Positions 1-64,000 of a DNA stretch of 64,000 nt are shown one piece after another. Positions within the stretch are counted from its first letter, which is position 1, and every line of letters starts with the position of its first letter. The stretch is from positions 62,001 to 126,000 of the forward strand of contig JAUXVD010000003.1 in NCBI GenBank assembly GCA_030684575.1. The letters are read 5' to 3'. A program made the position numbers and the translations under genes. Origin of the DNA: Nitrospirota bacterium. GTDB taxonomy: Bacteria > Nitrospirota > Nitrospiria > Nitrospirales > Nitrospiraceae. Under the pieces are notes generated by a model that did no database searches, was not told the DNA's origin, and saw nothing but the letters and a program-made list of their open reading frames with translations.

Positions 1-58
1 TGCCATGTGGCCGTTGATATGCTTCAAGAGCTATTCCGCAGCCGACCAGCATTCTTCA

Positions 59-373
59 TTAGTTTAGTGTGGGAATCGTGAGGAGTGGCCGGCTGTGGCC
101 CTCGCCGTCGTGGAGAAAACGAAACCCGCCGGCTTCGGTATAGTCGACTGTCACCCCTTCCATCCGCGGTGCACTGCGCCGATCCACTGCTATCGTGAGA
201 CCGTCGACTTCCTGCACGTCATCGTCTGGCTGGGTTGTGGCTTCCAACGTAATATTGAAGCTTAAGCGCGACTCGTCCAGGTCGCGCACGGACACCCGGA
301 CGATCGGATCCTCGGGATGGTTGACTTGGATCGATTTCAACTGTGCGATGGCGGCAACCGTGATAGCAATCAT
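59..373 (-). CDS. HesB/IscA-fold-like protein lacking cysteines
   Basis: A 104-residue protein whose order of beta elements (start MIAITVAAIAQLK, middle VDGLTIAVDRRSAPRMEG, then VDYTEAGGFRF) resembles A-type Fe-S carrier (HesB/IscA) proteins. It contains no cysteine at all, so the three ligand cysteines of genuine IscA/ErpA proteins are absent and cluster binding by the usual mode is not expected. The reading frame is open further upstream, but the ATG at 371-373 overlaps the toxin stop by 4 bases (ATGA), which argues for translational coupling and for this start. It is the last gene of an antitoxin-toxin-HesB-like cluster. Family assignment is by eye; an unrelated small beta protein is possible. 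Confidence 0.6.
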   Translation of the reverse strand: MIAITVAAIAQLKSIQVNHPEDPIVRVSVRDLDESRLSFNITLEATTQPDDDVQEVDGLTIAVDRRSAPRMEGVTVDYTEAGGFRFLHDGEGHSRPLLTIPTLN

Positions 374-633
374 GCACGAAGCTCCCTCTGGCGAACGATG
401 CGGTGTATGTCGACCAGGTGATCGTCCCGGTCGATGGAGTAAAAAATTCGCCATTCCTCGACCGCATATTTGGAAAGGCCTGGCAGGTCCGGCGTGATCG
501 GTTCGTGCCTCAAGTTATCGACGTTGGAGGCAATCCATTTGGTTTTGTCCAGGAGTCGCTGTGCCATGGCCGGATCCAGGTTGGTAAGATCGTGGAGCAC
601 CGCTGGTCGATAGGCGAGTCGGTACCAGGCCAT
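370..633 (-). CDS. RelE/ParE-family toxin
   Basis: An 87-residue basic protein with the RelE/ParE layout: an N-terminal strand (MAWYRLAYRPAVLHDL), two helices, then the C-terminal hairpin with KYAVEEWRIFYSID and a final VDIHRIVRQRELR strand carrying the conserved arginines. RelE toxins cleave mRNA on the ribosome; ParE toxins poison gyrase; the sequence alone does not decide which. The start follows the antitoxin stop by 7 bases and has no clear ribosome site, so it is probably translated by coupling. Its stop overlaps the start of the HesB-like gene. Confidence 0.8.
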   Translation of the reverse strand: MAWYRLAYRPAVLHDLTNLDPAMAQRLLDKTKWIASNVDNLRHEPITPDLPGLSKYAVEEWRIFYSIDRDDHLVDIHRIVRQRELRA

Positions 634-640
634 GATGTGT

Positions 641-844
641 TTACCAGCGGAGCCCGAGCTGATCCGCGAGGTCTTCGCCTGAGAGTCTTTCCGTGCTGGA
701 GAGGGATTCTTTCAGGCGGGCACGCAGCTCCTCGCTCAGCTGGAGTCCAAGGTCAGGATCGCCCAGTAGCTCACGTAGGCGATCGTCGACAATTCCGCGT
801 ACGAGTTCTTTGAGTTGTGCCGGGGAAAGTTGAGCGAGGTCCAT
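641..844 (-). CDS. antitoxin of the RelE/ParE pair
   Basis: A 67-residue acidic, helix-rich protein (ELVRGIVDDRLRELLGDPDL, then SEELRARLKESL) directly upstream of the toxin gene. Size, charge and gene order (antitoxin first) match type II antitoxins that bind and neutralise RelE/ParE toxins and repress their own promoter. I do not see a definite ribbon-helix-helix or helix-turn-helix motif, so DNA binding is inferred from the class, not read from the sequence. The call depends largely on the neighbouring toxin. Confidence 0.7.
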   Translation of the reverse strand: MDLAQLSPAQLKELVRGIVDDRLRELLGDPDLGLQLSEELRARLKESLSSTERLSGEDLADQLGLRW

Positions 845-852
845 AGAGACGG

Positions 853-882
853 AGGATACGGAGGCTGATGCCTAAAATGCAA
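853..882 (-). promoter_or_regulatory. candidate promoter of the toxin-antitoxin cluster
   Basis: On the minus strand TTGCAT (877-882) and TATCCT (853-858) are separated by 18 bases. Transcription would start about 2 bases before the antitoxin ATG at 844, giving an almost leaderless mRNA. No ribosome-binding site is visible before that ATG, which fits, but the -10 match is weak. Confidence 0.3.
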
Positions 883-961
883 CAGTCGGCGACTTTTCTG
901 GCATGCTCATTCCCGCAGTGGCCTGGTCCTGTATCGAGAATCTTGCCAGGGAGAGGGTGCT

Positions 962-1288
962 CTACTGAAGGCCGGCTTTGGGTTGGAGCTGCTTGATCAT
1001 GAGGCTCAAGCGGTCTTGTTGTGGGGCGGCTATGGTCAGAAACTCTATCCCGATGCCGGCGGATCCGGACCAGCGCACGGTGGCATTGTCGATCAGAATC
1101 GGTTGAGGTTCGCCTGGAACATGTAATTGCATGGCGATCTGCATGCCGGTAAAGGGGCTGATCAGACTCTCCACGCGACATCCCTTGGCCGAAAGGTCTC
1201 GGATTGACCCTGTATGGCGGAAATGATTCTGGTGCACTAAGGTGCTGGAGAGCGACACGGGAAACCTGGGGTGCTTTCTTGTGACCAT
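962..1288 (-). CDS. PilZ domain protein
   Basis: A 108-residue single-domain protein. It has the two c-di-GMP contact motifs of PilZ: an RxxxR-type segment near the N-terminus (RKHPRFP) and a D-x-S-x-x-G motif (DLSAKG) about residue 32, followed by the beta-barrel pattern with ATVRWSGSAGIGIEF. PilZ proteins are c-di-GMP receptors that act by protein contact, but no partner is encoded next to it. It stands alone on the minus strand, transcribed toward the toxin-antitoxin cluster. A second PilZ protein is at 37097-37426. Confidence 0.85.
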   Translation of the reverse strand: MVTRKHPRFPVSLSSTLVHQNHFRHTGSIRDLSAKGCRVESLISPFTGMQIAMQLHVPGEPQPILIDNATVRWSGSAGIGIEFLTIAAPQQDRLSLMIKQLQPKAGLQ

Positions 1289-1622
1289 AACGGTGCTCTG
1301 AGCCGGCTGCTAATAGGCGATGATCGCCCGGAAATGTAGCAGGGAATCCCTCCAGATAGCGAGGGGGCGCCGTTGTTTCATTCAAACAATTATTATCAGG
1401 CGCCTAGGAATTCCTGCACAAACTATGGAGAAGGGGTGGTTGTCACATCCCTGTCGTGTTCTGATGGTTCAGACTTGGCGCTGAGTGGAAAGCGAGCGAG
1501 GGCTATGATAAAAATCCTGGTCGCGAATCATAGATGAAGCCGGCCGGCATGCAGGAGCGTTCTATCTGTGGCAGGTTTTGGCTGTTCCTATTCTCAAGCG
1601 AACCATATGGAGGATTCGAGTG
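1289..1622. other. intergenic region between divergent PilZ and FKBP genes
   Basis: About 330 bases with no supported gene. It must hold the divergent control signals for the PilZ gene (minus) and the FKBP gene (plus). I see a TATGAT-like -10 near 1504 but no matching -35 at normal distance, and no repeat or RNA gene. The only clear site is GGAGG at 1609-1613, which sets the FKBP start at 1623. Confidence 0.4.
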
Positions 1623-2180
1623 ATGGCACGATTGGCATTCCTACGAGGTGTCTGTTCTGTTTGTGTGTTCTCTTTGGGCATGATGAGCTCTCAGGCCTGG
1701 GCCGAGGCGTCCAAGCCTGATACCGGGGCGACGGTTGCTGCCGGGAACATCGTGTCGTTGGAATACACGTTGACGCTCGACGATCAGTCCGTGCTTGAAT
1801 CCAACGTCGGCAAGGAGCCGATGACGTATACGCAGGGTGCGCATGAGATTGTTCCAGGATTAGAAACTGCCATGGTAGGTATGAAAAAAGGGGAACGCAA
1901 ACATGTCATTGTCGCTCCCGCTGATGGCTACGGACCGATTGACCCGCAAGCTCTTCGAGAGGTGAAGAAGGACCTCATCCCGGCTGCAGCGCAGAAAGTG
2001 GGGACTCAGCTTCAAGGCCAGTCGGCCGAAGGAGCGACGGCGTTTCCTATTGTGAAGGAAATCAAAGGCGAAACGGTCGTGCTCGATTTCAACCATCCGC
2101 TGGCAGGGAAGACGTTGCACTTCGACGTGACCGTTCTGGCCATTACCGGGGGGCAGGCCCCGGCGCAGCCGGAGAAGTAA
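1623..2180 (+). CDS. periplasmic FKBP-type peptidyl-prolyl isomerase (SlyD-like)
   Basis: A 185-residue secreted proline isomerase. The N-terminus is a Sec signal peptide (basic MARLAFLR, hydrophobic core, predicted cleavage after AWA). The mature part starts with the FKBP strand (GNIVSLEYTLTLDDQSVLESN), then EIVPGLETAMVGMKKGE, the hallmark of SlyD-like FKBPs, an inserted-flap region (DPQALREVKKDLIP) and a closing FDVTV strand. The frame is open from 1578, but GGAGG at 1609-1613 lies 9 bases before the ATG at 1623, which also gives a normal signal peptide. Role: cis-trans isomerisation and chaperoning of exported proteins. It appears monocistronic. Confidence 0.88.
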   Translation: MARLAFLRGVCSVCVFSLGMMSSQAWAEASKPDTGATVAAGNIVSLEYTLTLDDQSVLESNVGKEPMTYTQGAHEIVPGLETAMVGMKKGERKHVIVAPADGYGPIDPQALREVKKDLIPAAAQKVGTQLQGQSAEGATAFPIVKEIKGETVVLDFNHPLAGKTLHFDVTVLAITGGQAPAQPEK

Positions 2181-2290
2181 TCGCGGGGATGAGAGCTTCT
2201 TATGTCTGAATCGTTTCCACTGTGCGATCCAACGGCATTTGATTTTCGGTGGAGGCGCTTCTAAAATGCCGCCTTTGGATTGATGCTGTG

Positions 2291-3010
2291 ATGCCCACCA
2301 GTTCTCGCGCCCGGACAACCGCTCCACCTAAAAAGAAGGCTCGTAAGAAGCCTCTCGTCCTTGACGCGTCGTACAAGCGCCGTTTTCAGGCCAGGCTTCT
2401 GAAGTGGTACGCGAAGCATGGCCGTGATCTGCCTTGGCGAAGGACCTCTGATCCCTATCACATTCTGGTCTCTGAAGTGATGTTGCAACAGACCCAGGTT
2501 GATCGGGTGATTCCGAAGTACCATGAGTTTCTGGGGCGTTACCCAAGCTTTAAAGGATTGGCTGACGCACTGGTCTCGGATGTGAAGAAGACGTGGTATC
2601 CGCTTGGGTATAATATTCGGCCTGAACGGCTCCATAGTATCGCGTGCGAGACGGTTGCGCGTTATGGGGGGCAACTTCCGAGCGCTGCGGAGGAGTTGCT
2701 GTCGTTCAAAGGCATTGGACGGTACACGGCCGGCGCCATTCGGTCGTTCGCGTTTAACGAAGATGCGCCGATCCTGGATACGAATGTGATTCGGGTGCTG
2801 CATCGGGTATTTGTTGCGAAGGGCGACCCCAAAACGCAGAAGCCGAAGCTCTGGGAATTATCTGAAGCGCTGATTCCGAGAGGGAAAGGTTACGACTTTA
2901 ACCAGGCGATCATGGACTTTGGGGCGACCTGTTGCACGGCGAGGAATCCCTTCTGTGGGACATGTCCGATGAAACCAATCTGTAAGACGTATCCGTTCGT
3001 TCGGACGTAA
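2291..3010 (+). CDS. mutY: MutY-like HhH-GPD adenine/mismatch DNA glycosylase, short form
   Basis: A 239-residue base-excision glycosylase. The catalytic glutamate lies in SEVMLQQT (E62), the helix-hairpin-helix is FKGIGRYTAGAI (about 139-150), and the catalytic aspartate is D163 in ILDTNVIRV. A [4Fe-4S] loop is formed by C215, C222, C225 and C231 (C-x6-C-x2-C-x5-C). The protein ends just after this loop, so the roughly 110-residue C-terminal domain that recognises 8-oxoguanine in E. coli MutY is missing. The usual WxGLGYYxRA segment reads WYPLGYNIRPERL here. Substrate is therefore uncertain: A:G/A:8-oxoG as in MutY or another mismatch. A lysine-rich N-terminal tail of about 20 residues precedes the core. 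A GTG at 2249 is an alternative start. Nudix and exonuclease genes follow directly. Confidence 0.85.
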   Translation: MPTSSRARTTAPPKKKARKKPLVLDASYKRRFQARLLKWYAKHGRDLPWRRTSDPYHILVSEVMLQQTQVDRVIPKYHEFLGRYPSFKGLADALVSDVKKTWYPLGYNIRPERLHSIACETVARYGGQLPSAAEELLSFKGIGRYTAGAIRSFAFNEDAPILDTNVIRVLHRVFVAKGDPKTQKPKLWELSEALIPRGKGYDFNQAIMDFGATCCTARNPFCGTCPMKPICKTYPFVRT

Positions 3011-3029
3011 CCGGGGATGTCGGCTGGCC

Positions 3030-3434
3030 ATGAAGGTGATTGAGGTCGCAGCAGGTCTGATCTGCCGAGATGGCCGCTATTTGATTGCCCGACGGAAGCC
3101 TGGTGTGCATTTGGCAGGGTTCTGGGAGTTCCCGGGCGGGAAGCGCGAAGCCGGTGAGACGTTGGAAGAATGTCTGCAGCGAGAGCTGTTCGAAGAGCTG
3201 AATGTTCGTATCGATGTACCGCTGCCCTTCCAGGTCATTCGGCACCAGTACCCTGAGAAAATCGTGGAGCTGCATTTTTTTCGTTGTCGAATTGAGAGCG
3301 GGGATGCCATGGCGATAGACTGCGCGGAGATTCAGTGGGTCTGGCCGCACGAATTGGACGCCTTCGAGTTTCCTCCGGCAGACCGTCCGGTTGTTGAGGC
3401 GTTACAGAGTCAGGCTATGGGGCAGGAATTATGA
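3030..3434 (+). CDS. Nudix hydrolase, MutT-like (8-oxo-dGTP diphosphatase type)
   Basis: A 134-residue protein with a complete Nudix box beginning GGKREAGETLEECLQREL and ending EELNV (G-x5-E-x7-RE-x2-EE pattern), preceded by the WEFPGG typical of MutT. MutT-type enzymes hydrolyse 8-oxo-dGTP to the monophosphate, keeping oxidised guanine out of DNA. It begins 19 bases after the mutY-like stop and its end overlaps the next gene by 4 bases, so the three are probably one transcript. Its fold is related to the C-terminal domain that the preceding MutY lacks. Confidence 0.88.
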   Translation: MKVIEVAAGLICRDGRYLIARRKPGVHLAGFWEFPGGKREAGETLEECLQRELFEELNVRIDVPLPFQVIRHQYPEKIVELHFFRCRIESGDAMAIDCAEIQWVWPHELDAFEFPPADRPVVEALQSQAMGQEL

Positions 3435-4147
3435 AAGTCGTTCTGGACATTGAGACGATTCAAGCGCCTCGGGATGAATGGGCCAGGCTGGCTGGAAAAG
3501 TTCCTGAGGACAGCGCATTCGAACCGGCAGAGGGGAGCTACGATTTATTCACGGCTGGGGCGGCAGATGAACGACGTCGCATCGACGATGAGCAATATGC
3601 GAAGTCCGCCTTCGATGGTACGTTCAGCCAGATTGTCTGTATCGGGCTATTGGAATTTTCAGACCAACTCGAACCCCGCGGGGCGGTGGCCTGGTTTGGA
3701 GGGGATGAGCGGGAGCTGCTGCGGCAGTTCTGGAGCCGATTGGCGCAGAACCGCCCGTCGCTCTTCGTCACTCATAACGGCCTGGGCTTCGACCTGCCGT
3801 TTATTCGGAAGCGATCGATGATCCATCAAGTCAAGCCGAGCGTCGAGGTGAATCTCGCCAAGTTCAGGACGGAGCCCGTCTATGACACGATGGCAGTCTG
3901 GAGTAATTGGGATACCCGCGGGTGGGTCAAGCTCGATGTGCTGGCGAGAGCGCTGAACGTCGAAACGAAGTCTGGGAGCGGGTCGCAGGTGGCCGAGATG
4001 TGGGAGAAGGGACAGGGGCTCGAGCTGGCTCGGTACTGTCTCCAAGATACGTATGTGACGTATGCCTGTTATTGCCGGATGAATTTCCGGCAGCCCCTGT
4101 CCAGCGAAGTGGTCTTACTCCAACCGGAATTGCTGAACGTCGGTTGA
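3431..4147 (+). CDS. predicted 3'-5' exonuclease, PolB-like DnaQ superfamily
   Basis: A 238-residue protein with the DEDD exonuclease motifs in order: Exo I DIETI at residues 6-10, Exo II THNGLGFDLPFI near 115-126, and Exo III in the YCLQDTYVTY segment near 198-207. It belongs to the stand-alone exonucleases related to the proofreading domain of family B polymerases; there is no polymerase domain. The ATG lies inside the end of the Nudix gene (ATGA overlap), which indicates coupled translation. With the glycosylase and Nudix genes this forms a small oxidative-damage or mismatch-repair operon. The true substrate is not known from the sequence. Confidence 0.8.
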   Translation: MKVVLDIETIQAPRDEWARLAGKVPEDSAFEPAEGSYDLFTAGAADERRRIDDEQYAKSAFDGTFSQIVCIGLLEFSDQLEPRGAVAWFGGDERELLRQFWSRLAQNRPSLFVTHNGLGFDLPFIRKRSMIHQVKPSVEVNLAKFRTEPVYDTMAVWSNWDTRGWVKLDVLARALNVETKSGSGSQVAEMWEKGQGLELARYCLQDTYVTYACYCRMNFRQPLSSEVVLLQPELLNVG

Positions 4148-4153
4148 GGAACA

Positions 4154-5071
4154 TTAGCGCGTCTGGGTCGCCTCAGCTTTTTTCTTCTTCGGTGCCGGTT
4201 TTGCCGATACCTTGGTCGACGTCATCGCTTTCATTTCCTCCGCTCGTTCCCGCAGTTCGCGCTTCATCCATTCTGATTCCTTGCGCAGCATATTGATCTC
4301 GGTATCCTTCTTGGTAAGCGCTTCTTTGGCTTTCCCTAACTCACCGAGCTGCTGAGCGGTCATTTGGCTCTCGCTCATATTGACCGACACCGGCTGAGCT
4401 TTCGCTGGGGCGGCTGCCGTCATGGGCGACAGGGGATTGCTCGGCGTGGCTTTTGCGGTTGGCATGGCGGCAGGCATCGGCGCTTTGGCCAAAGCATGAT
4501 AGTCGATGACCATTGAGATGGCCCCGACGGCGCCACCAGCGGCATAGGCCGGAGCTGGTTCGATGCGAGCCATGGACTCAGGAAGGAAAGCGGTCGGCTT
4601 GGCGCCCTTTCCTATGGTGAGGTAGATCGATCCCTTCGAGACATACAGACTGCCCGTGGTGGGTTCAGAGCCTGACCCTGCCGATGAGGATACGCGGAAC
4701 CCGACAAGCTGTTCGGGTTTCGCCTTTGATAGGCCTTGTGCGAGCAGGGGAGAAAGAAACTCTGCATCCTCATCGCTGAATACTCTCATCGGCTTGCTGC
4801 CACCAGCGGACATTTTCGACGTTCCGCTCATGCCGTCATTGCCGTAGACCCCTTTCACGATTTTTGTAATGGTCTGTTGATCGATCACCGCCGGATGGCT
4901 GGCTTCAAACGACCAATCGGTCACTTCCTCCAGTGTCACGCTACCCTTTGTATTGTGCGCCAGCTTTGTCCCGCCGGCACAGCCGCTGATGGCTAGGGTA
5001 AGAGCGGTAATTCCGACGAGGCCCTTCAGGATAGAGTTCTGCAGGTTTCTTGGTCTGAGGTCGTTTTTCAT
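4154..5071 (-). CDS. lipoprotein with C-terminal coiled coil, function unknown
   Basis: A 305-residue protein with a type II signal peptide (LTLAISGC lipobox, cysteine near residue 30). The mature region has a globular part of about 170 residues, including a VYVSKGSIYLTIGK-like strand pair, then an Ala/Pro/Met-rich linker, a coiled coil (about residues 235-280, rich in K/E heptads) and a Lys-rich tail. The chosen ATG at 5069-5071 has AAGGAG about 8 bases upstream; the frame is open to 5158. It follows a 43-residue membrane protein gene on the same strand. I do not recognise the family. A periplasmic anchoring role is a guess from the architecture. Confidence 0.75.
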   Translation of the reverse strand: MKNDLRPRNLQNSILKGLVGITALTLAISGCAGGTKLAHNTKGSVTLEEVTDWSFEASHPAVIDQQTITKIVKGVYGNDGMSGTSKMSAGGSKPMRVFSDEDAEFLSPLLAQGLSKAKPEQLVGFRVSSSAGSGSEPTTGSLYVSKGSIYLTIGKGAKPTAFLPESMARIEPAPAYAAGGAVGAISMVIDYHALAKAPMPAAMPTAKATPSNPLSPMTAAAPAKAQPVSVNMSESQMTAQQLGELGKAKEALTKKDTEINMLRKESEWMKRELRERAEEMKAMTSTKVSAKPAPKKKKAEATQTR

Positions 5072-5144
5072 CGAGGCGCTCCTTCTTTCAGGACTGGTGT
5101 GTGGGGCGATTTCAGCGAACCGCGATGTTTCGACGGCGTCGGAA

Positions 5145-5276
5145 CTACCAGATTCCAAGGCCCATTAATGTCACGCTCAGCGCAATCCATCCGAAGAGTC
5201 CCATCGCAATGATGGTCTCAAGGCTCGTGGAGGCATCTGCTTTTTCGCTGGCATTGTGATGTTGATTCTCGATCAT
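5145..5276 (-). CDS. 43-residue single-span membrane protein
   Basis: A small gene read directly from the minus strand: start ATG at 5274-5276, stop TAG at 5145-5147. The product begins MIENQHHNASEKADAS, then has one hydrophobic span (about residues 19-43, TIIAMGLFGWIALSVTLMGL) ending GIW. GGAG lies 7 bases before the ATG. The polar N-terminus with a C-terminal span suggests a tail-anchored topology. It lies 73 bases upstream of the lipoprotein gene on the same strand, so co-transcription is likely. No family is recognised. Confidence 0.55.
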   Translation of the reverse strand: MIENQHHNASEKADASTSLETIIAMGLFGWIALSVTLMGLGIW

Positions 5277-5705
5277 GGCTCTTCTCCAAGGAGTGAGTGT
5301 GGGAAATGCGTATACGTGATTATTTGTAAAGCAAAGGCTATGCCTTCATAGGGCAAGCAAGCTGGTGCAAGAGGTGCCTGAGGGTCATGAAGGAGGAATG
5401 CGGAGAGGTTGTTACCTCTGTCCGTCTGGTAATTAAGCGATGTAATAAGCGATGTATTAGCTATAATATGATGAAATAATTTAGTAATTTATTATTTATA
5501 GATATGATTGTTTGCAGGTTTATAAAGCGGAATGGTCGAGTTTTTTCTGGAGAATTTGTTGAGAATGGGAAGTGAGTGGGCAAAATATGCCTGCTTAGTA
5601 GAGGAGTTCGTGGGCCTGTGGTGGAGGCAGATCTCGTACAGCGTTGTTCGTTTTTGGAGCCGTACCTTGCCGAGCAGTCTTTAGGGAGGGGACGATCGGC
5701 ACGAT
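5277..5705. other. intergenic region with AT-rich block and 12-bp tandem repeat
   Basis: About 430 bases between the small membrane gene and miaB. Bases 5430-5530 are strikingly AT-rich for this chromosome and include a 12-base tandem repeat (AAGCGATGTAAT at 5435-5446, AAGCGATGTATT at 5447-5458) followed by TATAAT at 5462-5467. A possible 39-codon ORF on the plus strand (5565-5684, ending before the convergent miaB stop) has only a weak ribosome site, and I do not call it a gene. Confidence 0.45.
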
Positions 5706-7076
5706 TTAATTCACAGGCGGACGTTCTGCGTACAAAGTTGTGGACGACGCATCGTAAATGGCAAGGGAGAGCATGTCTCCCGGTTTGGAAGGTACTGCGC
5801 CCTTATCCCAGATGACGGTGATATTGCCATCTGATTTGCCCATACCCTGTGCGGCTGAGCGTTTGGCATCCCCTTCGACCAGGATGGGGAGAGTGCGCTT
5901 GAGATACTCCCGGTTCCGCTCGTAGGAAATGTTCCGTTGGAGGTCGAAGAGCCGCGTCACGCGTTCAGTCTTTACCGAATCGGGAACATCGTCGGGGAAC
6001 TTGCGTGCCGCGATGGTGTTCTTTCGTTCGGAATATTTGAAGATGAATGCCGAGTGAAACCGTATGTCTTCGAGAAGCCGGTACGTCTCGGCGAAGTCTT
6101 CCTCGCTCTCCCCACAGAAGCCTCCAATGATATCGGTGCTGAGCACGATGTCAGACTGCAGGGTGAGGATACGGTCGACTAAGGCACGACATTCTTTATT
6201 GGTATAGGTGCGATTCATCAAGCCGAGGATGCGGTCGCTGCCGGATTGAAGCGGCAAATGAATTTGCTTGCAGATACGGGGATGCGACACGACGGCCTCT
6301 AACAATGAAAGCGGAAAATCTTTGGGGTGGGGGGACGTGAATCTCACCCGTTCGATGCCCGGTACATCCGCGACGGCCGTGATCAATCGTGTAAAGTCCC
6401 AGTTGTCGAATCGATATGAATTGACGTTTTGTCCGAGGAGCGTGATCTGCTTAAACCCTTGCTCGGCGATCCGTCGAGCTTCCTGCACGATGCCTTCTGG
6501 GTCACGGGAGCGTTCCCGCCCTCGCGTATAGGGGACTACGCAAAAACTACAGAAGTTATCGCAGCCACGCATGACGGCAATCCAGGCATTCACCTTGTCG
6601 TTTCGATCGGGTATGACATCGTGGTACGTCTCATATTCTGAAAGGTCGACCGCGATTCCCTTTTGATCCTCTCCCTCTGCTTGGGAGAGCATGGCGTTTC
6701 GGATCAACCTGGGCAGCTGGCGATAGGCATCAGGGCCAGCGAGCACATCCACGAGTGGCTGGATGTCCGTCAGCTCTTCTTTGAGGTTTTGTGCCATACA
6801 ACCCAACACCCCTACGACCAATGGGCGTTGGCGCTTGAGTTTTTTCAGCTCAGATAAGTGTTTGTAGACTTTATTATGCGCATTCTCGCGAATGGCACAG
6901 GTATTCATGAGGATGACGTCTGCACGTTCCCGCTCGTCGGTAAATACAAAGCCATCCTGTTTCATCAGCGAGCGAACGAGTTCCGAGTCGTACTCGTTCA
7001 TCTGACAACCGAAGGTTTCAAGATGTACTTGGGTTGGTGCGAGCGGGATCTTCATCATCTCGATAGGTTTGATCAT
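5706..7076 (-). CDS. miaB: tRNA-2-methylthio-N6-isopentenyladenosine synthase MiaB
   Basis: Radical-SAM methylthiotransferase of about 456 residues that converts i6A37 to ms2i6A37 in tRNAs reading UNN codons. Visible parts: UPF0004 domain with its three cluster cysteines (FGCQMNEYDSE, NTCAIRENA, LGCMAQ), the radical-SAM CxxxCxxC (GCDNFCSFC with PYTRGRERS after it, typical of MiaB rather than RimO), and a C-terminal TRAM domain starting near VTRLFDLQ. The frame is open to 7115, but a good promoter at 7086-7115 means translation must start at 7076 or at the ATG pair near 7055-7058. The first choice leaves a leader of only a few bases. Confidence 0.95.
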   Translation of the reverse strand: MIKPIEMMKIPLAPTQVHLETFGCQMNEYDSELVRSLMKQDGFVFTDERERADVILMNTCAIRENAHNKVYKHLSELKKLKRQRPLVVGVLGCMAQNLKEELTDIQPLVDVLAGPDAYRQLPRLIRNAMLSQAEGEDQKGIAVDLSEYETYHDVIPDRNDKVNAWIAVMRGCDNFCSFCVVPYTRGRERSRDPEGIVQEARRIAEQGFKQITLLGQNVNSYRFDNWDFTRLITAVADVPGIERVRFTSPHPKDFPLSLLEAVVSHPRICKQIHLPLQSGSDRILGLMNRTYTNKECRALVDRILTLQSDIVLSTDIIGGFCGESEEDFAETYRLLEDIRFHSAFIFKYSERKNTIAARKFPDDVPDSVKTERVTRLFDLQRNISYERNREYLKRTLPILVEGDAKRSAAQGMGKSDGNITVIWDKGAVPSKPGDMLSLAIYDASSTTLYAERPPVN

Positions 7077-7085
7077 AGCGGCGCC

Positions 7086-7115
7086 ATTATAGGAAGATCT
7101 TCGTGATAGGAGCAA
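7086..7115 (-). promoter_or_regulatory. miaB promoter, sigma-70 type
   Basis: On the minus strand TTGCTC (7110-7115), 18-base spacer, perfect TATAAT (7086-7091). The predicted transcription start (about 7079) is only about 3 bases before the first in-frame ATG, so the mRNA would be nearly leaderless. Confidence 0.55.
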
Positions 7116-7140
7116 GGCACTTTAGCGAATAGGCGGTATT

Positions 7141-7632
7141 GTGACCTGCTCTCGGTTGAAGGGCTCCGTATCCCATGGTAGGATCTTGTCCATCGTTGCC
7201 AGCTCACTACACCGTGAGTCATTTGTGACACCTTCACCGTTGGCCGTTTCCATTCTTACCTTCTTTCTATTCCTCCTCCCTGGGGCTGGAGGATGGACGA
7301 AGGAAATTCTTCCCATCGAGCCGGATCTCAGTAGCAGAATCGAAGAACATTACGATCACGAAGCCCGGCTCTTTCTGATGCTCTATTCTCTGCATGGGAA
7401 CGGCACAGTCGATTATGTCACCGGGCGTCTCGTGCAGGAATATTCCAGGAATAGTTACGGCAATCCTGTCTATGAGACTGAGGCCTATCCCATGTTCTAT
7501 TGGTGGAACCACACCATGTATAACGATCCGGAGCAGGATGGTGTGAATGGCAATGAACGGGTCTATCAGGAGAATATGGAATTCGATATTTCCCGCTATA
7601 AGCCCTGCAGCTTCAACGGCCAACCCTGCTGA
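7141..7632 (+). CDS. putative exported protein, function unknown
   Basis: A frame of up to 163 residues from a GTG at 7141; a GTG at 7225 would leave 135 residues. A hydrophobic stretch (LAVSILTFFLFLLPGAGG) looks like a signal peptide or N-terminal anchor. The rest is acidic and aromatic-rich, with YPMFYWWNHTMYNDPEQDG in the middle and cysteines near the C-terminus (YKPCSFNGQPC). No family is recognised. It is divergent from miaB and has its own short downstream gap before the ampG-like gene. The start is unsettled because no good ribosome site is visible before any candidate. Confidence 0.55.
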   Translation: MTCSRLKGSVSHGRILSIVASSLHRESFVTPSPLAVSILTFFLFLLPGAGGWTKEILPIEPDLSSRIEEHYDHEARLFLMLYSLHGNGTVDYVTGRLVQEYSRNSYGNPVYETEAYPMFYWWNHTMYNDPEQDGVNGNERVYQENMEFDISRYKPCSFNGQPC

Positions 7633-7769
7633 GTTTCGCGGTGCGACTGCGTGACAATTGTGCCTCGGCCCATGGCCAATGTTTTCCCGCCCGATATTTT
7701 TTGAGAATCTCCGAGTCTCTCTTCTCTTCCGATGATATGCTACGCCCCCATGGATATTGAAACGACTCG

Positions 7770-9038
7770 ATGAAAACCCCATCGCTTTTACAGATTCTTG
7801 CGAACCGGCGCATTGGCATCATGTTGCCTTTAGGGTTCGCCTCGGGGTTGCCATTGGCGCTCACATCCGGGACGCTGCAGGCCTGGTTGACCGTTGTCGG
7901 CTTCGACTTGAAGACCATCGGTATCTTTACGCTCGTCGGGCTCCCATACGCACTGAAATTCTTGTGGGCTCCGCTGATGGATCGTGTGGTCCCTCCCTGG
8001 CTGGGACGCCGCCGTGGATGGATGCTCATGATGCAGCTTGGCGTCGCGCTCGGCTTGGCGGCTATGGCGGTGACGGGGCCCGGTGACCGTCCTGAGATAC
8101 TGGGAATGTTGGCTCTCGTGGTGGCGTTCTTCTCCGCCTCACTCGATATCGTGTTCGACGCCTATCGGACCGATCTGCTCTTACGTCCTGAGCGGGGATT
8201 CGGTGCAGCCGTGTGGGTGAATGGTTATCGATGTGCGTTGTTGCTGGCAAGCGCGGGCGCACTCCTGTTGGCCGATCATATTGGATGGCGAAATACCTAT
8301 TTGTTGCTAGCTGCGCTCATGGCAACCGGAGTGCTCACGATCCTCGTGAGTCCGGAACCGCATGAACCGGCTGCGGCACCGGCAAGCCTCGCGGAAGCAG
8401 TCGGTGGACCACTGAAAGAACTTTTTGCCCGTCCTGGGGTGCTCGGGCTTCTGGCCCTCATCGTTCTCTACAAGGTTGGAGATGCCGTTGCGGCCTCACT
8501 TCAAACTGCATTTCTGATAGGGGGGATGGGTTTCTCTGTCAGCGAGGTCGGGTATGTGAAGGGGCTTGGCCTCGTGGCCACATTGATCGGCGCATTGGCC
8601 GGGGGCGTTGCCATGGCCAAGCTCGGGATGGTCCGGTCGTTGCTCCTCTTCGGTGCCTTGCAAGCGGTCTCAAATCTTGGATTTATGTGGCTCGCATGGA
8701 TGGGGAAGAGTTACGCGGCACTCACGACATCCATTCTCGTCGAGAATGTCACCGGAGGGATGGGCACCGCTGCGTTTGTCGCACTGATCATGTCGCTCTG
8801 CGACCATCGGTATACGGCAACTCAGTTCGCGTTGCTCTCCTCCCTCGAAGCGCTCGGACGGGTGTTCTCTGGGCACCCGTCGGCCGCCTTGGTCGAACTG
8901 GTCGGCTGGGCACAGTTTTTTTTCTGGTCGTTTCTCATCGCTCTGCCTGGCATCTGGCTGGTGTGGGTGCTTCGAGTGCAGTTACATCAAGAAGCCGGAC
9001 GCGATGCGCAAGCCAGAGCCGGCTCAGCCGATCTATGA
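7770..9038 (+). CDS. ampG: AmpG-like MFS permease (muropeptide transporter family)
   Basis: A 422-residue, 12-span major facilitator protein. The N-terminal half carries the AmpG signature FASGLPLALTSGTLQAWL, then KTIGIFTLVGLPYALKFLWAPLMDR, and FSASLDIVFDAYRTDLL in span 4. AmpG imports GlcNAc-anhydro-muropeptides released by lytic transglycosylases so that peptidoglycan can be recycled. Substrate is assigned by family; related members move other substrates. No beta-lactamase or ampD gene is next to it. Its last 6 bases overlap the convergent gene at 9033. Confidence 0.82.
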   Translation: MKTPSLLQILANRRIGIMLPLGFASGLPLALTSGTLQAWLTVVGFDLKTIGIFTLVGLPYALKFLWAPLMDRVVPPWLGRRRGWMLMMQLGVALGLAAMAVTGPGDRPEILGMLALVVAFFSASLDIVFDAYRTDLLLRPERGFGAAVWVNGYRCALLLASAGALLLADHIGWRNTYLLLAALMATGVLTILVSPEPHEPAAAPASLAEAVGGPLKELFARPGVLGLLALIVLYKVGDAVAASLQTAFLIGGMGFSVSEVGYVKGLGLVATLIGALAGGVAMAKLGMVRSLLLFGALQAVSNLGFMWLAWMGKSYAALTTSILVENVTGGMGTAAFVALIMSLCDHRYTATQFALLSSLEALGRVFSGHPSAALVELVGWAQFFFWSFLIALPGIWLVWVLRVQLHQEAGRDAQARAGSADL

Positions 9039-9329
9039 CGATTGGATGCGGCGCTGGAGGAACAAGACGAACAGCATGAGCGTCGGAAGGGGCGCCAGGA
9101 TGAAGGGCACGAGCCAGACCCAGACATTCTTTCCGCGCATGCGGGCTTGGTCGATCATCCAGACAAACACCCACGCAATCAAGCCGACATAGTTGAGGGC
9201 CATCCAGCGAGTCGTATGAATCTTGAGGCCGCTCGTGCTATCCGGAGCCGCATTGAAGAGAAAGACTCCCAATATGAGCACAAACAGCCCCAATAACGTT
9301 GCGACAAGTTGCTTGCTCCAAACAAACAT
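9033..9329 (-). CDS. small integral membrane protein
   Basis: A 98-residue protein with three predicted membrane spans (VATLLGLFVLILGVFLFNA, then WMALNYVGLIAWVFVWMI, then VWVWLVPFILAPLPTLMLFV) and a short basic C-terminus. GGAGGATCATC precedes the ATG, a strong ribosome site that supports it as a real gene. It converges on, and overlaps by 6 bases, the ampG-like gene. No family is recognised with confidence. Confidence 0.65.
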   Translation of the reverse strand: MFVWSKQLVATLLGLFVLILGVFLFNAAPDSTSGLKIHTTRWMALNYVGLIAWVFVWMIDQARMRGKNVWVWLVPFILAPLPTLMLFVLFLQRRIQSS

Positions 9330-9495
9330 GATGATCCTCCTGATACAGACCCTGTGCGCAGCGGTATTGCTGCAGCAGATATGAGGAGCGTAGGCTAATC
9401 ATGCGTCTATCGTTTGTCAAAGGGGAACAGTGCACTGTCGCTCCTATTGAGCCTGTCACGAACAGGGCTCGGCAGTCATCAATCTGAGAGTGGCA

Positions 9496-9867
9496 ATGAG
9501 TCTCCTGCGTTTAATCCTGCTGGTTGTGGTCCTGGCTGCCAGTGTCGTGCTGGCACAGACGAACCCCACCACGGATCACTACCTGATCTTTGTCCAAGCC
9601 GAACTTGCGAAGGCCATGGATCGCATGGATCAGTCCACTCCCGAACGGGAAGGGGAGGTGGTTAGAAATATCTTTCGCCGGCATAGCCAGGAGTTGCTCA
9701 ATAGCATGGTGCGTCCTCATACGATCCGTCATAATTGGGGGCTCTTCAGCCAGTTTGAAACCACGGTGTTGGGTACTCGGGTTGTGGTTATCGGCATCGG
9801 TCATCGCTTCATCCCGGTTGAAGGGGTCGACGAAGCTATTTTGGCCCTCGGACGCCGCGTATTTTAA
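9496..9867 (+). CDS. exported protein resembling DUF4359
   Basis: A 123-residue protein with a signal peptide (MSLLRLILLVVVLAASVVLAQ) followed by TNPTTDHYLIFVQAELAK, which resembles the start of the DUF4359 domain. The C-terminal part (GLFSQFETTVLGTRVVVIGIGHRFIPV) fits a small beta-rich domain. The frame also opens with a GTG two codons earlier (9490). No function can be assigned. The gene stands alone ahead of the nrdJ control region. Confidence 0.6.
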   Translation: MSLLRLILLVVVLAASVVLAQTNPTTDHYLIFVQAELAKAMDRMDQSTPEREGEVVRNIFRRHSQELLNSMVRPHTIRHNWGLFSQFETTVLGTRVVVIGIGHRFIPVEGVDEAILALGRRVF

Positions 9868-9924
9868 TTTTTCCTCCATCGTGATTCCTCTGCCCAAAAT
9901 GACCGGTATTTTCGATCAAAAGTC

Positions 9925-9933
9925 TGTGGATAA
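9925..9933 (-). promoter_or_regulatory. consensus DnaA box (minus orientation)
   Basis: TGTGGATAA, the complement of the perfect DnaA box TTATCCACA. It lies about 100 bases upstream of the nrdJ promoter and faces a second perfect box at 9979-9987. Confidence 0.6.
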
Positions 9934-9978
9934 GTCTGCCTAAATCCCCGATAGATGGCGATTCCCAATCGTTTGCAG

Positions 9979-9987
9979 TTATCCACA
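9979..9987 (+). promoter_or_regulatory. consensus DnaA box (plus orientation)
   Basis: A perfect TTATCCACA, 45 bases after the inverted box at 9925-9933 and about 40 bases upstream of the nrdJ -35 element. DnaA directly controls ribonucleotide reductase genes in E. coli, so a role in nrdJ regulation is plausible. Two boxes are too few to propose a replication origin here. Confidence 0.6.
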
Positions 9988-10027
9988 GGATCTCCTCTGT
10001 TTCCCCAGCCACCCACTACACTTGGTG

Positions 10028-10056
10028 TTGACAATTCACCCTGATCGCTATATGTA
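10028..10056 (+). promoter_or_regulatory. nrdJ promoter, sigma-70 type
   Basis: Perfect -35 TTGACA (10028-10033), 17-base spacer, -10 TATGTA (10051-10056). Transcription would begin near 10063, giving a leader of about 140 bases before the GTG at 10203. No cobalamin riboswitch (B12 box) is visible in this leader. Confidence 0.6.
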
Positions 10057-10057
10057 G
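10048..10057 (+). promoter_or_regulatory. possible NrdR box overlapping the nrdJ -10
   Basis: CTATATGTAG matches the NrdR core CWATATATWG at 9 of 10 positions and overlaps the -10 hexamer. A weaker match (TAAAATATAG, 10090-10099) lies 42 bases downstream centre to centre, about four helical turns. NrdR pairs are more often about three turns apart, so this is tentative. Confidence 0.35.
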
Positions 10058-10202
10058 ATGCACCTTAGATAGACCAAGCATCAAGATAGTAAAATATAGG
10101 CGTTCACCGCATATCAGACTGATCAAGATTGAAGCTTAATTGTTCCTGTTGGGGATTGAGAGCAGTCCCACACCAACTACGCAGACCGGGGGAGGGAAAA
10201 TC

Positions 10203-13200
10203 GTGAGAATAGAACGCCGATTTACACATCGCGGACAAAGTCCCTATGAAGGCCTGCCGTTTTCGAAACGTTCGTCGGAAATTCGCAATCCCGACGGATC
10301 GACCGTGTTCAAGTTAGAGAACATCGATATCCCGGAGCCCTGGTCCCAGCTCGCGATCGACATTCTCGCGCAAAAATACTTCCGGAAAGCCGGAGTACCC
10401 CAGCATGATGAGCAGGGCAATCCGATCGTCGGTCCGGACGGCAATCCGAAATTGGGAGGGGAAAGCGATTCCCGGCAGGTTTTTGAGCGGCTCGCCGGTT
10501 GTTGGACTTCCTGGGGCAAAAATTTCGGTTATTTCAAGACGCCGGAAGATACAGAAGCCTTCCATGACGAGCTCTGTTACATGCTCGCGCATCAGATGGT
10601 TGCGCCGAACTCTCCCCAGTGGTTTAACACGGGGCTGCATTATGCCTATGGGCTCTCAGGGCCTGCACAAGGGCATTACTACGTCGATCCCAAGACCCGT
10701 GAAGTCGTCAAAGCTACCAATGCATTTGAGCATCCGCAACCGCATGCCTGCTTCATTCAGTCCGTCGACGACGACCTGGTCAGCGAGGGCGGTATTATGG
10801 ATCTCTGGGTGCGGGAAGCGCGCCTGTTCAAATACGGATCAGGGACCGGCACCAACTTCTCCAAGCTGCGTGGCGATGCCGAACCATTGTCCGGCGGCGG
10901 CCGTTCATCCGGATTGATGTCCTTTCTGCGCATCGGCGATCGTGCTGCAGGCGCGATTAAGTCAGGCGGAACGACCAGGCGAGCTGCCAAAATGGTCTGC
11001 CTCGATTTAGATCACCCCGACATCGAAGAATTTATCAATTGGAAGGTCGTGGAAGAGCAAAAAGTCGCCGCCATGGTGACCGGCTCTAAAATCTGTGCCC
11101 AACGTCTCAATGCCGTCCTCAAGGCCTGCCATGTCGTCGATAGCGCCGGTCAGATGAAAATTGAGATCGATGCCAAGCAGAATCCTATCCTCAAGGAAGC
11201 GTTGGCCGCGGCTCGGCGCGATGCCGTTCCAGAAGCCTATGTCCAGCGGATGTTTTCCTATGCGCAGCAGGGCTTCACGCATTTTGCGTTTCATGAGTAC
11301 GACACGAATTGGGACGGCAAGGCCTACCAGACGGTCTCCGGCCAGAACTCCAACAACAGTGTGCGTATTCCCAACGAATTTTTTGCGGCGTTAGAGGCGG
11401 ATAGCGATTGGCAGCTGAAGCGCCGGATCGATGGCAAAGTCTCCAAGACCCTCAAGGCACGGGACCTTTGGGATCAGATCGCTTGGGCCGCCTGGATTTG
11501 CGCAGATCCCGGCACGCAATACGACACCACTATCAACGAATGGCATACCTGTCCGGAGGATGGCCGTATCAATGCTTCCAATCCTTGCTCGGAGTACATG
11601 TTCCTTGACGATACGGCATGTAATCTGGCCTCGCTCAATCTCGGTCAATTCTTTTCGACCGACGCCCAATTCGAGCTGGAGAATTTCCGCCATGCCGTCC
11701 GCCTCTGGACGGTCGTGCTGGAGATCAGCGTACTCATGGCATCGTTTCCCAGCCGTGCTATTGCCGAGAAGAGCTTTGAGTTCCGGACGTTGGGGCTTGG
11801 TTATGCCAATTTGGGTACGGTGCTGATGCGGCAAGGCATTCCCTACGACTCACCAAAAGCCTTGGCGATCTGCGGCGCCTTGACCGCCATCATGACCGGC
11901 GAGGCATACAGCACGTCCGCTGAAATGGCCGCAGAACTATGGCCGTTCCCTGGTTATGCCAAAAACCGCGACGCGATGTTGCGTGTGATCCGCAATCATC
12001 GGCGCGCCTCGTACAATGCCGCTCCGGAAGAATATGAGGATTTGACGATTACCCCGATTGGGATTCAGCCGGAGCATTGCCCGCCCGAGCTGCTCGTTGC
12101 GGCCCGCCGTGCATGGGACCGCGCTCTTGAATTGGGGACGGCCTATGGATATCGCAATGCGCAGGTGACGGTCATTGCCCCCACCGGCACGATCGGGCTC
12201 GTGATGGATTGCGACACGACCGGCATTGAGCCGGATTTTGCGCTGGTGAAATTTAAGAAATTAGCCGGCGGAGGCTATTTTAAGATCATCAATCAAAGCA
12301 TCCCCGCAGCCCTCAGAACATTGGAGTATACCGAGTCTCAGATTCTGGACATCGTGAACTATTGCGTCGGCCGGCAAACCTTGCAGACTGCACCGTTCAT
12401 TAACCATGAGGCTCTGAGGCAGAAGGGGTTCGACGACGCCGCACTGGCACGAATGGAAGGCGGGTTGGCGCAGGCCTTTGAGATTCAATTTACCTTTAAT
12501 AAGTACGCGTTGGGTGAGGATTTCTGCCGAGAGAAGTTGGGGTTGACCGACGCACAATTGGCAGAATCCAACTTCAATATGCTGCGGGCGTTAGGCTTCA
12601 CACAAGAGGAAATCGCTGCGGCGAATGACTATTGCTGCGGCACCATGACGGTGGAAGGGGCGCCACATCTTAAAGCCGAGCACCTTCCGATCTTCGATTG
12701 CGCCAACCGTTGCGGCCGGATCGGTCAGCGGTATATTGCGGTCGATGCGCATATCCGCATGATGTCGGCGGCACAACCGTTCATCAGCGGCGCCATCAGC
12801 AAAACGATCAACATGCCGGCCGATGCGACATTGGAAGAAGTGAAGTCCTCCTATTTGTTTGCCTGGAAGAGCATGGTCAAGGCGGTGGCGCTGTATCGCG
12901 ACGGCTCGAAGTTGAGCCAGCCGTTGTCGGCCTCAACCGACAGCGGCAAGACGATTGAAAGCTCCTCAGAAGTGCTATCGATTGCGGAGAAGATCACCGA
13001 ACGCGTGATGGTCCGGTATCTTGCAAAACGACGACCGCTTCCGAGCAGACGGAATGGGTACACGCAGAAAGCCGTCGTGGGAGGGCATAAGCTCTATCTG
13101 CGTACGGGTGAGTATGAGGACGGGACGTGCGGCGAGATCTTCCTGGATATGCACAAGGAAGGGGCCGCCTTCCGCAGCCTCATGAACTGTTTTGCGATTG

Positions 13201-13742
13201 CCATTTCACTCGGTCTCCAGCATGGCGTGCCGCTGGAGGAGTTCGTCGAAGCCTTCGTGTTTACCCGCTTCGAGCCGAATGGGCCGGTTAAGTTGAACGA
13301 CCGTATCAAGATGTCCACGTCGATCATCGATTATATCTTCCGGGAGCTGGCGGTGACCTATCTCGATCGTTATGACTTGGCACAGGTCCAGGAAGAGGAT
13401 CTTCGCATGGATTCGGTCAAGAAAGACGAGCAGGATCCTGAATGCGTTGAGGAGGAAGCTACTCCTGAAACGCTGGCATCGACTTCAATTAGTACGGAGA
13501 TATTCCCGTCGCGAAGGGGCGCCGCGCCTCGCCATAAGAGCAACGGCCATGGGAATGGTCATACGAGCGTTTCCCACACCGTCGAACTGAAGCGTGAAAC
13601 GTTGACCTTGACCGCGATCCAAATGGCCCGTCAAAAAGGTTATGAGGGTGATCCCTGTTCTGAATGTAAGCAGTTCACCATGGTACGGAACGGAACCTGT
13701 CTGAAGTGTGAAACCTGCGGCACCACGAGCGGCTGTTCATAG
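10203..13742 (+). CDS. nrdJ: adenosylcobalamin-dependent (class II) ribonucleotide reductase
   Basis: An 1179-residue enzyme reducing ribonucleotides to deoxyribonucleotides with an AdoCbl-generated thiyl radical. The catalytic barrel carries [37 protein letters not shown]-type active-site residues, and [23 protein letters not shown]-terminal extension has paired cysteines ([19 protein letters not shown]), typical of the long NrdJ form, where they relay reducing equivalents or bind zinc. GGAGG at 10191-10195 lies 7 bases before the GTG at 10203, so that start is preferred over a TTG at 10140. Class II enzymes need no oxygen and are not inactivated by it, suited to changing oxygen levels. A zinc-ribbon microprotein gene follows 11 bases later. 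Confidence 0.95.
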
Positions 13743-13753
13743 GAGAACTGTAC

Positions 13754-13924
13754 ATGGGAACTAAGACCATAGCTGTGAAGTGCAGACTCTGTGGCGTACA
13801 ATATGAGAGAAAGATCAGTATGACTGCTTCTCTTACAGGGTCAGAGACCCGTTCAGATTGTCCCAATCCAAACTGTGCCTCAAAAGGATTTAATCCACTC
13901 TTCGTTGAAAAACGAATTTCGTAA
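13754..13924 (+). CDS. 56-residue zinc-ribbon-like microprotein
   Basis: Read directly from the sequence: ATG at 13754, TAA at 13922-13924. The product has CRLC (residues 10-13) and CPNPNC (36-41), two pairs spaced like a zinc ribbon, and is otherwise polar and basic. AGGAGA at 13741-13746 is a good ribosome site. It lies 11 bases after nrdJ and 15 bases before the next gene, so it is probably co-transcribed with nrdJ. A regulatory or structural zinc role is inferred only from the cysteine pattern. Confidence 0.6.
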   Translation: MGTKTIAVKCRLCGVQYERKISMTASLTGSETRSDCPNPNCASKGFNPLFVEKRIS

Positions 13925-13939
13925 CCAGAGTGTTTCTAA

Positions 13940-14347
13940 ATGAGCATGATTCTTCGAGAGCAGGGTATCGAAACCATTCATGATCAGGTGGTCAGTCTGG
14001 TCGCCCAGCGATGGGCCAAGGCGTTTCATTGCAAGGTCACCATTCACACCAGTCTTGAACAGGATCCCTGGGCGGATCCTCAGCAGCAGTGCGATATCGT
14101 CGGCTGGCAGGTGAGTTCCACCGCGAATACGATGGAATGGATGGCTGAGGTGGAAACCGCCGACTCAGTCGGGGATCCTGAGACTCTGTTGAAATGGACG
14201 CAGGCGATGGGGCACGGTATTCCATTTTATCTGCTCGTGCCACGCGGCTTCAAAAATTCGGCACAGAAGCTGGCAGAGCGGGGTTCTGTCCATTGCAGTG
14301 GTATCTACGAGTACACGTTTGTGAACGATCTTTGCCAGGTGCTCTGA
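13940..14347 (+). CDS. conserved-type hypothetical, possible PD-(D/E)XK-fold protein
   Basis: A 135-residue soluble protein. The segment CDIVGWQ followed by WMAEVETADSV (aspartate near residue 52, E-x-E near 68-70) resembles the core of PD-(D/E)XK nuclease-fold proteins, but a lysine is not present in the usual place, so catalytic activity is doubtful. The rest has alternating helices and strands (GIPFYLLVPRGF). It lies in a run of short plus-strand genes after nrdJ. The fold suggestion is inference. Confidence 0.55.
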   Translation: MSMILREQGIETIHDQVVSLVAQRWAKAFHCKVTIHTSLEQDPWADPQQQCDIVGWQVSSTANTMEWMAEVETADSVGDPETLLKWTQAMGHGIPFYLLVPRGFKNSAQKLAERGSVHCSGIYEYTFVNDLCQVL

Positions 14348-14410
14348 TGGATAGCCTGTTCAAAGTTGGGGAATGTTGTTTCGCGTGATCGTCGTATCGA
14401 TGGAGATGAG

Positions 14411-14773
14411 ATGAGTTTTTTAAGCCTTCTTCCTCAAATCAATGTTCCCGCGATCGAGCCTAGAGGCTCCGACGACTCTTGCCAGGCCGAACAGTTTGTG
14501 AATCGGCTTAAAGCCCGTCTTGCAGAAATGCAGCGGGACCTTGCCACGCATGAACAGCTGGACGTGGTTGCCTTTCTCCCTTCTGGCCAAGCGATTTCCG
14601 TAGAAGTCATGGGTTACGACAATCCGGCACTCGTCACCCTGCAAGGCCAGGAGCAGGGGAGCGGCAAATCCTGTACATTGCTCGCACATCAATCGTCGCT
14701 ACAAGTATTGGTGTCGATAGAAATGATTCCCTTCGGCGCTCAGCGGAAAATGGTGAATTTTGAAACTCGCTGA
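14411..14773 (+). CDS. hypothetical protein
   Basis: A 120-residue soluble protein from an ATG at 14411 with GGAG at 14402-14405; the frame is open from 14366. It has a helical segment (AEQFVNRLKARLAEMQRDLATHEQ), then strand-rich sequence with LDVVAFLPSGQAISVEVMGYDNP and a C-terminal hydrophobic stretch. No family is recognised. It lies 63 bases after the preceding gene and 42 before the ACT-domain gene on the same strand. Confidence 0.5.
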   Translation: MSFLSLLPQINVPAIEPRGSDDSCQAEQFVNRLKARLAEMQRDLATHEQLDVVAFLPSGQAISVEVMGYDNPALVTLQGQEQGSGKSCTLLAHQSSLQVLVSIEMIPFGAQRKMVNFETR

Positions 14774-14815
14774 AACGAGCATCCTCACTTACCACGACGT
14801 CACGGAGTAACCCCC

Positions 14816-15226
14816 ATGCCCACAACAACACAATTGGTCATCAGCGGAAAGAGCAAGCCAGGCGTCATCGCCCAAGTGGCCCAGGTTCTCGGAGATGCGA
14901 AGGTCAACATCAAGGCTTTCTCTGCGCCGGAGGTCATCGGAGCGGGAAAACTGAGGCTCTTGGTTGCCGATCTGGAGGGGGCCCGTGCCGCATTAAAAGC
15001 GGCGAAGATCAGATTTACTGAAGAAACGGCGCTGATCTTGAGTTTGAAGAATAAGCCAGGGGCTCTCAGGGAAGTGGCGGATTTGCTGACGAAGTCGCGT
15101 ATCAATATTAAATGCGGTTATTGCACACCCTCCCGCGAAGGGAAACGTGCCATCGTCGTCCTGACGGTCTCACATACGGCGAAAGCGCTGACCGTCTTGC
15201 AGGATCAATCGCTCGACGAATTCTAG
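14816..15226 (+). CDS. tandem ACT-domain protein
   Basis: A 136-residue protein made of two ACT domains: residues 5-65 (LVISGKSKPGVIAQVAQVLGD) and 70-130 (LILSLKNKPGALREVADLL). ACT domains bind amino acids or other small ligands; stand-alone two-domain forms usually act as sensors. No enzyme is fused to it. It sits immediately before rlpA with only 2 bases between stop and start, so co-expression is likely, but a functional link is not evident. Confidence 0.82.
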   Translation: MPTTTQLVISGKSKPGVIAQVAQVLGDAKVNIKAFSAPEVIGAGKLRLLVADLEGARAALKAAKIRFTEETALILSLKNKPGALREVADLLTKSRINIKCGYCTPSREGKRAIVVLTVSHTAKALTVLQDQSLDEF

Positions 15227-15228
15227 TC

Positions 15229-15906
15229 ATGTCTCGCCGACCTCAGGCCTGCTGCGCTCGTTGGCTGGTTCTTCTTTTCGTCACCCTCCTGGCCGGTACC
15301 ATGGCCGCTTGTGGAGGCACTCCCAAACCGGTCTATTTCCCAGGCTATCCGATTGGATTTGTCGAACGAGGCGTCGCCTCGTGGTATGGACCTGGATTTC
15401 ACGGGAACAAGACGGCAAACGGTGAACGGTATGATATGCATCAGCTGACGGCGGCTCATCGGACATTGCCGCTTGGTTCCATTGCGGTCGTGCGATCGCT
15501 GAGTAGCGATCGACAGGTGACCATCCGCATTAACGATCGGGGTCCGTTTGCGAGAGGTCGTGTGCTCGATCTCTCACTCGCCGGGGCGCAAGCGCTCGGG
15601 ATGACCGGAGCAGGAACCGATCAGATTGAATTGCGGGTCGTGGGGTATCAAGGACGAGCGGCCGATATGGGGGTCTTGCGGGTACAAGTCGGGGCATTTT
15701 CCGATCAACAGAATGCGCTCACTCTGTTAGAACGGGGCAAACATCTCTACCAGGGAGGCAGAATCCAGACGGTTGATCTGCCTGAGGGAAAGCGATATCG
15801 AGTCCAGATCGGTCAGTTTTCTACGGAGGCCCAGGCGGAAGCTGCCGCATCTCACCTCGATTCCGTCCTAGGGCTCCAATCCTTTGTATTTCGCGACGAT
15901 CCGTAG
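15229..15906 (+). CDS. rlpA: RlpA-type septal lytic transglycosylase lipoprotein with SPOR domain
   Basis: A 225-residue lipoprotein: lipobox-like TMAAC after a hydrophobic core, then the RlpA double-psi barrel (VASWYGPGFHGNKTANGE, AHRTLPLG, INDRGPFARGRVLDLS, with the conserved H and D) and a C-terminal SPOR domain in two halves (VLRVQVGAFSDQQNA and YRVQIGQFSTEAQAEAA). RlpA cleaves glycan strands lacking stem peptides at the septum, and SPOR binds such denuded glycan. The same frame is open upstream inside the ACT gene, but the ATG at 15229 gives the right signal peptide. Confidence 0.9.
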   Translation: MSRRPQACCARWLVLLFVTLLAGTMAACGGTPKPVYFPGYPIGFVERGVASWYGPGFHGNKTANGERYDMHQLTAAHRTLPLGSIAVVRSLSSDRQVTIRINDRGPFARGRVLDLSLAGAQALGMTGAGTDQIELRVVGYQGRAADMGVLRVQVGAFSDQQNALTLLERGKHLYQGGRIQTVDLPEGKRYRVQIGQFSTEAQAEAAASHLDSVLGLQSFVFRDDP

Positions 15907-16187
15907 TATCAGTTTCAATAAACTCGCCATTCCAATTCTTCAGCTATTCTGCGAACATGCAATGCAACTGTTTGATATTGTGACGTGTTTTCATCATATG
16001 CTTGCTCGCCACACCGTCCTATGGTACATGTAGAGTCCAATGGATACAGGCCCGATAAGTCCCTATCACGTTACTCCGTTCTCCCACTTCTCACATTGCT
16101 GGTCTAAGGCGATAGGGGATAGCCCCTGGATTCTCCGGCATTCAAGGCCGACCGGTATGGCCGGTCGCTTCTAATAGATTGCAATCT

Positions 16188-17468
16188 ATGGATATTCTCA
16201 TCCTCTTGGGTCTCATTATTATTTCGGCAGTTATCTCTACGGCCGAAATCGGTTTCTTTGCAGTCAATGAAACGAAGCTGAAGGCACTGGCCCTCACGGG
16301 CAATGCCCGAGCAAAGTTGGCACTTCATCTCCGCAGTGACCCGCAAAAACTCTTGTCGACCATTCTTGTTGGCGACCGCCTGATCGGTGTGGCGACGCCG
16401 ATGTATGCCACCTTCCTGACGCTGAACATCTATGGAGGCCGTAATTTCTTTGATGAGGCGATTGCCGTCATGGTCGGTCTGCTGACCTTTGTGCTCTTGG
16501 TTGCTGTTGATGTGATCCCCAAAACATTAGCCGCTAAATTTGCAGTTCCCGTGACGCTGAACATGGCCTACCCTGTCTATGGGGTTCAGTTGCTGCTCAA
16601 ACCGTTCCTATTTGTGATGGTCCCTCTGATCCATAAGTTGACCGGAGGGAAGGGACTGACGCTGCCCCTCGTGACCGAAGAAGAGCTGAAGATTATGCTG
16701 GATGAGGGAGGGAAGACGGGGACGATCGAGGTCGAGAAGGTGAAGATGATCAAGAACGTCTTCCAGCTCAAAGATATCACCGCTGAAGACGCGATGACCC
16801 CTCGCCTCTATGTCTTCTCCTTGGATGGGAATCTGCGCCTGAAGGAGGCCCAAGAGCTTCTCTACAACTCGAAATATTCACGGATTCCCGTATATGACGG
16901 GACGATGGATAACATCACGGGCATTCTGTACAAGACGAGAGCACTCACTGAACTCGCCAAGGGGCGGAATGAGGCCAAGCTCAATGATATTGCCTATCCG
17001 CCGCTGTTCGTGCCGTCCGGAAAAACCGCAGACGACCTGATGAAGCAGTTTCAGCAGGAGAAACGCCATATGGCCGTCGTGGTGAACGAGTTCGGTGGCG
17101 TCATGGGGATTGTCACACTTGAGGATCTTCTCGAAGAAGTGGTCGGGGAGATCATGGACGAAACAGACATCACCGAAGAGCTGATCAAGCGGCTAGGGAA
17201 GAACCACATTTTGGTTCACAGCAGGACTGAAGTGCGCAAGGTCAACGACTTCCTGAAGGTCGATCTCGGCGACGAAGCGGTGACGATCGGAGGGCTCATT
17301 CAGCAGGAGCTTGGAAGAATTCCCAAGGTGGGAGAAGAAGTGCGGATCGCCAACTGTCGAATCCTCATCCATGAAGCCGAGCCTCGATCCATTCGAAGTG
17401 TCCAAATCTTTCGTGAAGAGAAATCGCCGGCTCACGTCGAATCCCAGAACCTCGACCTCGTCAGCTAG
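16188..17468 (+). CDS. CNNM/CorC-family membrane protein with CBS pair
   Basis: A 426-residue protein: an N-terminal DUF21 (CNNM) membrane domain with about four spans (from MDILILLGLIIISAVISTAEIGFF), then two CBS domains (from EDAMTPRLYVFSLDG; second near FVPSGKTADDLMKQF and VVVNEFGGVMGIVTLEDLLEEVVGEI) and a C-terminal CorC_HlyC domain. These proteins transport Mg2+ or couple Mg2+ to Na+; CBS domains sense ATP-Mg. The TTG at 16179 is a less likely start. Its last 8 bases overlap the convergent ligA end. Confidence 0.87.
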   Translation: MDILILLGLIIISAVISTAEIGFFAVNETKLKALALTGNARAKLALHLRSDPQKLLSTILVGDRLIGVATPMYATFLTLNIYGGRNFFDEAIAVMVGLLTFVLLVAVDVIPKTLAAKFAVPVTLNMAYPVYGVQLLLKPFLFVMVPLIHKLTGGKGLTLPLVTEEELKIMLDEGGKTGTIEVEKVKMIKNVFQLKDITAEDAMTPRLYVFSLDGNLRLKEAQELLYNSKYSRIPVYDGTMDNITGILYKTRALTELAKGRNEAKLNDIAYPPLFVPSGKTADDLMKQFQQEKRHMAVVVNEFGGVMGIVTLEDLLEEVVGEIMDETDITEELIKRLGKNHILVHSRTEVRKVNDFLKVDLGDEAVTIGGLIQQELGRIPKVGEEVRIANCRILIHEAEPRSIRSVQIFREEKSPAHVESQNLDLVS

Positions 17469-19488
17469 GCTTGCCCCTTTCCTTTCCAATCAAGGCGGCG
17501 AACTCCTGCTCCGTCAGAATCGCTACCCCCAGCACACGAGCTTGATCCAGTTTGGAGCCCGGGTCTCGTCCCGCGACCACGTACGACGTCTTTTTACTCA
17601 CGCTTGAGGCAACGCGCGCTCCGGCCGTTTCGACGGCTTGCTGTGCCTCATCTCGTGTGAAATGATCCAGTCCCCCGGTAAACACGATTGTCTTTCCCGC
17701 GAGCGGAGATTCCATCCGGTCACCTCGGGCCATGCCCGGCGCGATCTGCAGCCCCAATGTTTGGAGTTGTGCGATGGCTTCTCGATTGCGTGGCTCAGAC
17801 CAATAGGCCACCAAGCTGTCCGATATCTCAGGGCCAATTTCACGAATCTGCAGAAGCCGCTCCCGATCTGCTGCCATGATCTCTTCAAGAGACGTGAACT
17901 CACGGGCTAGGACTTTGGCGATATGTTGTCCGACTTGTCGAATCCCAAGTCCCATCAGAAATCGATCGAGTGAAACGGCTGCACTGCCCGCAATCGACTC
18001 CACGAGGGCTGTGGCAGACCGATCGGCAAATCCTTCAAGCCGAACGAGATCGGCGTTGGTCAGGCGATAGAGATCGGCGAGTGATCGTACCAGTCCCTCG
18101 TCAACCAGCTGCGCCACGGTCTTCTTTCCTAAGCCTTCGATGTTGAGCGCATGTTTGGACGCAAAGTGTTCGATTGCCCCCTTCAATTGGGCGCCACATA
18201 CCAATTGACCGGTACAGTAGAAATAGGCACCCTCGCGGCCGACGTTCGATCCGCAGACCGGACAGTGATCCGGCATCAGAAAGGGAGCGTTCCGTCGTTC
18301 ATCGGGGATGGGGACACGTTCAGCAATGGCGGGGATCACATCGCCGGCCCGTTCAACTTTGACGGTATCCCCGATCCGAATATCTTTTCTGGCGACCTCA
18401 TCGGCGTTGTGTAGGGTGGCTCGACTGATGGTGACGCCACCGACTTCCACCGGTTTCAAGAGTGCGACTGGTGTGAGGGTTCCGGTTCTCCCGACGGACA
18501 CGACGATATCCTGTATGACGGAAATTTCCTTGCGCGGGGTAAATTTGTAGGCGAGGGCCCAGCGTGGGCTGCGGGACTTCATCCCCAGGCGATGTTGCCA
18601 GTCTCGGCGATTCACTTTCACTACTACGCCATCGATTTCATAGAGTAGCTGGTCCCGGATCGATTCCGTTTCGCGGTGAAAGGCCATTACGTCATCGATC
18701 GAGGCACAGAGCCGCCGATGCGTCGGCACCGGGATCCCCCATCGGGCCAATTGTTCAAGCTCCTCCCAATGTGTGAGTGGCGCGGGTGTGGAGAGGGCCA
18801 TGATTTCATAACAGGTCACAACCAATGGACGGGTCGCGGTAATCGTGGAATCCAATTGCCGGAGAGAACCAGCGGCCGCATTGCGTGGATTCGCAAAGGC
18901 GTCGTCGCCTCGTTCGGTGATCCGTCGATTCAAGGCTTGGAAATCATCGAGGCGCATGTATACCTCGCCCCGTACGACAAGATGGTCAGGAAACCCTGAC
19001 TGTGCCTGTAATTGCAGCGGGAGCGAACGAATCGTTCTCAGGTTGACGGTCACATCCTCTCCGGTCGCTCCGTCGCCCCTGGTCGCTCCACGGGTGAACA
19101 TCCCATGGTCGTAGACCAGTTCGACCGATAACCCATCGAACTTTGGTTCCGCGCTGTACTCAACGGCAGGGGTTTCCAGTTCGCGTTTCATCCGTTGGTC
19201 GAATGCCCGGACCTCCTCCTGATCGAGAATCGAGTCCAGACTGAGCATCGGCTGCTCGTGGGGAACCTTGATCAGCGACTCAAGCGGTGGCGCGCCGACC
19301 CGTTGGGTCGGGGAATCGGGCGTGACAAGTTCAGGATGCGCTTGCTCCAGATCGATCAGCTCGCGGAATAGACGATCGTACAGGGAATCAGCAATTTCTG
19401 GACGATCCTTGACGTAGTAGAGATAGTCGTGGCGTCTGACTTCGTCTTTGAGCGCGATGAGTCTGGCAAGGATGTCGGCGTGGGCCAT
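17461..19488 (-). CDS. ligA: NAD+-dependent DNA ligase LigA
   Basis: A 675-residue essential ligase, full length for the family. In order: domain Ia (NMN binding, residues 1-70), adenylation domain with catalytic K116 in EPKFDG, OB fold (ISVIQDIVVSVGRTGTLTP), the Cys4 zinc finger (CPVC, then YCTGQLVC near residues 405-430), tandem helix-hairpin-helix motifs (EGLGKKTVAQL, EGFADRSATAL, IREIGPEIS), and a C-terminal BRCT domain (GKTIVFTGGLDHFTRDEAQ). It joins nicks at Okazaki fragments and in repair. It is convergent with the CNNM gene and seems monocistronic. Confidence 0.97.
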   Translation of the reverse strand: MAHADILARLIALKDEVRRHDYLYYVKDRPEIADSLYDRLFRELIDLEQAHPELVTPDSPTQRVGAPPLESLIKVPHEQPMLSLDSILDQEEVRAFDQRMKRELETPAVEYSAEPKFDGLSVELVYDHGMFTRGATRGDGATGEDVTVNLRTIRSLPLQLQAQSGFPDHLVVRGEVYMRLDDFQALNRRITERGDDAFANPRNAAAGSLRQLDSTITATRPLVVTCYEIMALSTPAPLTHWEELEQLARWGIPVPTHRRLCASIDDVMAFHRETESIRDQLLYEIDGVVVKVNRRDWQHRLGMKSRSPRWALAYKFTPRKEISVIQDIVVSVGRTGTLTPVALLKPVEVGGVTISRATLHNADEVARKDIRIGDTVKVERAGDVIPAIAERVPIPDERRNAPFLMPDHCPVCGSNVGREGAYFYCTGQLVCGAQLKGAIEHFASKHALNIEGLGKKTVAQLVDEGLVRSLADLYRLTNADLVRLEGFADRSATALVESIAGSAAVSLDRFLMGLGIRQVGQHIAKVLAREFTSLEEIMAADRERLLQIREIGPEISDSLVAYWSEPRNREAIAQLQTLGLQIAPGMARGDRMESPLAGKTIVFTGGLDHFTRDEAQQAVETAGARVASSVSKKTSYVVAGRDPGSKLDQARVLGVAILTEQEFAALIGKERGKPS

Positions 19489-19581
19489 AAGGCTTGGATG
19501 GTAACGAACAGAGGATGTGACGGTTTCGAACGTACCATAGGGGTAGGGAGTGGGTCAAACGACGAAGGTGCCATATTCGCT

Positions 19582-19610
19582 TTGACTTTCGCTGCGTTAG
19601 ACATTATTCT
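19582..19610 (+). promoter_or_regulatory. promoter of the LysM lipoprotein-trp operon
   Basis: TTGACT (19582-19587), 17-base spacer, TATTCT (19605-19610). It lies about 100 bases before the LysM gene start, in the gap after ligA. No leader peptide rich in tryptophan and no TRAP-like GAG/TAG repeat run are visible, so I see no attenuator. Confidence 0.5.
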
Positions 19611-19708
19611 ACTGCTTCTATTTGAGTCGTTTTTTCAGTGCATGGCAGTCGGTGTCCACTTCCTGCTGCGAGAGGGAAGGTCCCTCTCGACCGTCAGAGG
19701 AGGTATCC

Positions 19709-20362
19709 ATGAAAGAGGAGAATTACGTGATCAAGTCAATGTCCAGATCCATCTATCACGGTGTGACGATCGTCTGTGGAATGCTCCTATTGAGCGGGTG
19801 TGTGATGGCCGAAAAGTACGAGGCGGAAAAGGCGCGCAGCCTGAACTTTCAACGGCTGTTGGCCCAGGAAGAGAAACGAACCGGCGAACTGGATAATGAA
19901 GCGAAGCGGGGCAAGAAAGAACTGATGGAGTTTGAGGCCAGAAACCGGGAGCTCACGGCGCAGGTGCAAGCCGTTCGGGAGCAAATGGCCCGTGTGCAGG
20001 AAGAAGCCGACGCGATGAAGGAGTCGGCGCTGCTGGAACGTAAAGCCAAGGCCGATATGAAACGTGCCGCCTCGCCTGGGCGCAAGGCGCTGCAGGTTGA
20101 ACCGACTCTCGATACGACCGATACCGTGGACCTGAGCGCGACTGCTCTCGGGATCGCTCCGGAGGTTCCGGCTGTGTCAGGGGCAGTAGAGTCGTCGATG
20201 GGAAGCTTGCGATCGCCCACCGTTCATGTCGTGAAACCCGGCGAAACGCTTTACCGGATCAGTCGGAAGTATGGCGCCACTGTCGATAAGATCAGGAAGT
20301 GGAACAGACTGCCGGACGACATTATCGAAGTAGGGCAGAAGCTCATCGTAGGCCAAGAGTAA
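19709..20362 (+). CDS. LysM-domain coiled-coil lipoprotein
   Basis: A 217-residue protein: signal peptide II (GMLLLSGC), a long coiled coil (about residues 40-125, rich in A/E/K/R), a linker, and one C-terminal LysM domain (VHVVKPGETLYRISRKYG through IIEVGQKLIVG). LysM binds peptidoglycan, so this is an outer- or inner-membrane-anchored wall-binding protein. A strong GGAGG precedes the ATG at 19709. It ends 12 bases before trpE, so it appears to be the first gene of the tryptophan operon, an unexpected pairing. Confidence 0.85.
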   Translation: MKEENYVIKSMSRSIYHGVTIVCGMLLLSGCVMAEKYEAEKARSLNFQRLLAQEEKRTGELDNEAKRGKKELMEFEARNRELTAQVQAVREQMARVQEEADAMKESALLERKAKADMKRAASPGRKALQVEPTLDTTDTVDLSATALGIAPEVPAVSGAVESSMGSLRSPTVHVVKPGETLYRISRKYGATVDKIRKWNRLPDDIIEVGQKLIVGQE

Positions 20363-20374
20363 TAGGACGATACC

Positions 20375-21871
20375 GTGGCGCCGCCGCAATACTCGCTCAG
20401 CCTCGACCAATTTCGGCAATATGCCGAACAGGGTAATCTCATTCCGCTCTATCGAGAGATTCTCGCGGACTATGAAACCCCCGTCTCTGCCTTTTCCAAA
20501 ATCGATCATGGCCCCTCCGCCTACCTCCTAGAGTCTATTGAGGGGGGTGAGAAATGGGCGCGTTATTCCTTTCTCGGCAGTGGTTCGCCCGTTGTCGTCT
20601 ACGAAGATCGTGGCGACCTGGTTGTCGTGCAGGGTACACGCAAGAAGCGTATTCCCAGTCGTGGAAATCCGCTTGAACGTCTGCGTGAGATGATGGAGGG
20701 TTATCGCCCGGTGACGGTGCCGGACCTGCCCCCGTTCGTCGGCGGTGCTGTTGGATATCTGAGCTACGATATGGTGCGGACGTTCGAGGACATGGCCGCC
20801 AGGCAGAAGGATCCTCTGAATCTGCCGGACTGTGCCTTCCTGCTCACCGATACCATGCTGATTTTCGACAATGTCGCCCAGAAGATCAAAGTCGTGTCTA
20901 CTGCGCATATCACGGCGAAGGGGGAGCGTGGCCTCAAGGCCGCCTACCGGTTAGCCACGGAACGGATCGAGCGCATGATCGCGCGGCTGAAACGTCCGCT
21001 TCGCCGTGCTCGTCCGCATCGCCGCCGGAAGCCGGTGACGTTTACGTCGAATATGAGCAAGGCAGATTTTGAGAAGATGGTCGTGCGGACGAAGGAATAT
21101 ATTCGGGCCGGCGATATCGTCCAAACCGTGGTTTCTCAGAGATGGGAGACCAACCTGCAAGCGCCGCCGTTGCAACTCTATCGCGCCTTACGTGTGGTGA
21201 ATCCGTCTCCCTATATGTATTACCTGCGTATTGCAGGGGTTGAGCTGGTCGGCTCCTCTCCTGAGACGCTCGTCCGGTGCGAAAACGGTGTCATCTCTCT
21301 TCGTCCCATTGCCGGCACGCGCCGCCGCGGGGCCACGCCGGAAGAAGATCAGCAGATGGAGAAGCGGTTGCTGGCGGATGAGAAGGAACGGGCCGAGCAT
21401 GTCATGCTCGTGGATCTCGGGCGGAACGATGTCGGACGTGTGGCGAAAGCAGGGTCGGTCGTGGTGGATTCACTCATGCACGTCGAGCGGTATTCGCACG
21501 TCATGCACATCGTCTCGAATGTGACAGGGCAACTGGATGAGTCGAAGACCTCGTACGACGTATTGCGGGCTTGTTTTCCTGCCGGTACGGTCTCCGGCGC
21601 GCCGAAGATTCGCGCGATGCAGATCATCGATGAACTCGAGCCGACCAGGCGCGGGCCCTATGCCGGCGCGGTGGGATACCTCAGCTTCTCCGGCAACATG
21701 GACATGTGTATCAACATTCGCACTGTCGTCGTCAAAAAGCACCAGGCCTTCATCCAAGCCGGGGCTGGCATCGTTGCCGATTCGAATCCTGAACATGAAT
21801 ATGAAGAGACCTGCAACAAGGCTCAGGCCATGATGAAGGCTGTCCAATTGGCCGAGCAGGGATTGGAATGA
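20375..21871 (+). CDS. trpE: anthranilate synthase component I
   Basis: A 498-residue chorismate-using enzyme; with TrpG it converts chorismate and glutamine to anthranilate. It has the N-terminal regulatory domain with the Trp-binding LLESIEGGEKWARYSF segment (LLES motif), and the C-terminal catalytic domain with PSPYMYYL, SPETLVR, RPIAGTRRRG, and DLGRNDVGRV. Feedback inhibition by tryptophan is expected from the intact LLES motif. The start is GTG, 12 bases after the LysM gene. Seven trp functions follow in biosynthetic order except that trpB precedes trpA as usual. Confidence 0.95.
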   Translation: MAPPQYSLSLDQFRQYAEQGNLIPLYREILADYETPVSAFSKIDHGPSAYLLESIEGGEKWARYSFLGSGSPVVVYEDRGDLVVVQGTRKKRIPSRGNPLERLREMMEGYRPVTVPDLPPFVGGAVGYLSYDMVRTFEDMAARQKDPLNLPDCAFLLTDTMLIFDNVAQKIKVVSTAHITAKGERGLKAAYRLATERIERMIARLKRPLRRARPHRRRKPVTFTSNMSKADFEKMVVRTKEYIRAGDIVQTVVSQRWETNLQAPPLQLYRALRVVNPSPYMYYLRIAGVELVGSSPETLVRCENGVISLRPIAGTRRRGATPEEDQQMEKRLLADEKERAEHVMLVDLGRNDVGRVAKAGSVVVDSLMHVERYSHVMHIVSNVTGQLDESKTSYDVLRACFPAGTVSGAPKIRAMQIIDELEPTRRGPYAGAVGYLSFSGNMDMCINIRTVVVKKHQAFIQAGAGIVADSNPEHEYEETCNKAQAMMKAVQLAEQGLE

Positions 21872-21895
21872 CCTGCGCGAGATACGAGTACTGAC

Positions 21896-22459
21896 ATGCT
21901 GCTGATGATCGACAACTACGATTCCTTCACCTACAACCTGGTGCAATACTTCGGGGAGTTGGGTGAAGATGTTCGGGTGTTTCGTAACAATAAGATTACG
22001 ATTGAGCAGATTGAGTCGCTGAAACCCAGCCGCATCGTCATTTCTCCAGGGCCCTGTACGCCGATGGAAGCGGGTGTGTCGGTCGAGACCATCAGGCATT
22101 TCGGCGGGCGACTTCCTCTCTTGGGCGTCTGTCTCGGCCATCAATCTCTGGCCGTGGCGTTTGGCGGTGACGTGGTTCGAGCTGAACGGTTGATGCACGG
22201 GAAAACGTCGAAGATCCGGCATGACGGGAAAACGATTTTCTATCAGCTTCCCAATCCCTTTGATGCCACTCGCTACCATTCCCTGATCGTGAAACGGGAC
22301 ACCCTTCCGTCCTGCTTTGAGATCTCCGCCGAGACGTCGGAAGGGGAAATCATGGGCTTGCGCCATCGCTCATTGGGCATTGAAGGGGTGCAGTTTCACC
22401 CAGAGTCGATCCTCACCACGGCGGGGAAGGACCTCCTCCGTAACTTCCTGAAGTTGTAG
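21896..22459 (+). CDS. trpG: anthranilate synthase component II, glutamine amidotransferase
   Basis: A 187-residue class I amidotransferase supplying ammonia to TrpE. The catalytic triad is visible: cysteine in LGVCLGHQS (about residue 79), histidine and glutamate in VQFHPESI near 168-172. The N-terminal [20 protein letters not shown] is standard for TrpG/PabA. It may also serve 4-amino-4-deoxychorismate synthase, as in other bacteria with a single amphibolic copy; no second copy is in this window. It starts 24 bases after trpE. Confidence 0.95.
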
Positions 22460-22483
22460 GAAGGTCCGCCTGATTTCCCAGCC

Positions 22484-23497
22484 ATGATCAAAGACGCAAT
22501 CGCCAAACTTGCCGACCGCTCTTCTCTCACCGAGCTCGAAGCCGAATCGGTGATGTTGGAGATCATGGAAGGCGCAGCGACTCCGGCCCAAATTGCCGCC
22601 TACTTGATGGGGCTTCGTCTCAAGGGAGAAACCGTCGAAGAAATATCCGGTTCCGTGCGGGCGATGCGAGCCAAGGCTGTCCGCATCGCCATCGGAGATC
22701 CTCTCACCGTGGATCCCTGTGGTACGGGCGGGGATGGCGCGCATACGTTCAATATTTCCACGACGGTTGCGTTTGTCATCGCAGGGGCAGGATTAACCGT
22801 GGCGAAACACGGGAACCGTTCGGTGTCATCCAAGTCAGGAAGCGCAGACGTTCTCTCGGCGCTCGGGGTGAAGATCGATCTACCGACGGAGCGGGTGGCC
22901 GATTGCATCAATGAAGTGGGCATCGGCTTTCTCTTTGCCCCGCTCTACCATGGAGCCATGAAACATTGTGCCGGTCCTCGACAGGAGATGGGCATTCGAA
23001 CCATGCTGAATCTCTTAGGCCCGCTGGCCAATCCGGCAGGAGCGACCATCCAAGTGCTCGGCGTCTATGAGGGGAGATTGACCTCTCTGTTGGGAAACGT
23101 CCTCATGCATTTGGGATCGCAACATTGTTTTGTCGTCCATGGGATGGACGGACTCGATGAGATCACCCTGACCGCAAAGACGCAGGTGTCAGAGGCCAAA
23201 GGGGGCGTGCTGTCGAACTATCTTCTGGATCCGGCGGATCTAGGATTGGCACTGGTCCCGGCGAAACAGCTCGCAGGAGGGACGCCACAAGAGAACGCGC
23301 TGATCACGCGTGACATTCTTCAGGGGCGTAAAGGCCCCAAACGGGACATCGTCTGTTTGAATGCCGCTCCGGCTCTTGTCGCTGGGCGCAAGGCGACAAC
23401 TCTTCAAGATGGTTTCCGTTTGGCTGGCCAGGCCATCGATTCAGGCGCTGCCGCCGAGAAATTGGCGCGCCTCATCACATTTACGAATAGGGGATGA
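22484..23497 (+). CDS. trpD: anthranilate phosphoribosyltransferase
   Basis: A 337-residue enzyme joining anthranilate to PRPP. Signature segments: the glycine-rich PRPP loop DPCGTGGDGAHTFNIST near residue 78, KHGNRSVSSKSGSADVLSALG, and the NLLGPLANPA region with the preceding arginine for anthranilate. Size is normal for the family. It lies 24 bases after trpG and 7 bases before trpC, all on one strand. Confidence 0.95.
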   Translation: MIKDAIAKLADRSSLTELEAESVMLEIMEGAATPAQIAAYLMGLRLKGETVEEISGSVRAMRAKAVRIAIGDPLTVDPCGTGGDGAHTFNISTTVAFVIAGAGLTVAKHGNRSVSSKSGSADVLSALGVKIDLPTERVADCINEVGIGFLFAPLYHGAMKHCAGPRQEMGIRTMLNLLGPLANPAGATIQVLGVYEGRLTSLLGNVLMHLGSQHCFVVHGMDGLDEITLTAKTQVSEAKGGVLSNYLLDPADLGLALVPAKQLAGGTPQENALITRDILQGRKGPKRDIVCLNAAPALVAGRKATTLQDGFRLAGQAIDSGAAAEKLARLITFTNRG

Positions 23498-23504
23498 CGG
23501 TCTC

Positions 23505-24326
23505 GTGATTCTTTCTCGTATTCTGGAGCATAAGAAAGCGGAACTCCGGCATAAGCAAAGCCGCGGGTACCTCTCTGAGCTGAAGAAAAGAATTCAGGAC
23601 GCACCAGGTGTGTTAGGTTTCGCCGTCGCTCTCGAAGCGACAAAAACGGCCGGCAGCCCGTCGCTGATCGCCGAAGTTAAAAAGGCCTCGCCCAGTCTTG
23701 GTCTCCTCCGGCCCGAGTTCTCCGAGCGGTTTAATTACCTCGAGATTGCCAAGGCCTACCATGCGCATGGCGCGTCGGCTCTGTCTGTCTTAACCGACAA
23801 GGATTTTTTTCAAGGCAGTCTCGACTACCTTCGCGAGATCAAAGAATCGGTGCCGATGCCTGCCTTGAATAAAGAGTTCATGGTCGAAGAGATCCAGTTT
23901 TACGAGGCGCGTGCCTACGGAGCCGATGCCGTGCTTTTGATCGTCGCAGCATTGGAACGTCAGCAATTAATAGACTTCTATGCGCTCGCTCGCGGGTTAG
24001 GGCTGGATGTCTTGATCGAAACTCATCATGAGCGAGAACTCGACAGAGTGTTGGAGCGTGTCCCGGACGCGCGGCTGATCGGTATCAACAATCGGGACCT
24101 CAAGACCTTCACGACGGATCTAGGCGTGACTCTGCGGTTGGCTAAACGAATCCCGGTGGACAAGCTGATCATCAGTGAAAGCGGGATCCACACACGTGCT
24201 GATGTCGAACGGCTCGTCGAAGCCGGTATCCATGCCATGCTCGTCGGAGAATCGCTCATTCGCGCAGAAGATACGGCGGCCAAGATCCGCGAGCTGATGG
24301 GAATACCGGATTCATCTCATATCTAA
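23505..24326 (+). CDS. trpC: indole-3-glycerol-phosphate synthase
   Basis: A 273-residue TIM-barrel enzyme that closes the indole ring. Conserved positions: IAEVKKASPS (catalytic lysine) near residue 57, SVLTDKDFFQGS, ALNKEFMVEEIQFYEARAYGADA, IGINNRDLKTF, and ISESGIHTRADV. The frame runs back into trpD, but GTG at 23505, 7 bases after the trpD stop with GGGGATGA upstream, gives the normal N-terminus (VILSRILEHKKAEL). It is a separate gene here, not fused to trpF. Confidence 0.95.
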   Translation: MILSRILEHKKAELRHKQSRGYLSELKKRIQDAPGVLGFAVALEATKTAGSPSLIAEVKKASPSLGLLRPEFSERFNYLEIAKAYHAHGASALSVLTDKDFFQGSLDYLREIKESVPMPALNKEFMVEEIQFYEARAYGADAVLLIVAALERQQLIDFYALARGLGLDVLIETHHERELDRVLERVPDARLIGINNRDLKTFTTDLGVTLRLAKRIPVDKLIISESGIHTRADVERLVEAGIHAMLVGESLIRAEDTAAKIRELMGIPDSSHI

Positions 24327-24327
24327 T

Positions 24328-24969
24328 ATGTCCTATATCGCTAAAGTGAAAATCTGTGGCATTACCAGCGCTGAGGACGCGAGGGTTGCTGTCGAGGCCG
24401 GTGCCGATGCTCTCGGCTTTATTTTTTATCGAAAGAGCCCTCGATACATCGAGCCTGCGGTGGCCAGGCAAATCATTATGAATCTGCCTCCCTTGGTGAT
24501 CCCGGTGGGGGTCTTCGTCAATGAAGAGTCGCAAGCCGTTCGGAATGTCATGGACGAGTGTGGCCTCGCATTCGCCCAGTTGCATGGGAATGAAACCGCG
24601 ACCTATTGCCAGGAGTTAGGCCGTCCGGTCCTCAAAGCACTCCGCGTGAAAGACCGGAGTGCATTTCTTGCGTTGGCGGAATATCGTGGACGGGCCGGCG
24701 TTCGAGGGTTCGTGCTGGATGCATTTTCCGATCAGGCCTATGGGGGCACCGGACAGGTGATCGATTGGGCAGTTGCCGCAGAGGCCGCCAAGGCTGCGAA
24801 CATTCTCCTGGCTGGAGGGCTCACTCCGGACAATGTCGGGGAGGCGATCAAGGCTGTGCAACCCTATGGCGTGGATGTCAGCAGCGGTGTGGAGCGTGAG
24901 CCAGGGAAGAAGGATCACGAGAAAGTGCGCGCATTTATTCGCGCTGCCAAGGTTGTCTCTCAAGACTAG
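24328..24969 (+). CDS. trpF: phosphoribosylanthranilate isomerase
   Basis: A 213-residue TIM-barrel isomerase converting N-(5-phosphoribosyl)anthranilate to CdRP. The N-terminal [13 protein letters not shown] holds the catalytic cysteine; [19 protein letters not shown] holds the catalytic aspartate and phosphate loop; [14 protein letters not shown] and [19 protein letters not shown] close the barrel. It starts 1 base after the trpC stop, indicating coupled translation. Confidence 0.95.
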
Positions 24970-25013
24970 CCACGTTTATACTAAATCGACATCAAACGAA
25001 TGTGAGGATGACG

Positions 25014-26207
25014 ATGGGCGCAGTTCCCAACAAACAAGGCCGCTTCGGTGCCTACGGTGGACGGTATGTTCCTGAAACACTCATGCCCGCGTTGCTTGAG
25101 TTGGAAGAGGAATATGCCCGTGCGAAAAAAGACCGGCGCTTCCAGTCCGAGCTGGCCTCTTATTTAAAGCACTATGTCGGTCGACCCACCTCGCTCTACT
25201 TCGCGCAACGACTCACCAAGCGTCTGGGTGGCGCGAAGATCTATTTGAAGCGTGAAGACCTCTGTCATACCGGCGCCCATAAGATTAATAACGCGATTGG
25301 CCAGGGGCTGCTGGCCTTGCGGATGAAGAAGCCGCGCATCATCGCTGAAACAGGGGCCGGGCAACATGGCGTAGCGACGGCAACCGTTGCGGCGATGTTC
25401 GGTTTGCAATGTGAAATCTACATGGGGACCGAGGACATGCAGCGCCAGGCGCTGAACGTCTTCCGGATGAGATTGCTCGGTTCGACCGTGACCGGTGTCG
25501 ATGCCGGGAGCCGCACGCTGAAGGATGCGATCAGCGAAGCCATGCGGGATTGGACGACGAACATCCGCACGACGCACTATATTCTCGGTTCAGTGCTTGG
25601 GGCCCATCCCTATCCCATGATGATTCGGGACTTCCAAGCCATCATCGGGCGAGAAACCAGACGTCAGATCCTGGCAGCAGAAGGCCGGTTGCCGGATTGT
25701 CTGATCGCCTGCGTCGGTGGCGGCAGCAATGCGATGGGACTTTTCCATGCGTTCATCAAAGACAAGAAGGTGAAGATGGTGGGCGTCGAGGCGGGAGGCC
25801 TGGGGGTGGCAAGCGGAAAACATGCCGCGCGTTTTGAGGGAGGTAAACCTGGCGTCTTGCAAGGCACCATGACCTATCTCCTCCAGGATGACGATGGGCA
25901 AATTAACCTGACGCATTCCGTCTCGGCCGGGTTAGATTATGCCGCAGTCGGCCCCGAACATAGTTATTTGCGGGATCAAGGTCGCGCCTCCTACACCTCG
26001 GTGACCGATGATGAAGCGATGGCGGCGTTCGACTTGCTGGCGAGAGAAGAGGGGATCATGCCGGCTCTCGAAAGTGCCCATGCCATTGCCCACACGGTGA
26101 AGGTAGCGCCCACGATGAAGAAGAGCCAGATCCTGGTCGTGAATCTCTCCGGTCGTGGAGATAAGGACGTGCAACAGGTCGCAAAGATGCGAGGAATCAC
26201 GTTATGA
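25014..26207 (+). CDS. trpB: tryptophan synthase beta subunit
   Basis: A 397-residue PLP enzyme that condenses indole with serine. The PLP lysine lies in [18 protein letters not shown]; the phosphate-binding glycine loop is [26 protein letters not shown] is also conserved. The ATG at 25014 has GAGG 6 bases upstream (25004-25007); a GTG at 25002 and ATG at 25008 are in frame too. It is the classical TrpB1 type, paired with TrpA, and overlaps trpA by 4 bases. Confidence 0.96.
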
Positions 26208-27022
26208 CATCGAGACTGGACCGAACCTTTGCACAACTTCGACAGAGGGGAGAGCAGGCCCTCATTGCCTATGTGATGGCAGGCGACCCTTCACTGGAAG
26301 AGACAGCACAACTGGTTGTGGAGTTAGAACGTGCTGGAGCCGACATCATCGAGTTGGGTGTTCCATTTTCAGACCCGATCGCCGATGGTCCCGTGATACA
26401 GCAGGCAGCGGAGCGAGCGCTGCGCAGCGGGACGTCGCTCCGCAACATCCTTCCCATGGTGACCAGACTGAGGACTCAGACTCAGATTCCATTGGTCTTG
26501 ATGGCCTACTACAATAATATCCATGCATTCGGCCCTGAGCGGTTTTGCCATGAGGCGGTCCAGGCCGGTGTCGATGGGCTGATCGTGCCGGATATGCCGC
26601 CGGATGAAGCGGGCCCGCTCAAAGGCCCTGCTGCAGCAGCAGGGCTTCAACTGATTTTCCTCCTTGCTCCCACGAGTACAGCTGATAGGAGAAAATTCGT
26701 GGCGCGCCAATCACAAGGCTTCGTGTATTACGTGTCGCTCACCGGGATCACCGGCGCAAAACTGCTGAACGTGGCCGATGTGGCGAAGAATGTCGAGAAG
26801 ATCAGGAAGGTGACGCAGGTGCCGGTGGCGGTCGGCTTCGGAGTGGCGACACCGGAGGATGCGGCCAATGTGGCCGCCATTGCCGATGGTGTCATTGTCG
26901 GCAGCGCCATCGTAAAGCAGATTGCCGCGCACCAGCAGAAGCCGGATATGGTCAAGCAGGTCGGGGAATTTGTCCGCTCATTGAAAACGGCGATGAAGGC
27001 ATCGCTGGCTAAGGCCCGCTAG
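26204..27022 (+). CDS. trpA: tryptophan synthase alpha subunit
   Basis: A 272-residue TIM-barrel subunit that cleaves indole-3-glycerol phosphate and channels indole to TrpB. The catalytic glutamate is in [20 protein letters not shown] and the catalytic aspartate in [26 protein letters not shown] forms the flexible loop and [11 protein letters not shown] the phosphate site. It ends the operon; about 110 bases separate it from the next convergent gene, with no strong terminator hairpin seen. Confidence 0.95.
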
Positions 27023-27132
27023 TCGTCGACTCGACATCTCTCTGTATGAAAAGCAGGGAGAGGCACTCCCCCATCTCTGATGGGCAGGTCAGAATCTCAA
27101 CTGTGACGAGAATAATTCAGGCGGGACAGGAA

Positions 27133-27741
27133 CTATCGTTTGGCTTGGGGGGGCATGGCCTTAATCATCTCTGCTGCCAGCTCTTTCGCTATATCTTTTA
27201 AGTTCGGGCGATAGAACATATAGCTGCTCGACCGTTCATGGCGCGCCTTCCAGACGGTGGTGCCGGTTGTGGCGTCGACAAGACGGATGCTCAGGCCCAC
27301 GCGCCCGACGTTATCGCCTTCCTTGCGCATGTATTCCCAGGAGTTCACTCGGACGACTAGGAAGGAGTCCACGTTCATCGCCTTGCCCAACTTCAGCGCC
27401 GAGTCCTTGTCGGACTGGCCGGTCATTTCCAGACGTGAGAAGTAGAACACCAGCGCATCAAACGCTTCCTTGGACGCTTGGAAGATATCCGTCACATTTT
27501 CTGGAGACACGACGCGTTCGATATTGGCGACCTTATTCAGCGCGGCGGATAAGACTTCTTGAATATCCTCGCGTGCGCTGTCGTATTGGCTGGCCATGGG
27601 AGGGAGCACCGCAATGGCTTGAGGCCGGAACATTCTCGCCCCTGGTCCTTCCCAGACTTCCTGTAAGCCGCCACAGCCGGCAATCAGGAGCGGAAGTACA
27701 CAGAGGAGGATGGCGCGTCGTAGGTGATGCAGCATGAACAT
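27133..27741 (-). CDS. lipoprotein resembling GNA1162/LpoB-type proteins
   Basis: A 202-residue lipoprotein with a lipobox LLIAGC near residue 23. The mature part (AIAVLPPMASQYDSAREDIQEVLSAAL, then DALVFYFSR, then VDSFLVVRVNSWEY and VRLVDATTGTTVWKARHE) has the CsgG/LpoB-like alpha-beta pattern used by periplasmic lipoproteins that work at the outer membrane. The start may be the ATG at 27741 or two codons later. It follows the TraF-like barrel gene by 15 bases on the same strand, so the two probably form an operon. Specific function is unknown. Confidence 0.72.
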   Translation of the reverse strand: MFMLHHLRRAILLCVLPLLIAGCGGLQEVWEGPGARMFRPQAIAVLPPMASQYDSAREDIQEVLSAALNKVANIERVVSPENVTDIFQASKEAFDALVFYFSRLEMTGQSDKDSALKLGKAMNVDSFLVVRVNSWEYMRKEGDNVGRVGLSIRLVDATTGTTVWKARHERSSSYMFYRPNLKDIAKELAAEMIKAMPPQAKR

Positions 27742-27756
27742 GGGTTCAGTATACCA

Positions 27757-28896
27757 TTAGAACGTCAAAGAGAGAGAAAGAGAGCCCAGTGCTCCCTTCT
27801 CACGAAAATCATATCCGCCCCCGACATCCATACGAAAGGCAAAGATCCGTAGGCCCAGCCCTGCAGTCGGGGTAAAGGGAGTATTGGCATCTTTCATGTT
27901 TTTAAAACCGCCAACCCGAAAGGACAGAAACTCTGACAAAATGGTCTGTTCCGCACCAAGGCTCAAGATCTGGCTCTTCACTCCAGGCACAAATGTTTTA
28001 TTCGCCATGGCATCGACATCCGCGGTTAAGGTGAGAGAAGAGTAGGGGTTGATGGCCATACCGCCGCGAATTTGCGGCTCCAGCTTCAATTCTCCACCGC
28101 CTGCGGCCGTGAAGGTCGGTTGATTGATATCTTTGGCCACGGCACCAAAGCGGAGCCATGAGGAGGGGCGGTAGATGGCACCCACGTCGATTCCAAATGC
28201 TGTCGAAAGCGTGGACTTCCCAAAGTTGTCTCTCACCGATACGTCGGTTCCTCCGGTGAGCGTCGTATTCGCATTGTAGGAGGCGCCTTGGATGATTTTC
28301 CCTGTTACGCCAACCGAAAATGTCTTATCTGCGAACGCATAGGCATAAGAGAATGCCAGCTGTCTGGCCTCCAGGCCACGGAGCGCCATGGTTCCAGCTA
28401 AATTCACGGCTGCTCCATTTTGAGTCGCTGTAGCTGGAGCACTGACGAAGGCACCACCTGTTGCGACATCGGAAACATTCAGGCCGAAGGCATGCTCACC
28501 TAAATGGCCTTTGATATAGAGGCCCGTTGATCCATTCAACGATATCGCGGCGCCGGGTTTATTGATGCGAGCGGCGATGTCTTGAGCCTTTGCAAGATTT
28601 GCAGCGGTGTTCGGATCATTTGGATTGAATTTCTCAAGGTCGTGGATCGCATCTGCAATACCGAGACGATCGAAGACCTGAGCTCCGCCTAGTACTCTGA
28701 TATCCACCGTTTGCGTCATGGCCAAGCCGGCCGGGTTCCAATAGGTCGCCAGGGCATCTGTCGTGACCGCGACTCCCGCACCACCCATACCCATGGCGCG
28801 AGGACCCACCGTGACGAATTCCACCGCACATACTTGTGCGGGAAGCGCCAAGATCATCAGAGACGTCACCGTGTACAGCCACCGCGAATAGATCAT
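27757..28896 (-). CDS. TraF/PorV-like outer-membrane beta-barrel protein
   Basis: A 379-residue exported protein with a signal peptide ending AQVCA. The mature N-terminus (FVTVGPRAMGMGGAGVAVTTDALATYWNPAGLA) is the shared signature of the FadL/PorV/TraF-like barrels. Alternating hydrophobic beta strands run to the end, which finishes in an aromatic residue (SLSLTF) as expected for BAM-dependent insertion. Its precise subfamily is the conjugal-transfer TraF-like group; no conjugation genes are present, so that name says nothing about function here. A good promoter lies at 28933-28961. Confidence 0.8.
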   Translation of the reverse strand: MIYSRWLYTVTSLMILALPAQVCAVEFVTVGPRAMGMGGAGVAVTTDALATYWNPAGLAMTQTVDIRVLGGAQVFDRLGIADAIHDLEKFNPNDPNTAANLAKAQDIAARINKPGAAISLNGSTGLYIKGHLGEHAFGLNVSDVATGGAFVSAPATATQNGAAVNLAGTMALRGLEARQLAFSYAYAFADKTFSVGVTGKIIQGASYNANTTLTGGTDVSVRDNFGKSTLSTAFGIDVGAIYRPSSWLRFGAVAKDINQPTFTAAGGGELKLEPQIRGGMAINPYSSLTLTADVDAMANKTFVPGVKSQILSLGAEQTILSEFLSFRVGGFKNMKDANTPFTPTAGLGLRIFAFRMDVGGGYDFREKGALGSLSLSLTF

Positions 28897-28932
28897 TGAA
28901 CGCCATTTCCAAGGAGTTGAGATATTTTGCTG

Positions 28933-28961
28933 AGTCTATTGGATGAAGCAGCTCTCGTCAA
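28933..28961 (-). promoter_or_regulatory. promoter of the TraF-like barrel operon
   Basis: Minus strand TTGACG (28956-28961), 17-base spacer, TAGACT (28933-28938). It lies about 37 bases before the ATG at 28896 and supports that start. Confidence 0.55.
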
Positions 28962-29050
28962 GGGTAGACGAGGGGACTCTCGCGCAGGTAAACGGGGGGA
29001 TTGTGCCGTCTCGGGAGTTTGAGAAAATAGATCAGATGTTCTGGGCGGTC

Positions 29051-29713
29051 TTAGACGATCTGGCCATCCTGCATCTGTATGATCCGGTCGGCCTGACCTG
29101 ACAGCTTATCGTTATGGGTCACGATGACGAAGGTCGTTCCGCGGGCTTTGTTCAGCTCGCGCATCATCGCAAAGAGGGCATCGCCCGTATGCGTATCCAG
29201 GTTTCCGGTCGGTTCATCGGCCAGCACGAGATCCGGCTTCTGTAAGAGGGCCCGTGCTACTGCCACACGTTGTTGTTCTCCACCGGACAACTCACCAGGC
29301 TTGTGATGCAGGCGGGATCCCAGCCCGACTTCCTGCAACAAGGCGATGGCTTCAGGTTCAATATCTGCTTGTTGTCGTCGCTGGATCAGGGCCGGCATAC
29401 AGGCATTCTCAAGTGCGGTGAACTCCGGCAGGAGATGGTGAAATTGAAAGACGAACCCGATCCGCCGATTCCGAAATTCTGCCTGCTCATGTTCCGACAT
29501 CTGAAACATGTCCTGACCGTCGAAGTAGACCGTGCCTGTCGTGGGCCGATCGAGCATCCCGATAATATGGAGGAGCGTGCTCTTTCCGGCTCCCGATGCC
29601 CCGACGATCGAGACAAGTTCGCCTCGTTGAATGTCTAGACTGATGCCTTTCAGCACCGTCAGCTCATTTCCGCCCATGACAAAGGTCTTCGAGAGATCAG
29701 TGACACGAATCAT
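29051..29713 (-). CDS. lolD: lipoprotein-releasing ABC transporter ATPase LolD
   Basis: A 220-residue ABC ATPase. Walker A is GASGAGKST, the signature is LSGGEQQRVAVARAL, Walker B is LVLADEPTGNLD, and the switch histidine is in VTHND. LolD powers extraction of outer-membrane lipoproteins from the inner membrane to LolA. The family (MacB/LolD type) is broad, but the LolC/E-like permease directly upstream fixes the call. GTG at 29719 is an alternative start. It ends a five-gene run: lnt, prfB, lysS, lolE-like, lolD. Confidence 0.9.
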   Translation of the reverse strand: MIRVTDLSKTFVMGGNELTVLKGISLDIQRGELVSIVGASGAGKSTLLHIIGMLDRPTTGTVYFDGQDMFQMSEHEQAEFRNRRIGFVFQFHHLLPEFTALENACMPALIQRRQQADIEPEAIALLQEVGLGSRLHHKPGELSGGEQQRVAVARALLQKPDLVLADEPTGNLDTHTGDALFAMMRELNKARGTTFVIVTHNDKLSGQADRIIQMQDGQIV

Positions 29714-29746
29714 AGACACCCAGCGGGCTTAAGTGGTGAGACGAGT

Positions 29747-31027
29747 TTATTCATAACGAAGGGCCGCCACCGGCTCGAGTTTGGCTGCCTGACGAGAGGG
29801 GAGAAGCGTCGCGGCAAAGCTGATGAGGATCGCCGAACCGGCAACCAGGAGCACATCGGAGGCCAACACGTGTACGGGTATGCGTGAGATGTAATAGACC
29901 GTCGGATCGAACGTCCAAAACGTTTGGATCAACCAGAGAAAGGCATAGCCAAGCGGAATGCCGATGACGGTGCCGGTCAGTCCGATGATCAGTCCGTTCA
30001 GCATGAAGATCCGGCGAATGCTTTTCTTCGTGGCGCCCATCGCTTTCAAAATAGCGATCTCTTTTTGTTTTTCGGTCACGATCATCGTGAGTGTGCTGAC
30101 GATGTTGAACGACGCCACGATGGTAATCAGGACCAACAGGAGAAACATCATCGTCTTCTCAAGCTTCAAGGCAGAAAAGAGGTTGCGGTTCATCGCCATC
30201 CAGTCGCGCGCCCCGTAGGTAAATCCCAATGCATGTTCCACCGATCTGGCGATCTCATCGGCGCGAAAGACGTCGGTCACCTTGATTTCGACGCCCGTGA
30301 CTGACCCACTCATGTTGAAAAACTTCTGCGCCTCGGCAAGGTCGATATAGGCCAGCGAGGAGTCGTATTCATACATGCCGGATTGAAAGATACCGGCGAC
30401 GGCGAAGGTCCTGATCTTCGGGACCATGCCGATGGCGCTAATGGGACCAGCAGGAGGAGAGACGACATTTACCGTATCACCCATAAAGGCGCCGAGTCGC
30501 AACGCGAGTTCTTTTCCCAGGATAATTCCGGGCCTTTCGATGTCGACCGGGGTTCCGGTTGGATCGTCAGCCGGCGGTTGCTTGATCGTGATGGGCTTCT
30601 GGAGATCGCTCAACTCGCCAGTCGAAAGATTCTTGGCCAGCTCCGTGACCGTTCCTTCCCGTTGGGGATCGATCCCCCTGATCACGACGCCTTGCACGCC
30701 GGATGGCGTGGTCAGCATGACTTGCTTCAGGATAAAGGGGGTTGCGGCGACCACATCCGGCACCTCCTGTACCTGTATGGCAACCTTGTCGTAATCGGTC
30801 ATCCCGTCTTTCATGCGGTCCTGCACGATGATATGGGCCGTCGTGCCGAGAATCTTAGCCTGGATGTCCTCTTTGAAGCCGGTCATGATGCCAACGGTGC
30901 CGATCAAGGCAGCCACGCCCAGCGTAATGCCCGCAATCGATACGAAGGTGTTGAGTGAAATCGTCCGGTTGCGCCGTTTGGCCCGCAGGTATCGGAGCCC
31001 GACAAAAATTTCGTAGGGAACGGTCAT
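29747..31027 (-). CDS. LolC/LolE-family lipoprotein-releasing permease
   Basis: A 426-residue FtsX-type permease: one N-terminal span ([20 protein letters not shown]), a periplasmic MacB-like domain of about 220 residues, and three C-terminal spans ([55 protein letters not shown]). [15 protein letters not shown] at the N-terminus is the LolC/E signature. Only one permease gene is present beside lolD, so the transporter is probably a homodimer (LolF-like arrangement) unless a second gene lies elsewhere. The start overlaps the lysS stop by 4 bases. Confidence 0.9.
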
Positions 31028-32511
31028 TGTGGTTTCTCAGGTCTCAATTGTGGAAAGAGGACGACATCGCGAATGGACGCTTGGTTGGTCAAGAGCATGA
31101 TTAAGCGGTCGATGCCGATGCCTTCGCCGGCGGTCGGTGGCATGCCGTACTCCAAGGCGCGCAGAAAGTCTTCGTCGACCAGATGAGCTTCTTCGTCGCC
31201 GGCTGCCCGTTGCGCCGCTTGCCCTTCAAATCGCGACCGTTGATCCAGGGGATCGTTCAACTCTGAAAACGCGTTGGCGATTTCGCGGCCTGCGATATAG
31301 AGCTCGAACCGGTCGGTCAGGGCCGGGTTCGAGTCTTTGCGTCTGGCGAGCGGAGAAATTTCGATCGGGTAGTCGGTGATGAACGTCGGCTGAATCAGAC
31401 TCGGTTCGACCGTTTCCTCGAACAGTTCATTCACGATATTGAAGAGCGGCCAGTTGGGGTCGACCGCGACGCCCAGTTGTTTGGCCGCGGCAATCGCTAG
31501 ATCCTTGTCCTGCAGGACAGAGGGACTCAGGTTGTTCACTTCCAGGATCGACTGATGATAGGACCAGCGCCTCCACGGAGCCGTGAGGGTGATTTGTTTG
31601 CCCTGATAGTCGATCACCGTGGTGCCGAGGACCTGTTGTGCCAGGGAGGAGATGAGTTCTTCCGTGAGGATGATCAGGTCCTGATAGTCGGCATAGGCCA
31701 TATAGAACTCGAGCATCGTGAACTCAGGGTTATGAATCGTCGAGATGCCTTCGTTCCGGAAGTTCCGATTGATTTCGAACACGCGGGGAAAGCCGCCGAC
31801 GATCAGCCGCTTTAAATAGAGTTCCGGTGCGATGCGGAGATAGAGATCGACCCCGAGGGCATTATGGTGCGTGACGAAGGGTTTGGCCGCCGCACCTCCT
31901 GGAATCGGATGCATCATCGGCGTTTCGACTTCCAGGAACCCTCGTTCGATCAAGAAGGTACGAATGCCGGCGATGATTCGGCTGCGCGTGGCGAAGATGC
32001 CATGGATCTCGGGATTGGAAATCAAGTCGACATATCGCTGCCGATAGCGGGTCTCCACATCCGTCAAGCCATGCCACTTTTCCGGAAGCGGTCTGAGGGC
32101 CTTGCTCAAGAAGGTCAGTTGGGTGACCTCGACGGTAAACTCATTGGTCTTGGTACGAAAGAGGAGGCCGGTCACACCGATCCAATCGCCCAGGTCGAGC
32201 TGCTCGGCGACACGATAGGCTTGTTCAGTGAGATGGTCTTTCTTGAGATAGACTTGCAGCCGGTCCGATCCATCCTGCAGGACCGCGAAGCCGGCCTTGC
32301 CGAAGCGCCGCAGTGCGACAATACGTCCGGCAAAGGTGCAGGAAATCTTTTCTTCTTCCAGGACTTCTTTGGTCTTTTCGGAGTGGAGCTTGATCAGCTG
32401 GCCTGCACGATCCTTGACTTCGAATCGCGCTCCGTAGGGGGCCACGCCTGCCTCACGCAGGACATCGAGCTTCTTGATCCGTTGCTGCTGCTGTTCGTTC
32501 AGTTCGTCCAT
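31024..32511 (-). CDS. lysS: lysyl-tRNA synthetase, class II
   Basis: A 495-residue enzyme: OB-fold anticodon-binding domain ([21 protein letters not shown]), then the class II core with motif 1 ([24 protein letters not shown]), motif 2 ([13 protein letters not shown], then [16 protein letters not shown]) and motif 3 ([12 protein letters not shown]). It charges tRNA-Lys. The ATG at 32511 has AAGG 9 bases before it; a TTG six codons upstream is less likely. It lies between prfB and the lol permease on the minus strand. The gap to prfB holds one copy of the dispersed repeat. Confidence 0.95.
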
Positions 32512-32548
32512 GATGTACGCCTTTATCAATTGTCTTTCCCTGCTTGGC

Positions 32549-32671
32549 AGGGTGCTGAAAAAGTCCGCCAGCGTCGTTCTCAGCTCATCGAAATCCTCAA
32601 CGTACCCCTGAGGGTACGCCTCCGGTTTCGACTCGCCTGCGGCCTTGCTGGACAGCCTTTTTGAACACCCT
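32549..32671 (+). repeat. dispersed palindromic repeat, copy 1
   Basis: A 123-base element in the prfB-lysS gap. It has imperfect terminal inverted repeats (AGGGTGCTGAAAAAG at the left, CTTTTTGAACACCCT at the right) and an inner inverted repeat (CGTACCC...GGGTACG). Similar elements lie at 37632-37752 and 49703-49823, all in the same orientation. It contains no ORF of its own. Confidence 0.85.
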
Positions 32672-32716
32672 GTGCGGATGCTCGCTCGTTGTGCCGCAAC
32701 ACCTTTTTCTAGCCTA

Positions 32717-33866
32717 TCAGCTGTCGAACTCGTCCGTTCCGGACTGTTGATAGCTGAGCGCGGTTTTCCCGAGCTGCTTCATCTTTAAATAGGCCTCGAT
32801 AAAGCCGTCCAGATCACCATCCATCACGGCGGCGACCTGGCCCACTTCATGCCCGGTCCGGTGGTCTTTCACCATTTGATAGGGCTGGAATACATACGAG
32901 CGAATTTGGCTACCCCAGGCATTGTCTTTCTTCTCGCCCACGATGGCGTTGAATTCCGCCTCTTTTTTCTTCAGCTCCAGTTCGTAGAGACGTGCCTTCA
33001 AGACCTTCATGGCGCCATTGCGATTTTGTAGCTGCGATCGTTCGTTCTGACATTGGACGACGATCCCGGTCGGCAGGTGGGTCATCCGAATGGCGGTCTC
33101 CACCTTATTCACATTCTGGCCACCGGCGCCGCCTGCCCGAAAGGTATCGATTCTGAGGTCTTTGTCTTCGATCACGAGGTCGATCTCCTCGTCCACCTCA
33201 GGATAGACGAATACCGAGGCAAAAGAGGTATGCCGACGCTTGTTGGCATCGAAGGGCGAGATGCGAACCAATCGATGAACGCCTGCCTCAGCCTTGAGAT
33301 AGCCATAGGCATAGGGGCCCGTTACGGACAGGGTCACGCTTTTCACTCCGGCTTCTTCTCCGGGAATTAAGTCCAACGTCTCGATCTTGAACTTCTTGCT
33401 CTCGGCCCAACGGACGTACATGCGGAGCAGCATCTGCGCCCAGTCTTGTGATTCTGTCCCGCCGGCACCGGGATGGATTGCCACAATCGCATTGTTGGCA
33501 TCCAGCTCGCCGGAAAGCAGCAGTTCAAGCCGCAGGGCGGCAAGTTTCGGCTCGAATTGGTCGAGTTCGGCTGCCAACTCTTTCAGGAGTCCGGTGTCGT
33601 TGGTTTCTTCCGCGAGCTCCAGTAAGGCGCCAATATCATTGATCTTCCCATCGATCTCGCGCCACTCTTGCAGCTCACGCTCGATCGTGGACTTTTTCCG
33701 GCTGATCTTGGCGGCTTTCTGTGCGTGGTTCCAAAAACCAGGTTGTGAGGTCTGTTCGTCCAGATGTGCCAGCTCGGTTGTCATGCGAGCGAAGTCAAAG
33801 ATGCCCCCGTAGTTCCGTTACCGATTGTCCAACGGCCCGAACGCGAATCCGTATCTCATCCAACAT
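32717..33866 (-). CDS. prfB: peptide chain release factor 2 with programmed +1 frameshift
   Basis: RF2 that terminates at UGA and UAA. The first 23 codons run from ATG at 33864-33866 to an in-frame TGA at 33795-33797 within CTT-TGA-C, the classic prfB frameshift site. After a +1 shift the second frame continues [13 protein letters not shown] and gives about 382 residues in total. The GGQ motif lies in [16 protein letters not shown], and the peptide-anticodon region is near [23 protein letters not shown] lies 8 bases before the first ATG. Do not annotate it as starting at 33784. The gene begins 17 bases after lnt ends and is part of the lnt-lolD operon. Confidence 0.95.
33794..33812 (-). promoter_or_regulatory. 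prfB +1 frameshift signal
   Basis: On the minus strand CTACGGGGGCATCTTTGAC: a Shine-Dalgarno-like GGGGG lies just upstream of the slippery CUU-UGA-C, as in E. coli. Low RF2 makes ribosomes shift past the UGA, so RF2 controls its own synthesis. Confidence 0.9.
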
Positions 33867-33883
33867 GGAGCGATCCTTTCACA

Positions 33884-35518
33884 TTACACCGGTGTGGCAG
33901 CCACGGTGTTGGGCTCAGGGCCCTTGGTCCTGAAATAGCTGAACAGGAACAACAGGAGGCAGATTATCACACAGCCGTAGGCAAACACATCCCCGTGGCG
34001 GCTGTAAAACGTATGCGGGCGCCAGACCTGCATCGTGCCTTGAGCGGTGTGTTCCGTGAAAATTGGCGTCGCTTCGACGATGCGTCCGAACGGATCGATG
34101 AAACCGGAGATGCCCGTGTTCGCGGCACGGGCAAAGGCTAGATGATTCTCGACCGAACGGAAGACCACCATCGCAAAATGCTGTGAGGGCGCAGCCGAGC
34201 GGCCAAACCAAGCATCGTTCGTAATCGTCACGAGGAACTCCGCCCCATTCGCGGCGAATCGCCGCACGAGGTCGGGGAAGATCACCTCGTAGCAGATCGC
34301 CACGCCGAACTTGACCGGTCGCGGCGATGAGCCGGACGTACCTACCGCCGCCGCTTGCGGCTTCGGTGTTACGGTGAGAATCGTGGGACCAGGTCCCGCT
34401 TCGAAATCGCCGATGCCTTCGACCAATTTGTCGAGGAAAAACAGGAGCGAGGATTTCAGTGGAATATATTCTCCGAAGGGCACCAGATGATGTTTGTCAT
34501 AGCGACCCAGGAGCTGGCCGTCTGGTGCGAGAAGATAGGCACTGTTCAGCAGATAGGGATGCCGATCTGGGTAATGCCGTACGGCAGGGCTTCCAAATAA
34601 GATCGGAGCCTGAGCCCGATTGGCCAGTGCGATCAGTTGCAGTTGATAGACCGGCTCATGCTCAAAGACGAACGGGGTGGCGGCCTCCGGCCAGATCACC
34701 AAGTCGGTGGCACGGCCCAGTTGTCCCGTGAGCCGGTCGAACCGCGCGAGGGTCTCCTCCCGATAGGCGGTATCCCACTTCGCGGCCTGATCAACGTTCG
34801 GCTGCACGACTCCCACGCTGATGGACGAGCGAGGGATACCGGAAAACGGCGCTCCAGATAACGTCCGAAGCCCATATTCCCATGAGAGCGCGACCAGCAA
34901 TGCCGTCATCGCGACGAGTTCCCACGGAAGTTTGGCCGGACGGAATCCCCGCAGTAGCGGCATCAGACAGGACAGGAGTTCGGCCAGCGCGACATTGACG
35001 AGCACAATGAGAAACGAGACCCCATAGACCCCCATGTGATCCGCGATTTGAATTACTTCAATTGTTCGATATTGCGAATAGCCGAGGAGGCCCCAGGGCA
35101 TGCCACTCAGCGCATAGGTCCGGATCAGTTCGAGGCTCACCCACAAGCAGGGGACGGCAAAGAGACCATAGCGGGGAATCAGGGTTCGGCACCAGACGGC
35201 TCCGGCAGCATAGAGACCGATATAGAGGCCGAGGTAGGCCGTCAGCAGCAACATGATGCCGTAGCTGATCACCAGTGGAACCTTCCCGTAGGTGGTCATG
35301 GCGGTCACCACCCAGGCCATCATCCCGGTAAAGGCAATGGTGCCGCAGAGCCAGCCGATCCAGAACGCCTGTTGCTTGCTCTTGCCGTCCAGGGCCCAAT
35401 GCAACGGCACAAGGGCAATCCAGGCCATCAGACCGAGGTCGTAATTCGGGAAGCTCAGCGGGAGGAAGAGCCCACTCGCGCCAGCAAGGACGAGTGAACG
35501 CGCGAGGGAATGGGTCAT
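33884..35518 (-). CDS. lnt: apolipoprotein N-acyltransferase
   Basis: A 544-residue inner-membrane enzyme that adds the third acyl chain to lipoproteins. An N-terminal domain of about six spans (from LVLAGASGLFLPLSF) is followed by the nitrilase-like periplasmic domain: glutamate in VIWPEAATPFVFE, lysine near YDKHHLVPFGEYIPL, and cysteine in FGVAICYEVIFPDLVRRF (E-K-C triad). A last span ends near the C-terminus. It leads the operon lnt-prfB-lysS-lolE-lolD, which joins lipoprotein maturation to lipoprotein sorting. A promoter lies so close that the mRNA may start at or near the ATG. Confidence 0.93.
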   Translation of the reverse strand: MTHSLARSLVLAGASGLFLPLSFPNYDLGLMAWIALVPLHWALDGKSKQQAFWIGWLCGTIAFTGMMAWVVTAMTTYGKVPLVISYGIMLLLTAYLGLYIGLYAAGAVWCRTLIPRYGLFAVPCLWVSLELIRTYALSGMPWGLLGYSQYRTIEVIQIADHMGVYGVSFLIVLVNVALAELLSCLMPLLRGFRPAKLPWELVAMTALLVALSWEYGLRTLSGAPFSGIPRSSISVGVVQPNVDQAAKWDTAYREETLARFDRLTGQLGRATDLVIWPEAATPFVFEHEPVYQLQLIALANRAQAPILFGSPAVRHYPDRHPYLLNSAYLLAPDGQLLGRYDKHHLVPFGEYIPLKSSLLFFLDKLVEGIGDFEAGPGPTILTVTPKPQAAAVGTSGSSPRPVKFGVAICYEVIFPDLVRRFAANGAEFLVTITNDAWFGRSAAPSQHFAMVVFRSVENHLAFARAANTGISGFIDPFGRIVEATPIFTEHTAQGTMQVWRPHTFYSRHGDVFAYGCVIICLLLFLFSYFRTKGPEPNTVAATPV

Positions 35519-35524
35519 ACCCGC

Positions 35525-35553
35525 ACCTTAGCGAAAGCCGTAAAGGGATGCAA
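35525..35553 (-). promoter_or_regulatory. candidate lnt operon promoter
   Basis: Minus strand TTGCAT (35548-35553), 17-base spacer, TAAGGT (35525-35530). The predicted start of transcription (about 35518) falls on the lnt ATG, so a leaderless transcript is possible. The hexamers are moderate matches. Confidence 0.45.
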
Positions 35554-35609
35554 CTTCCTGCTCTCCGAAGCGGGCACGGTCCAGCGCGGATGGGGGGGAA
35601 GATTATGGG

Positions 35610-35638
35610 TTGACGGGCCCCGGCCGAGTACTTATAAA
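35610..35638 (+). promoter_or_regulatory. pal operon promoter
   Basis: TTGACG (35610-35615), 17-base spacer, TATAAA (35633-35638): a good sigma-70 promoter about 85 bases before the pal start, divergent from the lnt operon. Confidence 0.6.
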
Positions 35639-35724
35639 TAGGGAGGATGACAATCTGTTCGCGAGCATGCTGAATAAGATGAAACCGTTCACCCAAAGAT
35701 CACGTCAATGTGAGGAGGCCCGTC

Positions 35725-36315
35725 ATGGATCGTAGAGTTATCAGTCTGTCTGTCACTGTGAGCGTCATGCTCCTGTTCTCGGGCTGCTCCGGCAAACAAG
35801 TGGCGTCGTCATCCGGAGATCAGTCCTCCAAGTCCGGCCAGGTCAAGAGCGAGTCGATCCAACCGGATGCGATTAAGCCGATACCCTTGGAGCGATCGCT
35901 CGACCGGCCATCCGGTAGCGGGACCATTCCTGCCGGTAGCGCCTCATCCAATCCTTCGCTCCTGTCCGGGGCTACGTCAGGCGGCGCTGTACTCGGCGAT
36001 GTGTTTTTTGCATACGATCGTTTCCAAGTCGACAAGGACGCCATGCCGATCCTCGATAGCAATGCCCGCTGGCTTCGTGCCAACGGTAGTAAGACGGCGC
36101 TGATCGAAGGCCATTGCGATGAACGAGGGACCCTCGCCTACAACCTTGTGTTGGGTGAGAAGAGGGCGCGCGCGGCGAAGAAATACCTTCAAGATCTTGG
36201 CGTTCCGTCCGCTCAGCTTCAGATCACGAGTTACGGGGAAACGAGACCCTTCTGTGAGCAGCAGAACGAAGAATGTTATCAACAGAACCGCCGTGCGCAT
36301 TTCGTCACGAAATAA
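35725..36315 (+). CDS. pal: Pal/OmpA-like peptidoglycan-associated lipoprotein
   Basis: A 196-residue lipoprotein with lipobox LLFSGC, a low-complexity Ser/Gly/Pro linker of about 65 residues, and a C-terminal OmpA-like domain (VFFAYDRFQVDKDAMPIL, then IEGHCDERGTLAYNLVLGEKRARAAKKYL with the D and R that bind diaminopimelate). It anchors the outer membrane to peptidoglycan as part of the Tol-Pal system. Tol genes are not in this window. GAGGAGG about 10 bases before the ATG at 35725 supports that start over the GTG at 35710. C-terminal cysteines (CEQQNEEC) are a minor oddity. Confidence 0.9.
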   Translation: MDRRVISLSVTVSVMLLFSGCSGKQVASSSGDQSSKSGQVKSESIQPDAIKPIPLERSLDRPSGSGTIPAGSASSNPSLLSGATSGGAVLGDVFFAYDRFQVDKDAMPILDSNARWLRANGSKTALIEGHCDERGTLAYNLVLGEKRARAAKKYLQDLGVPSAQLQITSYGETRPFCEQQNEECYQQNRRAHFVTK

Positions 36316-36381
36316 ACATGGGTCGGTACAGTCGCAAGCCCCATGCGCTGCATCAGACCATTTACCACGAAGGAGGCATCT

Positions 36382-37002
36382 GTGAAGTACGCGCATATCG
36401 TCGGATTCGGGCTCCTTGGAATCGTTTTGACGGCTGGTTGCGCTGGCAAGGGCGAGCGCATCGCTCTCAAGGTCCCTATGTCATGCGGGGCCGATGAGAA
36501 GGTGGCTGCAAAGCATGCCGCAACCGTCTCAATTCAGCCATTTGAAGACAGTCGCACAGACCGGTCATTGCTCGGTAGCCGGCAACATCTTTGGGGCGGG
36601 GAGAGTCACTTCAGCCTTTCGAGCGGCACGCTCGGTGATGCCACGGCACAGGCCTTTGCCGACTATCTCAACTCGAAAGGCTGGAATGCGACCGTTGCCA
36701 AAGGCACCGGAGCCATAGGGGCCGATATGACGATGACCGGCAAACTGGTCGATGTCGGGGTAGAGGCGAAGAGCGGTATGGGGCAGACGACCCTCAACGC
36801 TAAGAACCGGATGGTTGTCCAAGTCAAGAACCACGTGGATGGGAGTCAAGTCCTCGAGACGTTGACCAGTACAGGAACCAACCAGGTGTTCTGGTTCGAT
36901 CCGGAGGATGCGCAGGAGTTGCTCAACGAACTCTATAGCAAGAACTTTGAAAAGTTCGTCGCCGATACCAAGCTCGATGGCAAGATCCTCAAGCTCAGGT
37001 AG
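36382..37002 (+). CDS. YajG-like lipoprotein
   Basis: A 206-residue lipoprotein with a lipobox (LTAGC). The mature sequence VSIQPFEDSRTDRSLLGSRQHLWGG, then a domain ending LYSKNFEKFVADTKLDGKIL, resembles YajG-type and related envelope lipoproteins with a LpoB-like fold. The start is GTG at 36382 with AAGGAGG 6 bases before it; upstream codons in the same frame lack a ribosome site. It follows pal by 66 bases and probably shares its promoter. Function unknown. Confidence 0.72.
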   Translation: MKYAHIVGFGLLGIVLTAGCAGKGERIALKVPMSCGADEKVAAKHAATVSIQPFEDSRTDRSLLGSRQHLWGGESHFSLSSGTLGDATAQAFADYLNSKGWNATVAKGTGAIGADMTMTGKLVDVGVEAKSGMGQTTLNAKNRMVVQVKNHVDGSQVLETLTSTGTNQVFWFDPEDAQELLNELYSKNFEKFVADTKLDGKILKLR

Positions 37003-37035
37003 CTGAATGGTCACTACGGAGCGGGAGGCCTTCGA

Positions 37036-37064
37036 TGCGGGGATCGGTGATTGCGATCCCCGCA
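37036..37064 (+). terminator. hairpin after the YajG-like gene
   Basis: Perfect 11-bp stem (TGCGGGGATCG / CGATCCCCGCA) with a 7-base loop, 34 bases after the stop. There is no T-run after it, so it may be a terminator that needs Rho, or an mRNA-stabilising hairpin. Confidence 0.4.
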
Positions 37065-37096
37065 GAGTCCTGTCGAGACCGGAGTCTTGAATCAGC

Positions 37097-37426
37097 ATGG
37101 AACGTCGCCAACACCGGCGGGTACCGGTACAGGTGCAGGGATTCTTGTTGGGGAACTCGCATGAAACCGAAGCGGTGACCCTCGACCTGTCAGTCGGTGG
37201 CGCCAAGTTCGATTGCGACCTCGAAGTCTTTCCCGGCAAGGTGCTCCATGTGCGACTCATCATTCCGGGGTCTGAAGAATCGGTCTCGATTGCGGATGCG
37301 CGAGTCCAGTGGGTGGGGGAGGACATGTTCGGAGTCTCGTTTCAGAATGTCCATCCTGGCGAACTGGATGAGTTGGAGCAGCTCATCGACGAATATGAAG
37401 AGGCCGAAGGCGGAGGTCACGCATAA
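37097..37426 (+). CDS. PilZ domain protein
   Basis: A 109-residue PilZ protein. ERRQHRRVPVQVQG carries the RxxxR motif (about residues 3-8); DLSVGGAKF carries the D-x-S-x-x-G motif. The rest follows the PilZ barrel (ADARVQWVGEDMFGVSF) and ends in an acidic helix. It should bind c-di-GMP. It is on the same strand as pal and the YajG-like gene, about 95 bases after the latter, with a hairpin between. The first PilZ protein (962-1288) is only distantly similar. Confidence 0.87.
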   Translation: MERRQHRRVPVQVQGFLLGNSHETEAVTLDLSVGGAKFDCDLEVFPGKVLHVRLIIPGSEESVSIADARVQWVGEDMFGVSFQNVHPGELDELEQLIDEYEEAEGGGHA

Positions 37427-37631
37427 TTGTGCCAATGCTTGACTCGCTCCCATCGGGGGAATATCGTATCGCTGTGGGGGGAGCTTAACGCCCCGAGGGA
37501 ATATGGTTCATCAGGGGATCGAGCGTTGGGATGGTGTGCAAGCCCAGCTTGACTGGGAAGCCTAAAGTCCCGCCGAGATTTCCGCCGTACCTAGCTGTCC
37601 TCGGCAGGTGCGCGCTCCTCCCACCCTAATT

Positions 37632-37752
37632 AGGATGCTGAAAAAGTCCTCCAGCTTCGTTCTCGCATCGTTCAGACCCTCAACGTACCCTCCGGGTACG
37701 CCTCGGATCTTCACTCGCTGCGGCCTTGCTGGAAGGCCTTTTTGAGCATCCT
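37632..37752 (+). repeat. dispersed palindromic repeat, copy 2
   Basis: A 121-base copy with terminal inverted repeats (AGGATGCTGAAAAAG left, CTTTTTGAGCATCCT right) and the inner CGTACCC-TCC-GGGTACG palindrome. It lies in a 612-base gene-free stretch (37427-38038) upstream of the Topo VI genes; apart from it and a promoter near 37973 I see no gene there. Confidence 0.88.
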
Positions 37753-37972
37753 TCTGGCGTGAGTACCCGTTGCGCCGCTCGTTCAGGCCATCGAAACTTC
37801 GGCGTAGCACAATAATTTTCCTGCAGCCTACTAATCTCTCTTGCATCCTGGTCGGTAGTTTTTCCATCTCACCGCCGCGCCATGGTCCGATTAATTCTTT
37901 TGCTGCTCATCCCTCACGCTGACATCAAGAAGCACGCGTGACCATTTCACTGGCTTCGGATGGCCTGAGGGT

Positions 37973-38000
37973 TTGCTGAACCGCTCAATCTGTGTACAAT
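37973..38000 (+). promoter_or_regulatory. promoter of the Topo VI genes
   Basis: TTGCTG (37973-37978), 16-base spacer, TACAAT (37995-38000). It lies about 40 bases before the topoisomerase B-subunit start; AGAGG upstream of 38039 is the ribosome site. Confidence 0.45.
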
Positions 38001-38038
38001 GCCGTTCCGTTTCATTGCGTCAATTTTTGAGAGGATGA

Positions 38039-40093
38039 ATGGCCAAGCACAAGGCTCCCTTATCGGTTCCAACTACTGCATCTTCCTCGAAAGCAGCCAC
38101 TCAACCACCTGCATCCAAGAAACCAGATTCTCGTGTGGCCCCGGCCGTCACGGCGGTTGAGATGGGCGCCCGGCAGCGGGAGATTTCCGTTTCCGAGTTC
38201 TTCACGAAAAACCGTCATCTGCTCGGGTTCGACAATCCGCGCAAAGCGCTGCTGACCTGCGTGAAGGAAGCGGTCGACAACGCGTTGGATGCCTGCGAGG
38301 AAGCGGGAATTCTCCCTGAAGTCACGGTGCAATTGGAAGCCGTGGCCATTGGAACGGCGGCTATCCCGCCCGCGAGCCAGGCCACCCGGTTCAGGATTAC
38401 GGTAACGGACAACGGCCCTGGTATCGTTCGCCAACAGATTCCACGAGTCTTCGCCAAGTTGTTGTATGGCTCAAAATTTCATCGCCTCCGGATGAGCCGC
38501 GGTCAGCAGGGGATCGGTATTTCAGCGGCGGGCATGTACGGACAGCTGACGACGGGTAAGCCGGTGAAGATCATCTCGCGGACCGGTTCAAAAGCGGCGG
38601 CTCATTACTTCGAAGTGCAGATCGATACGAAGAAGAACGAACCGCTGGTTCATGAGAACAAGCAGATCGAGTGGGACCGGCCGCAAGGCACGCAGGTGGC
38701 GATCGAAGTTGAAGGCCGTTATCAGAAGGGCCGCGCGTCGGTGGACGAATATCTTGAACAGACGTCGATTGCCAATCCGCACGTGAGACTGATCTATCGA
38801 ACGCCGGAAGGCGAGACGAAGGACTATCCCCGCGCCTATCACGAGCTGCCGCCCTCGCCGAAGGAGATCAAGCCGCACCCCTACGGCATCGAATTCGGGA
38901 TGCTCCTCAAGATGCTTCAGGAGAGTAAGTGCCCGACGCTTTCGAGCTTTCTGCAGAGCGAGTTTTGCCGGGTGCCGCCTGCGCTCGCCGATGAGATGTG
39001 CAAAGCGGCGAAGGTTTCGCCCAAGGCGAAGCCCAGGGACGTTCGCGGCGCAATCGCTGAAACGCTCTATCACACCATTCAAGCGACGAAGATCATGGCT
39101 CCCCCGACGAATTGTCTGTCGCCTATCGGCGAGAAAGCGATTCTCTCGGGCCTCTACAAACAGATCAAAGGGGAGTTTTACACGGCGGTGAGCCGTCCTC
39201 CCGCCGTCTATCGCGGCAATCCCTTCATCATCGAAGCAGGCTTGGCCTTTGGTAAAACGCCTGAAAGCGCGACGAAACCGGAGAAACAGGCGATGCCGTT
39301 GGCCGAAGGGGAGGAGGAGGAGGGAGATTCGGAACTGGCGCGAGTGATTCGCTACGCGAATCGGGTTCCACTGCTCTATCAACAATCGTCCTGTGCGACC
39401 GTTAAAGCGGTGCTTGCCACGACCTGGCGCAACTATGGGATTTCCCAGTCGCGCGGGGCCATGCCGGCAGGGCCGATGGTGATCTTTGTGCATATGGCTT
39501 CCGTGTGGGTTCCTTTTACGAGCGAGTCCAAGGAAGCGATTGCCGAGTATGACGAGATTCACAAGGAGATCACCTTGGCGCTCCGCGAATGCGGGCGGCG
39601 ACTCGGACTGTTCTTGCGGCGGCGGGAGCGGGCAGCCAGTGAGTTCCGGCGGCGCAATATTTTCGAACTCTATATCGAGGAAGTCGTCGAAGCCTGTAAC
39701 CGGTTGAAGGGTGGGAAACTTCCCACTGCGAAGTTGAAGGCGCAGCTGCAGAAAATTGCCTCCTCGCGGACCGGCGGTATCAAGACGGATGAAACGCTCG
39801 GCAAGACAGGCGCTGGACCGGAAGGTCTGCCGTACTCGATTATTGTCACAGCGGAAGGTATCGAAGGAGAGGTGCCATCTGTGGCAACCAGTGACGAGGC
39901 GGTTGCTGTCACAGAGCCGTTGCCCTCTACTGATTCAAGCCGGACCGGCGCGACGAAGCCGAAGCCTGGCAAGAAAAGAGCGAGGTCGACCGCACAGGCT
40001 CCATCGGCTCCGAAGAAGAGCGTATCCGTAAAGAAGCCAGCCGGCACAAGCCGCGCAGGTCGCACGGTTCACAGATCACGAACGCGCAGATAG
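38039..40093 (+). CDS. top6B: type IIB DNA topoisomerase (Topo VI-like), ATPase subunit B
   Basis: A 684-residue GHKL ATPase. The Bergerat fold is intact: E77 and N81 in VKEAVDNALDA, DNGPG at 124-128, and SRGQQGIG at 153-160. The helix-two-turn-helix region (CLSPIGEKAILSGLYKQ) and the transducer follow, with NYGISQSRG, then IFVHMASVWVPFTSESKEAI matching archaeal B subunits. A 45-residue Ala/Ser/Pro/Lys N-terminal extension and an about 85-residue Lys/Arg/Ser/Pro/Ala-rich C-terminal tail (from about residue 600) are additions with no clear counterpart in the compact archaeal enzyme. Topo VI passes one DNA duplex through another and relaxes supercoils. The A-subunit gene begins 8 bases later. 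Confidence 0.93.
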   Translation: MAKHKAPLSVPTTASSSKAATQPPASKKPDSRVAPAVTAVEMGARQREISVSEFFTKNRHLLGFDNPRKALLTCVKEAVDNALDACEEAGILPEVTVQLEAVAIGTAAIPPASQATRFRITVTDNGPGIVRQQIPRVFAKLLYGSKFHRLRMSRGQQGIGISAAGMYGQLTTGKPVKIISRTGSKAAAHYFEVQIDTKKNEPLVHENKQIEWDRPQGTQVAIEVEGRYQKGRASVDEYLEQTSIANPHVRLIYRTPEGETKDYPRAYHELPPSPKEIKPHPYGIEFGMLLKMLQESKCPTLSSFLQSEFCRVPPALADEMCKAAKVSPKAKPRDVRGAIAETLYHTIQATKIMAPPTNCLSPIGEKAILSGLYKQIKGEFYTAVSRPPAVYRGNPFIIEAGLAFGKTPESATKPEKQAMPLAEGEEEEGDSELARVIRYANRVPLLYQQSSCATVKAVLATTWRNYGISQSRGAMPAGPMVIFVHMASVWVPFTSESKEAIAEYDEIHKEITLALRECGRRLGLFLRRRERAASEFRRRNIFELYIEEVVEACNRLKGGKLPTAKLKAQLQKIASSRTGGIKTDETLGKTGAGPEGLPYSIIVTAEGIEGEVPSVATSDEAVAVTEPLPSTDSSRTGATKPKPGKKRARSTAQAPSAPKKSVSVKKPAGTSRAGRTVHRSRTRR

Positions 40094-40101
40094 GATCACG
40101 C

Positions 40102-41208
40102 ATGGCGAAAACGAAATTGACAAGGAATGGGGCGGTTGAAAAGAAATTGATCGGTCTGGCCGATCTGGTGATCGCCGCCGCCCAGCAGGCCAAAGATCCG
40201 ACGATGGCGATCCCGATTCGGGCCCTCTCGAACGTGACGTTTAACGAGCGCAAGGGCCTGCTCGAGATGGGCAAGAAGAAACAGGCGCGTTCGTTCTTCA
40301 ACGTGGGTATGGCCAAAAAGTTCATGCAGACGATACTTGTGGCGGACGCGCTCTCCGAACTCCAGCGCGCGGAACTGACGACCTCGCTCAGAGAGATCTA
40401 TTACCGGACCAAACATACCATTCAGGATTCGAACGAGAATACGTTCGATACCCAGGACGAATCGGACCCGATCATCGAGGATTTGGAAGTGTCGCTCTCG
40501 GCGCTCCGCGAAGAGTTGCATGTCCGCGCAGAGAATGGCGGAAGTGTCGTCGGCCCGCTTGTGCTTGGGGACGACGGCGATCGCGTCGATTGCGCCAAGC
40601 TGGGGAAAGGCGGCTACTCGGTCCCGTCGATTGTCGAGCCGGAGTATGTGGAGATCCGTCGTTGCACGGCGGATTTCGTGCTGTTGGTTGAAAAGGGTAC
40701 GCAGTGGAACCGCCTTTCTGAAGACAAGTTCTGGCGGCGGTATAACTGCGTGCTGCTGACAGGAAATGGGCAACCTCCACGCGGGGTACGCCGCCTGGCG
40801 CGGCGGCTGCACGAAGAGTATCGGCTCCCGGTGTACGTCTTGGTCGATAACGACCCCTGGGGGTATTATATCTACTCCGTCGTCAAGCAGGGCTCGATCA
40901 ATCTGGCCTTCGAGAGCGAACGCATGGCGATCCCCAAAGCCAAATTCATCGGTCTGTCCAGCGCCGACCCTGAACGGTACGAACTTCCGCGAAACGTCGG
41001 GATCAAGCTGAATGACAAGGATATTGCCCGCGCGAAAGAACTGCTCAACTATCAGTGGTTCCAGAAACCGGCTTGGCAGGAGGAAATCAAGCGGATGCTT
41101 GCCAGCGGACTGAAGTATGAACTGGACGCCCTCGCCAACAAAGACTTCCAGTATCTCACGAAGAAATATCTTCCGCGGAAACTGAAAGAGAAGGATTGGC
41201 TGGACTAG
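40102..41208 (+). CDS. top6A: type IIB DNA topoisomerase (Topo VI-like), cleavage subunit A (Spo11 family)
   Basis: A 368-residue Spo11/Top6A protein. The 5Y-CAP catalytic tyrosine lies in LREIYYRTKHTI (Y101 by alignment with Spo11; Y100 next to it). The Toprim domain has the metal-binding glutamate E197 and D-x-D at D249/D251 in VLVDNDPWGYYIY, with PVYVLVDNDP like the archaeal motif. Length is normal. As in the archaeal enzyme it should make two-base-staggered double-strand breaks with covalent 5' attachment. It is paired with the B subunit, so a functional topoisomerase rather than a lone Spo11 is expected. Its stop codon lies in the loop of a strong hairpin. Confidence 0.93.
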   Translation: MAKTKLTRNGAVEKKLIGLADLVIAAAQQAKDPTMAIPIRALSNVTFNERKGLLEMGKKKQARSFFNVGMAKKFMQTILVADALSELQRAELTTSLREIYYRTKHTIQDSNENTFDTQDESDPIIEDLEVSLSALREELHVRAENGGSVVGPLVLGDDGDRVDCAKLGKGGYSVPSIVEPEYVEIRRCTADFVLLVEKGTQWNRLSEDKFWRRYNCVLLTGNGQPPRGVRRLARRLHEEYRLPVYVLVDNDPWGYYIYSVVKQGSINLAFESERMAIPKAKFIGLSSADPERYELPRNVGIKLNDKDIARAKELLNYQWFQKPAWQEEIKRMLASGLKYELDALANKDFQYLTKKYLPRKLKEKDWLD

Positions 41209-41225
41209 CCCAATCCTTCTCTTTC
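41184..41225. terminator. 16-bp stem hairpin at the end of top6A
   Basis: Perfect inverted repeat: GAAAGAGAAGGATTGG (41184-41199) and CCAATCCTTCTCTTTC (41210-41225), 10-base loop holding the top6A stop codon. It lies between two convergent genes and could serve both strands. No long T-run follows on the plus strand. Confidence 0.6.
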
Positions 41226-41246
41226 AACGTGTCTCGGAAACAGGAT

Positions 41247-41471
41247 TTAGGCGTCGGGCAGCATCATGTAGAGCCCGATCATGATGATCGGCGCTGCGAC
41301 ATACATCGCTTTTTTGCCGAAGCTGTCGTAGACGCCATAGATCAAGATTACGCCCATGAGCGAGAAGTAGAGTTGTCCGATTCCTCGATACCCCGCACTG
41401 TGTTCCACCGCCAGCGCGAGTGTGGGCGATCCCAGGATCAGTACGGCTAAAAAGGTTATCAGTCGGTTCAT
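41247..41471 (-). CDS. small exported or membrane protein, two spans
   Basis: A 74-residue protein: a signal-like N-terminus (MNRLITFLAVLILGSPTLALA), a short loop, then IGQLYFSLMGVILIYGVYDSFG and AMYVAAPIIMIGLYMMLPDA as hydrophobic segments. It converges with top6A, and the next plus-strand gene begins about 300 bases away. It is too small for a family call. Nothing in it suggests a link to the topoisomerase. Confidence 0.55.
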   Translation of the reverse strand: MNRLITFLAVLILGSPTLALAVEHSAGYRGIGQLYFSLMGVILIYGVYDSFGKKAMYVAAPIIMIGLYMMLPDA

Positions 41472-41768
41472 GTGAATCTCCTTCTCGATGAGGTTAAGGC
41501 CCGTGGGGTCATGTCGATAGCGGCGAATGCTGCACAGACTACAACGCCTTCATGGCGATGGGCACCAGAAGGGCGTAACGTTTTTCCAGGACAGTTTGAT
41601 AGGGCCAGGCAAAATTGGGCTAACAAGGGGTCACGATATACCTCTACGATACATAGACAGCGACACCATGCTGCGCCTTCCACTGAGGGAAGTCAAACGA
41701 CCGCCTCTCCCTTGCTTGCTCCCCCGTTCGACCCGGTGTTAAGATCCCGCAGTTGATGGAGGAAATCG

Positions 41769-42032
41769 ATGCCGAACATTGTGCTGTTAGTCTCGCCGAG
41801 CTGTGGGGCTTGCCCCTCGGCAAAGAGTCTCTGGAAGCAACTTCGAGTCAAGTATAGCTTCGGCTATCGAGAGGTGGATATCACCACCGAGGATGGACGG
41901 AGCCTGGCCGATCGGCATTCGGTGAGGGCGGTGCCAGCTACGATTATCGATGGGCGATTGACCTTTGTCGGGGTGCCCAGTCGCGAGAGTGCCGAGAAGG
42001 CCTTGCTGCTCAAAATGAAACCGCGCGACTAA
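41769..42032 (+). CDS. thioredoxin-fold protein (glutaredoxin-like)
   Basis: An 87-residue thioredoxin-fold protein. The redox motif is CGAC in SPSCGACPSAKSLW (residues 12-15); the cis-proline loop is VRAVPATIIDGRLTFVG. The CGxC arrangement is like small archaeal/bacterial glutaredoxin-like disulfide proteins rather than classical GSH-binding glutaredoxins. GGAGGAAATCG precedes the ATG. The next gene, a zinc-ribbon microprotein, starts 15 bases later. Confidence 0.8.
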   Translation: MPNIVLLVSPSCGACPSAKSLWKQLRVKYSFGYREVDITTEDGRSLADRHSVRAVPATIIDGRLTFVGVPSRESAEKALLLKMKPRD

Positions 42033-42047
42033 GAGAAGGACCATCCC

Positions 42048-42212
42048 ATGGTTGATGACGACGACGACGATTTCGAGTTGCCTGTGCTCCCTGTCCTGGA
42101 TAAGGGGCCTCCGCCTGAATGCCCGATGTGCGGCGAATCGATGGGATTCATCGATGGCGGCTGGTGCTGCGTGGATTGTAACGGCGAGTTGTTGGGGCCT
42201 GAAACGGGCTAG
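42048..42212 (+). CDS. 54-residue zinc-ribbon-like microprotein, acidic N-terminus
   Basis: Read directly: ATG at 42048, TAG at 42210-42212. It begins MVDDDDDDFELPVLPVLDKG, then has CPMC (about residues 25-28) and CCVDC (40-44), spaced like a zinc ribbon. AAGGA is upstream of the ATG. It is 15 bases after the thioredoxin-fold gene, so the two are likely co-translated; a redox-zinc pairing is only a guess. Confidence 0.6.
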   Translation: MVDDDDDDFELPVLPVLDKGPPPECPMCGESMGFIDGGWCCVDCNGELLGPETG

Positions 42213-42222
42213 CCTGTGAGTC

Positions 42223-42310
42223 GTGATCTGTGATGAGTGATGCGGCCTGGCTACAATAAGAACATCATGGCGCTCTGTCCTGTGCTTGCTAGTCACCCAT
42301 CACCGATCAC
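42223..42310. repeat. imperfect inverted repeat upstream of addB
   Basis: GTGATCTGTGATGAGTGAT (42223-42241) and GTCACCCATCACCGATCAC (42292-42310) are near-complements (four mismatches over 19 bases) with about 50 bases between. It ends 16 bases before the addB ATG. It could be a hairpin in the addB leader or part of a GTGATGG-type genome repeat; I cannot tell. Confidence 0.4.
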
Positions 42311-42325
42311 TCGACACGGTTCCTG

Positions 42326-45300
42326 ATGCTTCGCATCGTCACCGGACCTTTCCATCCAGCGCTTGATCGTGCCTTCGTCGAGGACATTCGCTCCTGTAAG
42401 GCCGATCATCCGTTTGCTCCGCTCGCCGTCATTGTTCCTTCGGCCGCTCTCGTCGAACAGCTGAAACAGTCCCTCACGCATCACGAGCCGCGAGCCTTCC
42501 TCAATATCCATTTTCTGACGTTCCACCAGCTCGCCCTCCGACTGCGTGACGATTGCGGGGGGGAGGCCGGGGCCGGTCCCGCTCCACCCCTACAACTGGT
42601 CGATGATTTCTTCTTTGAACAATTGGTGCGACAGGTGGTTCGGCGTCAGCTTCCCGGGCTCGAGCCGCTCACGCGATTGCCTGCGTCACCAGGAACGTGG
42701 AAGGGCCTCTGGGCGACAGTCCGCGACTTGAAAGATGCGGTGGTCGATCCGGCGACGGCCTTGAAGGCGCTCTCGGAAGGGGTGTTCGAGGAAGACGATC
42801 GAACCTGGCTCCGTGCCCTGTTCACCCTGCATGCCGCAACAATGGAGGCCAGCCGATCGCTCGGGATTGGTTCCCCCGATGACTTGGCTGCCACACTCGG
42901 GCTGGATCTCTCCGGCACTTCGTTTATTCGCGGGATGCACCGCCTGTTCTACTATGGTTTCTACGACCTCTCGCAGGTCCAACTCTCATTTTTTCAATCG
43001 GTGATCCGCGCCGCCCCGACGACGTTATACTTCCCGCTGCAGAACTCCCCGGCATTTTTCTTTGCGCGCCAATTTTTCGAGCGACATCTCCTTCCGTTGG
43101 CAGATAGCCATGAGGATCGGAGCGGGAAAGGGGACCCCACCATCACATCGGAACGGGTCGAGCTTTCCGTCACCCATGTGATCGGGGTCGAGGAGGAGTT
43201 AGCGACGGTCTGCCGTGAGATCCTGACGTTGGTCGAGGTGAACGGCTATCGTTTCGACGAGATCGGTGTGGTGGCCCGCACGTTGGAGCCTTACCAGGCC
43301 AGACTGGAATCGGTATTCGTTCATCATCTGGTGCCGTTCACGACGACGGCGGGGAAGCCGCTGTCGCGTGAACCATTGATCAAAGTCCTCTTGCGCCTGG
43401 CCTCGCTCCCGCTGAATGACTTCGACCGTTCCGCCATGCTGGACGTGGTCACGTCGCCCTTCTACCGCATACCGGGGAACGATTCCTCGACCGCCGGTTT
43501 TCGGCCCGATATCTGGCGTTCCCTCGTCTACACCTTGGGGATTACGAAAGGGGAGGAAGAGTGGAGGCGGTTGGCAGAGTCGGCCAGTTCGTCGATCCTC
43601 CGCGATGCCGCGGCAGCGCGTGACGAAGACGACGACCAGATAAGGGGCGAGACTGGCCAGGCTCTTCAGCTCACATCTTTGTGGGAGCTCGTATCGCGAT
43701 TGATTCAGGATTGCCGGGCGCTTCCGGCGGAAGGATCGATCGGCACATTGACCGAAGCCTTCGTCATGCTGGTTCAATCTCATGTGTCTGTGCCTGGCTT
43801 GTCCGATCTGTCGTCGCATGAGTCACCTGAACCGTCCGATCTTACCAAGGTTGGCTCGCTGATACGGTCCGCGCTGGACCGGCTGCGTGAATTAGATCCG
43901 CTAGGAGGGGACCTCTCTTGGAGGGAGTGGGTTGAATTATTCCAACGGGTAGTAGACGAAACCCGCATACCGATCGACGAGGAGCGGCACCAGGGCGTTC
44001 AGGTGCTGGATGCCATGACTGCCCGTGGCAGGAACGTCCGAGCGCTCTTTGTGCTTGGCATGAATGAAAAACTCTTTCCGCGATATGTTCGTGAGGACCC
44101 CTTTCTGCGCGACCGCCAACGCGTCGTGTTGGAATCGACGTTGGGCTATAAGATCGATGAGAAGTTAGCCGGGCATGAGGAAGAAGTCCTGTTATTTGAG
44201 CTCCTCAGCCGTTCGGCCACCAATCGACTGTATCTGTCGTACCAGCGAGCCGATGAAGCCGGGCGAGTCATGGCGCCGTCCGGCTTCATTGCTATGGCGA
44301 TGCGCGATCCACGATTTGTCGGAAAGCCGGAAGAATCGGTCCCTCGACGGCTGACTCAGCGGATCAGTGCACAGCCCTCGATCCAAGACCTCTTACCGGC
44401 CGAAGAATTGTCCTTGGGTTGCCTCTTGCAGGGCCACGATGCAGGACCAGTACTTGAGGTCATGGGGCGGGACCTGCGTCTCTTCGAGCAAGGCCTCGCA
44501 ACCTTGAAGATCATTGAGAGGGAATCCCCGGAGCTCGGTCCGTTCGACGGGATTATCGGCGTTCAGGCCGCAACGTCACCGGCTGCTGCGAGACGGAGTT
44601 TTTCGCCGACAGCGTTAGAGCGTTATGCGACCTGCCCCTTCCAATATTTCGCGGATAAAGTTCTCAAGTTGGAGCCTGTGCGGCGGCTTCAGCAGGACCA
44701 TCTGCCTCCCTTAACGATCGGGAGCCTGGTTCATGAATCTCTTCGGCTGAGCTATGAGAGACTGGTGTTGCTCGAGTGGCCTGATGGACCGCTGACCGAG
44801 GCCAGACTGCAATCCACAGTGCAGGAAGCCGTCCTCGCTCGCTTTGCCGCCCATGCGGCAAGTCAGGGGACGAGGCATGCGTTACTCTGGACCATGGCCT
44901 GTGAGCAGGTGACAGCGTTGGTGTTGGCCGCTGTGGCCTCCGACCAGGCAGAATATCTGGCAACCGGGTTCCGCCCCGTTGCGTTTGAAGCGGTAGCTCA
45001 AGGAATCGTCCAGCTGGAATCCGATGGGCCAACGGTTTCGCTGAAGATTCACGGGACCTTGGACCGTGTCGATTATCGATCTGATCCGCCTGCGCTTCGT
45101 ATCGTGGATTATAAGTTTAAGCAGGGAAATGAAATCAGCCCTGTGGATCGAAACCTCGCCCTGTCGGCGGTGCGCGGATTCCGTCTGCAACCGCCGCTGT
45201 ATGCTCGCATGACACTGCCGTCGCTACCAGCCGCAACCGAGGTGCAATTGCTCTTCCTGGCTCCGCAATGGAAGCAGCAGATTTCTCGCTCGACGTTTGA

Positions 45301-45532
45301 GGCCGGACTCTGGACAGGCCACACCGGTGCGCTGATCGGGCAGACCCTCTCTGCCCTGATCCAGGGTATCGCGAACAGAGAATTCTTTATTCTCCCCGAT
45401 GGGTATTGCGACTACTGCGAGTTCTCCGGTGCCTGTCGTCGCCATGATGCCATGGCCTGGTGGCGCTCCTATCGTTCCCCCCAGGCCCGAGTCTTACGCA
45501 AGTTGAGAAAGCAAAAAGTACAGGATGAGTGA
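42326..45532 (+). CDS. addB: AddB-like helicase-nuclease subunit with C-terminal Fe-S nuclease domain
   Basis: A 1068-residue subunit of a RecBCD-like double-strand-break repair complex. The N-terminus (MLRIVTGPFHPALDRAFVED) replaces the usual Walker A GxxGxGKT, so the first ATPase site is likely dead, as in many AddB proteins. The C-terminal PD-(D/E)XK nuclease has RIVDYKFK (D and K), and a 4Fe-4S staple: a cysteine in RYATCPFQYF and three in CDYCEFSGAC (C-x2-C-x5-C). In AddAB the B subunit recognises Chi and cuts one strand. It overlaps addA by 8 bases. Confidence 0.88.
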   Translation: MLRIVTGPFHPALDRAFVEDIRSCKADHPFAPLAVIVPSAALVEQLKQSLTHHEPRAFLNIHFLTFHQLALRLRDDCGGEAGAGPAPPLQLVDDFFFEQLVRQVVRRQLPGLEPLTRLPASPGTWKGLWATVRDLKDAVVDPATALKALSEGVFEEDDRTWLRALFTLHAATMEASRSLGIGSPDDLAATLGLDLSGTSFIRGMHRLFYYGFYDLSQVQLSFFQSVIRAAPTTLYFPLQNSPAFFFARQFFERHLLPLADSHEDRSGKGDPTITSERVELSVTHVIGVEEELATVCREILTLVEVNGYRFDEIGVVARTLEPYQARLESVFVHHLVPFTTTAGKPLSREPLIKVLLRLASLPLNDFDRSAMLDVVTSPFYRIPGNDSSTAGFRPDIWRSLVYTLGITKGEEEWRRLAESASSSILRDAAAARDEDDDQIRGETGQALQLTSLWELVSRLIQDCRALPAEGSIGTLTEAFVMLVQSHVSVPGLSDLSSHESPEPSDLTKVGSLIRSALDRLRELDPLGGDLSWREWVELFQRVVDETRIPIDEERHQGVQVLDAMTARGRNVRALFVLGMNEKLFPRYVREDPFLRDRQRVVLESTLGYKIDEKLAGHEEEVLLFELLSRSATNRLYLSYQRADEAGRVMAPSGFIAMAMRDPRFVGKPEESVPRRLTQRISAQPSIQDLLPAEELSLGCLLQGHDAGPVLEVMGRDLRLFEQGLATLKIIERESPELGPFDGIIGVQAATSPAAARRSFSPTALERYATCPFQYFADKVLKLEPVRRLQQDHLPPLTIGSLVHESLRLSYERLVLLEWPDGPLTEARLQSTVQEAVLARFAAHAASQGTRHALLWTMACEQVTALVLAAVASDQAEYLATGFRPVAFEAVAQGIVQLESDGPTVSLKIHGTLDRVDYRSDPPALRIVDYKFKQGNEISPVDRNLALSAVRGFRLQPPLYARMTLPSLPAATEVQLLFLAPQWKQQISRSTFEAGLWTGHTGALIGQTLSALIQGIANREFFILPDGYCDYCEFSGACRRHDAMAWWRSYRSPQARVLRKLRKQKVQDE

Positions 45533-48500
45533 ATCGCTGACATTGATGGACTCCCAGGATCGGCTCCTGGCAGAGACCACCTGGGATCGCAATGTCGTGG
45601 TGGTAGCAGGAGCCGGAACCGGCAAGACCACGATCCTTGTCAACCGTATCCTCAACTTGCTGCTGAGAGAGCCAAACCCCTTGGCCATCACGGAGGTTGT
45701 GGCTCTCACCTTCACCAATAAAGCCGCCGCTGAAATGAAGCAACGGCTCCGCGCGCAGCTTCTTCGCCTGACTGAGCAGGCCGATGATCTGAGCGCCATC
45801 TTCCGGACCCGGTATCATCTCTCGGCTGAACAAGTGGCCGAGCGGGCCAAGACGGCGCTTGAGCAGATGGAGAAGGCGCAGATCGGCACCTTACATAGTT
45901 TCGCCGCACACCTCCTGCGACTCCATCCACTGGAGTCAGGAGTAGACCCATCATTCCAAGAGGATGATGGGTCGCGCTTCAAAGAACTATTTCACTCAAG
46001 TTGGGATCGTTGGCTGGACGATGAACTCGGATCAGGGGGACCACAACATGCCCGCTGGCGGCTGGTCCTCGCCGGGGCCTCCCTCGACGATCTCCAGCAG
46101 TTTACCGCCGCCCTCGTCGGGGACTTTGTCGATCTGGATGAGCTGGAACGTCAATGTCGATCCAACGCTCTGGAGGGCGCCTTTCGTGATTGGGTGGCGG
46201 CAACCCATGGCCGTGCGACCACGATCCTTGCGGCACAGGATCGACCTAAACGGCGTAAGGCGGAGCAGATGCTCGCCGCTGCGGTGCAGTTGCTGGCACT
46301 CTTACTTGAGCAGGGGCCGTTGAGACTTGATGACTTCACTCCGGATGAACGGGCTGTCCTGGGGAAAGATCTCGGGAAGCCGCCTGCAGGATGGGATGAA
46401 GATACGTTCCAGGAGACATCAGCGATCATCGGACTCGCCCAACAACTTCTGACGGTGAATCAGACCTACTTTCAAGAGGTGATCACGCTCGTCCGGCCAT
46501 TTTTGGATCAGGTCCGCCAGGGGTTTCACACCTCCGGGTGGATCGCATTCGACGGGTTGCTGGCTCGGGCCAAAACTCTCTTGCGCGACCATCCGGCTGT
46601 CCGTACCAGGATCAAGCAGACCTATCGTGCAATTCTGGTCGATGAGTTTCAGGACACGGACCCGGTCCAGTACGAGATCATCCTCTACCTCGGCGAGCGG
46701 GCGGGCAGCCATCAGACTGCGTGGCAAGACGTCGACTTGGAACCGGGGAAATTGTTTATCGTGGGGGATCCCAAGCAATCGATCTATGCCTTTCGCCGGG
46801 CCGATATCGAAGCCTTCGAACGGGTCGTGGAGAAAATTCGAGCGGGCGGGGGAGGTGTCTATTCTCTGGTCACGAATTTTCGCAGTGACGGGGCCGTGCT
46901 CGATGTGGTGAACAATGTGTTCGACCGGCTCTTTCATGCGACGGAACATGTGCAACCGGCCAATGAACGGTTGGCCGCGAGGCCTCAACGAAAGCCGGAA
47001 GTCTCAGTCTCCGGGGCGCAACTTCGACTGGTCACGCCGGGAAAGGGCGAAGAGGAATTCGATGTGCAGACGGCAACCAGGGCGGAGGCGGAAGCGCTGG
47101 CGCGTTGGCTGAAGGAGGAGCTGTTCGTCGGGACGATCGTCACAGATCGCGACCGCCGCGAAGGCCCGCTCCAGCCGGGCCACATTGCGCTGATCTTCAG
47201 AAAGTTGACCCAAGCACAGATCTATCTCGACGCTCTTCGTCGGTATGACATCGCCTATATTACTGACGGGGAAAAGCATTTCTATCAGCGGCAGGAAATT
47301 ATCGATGTGGTCAACCTCCTCCGGGTCATCGACAATCCTCACGATACGATCGCGTTAGTCGGGGTCTTACGCTCACCCCTTGGCGGTATGGCGGATGGCG
47401 ATCTGCTGGCTCTTCAACAGGTAGAGGGGTTGGACTATCAGCAACGAGAGCGGCTGTCATCCTGGACCCATCCTCAGGCGAAGATGGTGACGCAGCTGTA
47501 TGAGCGATTGGCCGAACTGCATCAGCTCGCCCCCTTGCGGCCAGTGCCTGACGCTATCGATTTGGTCTTCGAACGATTGCCGGCCCTCGAGTTGGCCGCG
47601 GCATCGCTCCACGGTGAGCAAGCTGTGGCCAATTTACGGAAGACCAGAGATATGGCCGAAACATTGGCTGATCGTCCCCATCTGACGTTGACCGGGTTCG
47701 TCAACTTGATGATGACCAGAGTGGCTGAACAGCCAGATGAAGCAGAGAGCGCCTTGGCCGAGGAATCACTCGATGCGGTTCGGGTGCTGACCATCCATAA
47801 GGCCAAAGGATTGGAATTTCCTGTGGTGATTCTTCCCGGCCTGCACCAGGGTTCCAAGAATCTCCGCAAGGGACCGTCCATCCATCATGATTGGTCGAGT
47901 CGCTGCTATAGCCTGCAGATGGGAGGCCAATCGAACCTCGGAGCCCTGCTGGTGGACATGAAGATGGCGGCGCGGGAGGAGGCCGAGCAGAGACGTCTGC
48001 TCTATGTCGGGATGACCAGGGCGCGTGATCTGCTCGTGTTATCAGGTGGGCAGACCAGCAAGCCGGGGCATGACACGGTCCTTTCTCTGTTGGGCGAGGT
48101 CATATCAGACGAGCCGACGTCACCGATGGATGGCCAGATTTGTATCGGAACAAGCCGCCTCACGCGTGTCATCACAGAGGCCACGGTGGCCGCGAGACGT
48201 CATAGGCAGGAGCCGCGATCGGCGGTCGCTCCTGCTCCAGCCCTTGGCCAGATTCTGACTCGTCGCCAGGCGAGGCAGGTCGAGTGGGAGCAGCGTCGAA
48301 CGACGCCGCGACGACTGACCCCGTCCGGCCTGGCAGGAAGCAAGCCCGAGACTCGGCTGCATCGGACCGTCTCTACACGTGATGCTGATCTGGCCCGCTT
48401 GATCGGAGTCTGTGCTCATGCGGTGCTCGAACAGTGGGATTTCACCAGGCCTCGGTTAGACGTCAGTATGGTGATTGAACAGGCCTGTCGTCGCTATGTC

Positions 48501-48875
48501 GCACAGGATCATCCTCAATTGATCGCTGCCGTGATGGCGGATCTCACCGGGATTTTTGAAGCCTTTCTCTCATCAGAGCCCTACGCAAGGCTGCAACGCG
48601 CGACGGTGCTGGGACGAGAAGTTCCTTTCGTCATGCCTGTGGGCGAGGATCAGATGATGGAAGGGGTGATCGACGTGATTTACCGGCTTGACGACCAGAT
48701 CTGGATTGCCGACTATAAGACGGACGATGTGGCGGCGGCTGACGTCCCGGCCAGAGCCGATCGTTATCGGTCCCAAGCGGAGCGATATTCGCGTGCCGTC
48801 GCAAGTGCGTTAGGATTGTCGGCTCTTTCGTTTCAGTTTATATTTTTACGGCCAGGTGTTGCGGTGAATGTCTAG
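45525..48875 (+). CDS. addA: AddA-like UvrD-family helicase-nuclease
   Basis: A 1116-residue superfamily 1A helicase. Walker A is VAGAGTGKTTILVNRI; motif Ia follows in EVVALTFTNKAAAEMKQRL; motif II is VDEFQDTDPVQYEI; motif III is VGDPKQSIYAFRRADIE; motifs V and VI are VLTIHKAKGLEFPVVILPG and RRLLYVGMTRARDLLVLSG. The C-terminal nuclease has VCAHAVLEQW (H), VIDVIYRLDD and WIADYKTD (D, K). With AddB it unwinds and resects broken ends for RecA. Starting inside addB by an 8-base overlap ensures coupled synthesis. Two short genes follow in the same direction. Confidence 0.92.
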   Translation: MSESLTLMDSQDRLLAETTWDRNVVVVAGAGTGKTTILVNRILNLLLREPNPLAITEVVALTFTNKAAAEMKQRLRAQLLRLTEQADDLSAIFRTRYHLSAEQVAERAKTALEQMEKAQIGTLHSFAAHLLRLHPLESGVDPSFQEDDGSRFKELFHSSWDRWLDDELGSGGPQHARWRLVLAGASLDDLQQFTAALVGDFVDLDELERQCRSNALEGAFRDWVAATHGRATTILAAQDRPKRRKAEQMLAAAVQLLALLLEQGPLRLDDFTPDERAVLGKDLGKPPAGWDEDTFQETSAIIGLAQQLLTVNQTYFQEVITLVRPFLDQVRQGFHTSGWIAFDGLLARAKTLLRDHPAVRTRIKQTYRAILVDEFQDTDPVQYEIILYLGERAGSHQTAWQDVDLEPGKLFIVGDPKQSIYAFRRADIEAFERVVEKIRAGGGGVYSLVTNFRSDGAVLDVVNNVFDRLFHATEHVQPANERLAARPQRKPEVSVSGAQLRLVTPGKGEEEFDVQTATRAEAEALARWLKEELFVGTIVTDRDRREGPLQPGHIALIFRKLTQAQIYLDALRRYDIAYITDGEKHFYQRQEIIDVVNLLRVIDNPHDTIALVGVLRSPLGGMADGDLLALQQVEGLDYQQRERLSSWTHPQAKMVTQLYERLAELHQLAPLRPVPDAIDLVFERLPALELAAASLHGEQAVANLRKTRDMAETLADRPHLTLTGFVNLMMTRVAEQPDEAESALAEESLDAVRVLTIHKAKGLEFPVVILPGLHQGSKNLRKGPSIHHDWSSRCYSLQMGGQSNLGALLVDMKMAAREEAEQRRLLYVGMTRARDLLVLSGGQTSKPGHDTVLSLLGEVISDEPTSPMDGQICIGTSRLTRVITEATVAARRHRQEPRSAVAPAPALGQILTRRQARQVEWEQRRTTPRRLTPSGLAGSKPETRLHRTVSTRDADLARLIGVCAHAVLEQWDFTRPRLDVSMVIEQACRRYVAQDHPQLIAAVMADLTGIFEAFLSSEPYARLQRATVLGREVPFVMPVGEDQMMEGVIDVIYRLDDQIWIADYKTDDVAAADVPARADRYRSQAERYSRAVASALGLSALSFQFIFLRPGVAVNV

Positions 48876-48888
48876 GAGGAGGTCGCCC

Positions 48889-49293
48889 ATGAACCCCAGA
48901 TTCGTCAGTATTATTGCACTCTGGATTCTCACCGCTTGCACGAGTCCGTTACCGAAGCCTCTCACGGTCTTGGAGGCTCCGGCAGGAGTCTCTCCTGCCG
49001 TGGCAATGCAACTCGATAAGGGCAACGCGCTGTTCGCAGAGCAGAAGTGGGTTGAGGCTGAGCAGATCTACCGTCAAGCCATCGCCACCGAACCGACGTT
49101 GGCCGAGGCGCACTACAACTTAGCTTCTACGTTGCATCGTGCAGGCAAGGTCGCAGAAGCCAAAAAACATTACATGGAAGCAGCGAACCTCGCTCCGGGG
49201 AATAAAGTGATCTGGGATGCGCCCCCACTTCGTGCGAGCAGTTTCAACGATAACCTCAATAAGAAGTCCTATCTGGATCCTAAGCCCTATTAG
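48889..49293 (+). CDS. TPR lipoprotein
   Basis: A 134-residue lipoprotein: signal peptide II (LWILTACTS, lipobox cysteine near residue 16), then two tetratricopeptide repeats (LDKGNALFAEQKWVEAEQIYRQA and AHYNLASTLHRAGKVAEAKKHY). AGGAGG precedes the ATG at 48889; a start at 48868 in frame is less likely. TPR lipoproteins are assembly scaffolds; no partner is evident. It lies 13 bases after addA. Confidence 0.75.
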   Translation: MNPRFVSIIALWILTACTSPLPKPLTVLEAPAGVSPAVAMQLDKGNALFAEQKWVEAEQIYRQAIATEPTLAEAHYNLASTLHRAGKVAEAKKHYMEAANLAPGNKVIWDAPPLRASSFNDNLNKKSYLDPKPY

Positions 49294-49314
49294 TCCTCGC
49301 GAGGAATTCCTGCG

Positions 49315-49701
49315 ATGTCACGTTCTCGACAGCCATTGACTGTTTCGCCGGAAGAGTTCGAGGCCTGGATTCAGGAGGCACTCGCTGAGTTACCGCCACC
49401 ATTTGCAGCGCTTGCCGACGACGTTTCCATCGTGGTTGAGGAAGAGCCTTCTGTCGAAGTGCTGAAGGATCTTGAATTGGATTCGAAAGACGATCTACTG
49501 GGGCTGTATCAAGGCTCGCCTATCGACGAAACGTCGTTCTTTCAACCTGCCGGTGAGTTGCCTGCAAGAATCGCGATTTATCGAGGTCCCATCCTCCGTC
49601 TCTGCCGGACGAAAGCGGAGGTCATTCATGAAGTCCGCGACACGGTGGTCCATGAACTGGGACACCATGTCGGGTTGGATGACGAAGAGATGCCGTACTA
49701 G
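49315..49701 (+). CDS. zincin-like metallopeptidase (DUF1025 family)
   Basis: A 128-residue protein with the extended zincin motif HELGHHVGLDDEEM near the C-terminus (HExxH then D as third ligand, typical of minimal DUF1025 peptidases). The N-terminus has FEAWIQEALAELPPPFAAL, also usual for the family. It is the last gene of the addB-addA-TPR run (21 bases after the TPR gene). A dispersed repeat follows at once. Substrate unknown. Confidence 0.85.
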   Translation: MSRSRQPLTVSPEEFEAWIQEALAELPPPFAALADDVSIVVEEEPSVEVLKDLELDSKDDLLGLYQGSPIDETSFFQPAGELPARIAIYRGPILRLCRTKAEVIHEVRDTVVHELGHHVGLDDEEMPY

Positions 49702-49702
49702 C

Positions 49703-49823
49703 AGGATGCTGAAAAAGTCCGCCAGCTTCGTTCTCGCGTCACTCAGAGCCTCAACGTGCCACAAGGGTACGCCTCGCCTCTTCACTCGCTGCGGCCTTGC
49801 TGGACGGCCTTTTTGAGCATCCT
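49703..49823 (+). repeat. dispersed palindromic repeat, copy 3
   Basis: A 121-base copy that starts 1 base after the zincin stop. Terminal inverted repeats AGGATGCTGAAAAAG and CTTTTTGAGCATCCT are identical in copies 2 and 3; the central palindrome is less perfect (CGTGCCA...GGGTACG). It may double as a terminator between the convergent zincin and lgt genes. Confidence 0.88.
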
Positions 49824-49875
49824 GAAGCTAGCCAAGCCCCCTAAATGCCTTTAACCTAGTTACCCCAGGCATGAC

Positions 49876-50688
49876 CTAAATTTTAGCCTGTACCAGGGTT
49901 CGACGCTGATATCCAAGCGTGAGCATGAAGACTCCTACCAGGATCATGGGGAAGGAGAGAAGTTGGCCCATCGAGAAGGAGCCCAGGACAAATCCGAGGT
50001 GCGCGTCCGGCTCGCGAAAGAACTCCACGATCATCCTGCACATTCCGTAACCGCCGATGAACCCCCAGAAGAGAGTCCCCGGGGGCGGCATCGTCTTCGC
50101 GATGATCCATAAGACGGTAAATAACAAGACTCCCTCAAGACCTGCCTCGTAGAGTTGAGAGGGATGGCGGCAGGCAGGCCCTCCGTTCGGAAACACCATG
50201 CACCAGTCGACATCGGTCGCTCGACCGTATAATTCTCCGTTGATGAAATTCCCGAGTCGCCCGAATCCTAACCCGATTGGTGTAGCTGCCGCCGCTAGGT
50301 CTGCGACGGTGTAAGCGGGGATGGCCTGACGTCTACTGAACCAATACAAGGCAACAATGACGCCGAGTAGGCCTCCGTGGAAGGACATGCCCCCTTCCCA
50401 GACTGCGAGGATCTTGATCGGATGCTGTGAATAGTATGAAAAATTATAGAATAGCGTATAGCCGATCCGTCCTCCGATGAAGACCCCTAACGCAGCCCAC
50501 ACGACCATATCGTAGATCTGATCTTTCGTGAGGGGCAGTCCCCTCGAACTCACTCGACGCATAATCAGGAAATAGGCGCCCGTCAGTCCGATCAGATACA
50601 TCAGACCGTACCAGCGAAATTGTAGCGGACCCAGCTCAAGGAAGACGGGACTGATGGAGGGGTAGGGTATTGCCTGCAAGAAATTCAT
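49876..50688 (-). CDS. lgt: prolipoprotein diacylglyceryl transferase
   Basis: A 270-residue inner-membrane enzyme with about seven spans. Lgt signature segments: FRWYGLMYLIGL, GGMSFHGGLLGVIVALY (HGG motif), and GRLGNFINGELYGRATDVDW (R and N that bind phosphatidylglycerol), then HPSQLYEAGLEGVLLF. It transfers diacylglycerol to the lipobox cysteine of prolipoproteins, the first step before signal peptidase II and Lnt. The frame is open to 50838, but a promoter at 50716-50744 and a GAGG site fix the start at 50688. Confidence 0.95.
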   Translation of the reverse strand: MNFLQAIPYPSISPVFLELGPLQFRWYGLMYLIGLTGAYFLIMRRVSSRGLPLTKDQIYDMVVWAALGVFIGGRIGYTLFYNFSYYSQHPIKILAVWEGGMSFHGGLLGVIVALYWFSRRQAIPAYTVADLAAAATPIGLGFGRLGNFINGELYGRATDVDWCMVFPNGGPACRHPSQLYEAGLEGVLLFTVLWIIAKTMPPPGTLFWGFIGGYGMCRMIVEFFREPDAHLGFVLGSFSMGQLLSFPMILVGVFMLTLGYQRRTLVQAKI

Positions 50689-50715
50689 GTCTGCCTCGTG
50701 TGGCCAATTGGCAGG

Positions 50716-50744
50716 ATCATAGGTGAGGACCTTGATCATTGCAA
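50716..50744 (-). promoter_or_regulatory. lgt promoter
   Basis: Minus strand TTGCAA (50739-50744), 17-base spacer, TATGAT (50716-50721), about 28 bases before the lgt start. Confidence 0.55.
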
Positions 50745-50942
50745 GCACGTGGATGCACCGCAGGGAATGTTCCTTCTGATCGTTGTCAGAGGCCAGTTTG
50801 CGACGTCTACATACTTTCGTATGTTGGTTTTCTGTCACGCCTGTGTCGCGATCTGTGAGGAAAACACAACGGAGAATTAATGGCTCTTAATCGTCGGGCG
50901 AGGCCTGCATCGAATTGTGGGGTATTTTCGTGGTTATTCGTC

Positions 50943-50958
50943 TGGCATGTTTACTGCT
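50943..50958 (+). promoter_or_regulatory. possible sigma-54 promoter of ytxH-like gene
   Basis: TGGCATG-TTTA-CTGCT matches the sigma-54 consensus TGGCACG-N4-TTGCT with two mismatches and keeps the invariant GG-N10-GC. It lies about 80 bases before the YtxH gene, in the gene-free stretch 50689-51037. Confidence 0.45.
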
Positions 50959-51037
50959 GAAGTGCATACACATGAATATGCAGCGGGCCGACAATCATGT
51001 TCATGTTTCTCATCTCACCATTTCAAGGAGGTTCACC

Positions 51038-51298
51038 ATGTCAGACCAGGGACGTCAGGTCGCAAAGGTTGCAGCGTTGGTGGCAGGTGGGGCGGTGATC
51101 GGAGCGGGGATTGGATTACTGTTCGCGCCGCAAACGGGAGCCGAAACCAGGCGCGAGATCGGTCGTTATGCGAAGAAGGCCCAAGTCCAGGCGACTCGCT
51201 GGGGCCGAACGGTCCAATCCGGGGTGAAGGAAGTGATGGATCGCAGCAAGACGTTGATCCAAAAGGATGCGCAGAGACTGCGGATTGAAGCGGTCTAA
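51038..51298 (+). CDS. YtxH-domain protein
   Basis: An 86-residue protein with a glycine-rich membrane-anchoring N-terminus (LVAGGAVIGAGIGLLFAPQTGAETRREI) characteristic of YtxH/DUF1269-like stress proteins, then a basic amphipathic helix to the end. These proteins are induced in general stress in other bacteria; their role is unclear. AAGGAGG is the ribosome site before the ATG at 51038. A hairpin terminator follows at 51330-51363. Confidence 0.75.
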   Translation: MSDQGRQVAKVAALVAGGAVIGAGIGLLFAPQTGAETRREIGRYAKKAQVQATRWGRTVQSGVKEVMDRSKTLIQKDAQRLRIEAV

Positions 51299-51329
51299 TT
51301 GAAGCGGTTCGCGCAGCGAAGAAACTGAT

Positions 51330-51363
51330 GGCGCAAACAGCTTGTCTACGGGCTGTTTGCGCC
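51330..51363 (+). terminator. hairpin after the YtxH gene
   Basis: Perfect 12-bp stem GGCGCAAACAGC / GCTGTTTGCGCC with a 10-base loop, 31 bases after the stop. No T-run follows. It separates the YtxH gene from the tRNA-Leu promoter. Confidence 0.6.
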
Positions 51364-51375
51364 GCAACACCGGCC

Positions 51376-51404
51376 TTGACCGACCTGGACCCCGATGCTA
51401 GAGT
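51376..51404 (+). promoter_or_regulatory. tRNA-Leu promoter
   Basis: TTGACC (51376-51381), 17-base spacer, TAGAGT (51399-51404). The predicted transcription start is about 15 bases before the mature tRNA, as is normal for a tRNA gene. Confidence 0.55.
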
Positions 51405-51425
51405 CCGGCCACTGCGGCTTTTGCT

Positions 51426-51515
51426 GCCGGAGTGGCGAAATTGGCAGACGCAAGGGACTTAAAATCCCTCGGTTCCAAAAGGACCATGCCGGTTCAATCC
51501 CGGCCTCCGGCACCA
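51426..51515 (+). tRNA. tRNA-Leu (anticodon TAA)
   Basis: A 90-base cloverleaf. Acceptor arms GCCGGAG and CTCCGGC pair, with encoded A-CCA at 51512-51515. The anticodon loop is CTTAAAA (anticodon TAA at positions 34-36, reading UUA/UUG). The long variable arm (about 14-16 bases, CGGTTCC...GGACC) identifies a class II tRNA. The T arm has GGTTCAATC. It is a target for MiaB-type modification at A37, and miaB is in this window. Confidence 0.95.
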
Positions 51516-51519
51516 ACCG

Positions 51520-52074
51520 CTACCATTTTCCCAGCCAGCCTCGACAGCCTGCGAAGTAGGCAAAGACAGCGATGCTCAGGATAATCGCCATCTGGATCAC
51601 ATGCTGCACTAAGACATCCGGTGCAATCCATCGACTCATAAATAAGAGTCCGGCCGATACGACGGTGACCGCAAGTGTCGTACGCTTCGGGCAGGGGCGA
51701 AGACGGCGGCCCTCATAGGATAAGATAATCCATACCACGATCCATCCGAGTGCTCCGATAATCATGGCACCGGCTAAGTCGGTGAGGCTGAGGAGGATGC
51801 TGTCCTGCACGAGACTGAGGGATTTCCGCATCCCTAGCTCCGGACGAATGCGGATCCATTCACCGATCGTCAGGAGTATCCATACCACAATCATTCCGAT
51901 GGCAAACCCCTCTTGGGTCATGCCGGAATTTTGTGTACGACGCTCAACCCTTCGGAAGGTGCCGGTCGTTGTACCAGTAACTTTGCGGATCTGCGGAGTC
52001 AGGTCGTACCCACATTCGCAAGTGGAGGCGGAGTCGAAATTGGTAAATAAACAGCGGGGGCATTCGAGCGGCAT
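51520..52074 (-). CDS. zinc-ribbon membrane protein, function unknown
   Basis: A 184-residue protein: an N-terminal zinc ribbon (CPRCLF, then CECGYD; C-x2-C and C-x-C) followed by four predicted membrane spans (GFAIGMIVVWILLTIGEWI; SLTDLAGAMIIGALGWIVVWIIL; TLAVTVVSAGLLFMS; VIQMAIILSIAVFAYFAG). The ribbon-plus-spans design occurs in many uncharacterised bacterial proteins. Its stop lies 5 bases from the tRNA-Leu CCA end. No family is recognised. Confidence 0.6.
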   Translation of the reverse strand: MPLECPRCLFTNFDSASTCECGYDLTPQIRKVTGTTTGTFRRVERRTQNSGMTQEGFAIGMIVVWILLTIGEWIRIRPELGMRKSLSLVQDSILLSLTDLAGAMIIGALGWIVVWIILSYEGRRLRPCPKRTTLAVTVVSAGLLFMSRWIAPDVLVQHVIQMAIILSIAVFAYFAGCRGWLGKW

Positions 52075-52197
52075 ATCGAGACTCAGTGCTTTCTGCTAGA
52101 ATCCATCGCCGATGCGGCTCTCGGGATGTGGGTCAAGTCCGCCATCGGAGTTCTCTCTTGCCACAAGAGCGTTCTGGAAATCTGTTCAGAGGATCTC

Positions 52198-52605
52198 ATG
52201 ATCAGTCGGTCGCTCTCTCAACGTTTTCTGGTACTGGGAACGGTCTTCGCTGGATCTGCTGTAGCCGCAGGCGCCTTTGGCGCCCATGCACTCAAGGAGA
52301 TTCTTGACGCACATAGCCTGCAAGTATTCGATACCGCCACCCGGTATCAAATGTATCATGCCTTTGGGCTTTGTATAGTGTCTTGGGCAATTGATCGCTA
52401 CCCGGAACAGCGGCTTGAGCAGACAGGATGGCTCTTTACCCTCGGGATTCTTCTGTTTTCAGGCAGTCTGTATGTCGTGGCCCTGGCAGGGATACGATGG
52501 ATGGGAGCGGTGACCCCGATCGGCGGATTGGCGTTTTTGGCAGGTTGGGTTCTTTTGGGCTGGAGAATCTGGCGGGATGCTGGTCTCAGGAGGTCCGTAA
52601 GTTAG
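52198..52605 (+). CDS. DUF423 membrane protein (YgdD-like)
   Basis: A 135-residue protein with the DUF423 pattern: GAFGAHALKEIL near the N-terminus, then TRYQMYHAFGLCIV, LFTLGILLFSGSLYVVAL and TPIGGLAFLAGWVLLGWRI, three to four spans. The family is widespread and uncharacterised. The frame is open from 52126; GAGG at about 52190 supports the ATG at 52198. Its last 4 bases overlap the convergent gene at 52602. Confidence 0.85.
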   Translation: MISRSLSQRFLVLGTVFAGSAVAAGAFGAHALKEILDAHSLQVFDTATRYQMYHAFGLCIVSWAIDRYPEQRLEQTGWLFTLGILLFSGSLYVVALAGIRWMGAVTPIGGLAFLAGWVLLGWRIWRDAGLRRSVS

Positions 52606-53576
52606 GGCGTACAGCCGGCGGTTCTCTTCCCGCTGATGGATCCCCAGCCTCCTTGGGAATTCACAAAGGTCCCTTCGAGCCGCTTGCCTTCTTTGCTGAA
52701 TTGCAGACTATCTTCTTGGACTCGGCCATCGATTTCCCACCGTAGGTAGACGTTCTCACCCAATACGATTGTTTCCACGAGTCCCGGCACCGTCGCCTGC
52801 ATATGTCCAGTTGGCGGAAAGAGCAAGGACAGCTTTTGTTCTTGATGGTGTTGCTGATGGTTATGGATAATCCATTGCCAGGTTCCGCAGAGGCGGGCTT
52901 GCCCGCGGAGCTCGCGCACTCGATCTTTCCAGCTCCGTATCCGATCCCATTCCTGATAGCTGGCTTGCATGGCGTCTACTTCCAGGCGTGTGGCTCGTTC
53001 TAAGACCGTGACCAACAGGGGCGATGCAGATTCTCCCTGATTCGCCTTGGTCCATTCCGGGGAGGTCACCACCGTAGCGAGTTGATGGAGTGCCTCATGC
53101 CAGGAGGCATTGCCTTGTTGATTGAGCCAGGCGTGAGATGCGGTGGTTCCGGATAGTCGCTCGGGTATGGTAGTCAATTGCTGTTCTTTCACAGCCTGCC
53201 GGATGGTCGCCGCAAGTTGCCAGGCTGCCAGACTGCCCATCAGTCGCTGGGCCGCTGCGGTTAAGTCCGGCATCAGCAGCTCTTTCGCGAGCTTAGCAGG
53301 CAACGTGGTGGTTCCCACTGTCCGCGCTGCATCCACCATGTGAATGGCGGGACCGATCGTCGATACAAAGAGGGTGAGGGCTCCCTTATCAGACTCCAGT
53401 TTAAGCAGTTGCTCGGAATGAGCCTGCATGATCGACGAGAAACCCGGTATGGCAGTTGGAAGAGATTCGTCTGCCTTGGCATTCAGGCATGCCCCGAATA
53501 CAGAGACGAGCAGGATGGTAATGACGAAGCCGATAGGAGATTGGGCTGGTCGAATGAACGGGATATTATGACGCAT
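52602..53576 (-). CDS. putative exported protein, function unknown
   Basis: A 324-residue protein from an ATG at 53576 (the frame opens at 53612). It begins with a basic stretch and a hydrophobic segment (IGFVITILLVSVFGACLNAKA) that fits a signal peptide. The body is helical (AQRLMGSLAAWQLAATIRQAVKEQQ, ARLEVDAMQASYQEWDRIRSWKDRVREL) and ends with a beta-rich region of about 80 residues (GTWQWIIHNHQQ to SISGKRTAG), like a small calycin- or hydrolase-inhibitor-type barrel. No family is recognised. Confidence 0.55.
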   Translation of the reverse strand: MRHNIPFIRPAQSPIGFVITILLVSVFGACLNAKADESLPTAIPGFSSIMQAHSEQLLKLESDKGALTLFVSTIGPAIHMVDAARTVGTTTLPAKLAKELLMPDLTAAAQRLMGSLAAWQLAATIRQAVKEQQLTTIPERLSGTTASHAWLNQQGNASWHEALHQLATVVTSPEWTKANQGESASPLLVTVLERATRLEVDAMQASYQEWDRIRSWKDRVRELRGQARLCGTWQWIIHNHQQHHQEQKLSLLFPPTGHMQATVPGLVETIVLGENVYLRWEIDGRVQEDSLQFSKEGKRLEGTFVNSQGGWGSISGKRTAGCTP

Positions 53577-53648
53577 GACGTTACTGTACCCTGCCTCTAT
53601 AGGTAGGCTCAAGCCTGGACTCTTCAGATTGTACGAAGTGGTATTTCG

Positions 53649-54476
53649 CTAAAGGCCCTGGTAGCAGGTCTTGAGAAAGGCCGCGGTTGCTTCCCAGGCT
53701 TCCGCTGTCGCATCGGCACGATAGCTCTCCACACGTTGTTCATTGCAAAACGCATGGGGGGCATTGGGGTAAGTCCGGATCTCGACCCGCTTCTTATGTT
53801 CAGTTGCAGCGGCACGTAACCGATCCACATGCGAAGCCGGCGCCCACTGATCCAGCCCGGCTTGATGATAGAGCAGGGGAGGATAGAGGCTGCTGATCTC
53901 TGTTTCCGATTGTGGCACTCGCCCGTAGTAGGAGACTGCGGCTCGAAGTCGTTTCCGTAGACAGGCGAACCGGATCGCGTACGATCCACCCATGCCGTAG
54001 CCGACGACGCCATGGATATTTTGCTTAATGTGGTCGCGCGTATTGAGAAACTCACAGCAGGAATTGATATCTTGGAGGACGAGCGTCTCATTCAGCTTGC
54101 TCATCAGGGCATCTGCAACTTCTGCATTGGCCGTGACCATGCCGCCTAGCCGCCCGTACAGGTTTGGGATGATGACGCCATATCCCTCACAAGCCAATCT
54201 GGCGCCGAGATCTTTGATTTGCGCGGTCAGTCCCCATTCTTCGTGCAAGAGCACAAGCCCGGGGTAGAGTCCTTTGGGTTGAGGCCAAAACTGGACGCAT
54301 TCCACATGGACATGTTTCGAGACGCGTGTCTGGATATAGGGATCGACGGCGGCATCTGTCAGCGTAGGAATGGCGATGCCGCTCGGAAAGCGTGCTGTGC
54401 CGGTACCGATTTGATCTAACGTAAAGGGGGCGATGGTGGATATCATTGCGGCAATCTCTTTTCCGTCTAAGGCCAT
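53649..54476 (-). CDS. dienelactone-hydrolase-family protein lacking its nucleophile
   Basis: A 275-residue alpha/beta-hydrolase of the DLH family (LVLLHEEWGLTAQIKDLGARLACEGYGVIIPNLYGR, E79 or E80 as the usual glutamate). The nucleophile elbow reads GVVGYGMGGSYA: the cysteine (G-x-C-x-G-G) is glycine at residue 161. The aspartate (D209 in LDQWAP) and histidine (H241 in NAPHAF) remain. So dienelactone hydrolysis is not expected; a binding role or another chemistry is possible. A promoter at 54522-54551 rules out the long frame from 54611 and supports ATG at 54476 (or 54446). Confidence 0.8.
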   Translation of the reverse strand: MALDGKEIAAMISTIAPFTLDQIGTGTARFPSGIAIPTLTDAAVDPYIQTRVSKHVHVECVQFWPQPKGLYPGLVLLHEEWGLTAQIKDLGARLACEGYGVIIPNLYGRLGGMVTANAEVADALMSKLNETLVLQDINSCCEFLNTRDHIKQNIHGVVGYGMGGSYAIRFACLRKRLRAAVSYYGRVPQSETEISSLYPPLLYHQAGLDQWAPASHVDRLRAAATEHKKRVEIRTYPNAPHAFCNEQRVESYRADATAEAWEATAAFLKTCYQGL

Positions 54477-54521
54477 GCTGAGTGTTGTCGTGTTGAGACG
54501 GGATTCATGCGATGCGGGCGT

Positions 54522-54551
54522 ACTATAGGGACCAGGTTGTCGGGTTGTCAA
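54522..54551 (-). promoter_or_regulatory. promoter of the DLH-like gene
   Basis: Minus strand perfect TTGACA (54546-54551), 18-base spacer, TATAGT (54522-54527), about 46 bases before the ATG at 54476. It is back to back with a plus-strand promoter at 54577. Confidence 0.65.
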
Positions 54552-54576
54552 TCTTCCAGCACGGGGTGAGGGGGAG

Positions 54577-54605
54577 TTGACCCCGCCTGTGCGGCCGACT
54601 ACTGT
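54577..54605 (+). promoter_or_regulatory. promoter of the Gfo/Idh/MocA gene
   Basis: TTGACC (54577-54582), 17-base spacer, TACTGT (54600-54605). The -35 elements of this and the divergent DLH promoter are only 25 bases apart, so one regulator could control both. Confidence 0.45.
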
Positions 54606-54635
54606 TTTCACAGCGATTGGGTTTGGAGGACGACG

Positions 54636-55616
54636 ATGTCACTGAAAATTGGTCTGATTGGTGTCGGTCGGCACGGCAGTCGGTATATCCATCATCTGCT
54701 CCATGATCTGCCAGAAGCGAGCCTCGTCGCTCTCTGCCGCAAACGAACCGGAGAGGGGTTGTCGTCACTTTCGACGAATGACATTCCTCTCTATGGGGAC
54801 TATCGCGTCTTGATCGCCGATCCACGGGTAGAGGCGATCGTTGTGGTGACCCCTCCGTGGCTTTCGCCTGAGGTCTGTCTCGAGGCGGTGAAAGCGGGGA
54901 AGCCGATTCTTATCGAAAAGCCGTTAGCGCCGACAGGTGATGAAGCTAGGGCAATGGTGAGGGCAGCAGAAGAGGCCGGCGTGCTGCTGATGACCGCACA
55001 GACCATGCGTTTCGACTCAACGATTCTGTTGCTGAAAGATCACTTGCCGGAGATCGGCCGGCTCCGGTACGCCACCTTCACCAGTCGGATTGAAACGAAA
55101 GCCAGTGCTCAGGTCCAGGCACCGAAAGCAGGCCAACGCGGGGCGCTCTTGGAAGTTGGAATCCACCTGTTGGATTTGGTGCCTTTTCTCACCGGCGAGA
55201 CAGTGGTCCATGTCCGGTGTGAATTGGACCAGCTCCCGACGATTGGACCCGAGACGATGGCGATCGTGCAGGTTCAGACGACGAACGGTCTACGATGCGT
55301 CATGGACATTGCACGAGTGTCAGCAGGGCGGGTGGCGAGAACGGAATGGGTGGGAACCCATGGGCAGCTTAGCGCCGATTGGTGTCACCATCGAGTGACC
55401 GCGGTCATCGGTGACCGCGGTCCTCAGGAATGGGAGGTTCAACCGCAGCAGACCATTCTTGCCACGCTCCGGGCTTTCGTCCATGCTATTGAGACGAAGA
55501 CTCCTCCACCGATCACCGGGCGTGATGGCTGTCGAGCTGTCGAGGTGGCCGATGCCTGCTACCGTTCGGCAGAACAGGGCGGGGCCGTCGTCGGTCTCAA
55601 CACTCGTGAAGCGTGA
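54636..55616 (+). CDS. Gfo/Idh/MocA-family NAD(P)-dependent oxidoreductase
   Basis: A 326-residue protein with an N-terminal Rossmann fold (MSLKIGLIGVGRHGSRYIHHL, G-x-G-x-x-G), the family motif EKPLAPTGDEA (EKP), and a C-terminal beta domain with GALLEVGIHLLDLVPFLTG, where the H is the usual catalytic histidine. Such enzymes oxidise or reduce sugars, cyclitols or derivatives with NAD(P). No sugar gene is nearby, so the substrate is unknown. Start ATG at 54636; an in-phase GGAGG lies upstream (54626 region). Confidence 0.88.
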   Translation: MSLKIGLIGVGRHGSRYIHHLLHDLPEASLVALCRKRTGEGLSSLSTNDIPLYGDYRVLIADPRVEAIVVVTPPWLSPEVCLEAVKAGKPILIEKPLAPTGDEARAMVRAAEEAGVLLMTAQTMRFDSTILLLKDHLPEIGRLRYATFTSRIETKASAQVQAPKAGQRGALLEVGIHLLDLVPFLTGETVVHVRCELDQLPTIGPETMAIVQVQTTNGLRCVMDIARVSAGRVARTEWVGTHGQLSADWCHHRVTAVIGDRGPQEWEVQPQQTILATLRAFVHAIETKTPPPITGRDGCRAVEVADACYRSAEQGGAVVGLNTREA

Positions 55617-55654
55617 AGCGTCGTTTGCGAACGACGCATACTCTTGGGGCTCTG

Positions 55655-55891
55655 CTAGGCATCGGCGACGATGTGCGTATCGGTTTCTTCTACTCCCTCG
55701 ATTTGGTGAATCTTCGTGATCACGACATCCGAGAGGGCGCGTTCGTCCGCAACACTGATGAACACAATGATGTCAGGACGCCCGAAACAGGAATGGGCCT
55801 GCTCGACGCCGGGCAGGCGTTTGAGTACCTGGAGCACATCTTTCGTTCGTCCTGCTTTGACCTTGATTAGGATATAAGCTTTCGTGGCCAT
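55655..55891 (-). CDS. stand-alone Lrp/AsnC ligand-binding (RAM) domain
   Basis: A 78-residue protein matching only the C-terminal domain of Lrp/AsnC regulators (KAYILIKVKAGRTKDVLQVLKRLPGVEQAHSCFGRPDIIVFISVADERALSDVV). The DNA-binding helix-turn-helix half is absent. Such stand-alone modules bind amino acids and form ring oligomers. It lies 18 bases before the next gene on the same strand (transcribed after it), so both may be one transcript. Ligand unknown. Confidence 0.82.
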   Translation of the reverse strand: MATKAYILIKVKAGRTKDVLQVLKRLPGVEQAHSCFGRPDIIVFISVADERALSDVVITKIHQIEGVEETDTHIVADA

Positions 55892-55909
55892 TCTGTCCTC
55901 CTGTTGCGG

Positions 55910-56527
55910 TTACTGTGCGCCGCCCGGCATCTCCCGCCGTCGTTGCGCAAAGACCTGGTGAATATGCTGCCCGCGTTGCTCGAAGGTGATACGTGCCTTT
56001 GCGACGAGCTCCATTAACCAACCGAAATCCTCCAGGCTTACATTGAATTGACGAAAGCCTGGCGTTAACCGCTCACGCTGATCGATCGCCATGACGCTCC
56101 AGCTTTGATTGAGCGCCTCCAGTACCTCTGAAGTCCAGCCTGACGAACGGAATCGTAACAGGGTTTCGGCTGTAGGGCCTTTCTCTTGTGCCTCCAACGC
56201 CTGATTCAGAAATAGATACACGTTCGGATCGGTGCTCTTCATGAACACCGATTGAAATTGAATGACCACCTTGATGACGCGATTCGCCTCGGGAGTGCCT
56301 TCAGGTGGAAGGACCTCGGCATCCTGCAAGATCGCGAGTACGGCCATCGACGCGCCAATTGGTCCGGCGGCGGTGCCGGTTCGACCAGGCGTTTGGGCTT
56401 GGACTGGACTACCTGCCCCCATGATGATGGCACCAAGGAGCACACAGACAGGGAGGGAGCCAGGCAATATGATTGGTGAAGTAGGTTTCGATAGAAGCGA
56501 CTGCAGGGAGTGGGAGGGGACTGGCAT
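55910..56527 (-). CDS. putative exported protein, function unknown
   Basis: A frame of 205 residues with a hydrophobic segment (SLPVCVLLGAIIMGAGSPVQA) ending in an AQA-like cleavage site, preceded by about 25 residues, so the true start may be further downstream. The mature part is helical (RVIKVVIQFQSVFMKSTDPNVYLFLNQALEAQEKG, LTPGFRQFNVSLEDFGWLMELVAKARITFEQ). No family is recognised. It is on the minus strand, upstream of the RAM-domain gene. Confidence 0.5.
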   Translation of the reverse strand: MPVPSHSLQSLLSKPTSPIILPGSLPVCVLLGAIIMGAGSPVQAQTPGRTGTAAGPIGASMAVLAILQDAEVLPPEGTPEANRVIKVVIQFQSVFMKSTDPNVYLFLNQALEAQEKGPTAETLLRFRSSGWTSEVLEALNQSWSVMAIDQRERLTPGFRQFNVSLEDFGWLMELVAKARITFEQRGQHIHQVFAQRRREMPGGAQ

Positions 56528-56637
56528 AGGAGGGATTATACAGAAGGGGAGGAGGGGGTACTAGAGTCTACATTGCTGTGATGACGCGTTTGTACAAGCT
56601 CAATGGAACCATATCCCGTGGTTTCTGGCTGTTTCGG

Positions 56638-56666
56638 TTGAAACAGGGGAAGAGGGTTTCTATAAT
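56638..56666 (+). promoter_or_regulatory. comM promoter
   Basis: TTGAAA (56638-56643), 17-base spacer, perfect TATAAT (56661-56666), 34 bases before the ATG at 56700. Confidence 0.65.
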
Positions 56667-56699
56667 CCATCAGCCTTCCGTCTTGCACCGGAGTCATCC

Positions 56700-58229
56700 A
56701 TGCTCGCTAAGGTTCTGAGTGCGGCACTCGTTGGAATCGACGCACATCTGATCGATGTGGAAGTCGATATTGCCGGAGGGCTTCCGCAATTCTCGGTCGT
56801 TGGTCTTCCAGATGCCACCGTCAGAGAGAGCCGTGATCGGGTTCGCTCCGCGCTGAAGAATACGGGCTTCCATTTTCCCGCCAAGAAAATCACCGTCAAT
56901 CTCGCTCCTGCCGGCATCAAGAAGGAAGGGTCCGGGATCGACCTGGCGATTGCTATTGGGATTCTTGTTGCGGAAGAAGTGATTCCGACCGAGCATGTAC
57001 GGGGCTGCGTCTGCGTCGGTGAGCTCTCGCTGGACGGACAGATCAAGGCCATTACCGGGGCCTTATCCATTGGCATCGCCTGTCGGTCTGACCATCGCCT
57101 GCTCTTGCCGGCTGAGAATAGCCAAGAGGCCGCGATGGTGCAGGGCGTCATGGCCTATCCACTCCACACGCTCCCCGAGGCCGTAGCCTTTTTGAATGGT
57201 ACGGTGAGGCTGACTCCGGCCCAGGTAGACCGGGACCGTTTCTTTACCACGCGTCCTGCGGAAGATGACGACTATGGCGATGTGAAGGGGCAGGATCACG
57301 CCAAGCGTGCCCTGGAAATTGCTGCGGCTGGAGGCCACAATCTCTTGATGGTAGGGCCTCCCGGTTCCGGCAAGACGATGTTGGCCAAACGCCTCCCGAC
57401 GATTCTCCCCCTCATGGAGCAAGAAGAAGCGATCGAGACGACTCGCGTCCATAGCATATCGGGACAACTGACCGCTGATCGCCCGTTATTAACGGTCCGT
57501 CCCTTTCGCGCACCACACCATAGTATTTCTGATGCTGGTCTCATCGGAGGCGGGACCATTCCACGGCCTGGAGAGGTATCGCTCGCCCATAATGGTGTGT
57601 TGTTTTTAGACGAATCTCCCGAGTTTCGACGTCCCGTTTTAGACGGATTGCGACAGCCGCTGGAAGACGGGCATGTGACTTTGACTAGGGCCAGCGGCTC
57701 GCTTCGCTACCCGGCGCATTTCATGTTGATCGCGGCGATGAATCCCTGTCCTTGCGGTTATTATGGTGATCGGACGCGTGAATGTCTTTGCAGCCCGCAG
57801 CAAATCCGCCGTTATCGAGCCAAATTGTCGGGGCCGCTCCAGGACCGTATCGACATGCATATTGAGGTTCCCCCGGTCTCTGTGCGTGACTTGCACGATC
57901 GTGGGCCTATGCCGGAAAGTTCCGCCACCATTCGATCGCGCGTCCTGGCGGCACGTGATCGGCAACTCCACCGGTATCGTCAAGATGGGATCCACACAAA
58001 TGCCCAGTTGAAGCCGCGGCTCCTGAAGCGGTATTGTGGCCTGTCGGTTCCGGCTCAGGAGCTTCTGGAGCAGGCACTCACGAAGCTTGGGTTATCTGCG
58101 CGAGCCCATGGGCGTATCGTGCGTGTGGCGAGGACCATTGCCGATCTCGCGGGTTCTGATACGATTGAGCCTGTACATCTGGCCGAGGCGATTCAATATC
58201 GCAGTCTCGACCGTCGAATGGATTTTTGA
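56700..58229 (+). CDS. comM: ComM/YifB-family AAA+ ATPase (Mg chelatase-like)
   Basis: A 509-residue AAA+ protein. The N-terminal domain (VDVEVDIAGGLPQFSVVGLPDATVRESRDRVRSAL) and NLAPAGIKKEGSGIDL are diagnostic. Walker A is GPPGSGKTMLAKR, Walker B is VLFLDESPEF, and the arginine finger region is near RFPGEV/SGPLQDRIDM; MNPCPCGYYGD is the C-terminal zinc motif. In Vibrio and Haemophilus, ComM is a DNA branch-migration helicase used in natural transformation; it is also found in bacteria not known to be competent. Confidence 0.93.
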   Translation: MLAKVLSAALVGIDAHLIDVEVDIAGGLPQFSVVGLPDATVRESRDRVRSALKNTGFHFPAKKITVNLAPAGIKKEGSGIDLAIAIGILVAEEVIPTEHVRGCVCVGELSLDGQIKAITGALSIGIACRSDHRLLLPAENSQEAAMVQGVMAYPLHTLPEAVAFLNGTVRLTPAQVDRDRFFTTRPAEDDDYGDVKGQDHAKRALEIAAAGGHNLLMVGPPGSGKTMLAKRLPTILPLMEQEEAIETTRVHSISGQLTADRPLLTVRPFRAPHHSISDAGLIGGGTIPRPGEVSLAHNGVLFLDESPEFRRPVLDGLRQPLEDGHVTLTRASGSLRYPAHFMLIAAMNPCPCGYYGDRTRECLCSPQQIRRYRAKLSGPLQDRIDMHIEVPPVSVRDLHDRGPMPESSATIRSRVLAARDRQLHRYRQDGIHTNAQLKPRLLKRYCGLSVPAQELLEQALTKLGLSARAHGRIVRVARTIADLAGSDTIEPVHLAEAIQYRSLDRRMDF

Positions 58230-58236
58230 GGCCTAG

Positions 58237-58452
58237 ATGGTATTGACCCTGAAAGTGTTTCTCTGGTGGTTTCTGGTCGGCTCGACCATGGCGCTCGCCG
58301 TGATCCTCCTGCAAGGCGGCATTCGGGAGGTCATGCAGGCGCAGGGATCGGTGTGGGAGCTGAAGTTAGTCGAGCTGCTGACGACCATCATGGGAGGAGG
58401 CCTGCTCGGGGGCTGTCTCGCATTGATCCTGGATCGAATTAAAAAGTCATAA
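58237..58452 (+). CDS. small membrane protein, two spans
   Basis: A 71-residue protein with two predicted spans (LKVFLWWFLVGSTMALAVILLQGG; VELLTTIMGGGLLGGCLALIL) joined by a short amphipathic loop and ending in a basic tail (LDRIKKS). It starts 7 bases after comM, so it is probably co-transcribed. No family is recognised. Confidence 0.6.
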   Translation: MVLTLKVFLWWFLVGSTMALAVILLQGGIREVMQAQGSVWELKLVELLTTIMGGGLLGGCLALILDRIKKS

Positions 58453-58490
58453 CCGATTCTTACTCACATTGAAGTGAAATGAGGCCAGAC

Positions 58491-58916
58491 ATGGACGTGG
58501 AAGTAGGTTCGAACCTGTATCGCAATACCGACGGTACGATTGAAGTCGAAGGGATTCCTCAGCTTCAGATCACCTTGAAACCGACCACGGGTGCATTGCT
58601 CGTAAATTTTGCGTTGTTCGATGCGAATGGGAAAGTGATGGCCAAGCTTATCGGTAGTACCTTGATGATCAATGTGAAGCGAGCCTACGAAGTGAGCAGG
58701 ACCCCGAAGAGTCTGCTGCTCACACATCTGGACTCGGAAGCCATTATCCTTAAGCTGGAGCTCAAGGCACCGGATCTGGTAGCCTTCACGAACGGGTCAT
58801 TCCATACGATTAAAGGGCACCTTTTCGAAGTCTCTCCCACAGAATGGAAAATCGACAAGCTTCGCGCCACCGGCACCACCCAGGATCTGAAGGGGGGATC
58901 TGTCGTCCTCGGCTGA
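58491..58916 (+). CDS. hypothetical protein, beta-rich
   Basis: A 141-residue soluble protein made mostly of predicted beta strands (EVEGIPQLQITLKPTTGALLVNFALFDANGKVMAKLIG, MINVKRAYEVSR, VAFTNGSFHTIKGHLFEV). GAGG 7 bases upstream favours the ATG at 58491; the ATG at 58479 is also possible. It follows the small membrane gene on the same strand and converges with clpB. No family is recognised. Confidence 0.55.
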   Translation: MDVEVGSNLYRNTDGTIEVEGIPQLQITLKPTTGALLVNFALFDANGKVMAKLIGSTLMINVKRAYEVSRTPKSLLLTHLDSEAIILKLELKAPDLVAFTNGSFHTIKGHLFEVSPTEWKIDKLRATGTTQDLKGGSVVLG

Positions 58917-58939
58917 GACGCAGGACGGCGGACCCGCTC

Positions 58940-61534
58940 TTAGGCTGTAACCGTCGGCACGATCACGATGTGCTGGTCTTTCAGGTCGACGGTCGCCGTA
59001 TCGCCATCGCGCAACTCGCCCTTAATCAACTGACGCGCCATCGGCGTTTCTAATTCCTGTTGGATCAAGCGCTTCAAAGGCCTCGCTCCATAGACCGGGT
59101 CGTACCCCCGCTCACCCAAATGCCGTAAGGCCGCCGGTGTGATGGTGAGGGTGATCCGCCGTTCCGCCAACCGAGCCCGTAACCGCTCCAGCTGAATCTC
59201 CGCGATCTTCGCCAGTTGTTCTGCTTCCAGCGGATGAAAGACCACCGTCTCGTCGATGCGGTTCAAGAATTCAGGACGGAAATGTTCTCGGAGTTCCACC
59301 ATAACGAGGGCGCAGACCTCGTCATAGGACGCACGCCGTTGCTGTGCCTCAAGGATCTGCGGGCTGCCGATGTTCGATGTCATGATCAAGACCGTGTTCT
59401 TGAAATCGACGGTTCGGCCCTGAGAATCGGTCAATCGACCGTCGTCCAAGACTTGAAGCAGGACATTGAAGACATCGTGATGGGCCTTTTCGATCTCGTC
59501 GAACAGGATGACCGAGAAGGGATGGCGCCGAACCGCTTCCGTCAGTTGGCCTCCTTCTTCATAGCCGATATACCCGGGCGGGGCTCCGATCAGACGGGCC
59601 ACCGTATGTTTTTCCATGTACTCGGACATGTCGATCCGAATGAGATTGGCGTCGTCATCGAAGAGCGTCGCGGCGAGTGCCCGCGCCAATTCTGTCTTTC
59701 CCACTCCGGTCGGACCGAGAAAGAGAAATGAACCGATAGGCCGGTTCGGGTCTTTGATGCCGGAGCGTGCGCGGAGGACCGCATCGGCCACTGCGTCCAC
59801 TGCCTCATTCTGGCCGACCACACGTTGATGCAGGAGTTCTCCCAGCTTGAGGAGCTTTTCCGTTTCGCCTTCGACCAGGCGGGAGACGGGGATTCCAGTC
59901 CAGCGGCTGACGATGGCCGCAATGTCGTCTTCATCCACCTCTTCTTTGAGCAACCGGCTTTCGCCCTGTTTCTGTCCGAGCTGTTCCTGTTCTAACGCCA
60001 GTTCGCGCTCAAGGCGTGGCAGCTCTCCGTAGCGCAGCTCCGCCACACGATTCAGATCGTATGCCCGTTCGGCACGCTCCATCGATTGCTTGACCTCTTC
60101 CATGGCCTCTCGCATTTTGCGCAGGCGGGCTACCGAGGCTTTCTCCGAGTCCCAGCGCGTTCTGAGCGCCTGCCGCTCTTCTTGCTTCTCGCTCAGTTCC
60201 AGCTCCAGCGTCGCCAATCGCGCCTGGCTGGCTTGATCCTGTTCTTTCTTCAGACCCTCCCGCTCGATCTCCAACTGCATCACCTTCCGGGAGACTTCAT
60301 CGAGTTCTGCCGGCAAACTATCGATTTCCGTCCGCAGGCAGGCTGCCGATTCATCGACCAGATCGATGGCTTTGTCGGGAAGGAATCGATCGGAGATGTA
60401 GCGATTCGACAGTTTTGCCGCAGCGACCAGCGCGGCGTCTTTGATGCGCACCCCATGATGCACTTCGTAACGCTCTTTTAGTCCTCGCAGAATCGAGATG
60501 GTGTCTTCCACCGTCGGCTGATCGACCAGCACCGTCTGGAAGCGCCGTTCCAATGCAGCATCTTTCTCGATATGTTTCCGGTATTCATCCAACGTCGTCG
60601 CGCCGATCAAATGCAATTCGCCGCGAGCCAGCATGGGCTTGAGCAGGTTGGCGGCGTCCATCGCCCCTTCGGCTGCGCCCGCTCCTACGACCGTATGCAG
60701 CTCATCGATGAAGAGCAGAATTTGCCCTTCCGATGTCTGCACCTCCTTGAGGACGGCTTTCAATCGTTCTTCGAATTCTCCGCGAAACTTCGCGCCGGCA
60801 ACCAACGATCCCATGTCGAGGGTGATCACGCGCTTGTTCTTCAGTCCTTCAGGCACGTCCCCTTTGATGATGCGAGAGGCGAGTCCTTCGACAATCGCGG
60901 TCTTGCCGACGCCCGGTTCGCCGATGAGTACGGGATTGTTCTTGGTTCGCCGCGAGAGAATCTGTACGACTCGGCGGATTTCTTCATCGCGCCCGATCAC
61001 GGGGTCCAATTTCCCTTGTCCTGCCAACCGGGTCAGGTCGCGGCCATATTTTTCCAACGCCTGGTAGGTGCCTTCCGGATCCTGACTCGTGACACGTTGC
61101 GATCCTCGTACTTGTTGCAGGGCTCCCAACAACCGTTCCTTCGTCAGCCCCAGCTTTTTGAACACGCCTCCTTCTTGGACCATGGCGAGGATGACATGCT
61201 CGACACTGACATAGTCGTCTTTCAAGGCTCGTTGTTCGTCTTCGGCTTTGCTCAACACCTGGCTAAGCCGTGATGCGACATGCAGCTGTCCTGGCGCTGC
61301 CCCGGCACCCTGGACTTGCGGCAATTTGGCGAGTGCCTGCTCGACCGCTTGGCGAACGGATTGCACCGATGATCCTGCTTGTTCAAGGAGGGAGGAGGCG
61401 AGACCGCCTTCCTGCTCCATGAGCGCAAGGAGCAGATGCTCCACATCGATGCCTTGATGACTTCGCCTCGCGGCATGGGACGATGCAGCTTGGAGGGCTT
61501 CTTGTAATTTGATCGTCATGCGGTTCATGTCCAT
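58940..61534 (-). CDS. clpB: ATP-dependent disaggregase ClpB
   Basis: An 864-residue Hsp100 chaperone that, with DnaK, pulls apart aggregated proteins. In order: N-domain repeats (from [21 protein letters not shown]), first AAA+ with Walker [14 protein letters not shown] and [19 protein letters not shown], a long coiled-coil M domain (about residues 395-520) that separates ClpB from ClpA/ClpC, and second AAA+ with Walker [14 protein letters not shown] and pore loop [16 protein letters not shown] before the ATG at 61534 fixes the start. No CIRCE element is seen upstream. Confidence 0.96.
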
Positions 61535-61576
61535 TGAATCACTCCTCTTCGCACATCGGTGTGTACTGCTTCTTCC

Positions 61577-61604
61577 CACATAATCATAGGATAGTGGAAG
61601 TCAA
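61577..61604 (-). promoter_or_regulatory. candidate clpB promoter
   Basis: Minus strand TTGACT (61599-61604), 16-base spacer, TATGTG (61577-61582), about 43 bases before the clpB start. The -10 is a weak match. Confidence 0.35.
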
Positions 61605-61662
61605 CGGTCCAGGAGGGGCGCCGCGGCTTGACCCGAGAAGTTCTCACAGACTATTGTCTCTC

Positions 61663-62484
61663 ATGTCGCGTATTGTAGCTGAAACCATTGAGCTCTATCG
61701 AAGCGCCTTCCGCAAAACCGGAGAATCTCTTGCCCGCGGATGGATGACGATGGTGGCGGTAGTTGGATTTGGACTGCTGCTGGTTCTCGCCAGCCAAATT
61801 GCTTCACCCCTCGGCATGATCGGCGGCTTTTTGCTTGGCGCGGTGAACGCGCTATTGGTCGGCGCCACTCTGAGCTTAGTCGAACAATCGATTACCCATT
61901 CACGCGTGCTCACGCTCCACGATATTGTTGCCAGCGTCGGCCACTATTTCTGGGATGTGATCGGTATCGGGTTTGTGCTCTGGTTGCCGCTCATGGCCCT
62001 CGATATGAGCCTGCAGGCGAATCCGTTCGGGCAACTCCTGTCCTACGCCGTCCTCCTGCTCATTTTTTTGCTGCTGAACCCGGCACCGGAAATTGTCTAT
62101 CAAGTGCGGCATGATTCTCCACTCGACGTCTTCAAGACCTCGTACGAGTTTGTCCTGGAGAATTGGATTGAGTGGTTTCTTCCATTTGCTCTGATCCTCA
62201 TCCCGATCGTCCTCTCGCCCATGGGCCTGCAATCGTTTTTCTCGCTCTCCAGCCGAGTGGGGAGAGGGGCGGGGTTGGATTTTTTCCAACTCCTCGTGTT
62301 GCCGTTCACGATTCTCGGCAGTTGGCTGGACTATGTGGGAATTCCTTCATGGATCAGCTGGTATCTCGGCCTGCTCCTCACCCCGCCGCTTGCCGTTGCC
62401 ATGTTGCTGTTTCGTGGCCATCTCTTTGCATCACTCCATGGCATGTCGCGGCGCCAGCGCCGATTTGCCTCGCCATTCAAGTAG
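61663..62484 (+). CDS. integral membrane protein, function unknown
   Basis: A 273-residue protein with about six spans (WMTMVAVVGFGLLLVLASQI; PLGMIGGFLLGAVNALLVGATL; WDVIGIGFVLWLPLMALDMSL; LLSYAVLLLIFLLLN; WFLPFALILIPIVLSPMG; WISWYLGLLLTPPLAVAMLLF). A cytoplasmic amphipathic N-terminus (MSRIVAETIELYRSAFRKTGESLARG) precedes the first span. The frame opens at 61534, but the ATG at 61663 gives this natural N-terminus. It is divergent from clpB. No family is recognised. Confidence 0.7.
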   Translation: MSRIVAETIELYRSAFRKTGESLARGWMTMVAVVGFGLLLVLASQIASPLGMIGGFLLGAVNALLVGATLSLVEQSITHSRVLTLHDIVASVGHYFWDVIGIGFVLWLPLMALDMSLQANPFGQLLSYAVLLLIFLLLNPAPEIVYQVRHDSPLDVFKTSYEFVLENWIEWFLPFALILIPIVLSPMGLQSFFSLSSRVGRGAGLDFFQLLVLPFTILGSWLDYVGIPSWISWYLGLLLTPPLAVAMLLFRGHLFASLHGMSRRQRRFASPFK

Positions 62485-62632
62485 GGACAAGCATGTGGTA
62501 GGATATTTCAGCTTCCGCCACTCCTGATTCAGATGCTGCTCAGCTATTCCTGGCCCCTTTGCCTTCGCCAGGGTACATGACACTCCAAGAATTTGTTTGC
62601 CAGATCCCTTGAGTGGCATGGGGAAATAGTGT

Positions 62633-64000
62633 ATGGAAATACCTACAGTTCCTACAGTTATCCTCGCTCCTCAAAGCCGAGAAAGAGCGTCACTCGTGCG
62701 GTTGTCTATTTTCTGGCGAATCGTTCTCACCTCTCTTGTCATCATTGTGATGATGGCAGGCGTGAATTTATATGCCCTGTTTCAGTTGCGCCAGCTGACG
62801 GCCTTGAGTGCCAATATGGCGGCACATCATTATCCGGCGATCGAGTCGGCTAAACGCCTGCTCACCGTGCTCTATGCCCAACTCAATAGCGAAAAGAAGT
62901 ATCTGGCTGTACGCGATGCCACATTCTTGCAGCATTTTGATGAAGAGGTCGACGAGTTCCATCGGGGAATCCAGGGTCTCGAAATGCAGGAACTTGCGCC
63001 TCAAGGCCTGCAGCTGCTGAAGGAGGTCACACATCTCCAGCAAGCACGGCTCGCGATCTTTCATGAGGAATTACAATCGCATCACGTCCAGGCGTCTCCT
63101 GCGGCCCTATCCGTGGACTATGAACGGCGTCGAGACGCCTTGATGGACCGCATGAGCGCGACATTGCAACAGTTTATCGATCTGCACGAAACGGGCATCA
63201 GTGTCGGGGTCAGCCGGTCGCGGGAGAGTTCGGCGCAAGCCGAGGCCGTCACGGAGCAGCTGGTGCTGCTTGCGCTTGTGTTCGGGATTGCGCTCGCCGG
63301 CTTTGCCAGCTACACGGTGCTTCGCCCACTCCGTCAATTACAGAGCCATATCAAACAAATCGGGCAGGGGGATTTTCGCACATCGCTCAACATACGAGCC
63401 CCCAGCGAGTTGCGAGACCTCGTCGATGCGGTGAATTGGATGGGGGCCAAACTGCAAGAGCTCGACGATATGAAGGGGGAGTTTCTCGCCCACGTCTCCC
63501 ATGAGTTGCGCACGCCGATGGCCTCTATCCAGGAAGGTACCCATTTGCTCTTGGATGAAATTCCCGGTCCCGTAACGCAAGAACAACGCACGACCTTGCG
63601 TATTATGGCGGACAGCAGCCGCAGGCTCATCACTCTCATCTCAACGATTCTCGACCTCTCCAAGATGGATGCCGGGATGATGGAATATCGAATTGTCCCT
63701 ACGGATCTCAAACGCATCACGGACATCTCCGTCAATAAAGTCCGGCTGTTGGCCGATGCCAAACATGTGCAGCTGTTGGTCGAAGGGCCGGTACAGCGTG
63801 TGTGGGTGAAGGCCGATGCTCTTCGGATTGAACAGGTTCTGGACAATTTGCTCTCAAACGCCTTGAAGTTCAGCTCGGAAGGGGGCATTGTAAAGGTCGT
63901 GATGAAGCCTGACCCGAAAGCGGGAGTGCTGGAAGTGAGTGTGTCCGATGGCGGACCAGGCATTCAGGCCGAAGACCTGCCCTATATTTTTGAACGCTTC
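62633..64000 (+). CDS. sensor histidine kinase, truncated by the window end
   Basis: At least 456 residues of a membrane-bound histidine kinase. A first span (VLTSLVIIVMMAGVNLYALF) is followed by a periplasmic helical sensor domain of about 160 residues, a second span (QLVLLALVFGIALAGFASY), a HAMP domain (LRPLRQLQSHIKQIGQGDF), the HisKA domain with H290 in FLAHVSHELRTPM, and HATPase_c with the N box (VLDNLLSNALKF) and G1 box (DGGPGI). The final F box and C-terminus lie past base 64000. The helical-bundle sensor and HAMP arrangement are like GlrK/QseE kinases. The response regulator should be downstream. Confidence 0.92.
   Translation, partial: MEIPTVPTVILAPQSRERASLVRLSIFWRIVLTSLVIIVMMAGVNLYALFQLRQLTALSANMAAHHYPAIESAKRLLTVLYAQLNSEKKYLAVRDATFLQHFDEEVDEFHRGIQGLEMQELAPQGLQLLKEVTHLQQARLAIFHEELQSHHVQASPAALSVDYERRRDALMDRMSATLQQFIDLHETGISVGVSRSRESSAQAEAVTEQLVLLALVFGIALAGFASYTVLRPLRQLQSHIKQIGQGDFRTSLNIRAPSELRDLVDAVNWMGAKLQELDDMKGEFLAHVSHELRTPMASIQEGTHLLLDEIPGPVTQEQRTTLRIMADSSRRLITLISTILDLSKMDAGMMEYRIVPTDLKRITDISVNKVRLLADAKHVQLLVEGPVQRVWVKADALRIEQVLDNLLSNALKFSSEGGIVKVVMKPDPKAGVLEVSVSDGGPGIQAEDLPYIFERF

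Follow-up and report, generated by a model that had tools for sequence, protein, structure and literature searches.

The locus described here raises the question of why a gene of the dienelactone hydrolase (DLH) family encodes glycine at the position of its catalytic nucleophile, and what its product might do instead. The window, meaning the whole stretch of DNA analysed, comprises 64,000 nucleotides of contig JAUXVD010000003.1 from a Nitrospirota bacterium. The gene, for which a previous sequence-only reading gave no strand, lies on the minus strand in an open frame spanning 53649-54611, with its TAG stop codon ending at 53649. Translation more likely starts at the ATG at 54446, ten codons inside the ATG at 54476, giving a predicted coding sequence of 53649-54446 and 265 aa rather than 275 aa. 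We prefer the lower ATG because most of the aligned relatives have 1 base fewer between the two start codons, which puts the upper ATG out of frame, and because GGAAAAGAGA lies 5′ of the lower one. Residue numbers nevertheless count from the ATG at 54476; Gly161 is therefore Gly151 from the lower start. The closest named matches to the gene are MAGs of Nitrospira sp. and N. lenta (among the best 80 of 223 loci), and the genome is that of a Nitrospira.

The window protein matches the Pfam DLH family (PF01738) over residues 67-270 with an E value of 4.4e-41 (141.3 bits against a cut-off of 21). An AlphaFold2 model (pLDDT 76, pTM 0.80, with a poor N-terminal part) finds DLHs as its best PDB matches, led by 3f67 (Z 30.2, rmsd 1.8 over 227 residues), and scores Z 26.5 against 1din. 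Family and predicted fold are thus common to this protein and to dienelactone hydrolase (PF01738; PDB 1din, 3f67, 9bld). Gly161 aligns with residue 123 of the solved DLHs, whilst Glu79, Asp209 and His241, the counterparts of DLH Glu36, Asp171 and His202, are all present. However, there are clear departures from the family. DLH has Cys123 in G-x-C-x-G-G where this protein has glycine. The equivalents of DLH Arg81 and Arg206, which we take to have a role in substrate binding, with Arg81 binding the carboxylate, are Ala/Asp and Asn/Asp and so are not kept. Moreover, there is an extra N-terminal stretch of ~50 residues with invariant positions of its own. Two assignments were rejected: that of Arg109 to the carboxylate-binding position Arg81, since it aligns with Arg66 and neither the Arg81 nor the Arg206 position is kept, and that of Cys244 as a substitute nucleophile, since its column changes 11 times on the tree described below.

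The glycine itself is encoded by GGC at 53994-53996 (minus strand), and the elbow reads GYGMGG in the window protein, as had been described. A check of Gly161 in orthologues had been proposed, and we carried it out on loci found by patterns that exclude the elbow; of the 223 loci obtained, the best 80 by similarity were used as a named set. Glycine occupies the site in 80/80 of these named Nitrospira loci, and in all rows compared from two families, here called f1 (31/31) and f3 (12/12). Among 123 distinct proteins with this glycine, the codon is GGC in 72, GGA in 32, GGG in 14 and GGT in 5. A sequencing error is excluded by the conservation in the named set together with the use of all four glycine codons. 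Hydrolase activity by the normal route has very probably been lost, in agreement with the sequence-only reading.

We placed these proteins on a tree of 111 rows, in which one third of the named rows were kept and 10 loci and duplicates were left out. The tree is midpoint rooted, and the software flagged long branches for one outgroup. On it the f1 and f3 proteins form a single clade (71 rows, support 100/99), hereafter the Gly clade. Its sister is a third family, f2 (6 rows, 100/99), with the Cys paralogues outside. The latter, found in the same genomes and reading GFCMGGSYAL at the elbow, are the closest intact relatives, at ~36-40% identity. The Cys or Ser that had been named as grounds for doubt if found in orthologues is absent from the Gly clade and appears solely in f2. 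At the six f2 loci with a readable nucleophile site, the residue is Cys in L046 and L049, Ser in L047 and L048, Gly in L050 and Asp in L051; at L090 the nucleophile stretch is missing. The four Cys or Ser proteins retain both Asp and His. In a comparison of gene order that covered six f2 loci, a ComM gene and a gene for a 205-aa protein adjoin the DLH gene in the f1 order at L048 and L049, and the 205-aa gene is also found at L047. Given these f1-type flanking genes, L047, L048 and L049 are true orthologues. We read Cys/Ser in f2 as the ancestral state; a sister family with Cys/Ser, and Cys paralogues outside it, imply that a nucleophile was present before glycine. By this tree the replacement of the nucleophile by glycine has occurred at least twice, on the stem of f1 and f3 and at L050.

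Two f2 sequences deserve separate mention. L050 (2770-3600), with its second, independent glycine, carries Arg at the His site. At L051 (1170-2000) the orthologue reads GFDMGA, with Asp in the nucleophile's place, and retains both Asp and His of the triad. The relatives preserve successive steps of the change: four residues (Cys, Ser, Asp or Gly) occupy a single site among orthologues, after which Asp and His are freed from constraint, as considered below.

The gene is near-universal in f1 and f3. A model of the Gly clade finds matches at E 1e-40 in 224/269 genomes of the class, although most of the rows weaker than ~1e-70 belong to the Cys paralogue. With the threshold set at E 1e-85, matches occur in 203/223 genomes of f1 and f3, and 5 of the 20 that lack one are >90% complete. 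Of 395 genomes sampled across the phylum, 140 have a match at 1e-45, and every one of these belongs to the class of the window genome. The gene had been judged unlikely to be a pseudogene, and selection bears this out. The median dN/dS (Nei-Gojobori; 26 same-genus sequences, 296 pairs) is 0.075, and 0.077 in 22 named sequences, compared with 0.064 for the Cys paralogue (23 sequences) and 0.16 for both the divergent Gfo/Idh gene and the downstream gene (20 sequences each), all of these values being rough since dS is near 1. One assembly's orthologue (L005, apparently the same as L093) carries an in-frame TAA, the one observation in favour of an error or a gene in decay. Against it stand the glycine in all 80 named loci, its four codons, the low dN/dS and a conserved promoter. 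Decay is excluded by these comparisons, which indicate strong purifying selection, and we regard the error-or-decay explanation as having a negligible chance of being correct.

If the gene is maintained, is it maintained as an enzyme? The codons for Asp209 (GAT, 53850-53852) and His241 (CAT, 53754-53756) lie on the minus strand, and the claim that both residues are kept is true of the window species. It does not extend across the Gly clade. Both are retained in only 83/123 distinct proteins, and whereas DLH holds its triad, here Asp and His drift: over 265 columns the median number of changes on the tree is 9, compared with 13 for D209 and 14 for H241. Among the named loci (best 80 of 223), Asp209 is found in 75/80 and His241 in 71/79, the others comprising seven Gln and one Arg. 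N. moscoviensis (L148) has Arg at this position. His241 is retained in 31/31 f1 rows vs 2/12 f3 rows. In the window's own genus, Asp is present in 26/27 rows and His in 26/26 readable rows, and the dyad may have a local role there. In the Cys paralogues (30 tree rows) the Asp and His change 0 times, although this control is weaker than it appears because the set is less diverged (median of 2 changes per column). Since D209 and H241 change more often than the median column, catalysis is not what preserves them; on this evidence the constraint on the entire triad has been lifted in the Gly clade.

Other residues never change. G161, H78, R109, N145, R174 and 23 further columns show zero changes on the tree, and the invariant set also takes in N153, R176, D41, P46, Y47 and, at the N-terminus, R29 and F30. 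An acid, either Glu or Asp, occupies position 79 in 123/123 distinct proteins, and His78 and Arg109 are each present in 123/123, Arg109 also in 80/80 named loci (best 80 of 223). Such residues could belong to a changed chemistry without a covalent nucleophile, in which acid 79 and His78, or the old Asp/His, activate water or a substrate proton. The invariance of acid 79, His78 and Arg109 and the low dN/dS would fit this, and a purely structural reading need not predict an invariant acid 79 and His78. Cofactor-free dioxygenases and hydroxynitrile lyases of the alpha/beta-hydrolase fold work in this way and do not perform ordinary ester hydrolysis, and non-hydrolytic chemistry on the fold is reported in the literature (PMC10548524, PMC3444685). 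However, these features were inherited rather than newly gained: the Cys paralogues share an unvarying acid 79 and Gly82, and His78 is already found in the sister proteins that have Cys or Ser. The drift of Asp209 and His241 across the clade also counts against this reading. A different catalytic group acting together with the old Asp/His, a form of what the sequence-only reading had allowed, is less likely than plain retirement; another group, formed by acid 79 and His78, may be at work, but overall we consider changed chemistry unlikely.

The release of the whole triad instead favours a retired, non-hydrolytic protein over one with a replacement catalytic group. We therefore propose, with a probability of roughly 0.7, that this is a DLH-family alpha/beta-hydrolase retired as a hydrolase and retained for another, non-hydrolytic task. 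The nucleophile changed to glycine before f1 and f3 split, after which Asp and His lost constraint, while the protein stayed under strong purifying selection. The tight turn of the nucleophile elbow tolerates glycine well, and glycine may have stayed, once the chemistry was unneeded, as the residue best suited to that turn. The invariant residues (H78, R109, N145 and others) would preserve a binding surface or pocket, by which the protein may bind a small molecule or another protein in the cytoplasm. Our confidence in any named function is low.

The sequence-only reading had also reported a strong promoter, TTGACA-N18-TATAGT, and this strong-looking predicted element proved to be widely conserved. 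It lies at 54522-54551 on the minus strand, with TTGACA at 54546-54551, an 18-base spacer and TATAGT at 54522-54527, and is exact in 117/122 Gly-clade loci tested; the five misses are L126, L129, L165 (17-base spacer), L213 and L217. It precedes none of the 32 Cys paralogues and none of the 6 f2 loci. As a control we examined nine other genes at the same named loci and took, from their upstream regions, the commonest pair of hexamers separated by 15-19 bases. The best pair among these occurs in 27/52 loci, and that of ComM in 35/70; a Gfo/Idh gene gives 64/77, which is the same promoter site read from the other side. Under the control's trimming, the promoter pair precedes the glycine gene in 70/79, a constancy well beyond that of any pair found upstream of the eight other nearby genes. 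The ComM pair, TTGAAA-N17-TATAAT, lies before a ComM-like gene at 56700 and upstream. The persistence in two families of an 18-base spacer and of TATAGT, in place of TATAAT, suggests that something beyond a generic promoter is conserved. Six TTGACA/TATAGT matches with spacers of 16-19 occur in the window genome, compared with two for a reversed-pattern control. A regulon sharing the promoter was considered and rejected, the ORFs at the five other genome sites showing no common theme. No Rfam match to an RNA element in the leader was found within 52000-56000.

Directly 3′ of the gene and on the same strand lies a gene for a protein of 324 aa (52602-53576, minus strand; family size ~300-385 aa). 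It adjoins the glycine gene in 136/143 rows with enough flank (119/143 with a narrower flanking window), 7 being without it; with the narrower window it was absent beside the Cys paralogue (0/29 rows) and the f2 gene (0/7 rows). The family is found at 1e-8 in 211/269 genomes of the class, and in five genomes of f2 and f4 only its C-terminal domain (CGTWQW-x2-HNH) was matched. The window protein matches no Pfam family, and matches among other members are weak and scattered, the best being to the lipocalin-like GH43_C (0.0024, 1/17). A model (pLDDT 85) consists of a helical part and a C-terminal beta-strand domain; it has no PDB match at E <=0.001, and small beta barrels head the remaining rows with E values of 0.02 and weaker, on which we place no reliance. 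An N-terminal hydrophobic stretch reads by eye as a signal peptide and the protein is probably secreted, whereas the glycine protein has no export signal by eye. A secreted protein and a cytoplasmic one point to a shared pathway rather than a direct complex, and we consider the former probable. The two genes may be transcribed together. More tentatively, they may form a core two-gene unit specific to Nitrospirales, in which a cytoplasmic DLH-fold ligand sensor or binder and a secreted helical/beta-barrel protein, under a frozen promoter giving fixed high expression and both near-universal in the nitrite-oxidising/comammox families, serve one envelope or metabolite-handling function. What emerges is a conserved but uncharacterised pair of genes whose promoter is unusually constant; in Nitrospira genomes the label 'dienelactone hydrolase' is misleading for the first of them.

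The Cys paralogue offers a further explanation, namely that the glycine protein is a regulatory or stabilising subunit of this intact enzyme, like the dead partners of live enzymes. The paralogue retains E-R-C-D-H in 29/30 tree rows, with one Ser at the nucleophile. Both forms co-occur in many genomes, and the five further second copies examined are all Cys forms with Asp and His. However, the window genome has no Cys paralogue at E 1e-3, holding the glycine gene and one weak match of another subfamily, which makes a partner role unlikely; three genomes that are 98-99% complete (G017, G018 and G023) and the f3 genomes examined likewise have the glycine gene or weak matches only. Moreover, the paralogue lacks the N-terminal stretch and shares neither the promoter nor the neighbour. 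We judge this explanation very improbable, and retirement to a non-hydrolytic task remains the preferred reading.

Judged by its sequences, the Gly clade has the pattern by which a pseudoenzyme is recognised, a catalytic residue lost across orthologues of a protein that is itself conserved. Among titles on DLH in Nitrospira and a part of the matching literature on pseudoenzymes we found no description of this case. The type of event is already known from DPP10, DPP6 and NDRG3. In PMC4350108, DPP10 is described as having its catalytic serine changed to Gly (GKGYGG), with Asp and His present and the shape of the elbow unchanged, and putting the serine back did not restore activity; in DPP6 the serine is changed to Asp. 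The likeness extends to both residues, glycine in the Gly clade and Asp at the same site in sister family f2, and DPP10 is an exact parallel. DPP10 and DPP6 differ in being human membrane homologues of S9B peptidases, with a beta-propeller, that modulate Kv4 channels and do not belong to the DLH family. NDRG3, according to PMC7022630, has an alpha/beta-hydrolase fold reported as non-enzymatic with its triad replaced, but it is eukaryotic and of an unrelated subfamily, and all three of its triad residues are replaced and its pocket blocked. Dead alpha/beta-hydrolases are thus best known from animals (DPP10, NDRG), whereas the putative example described here is a near-core gene of an environmentally central bacterial order.
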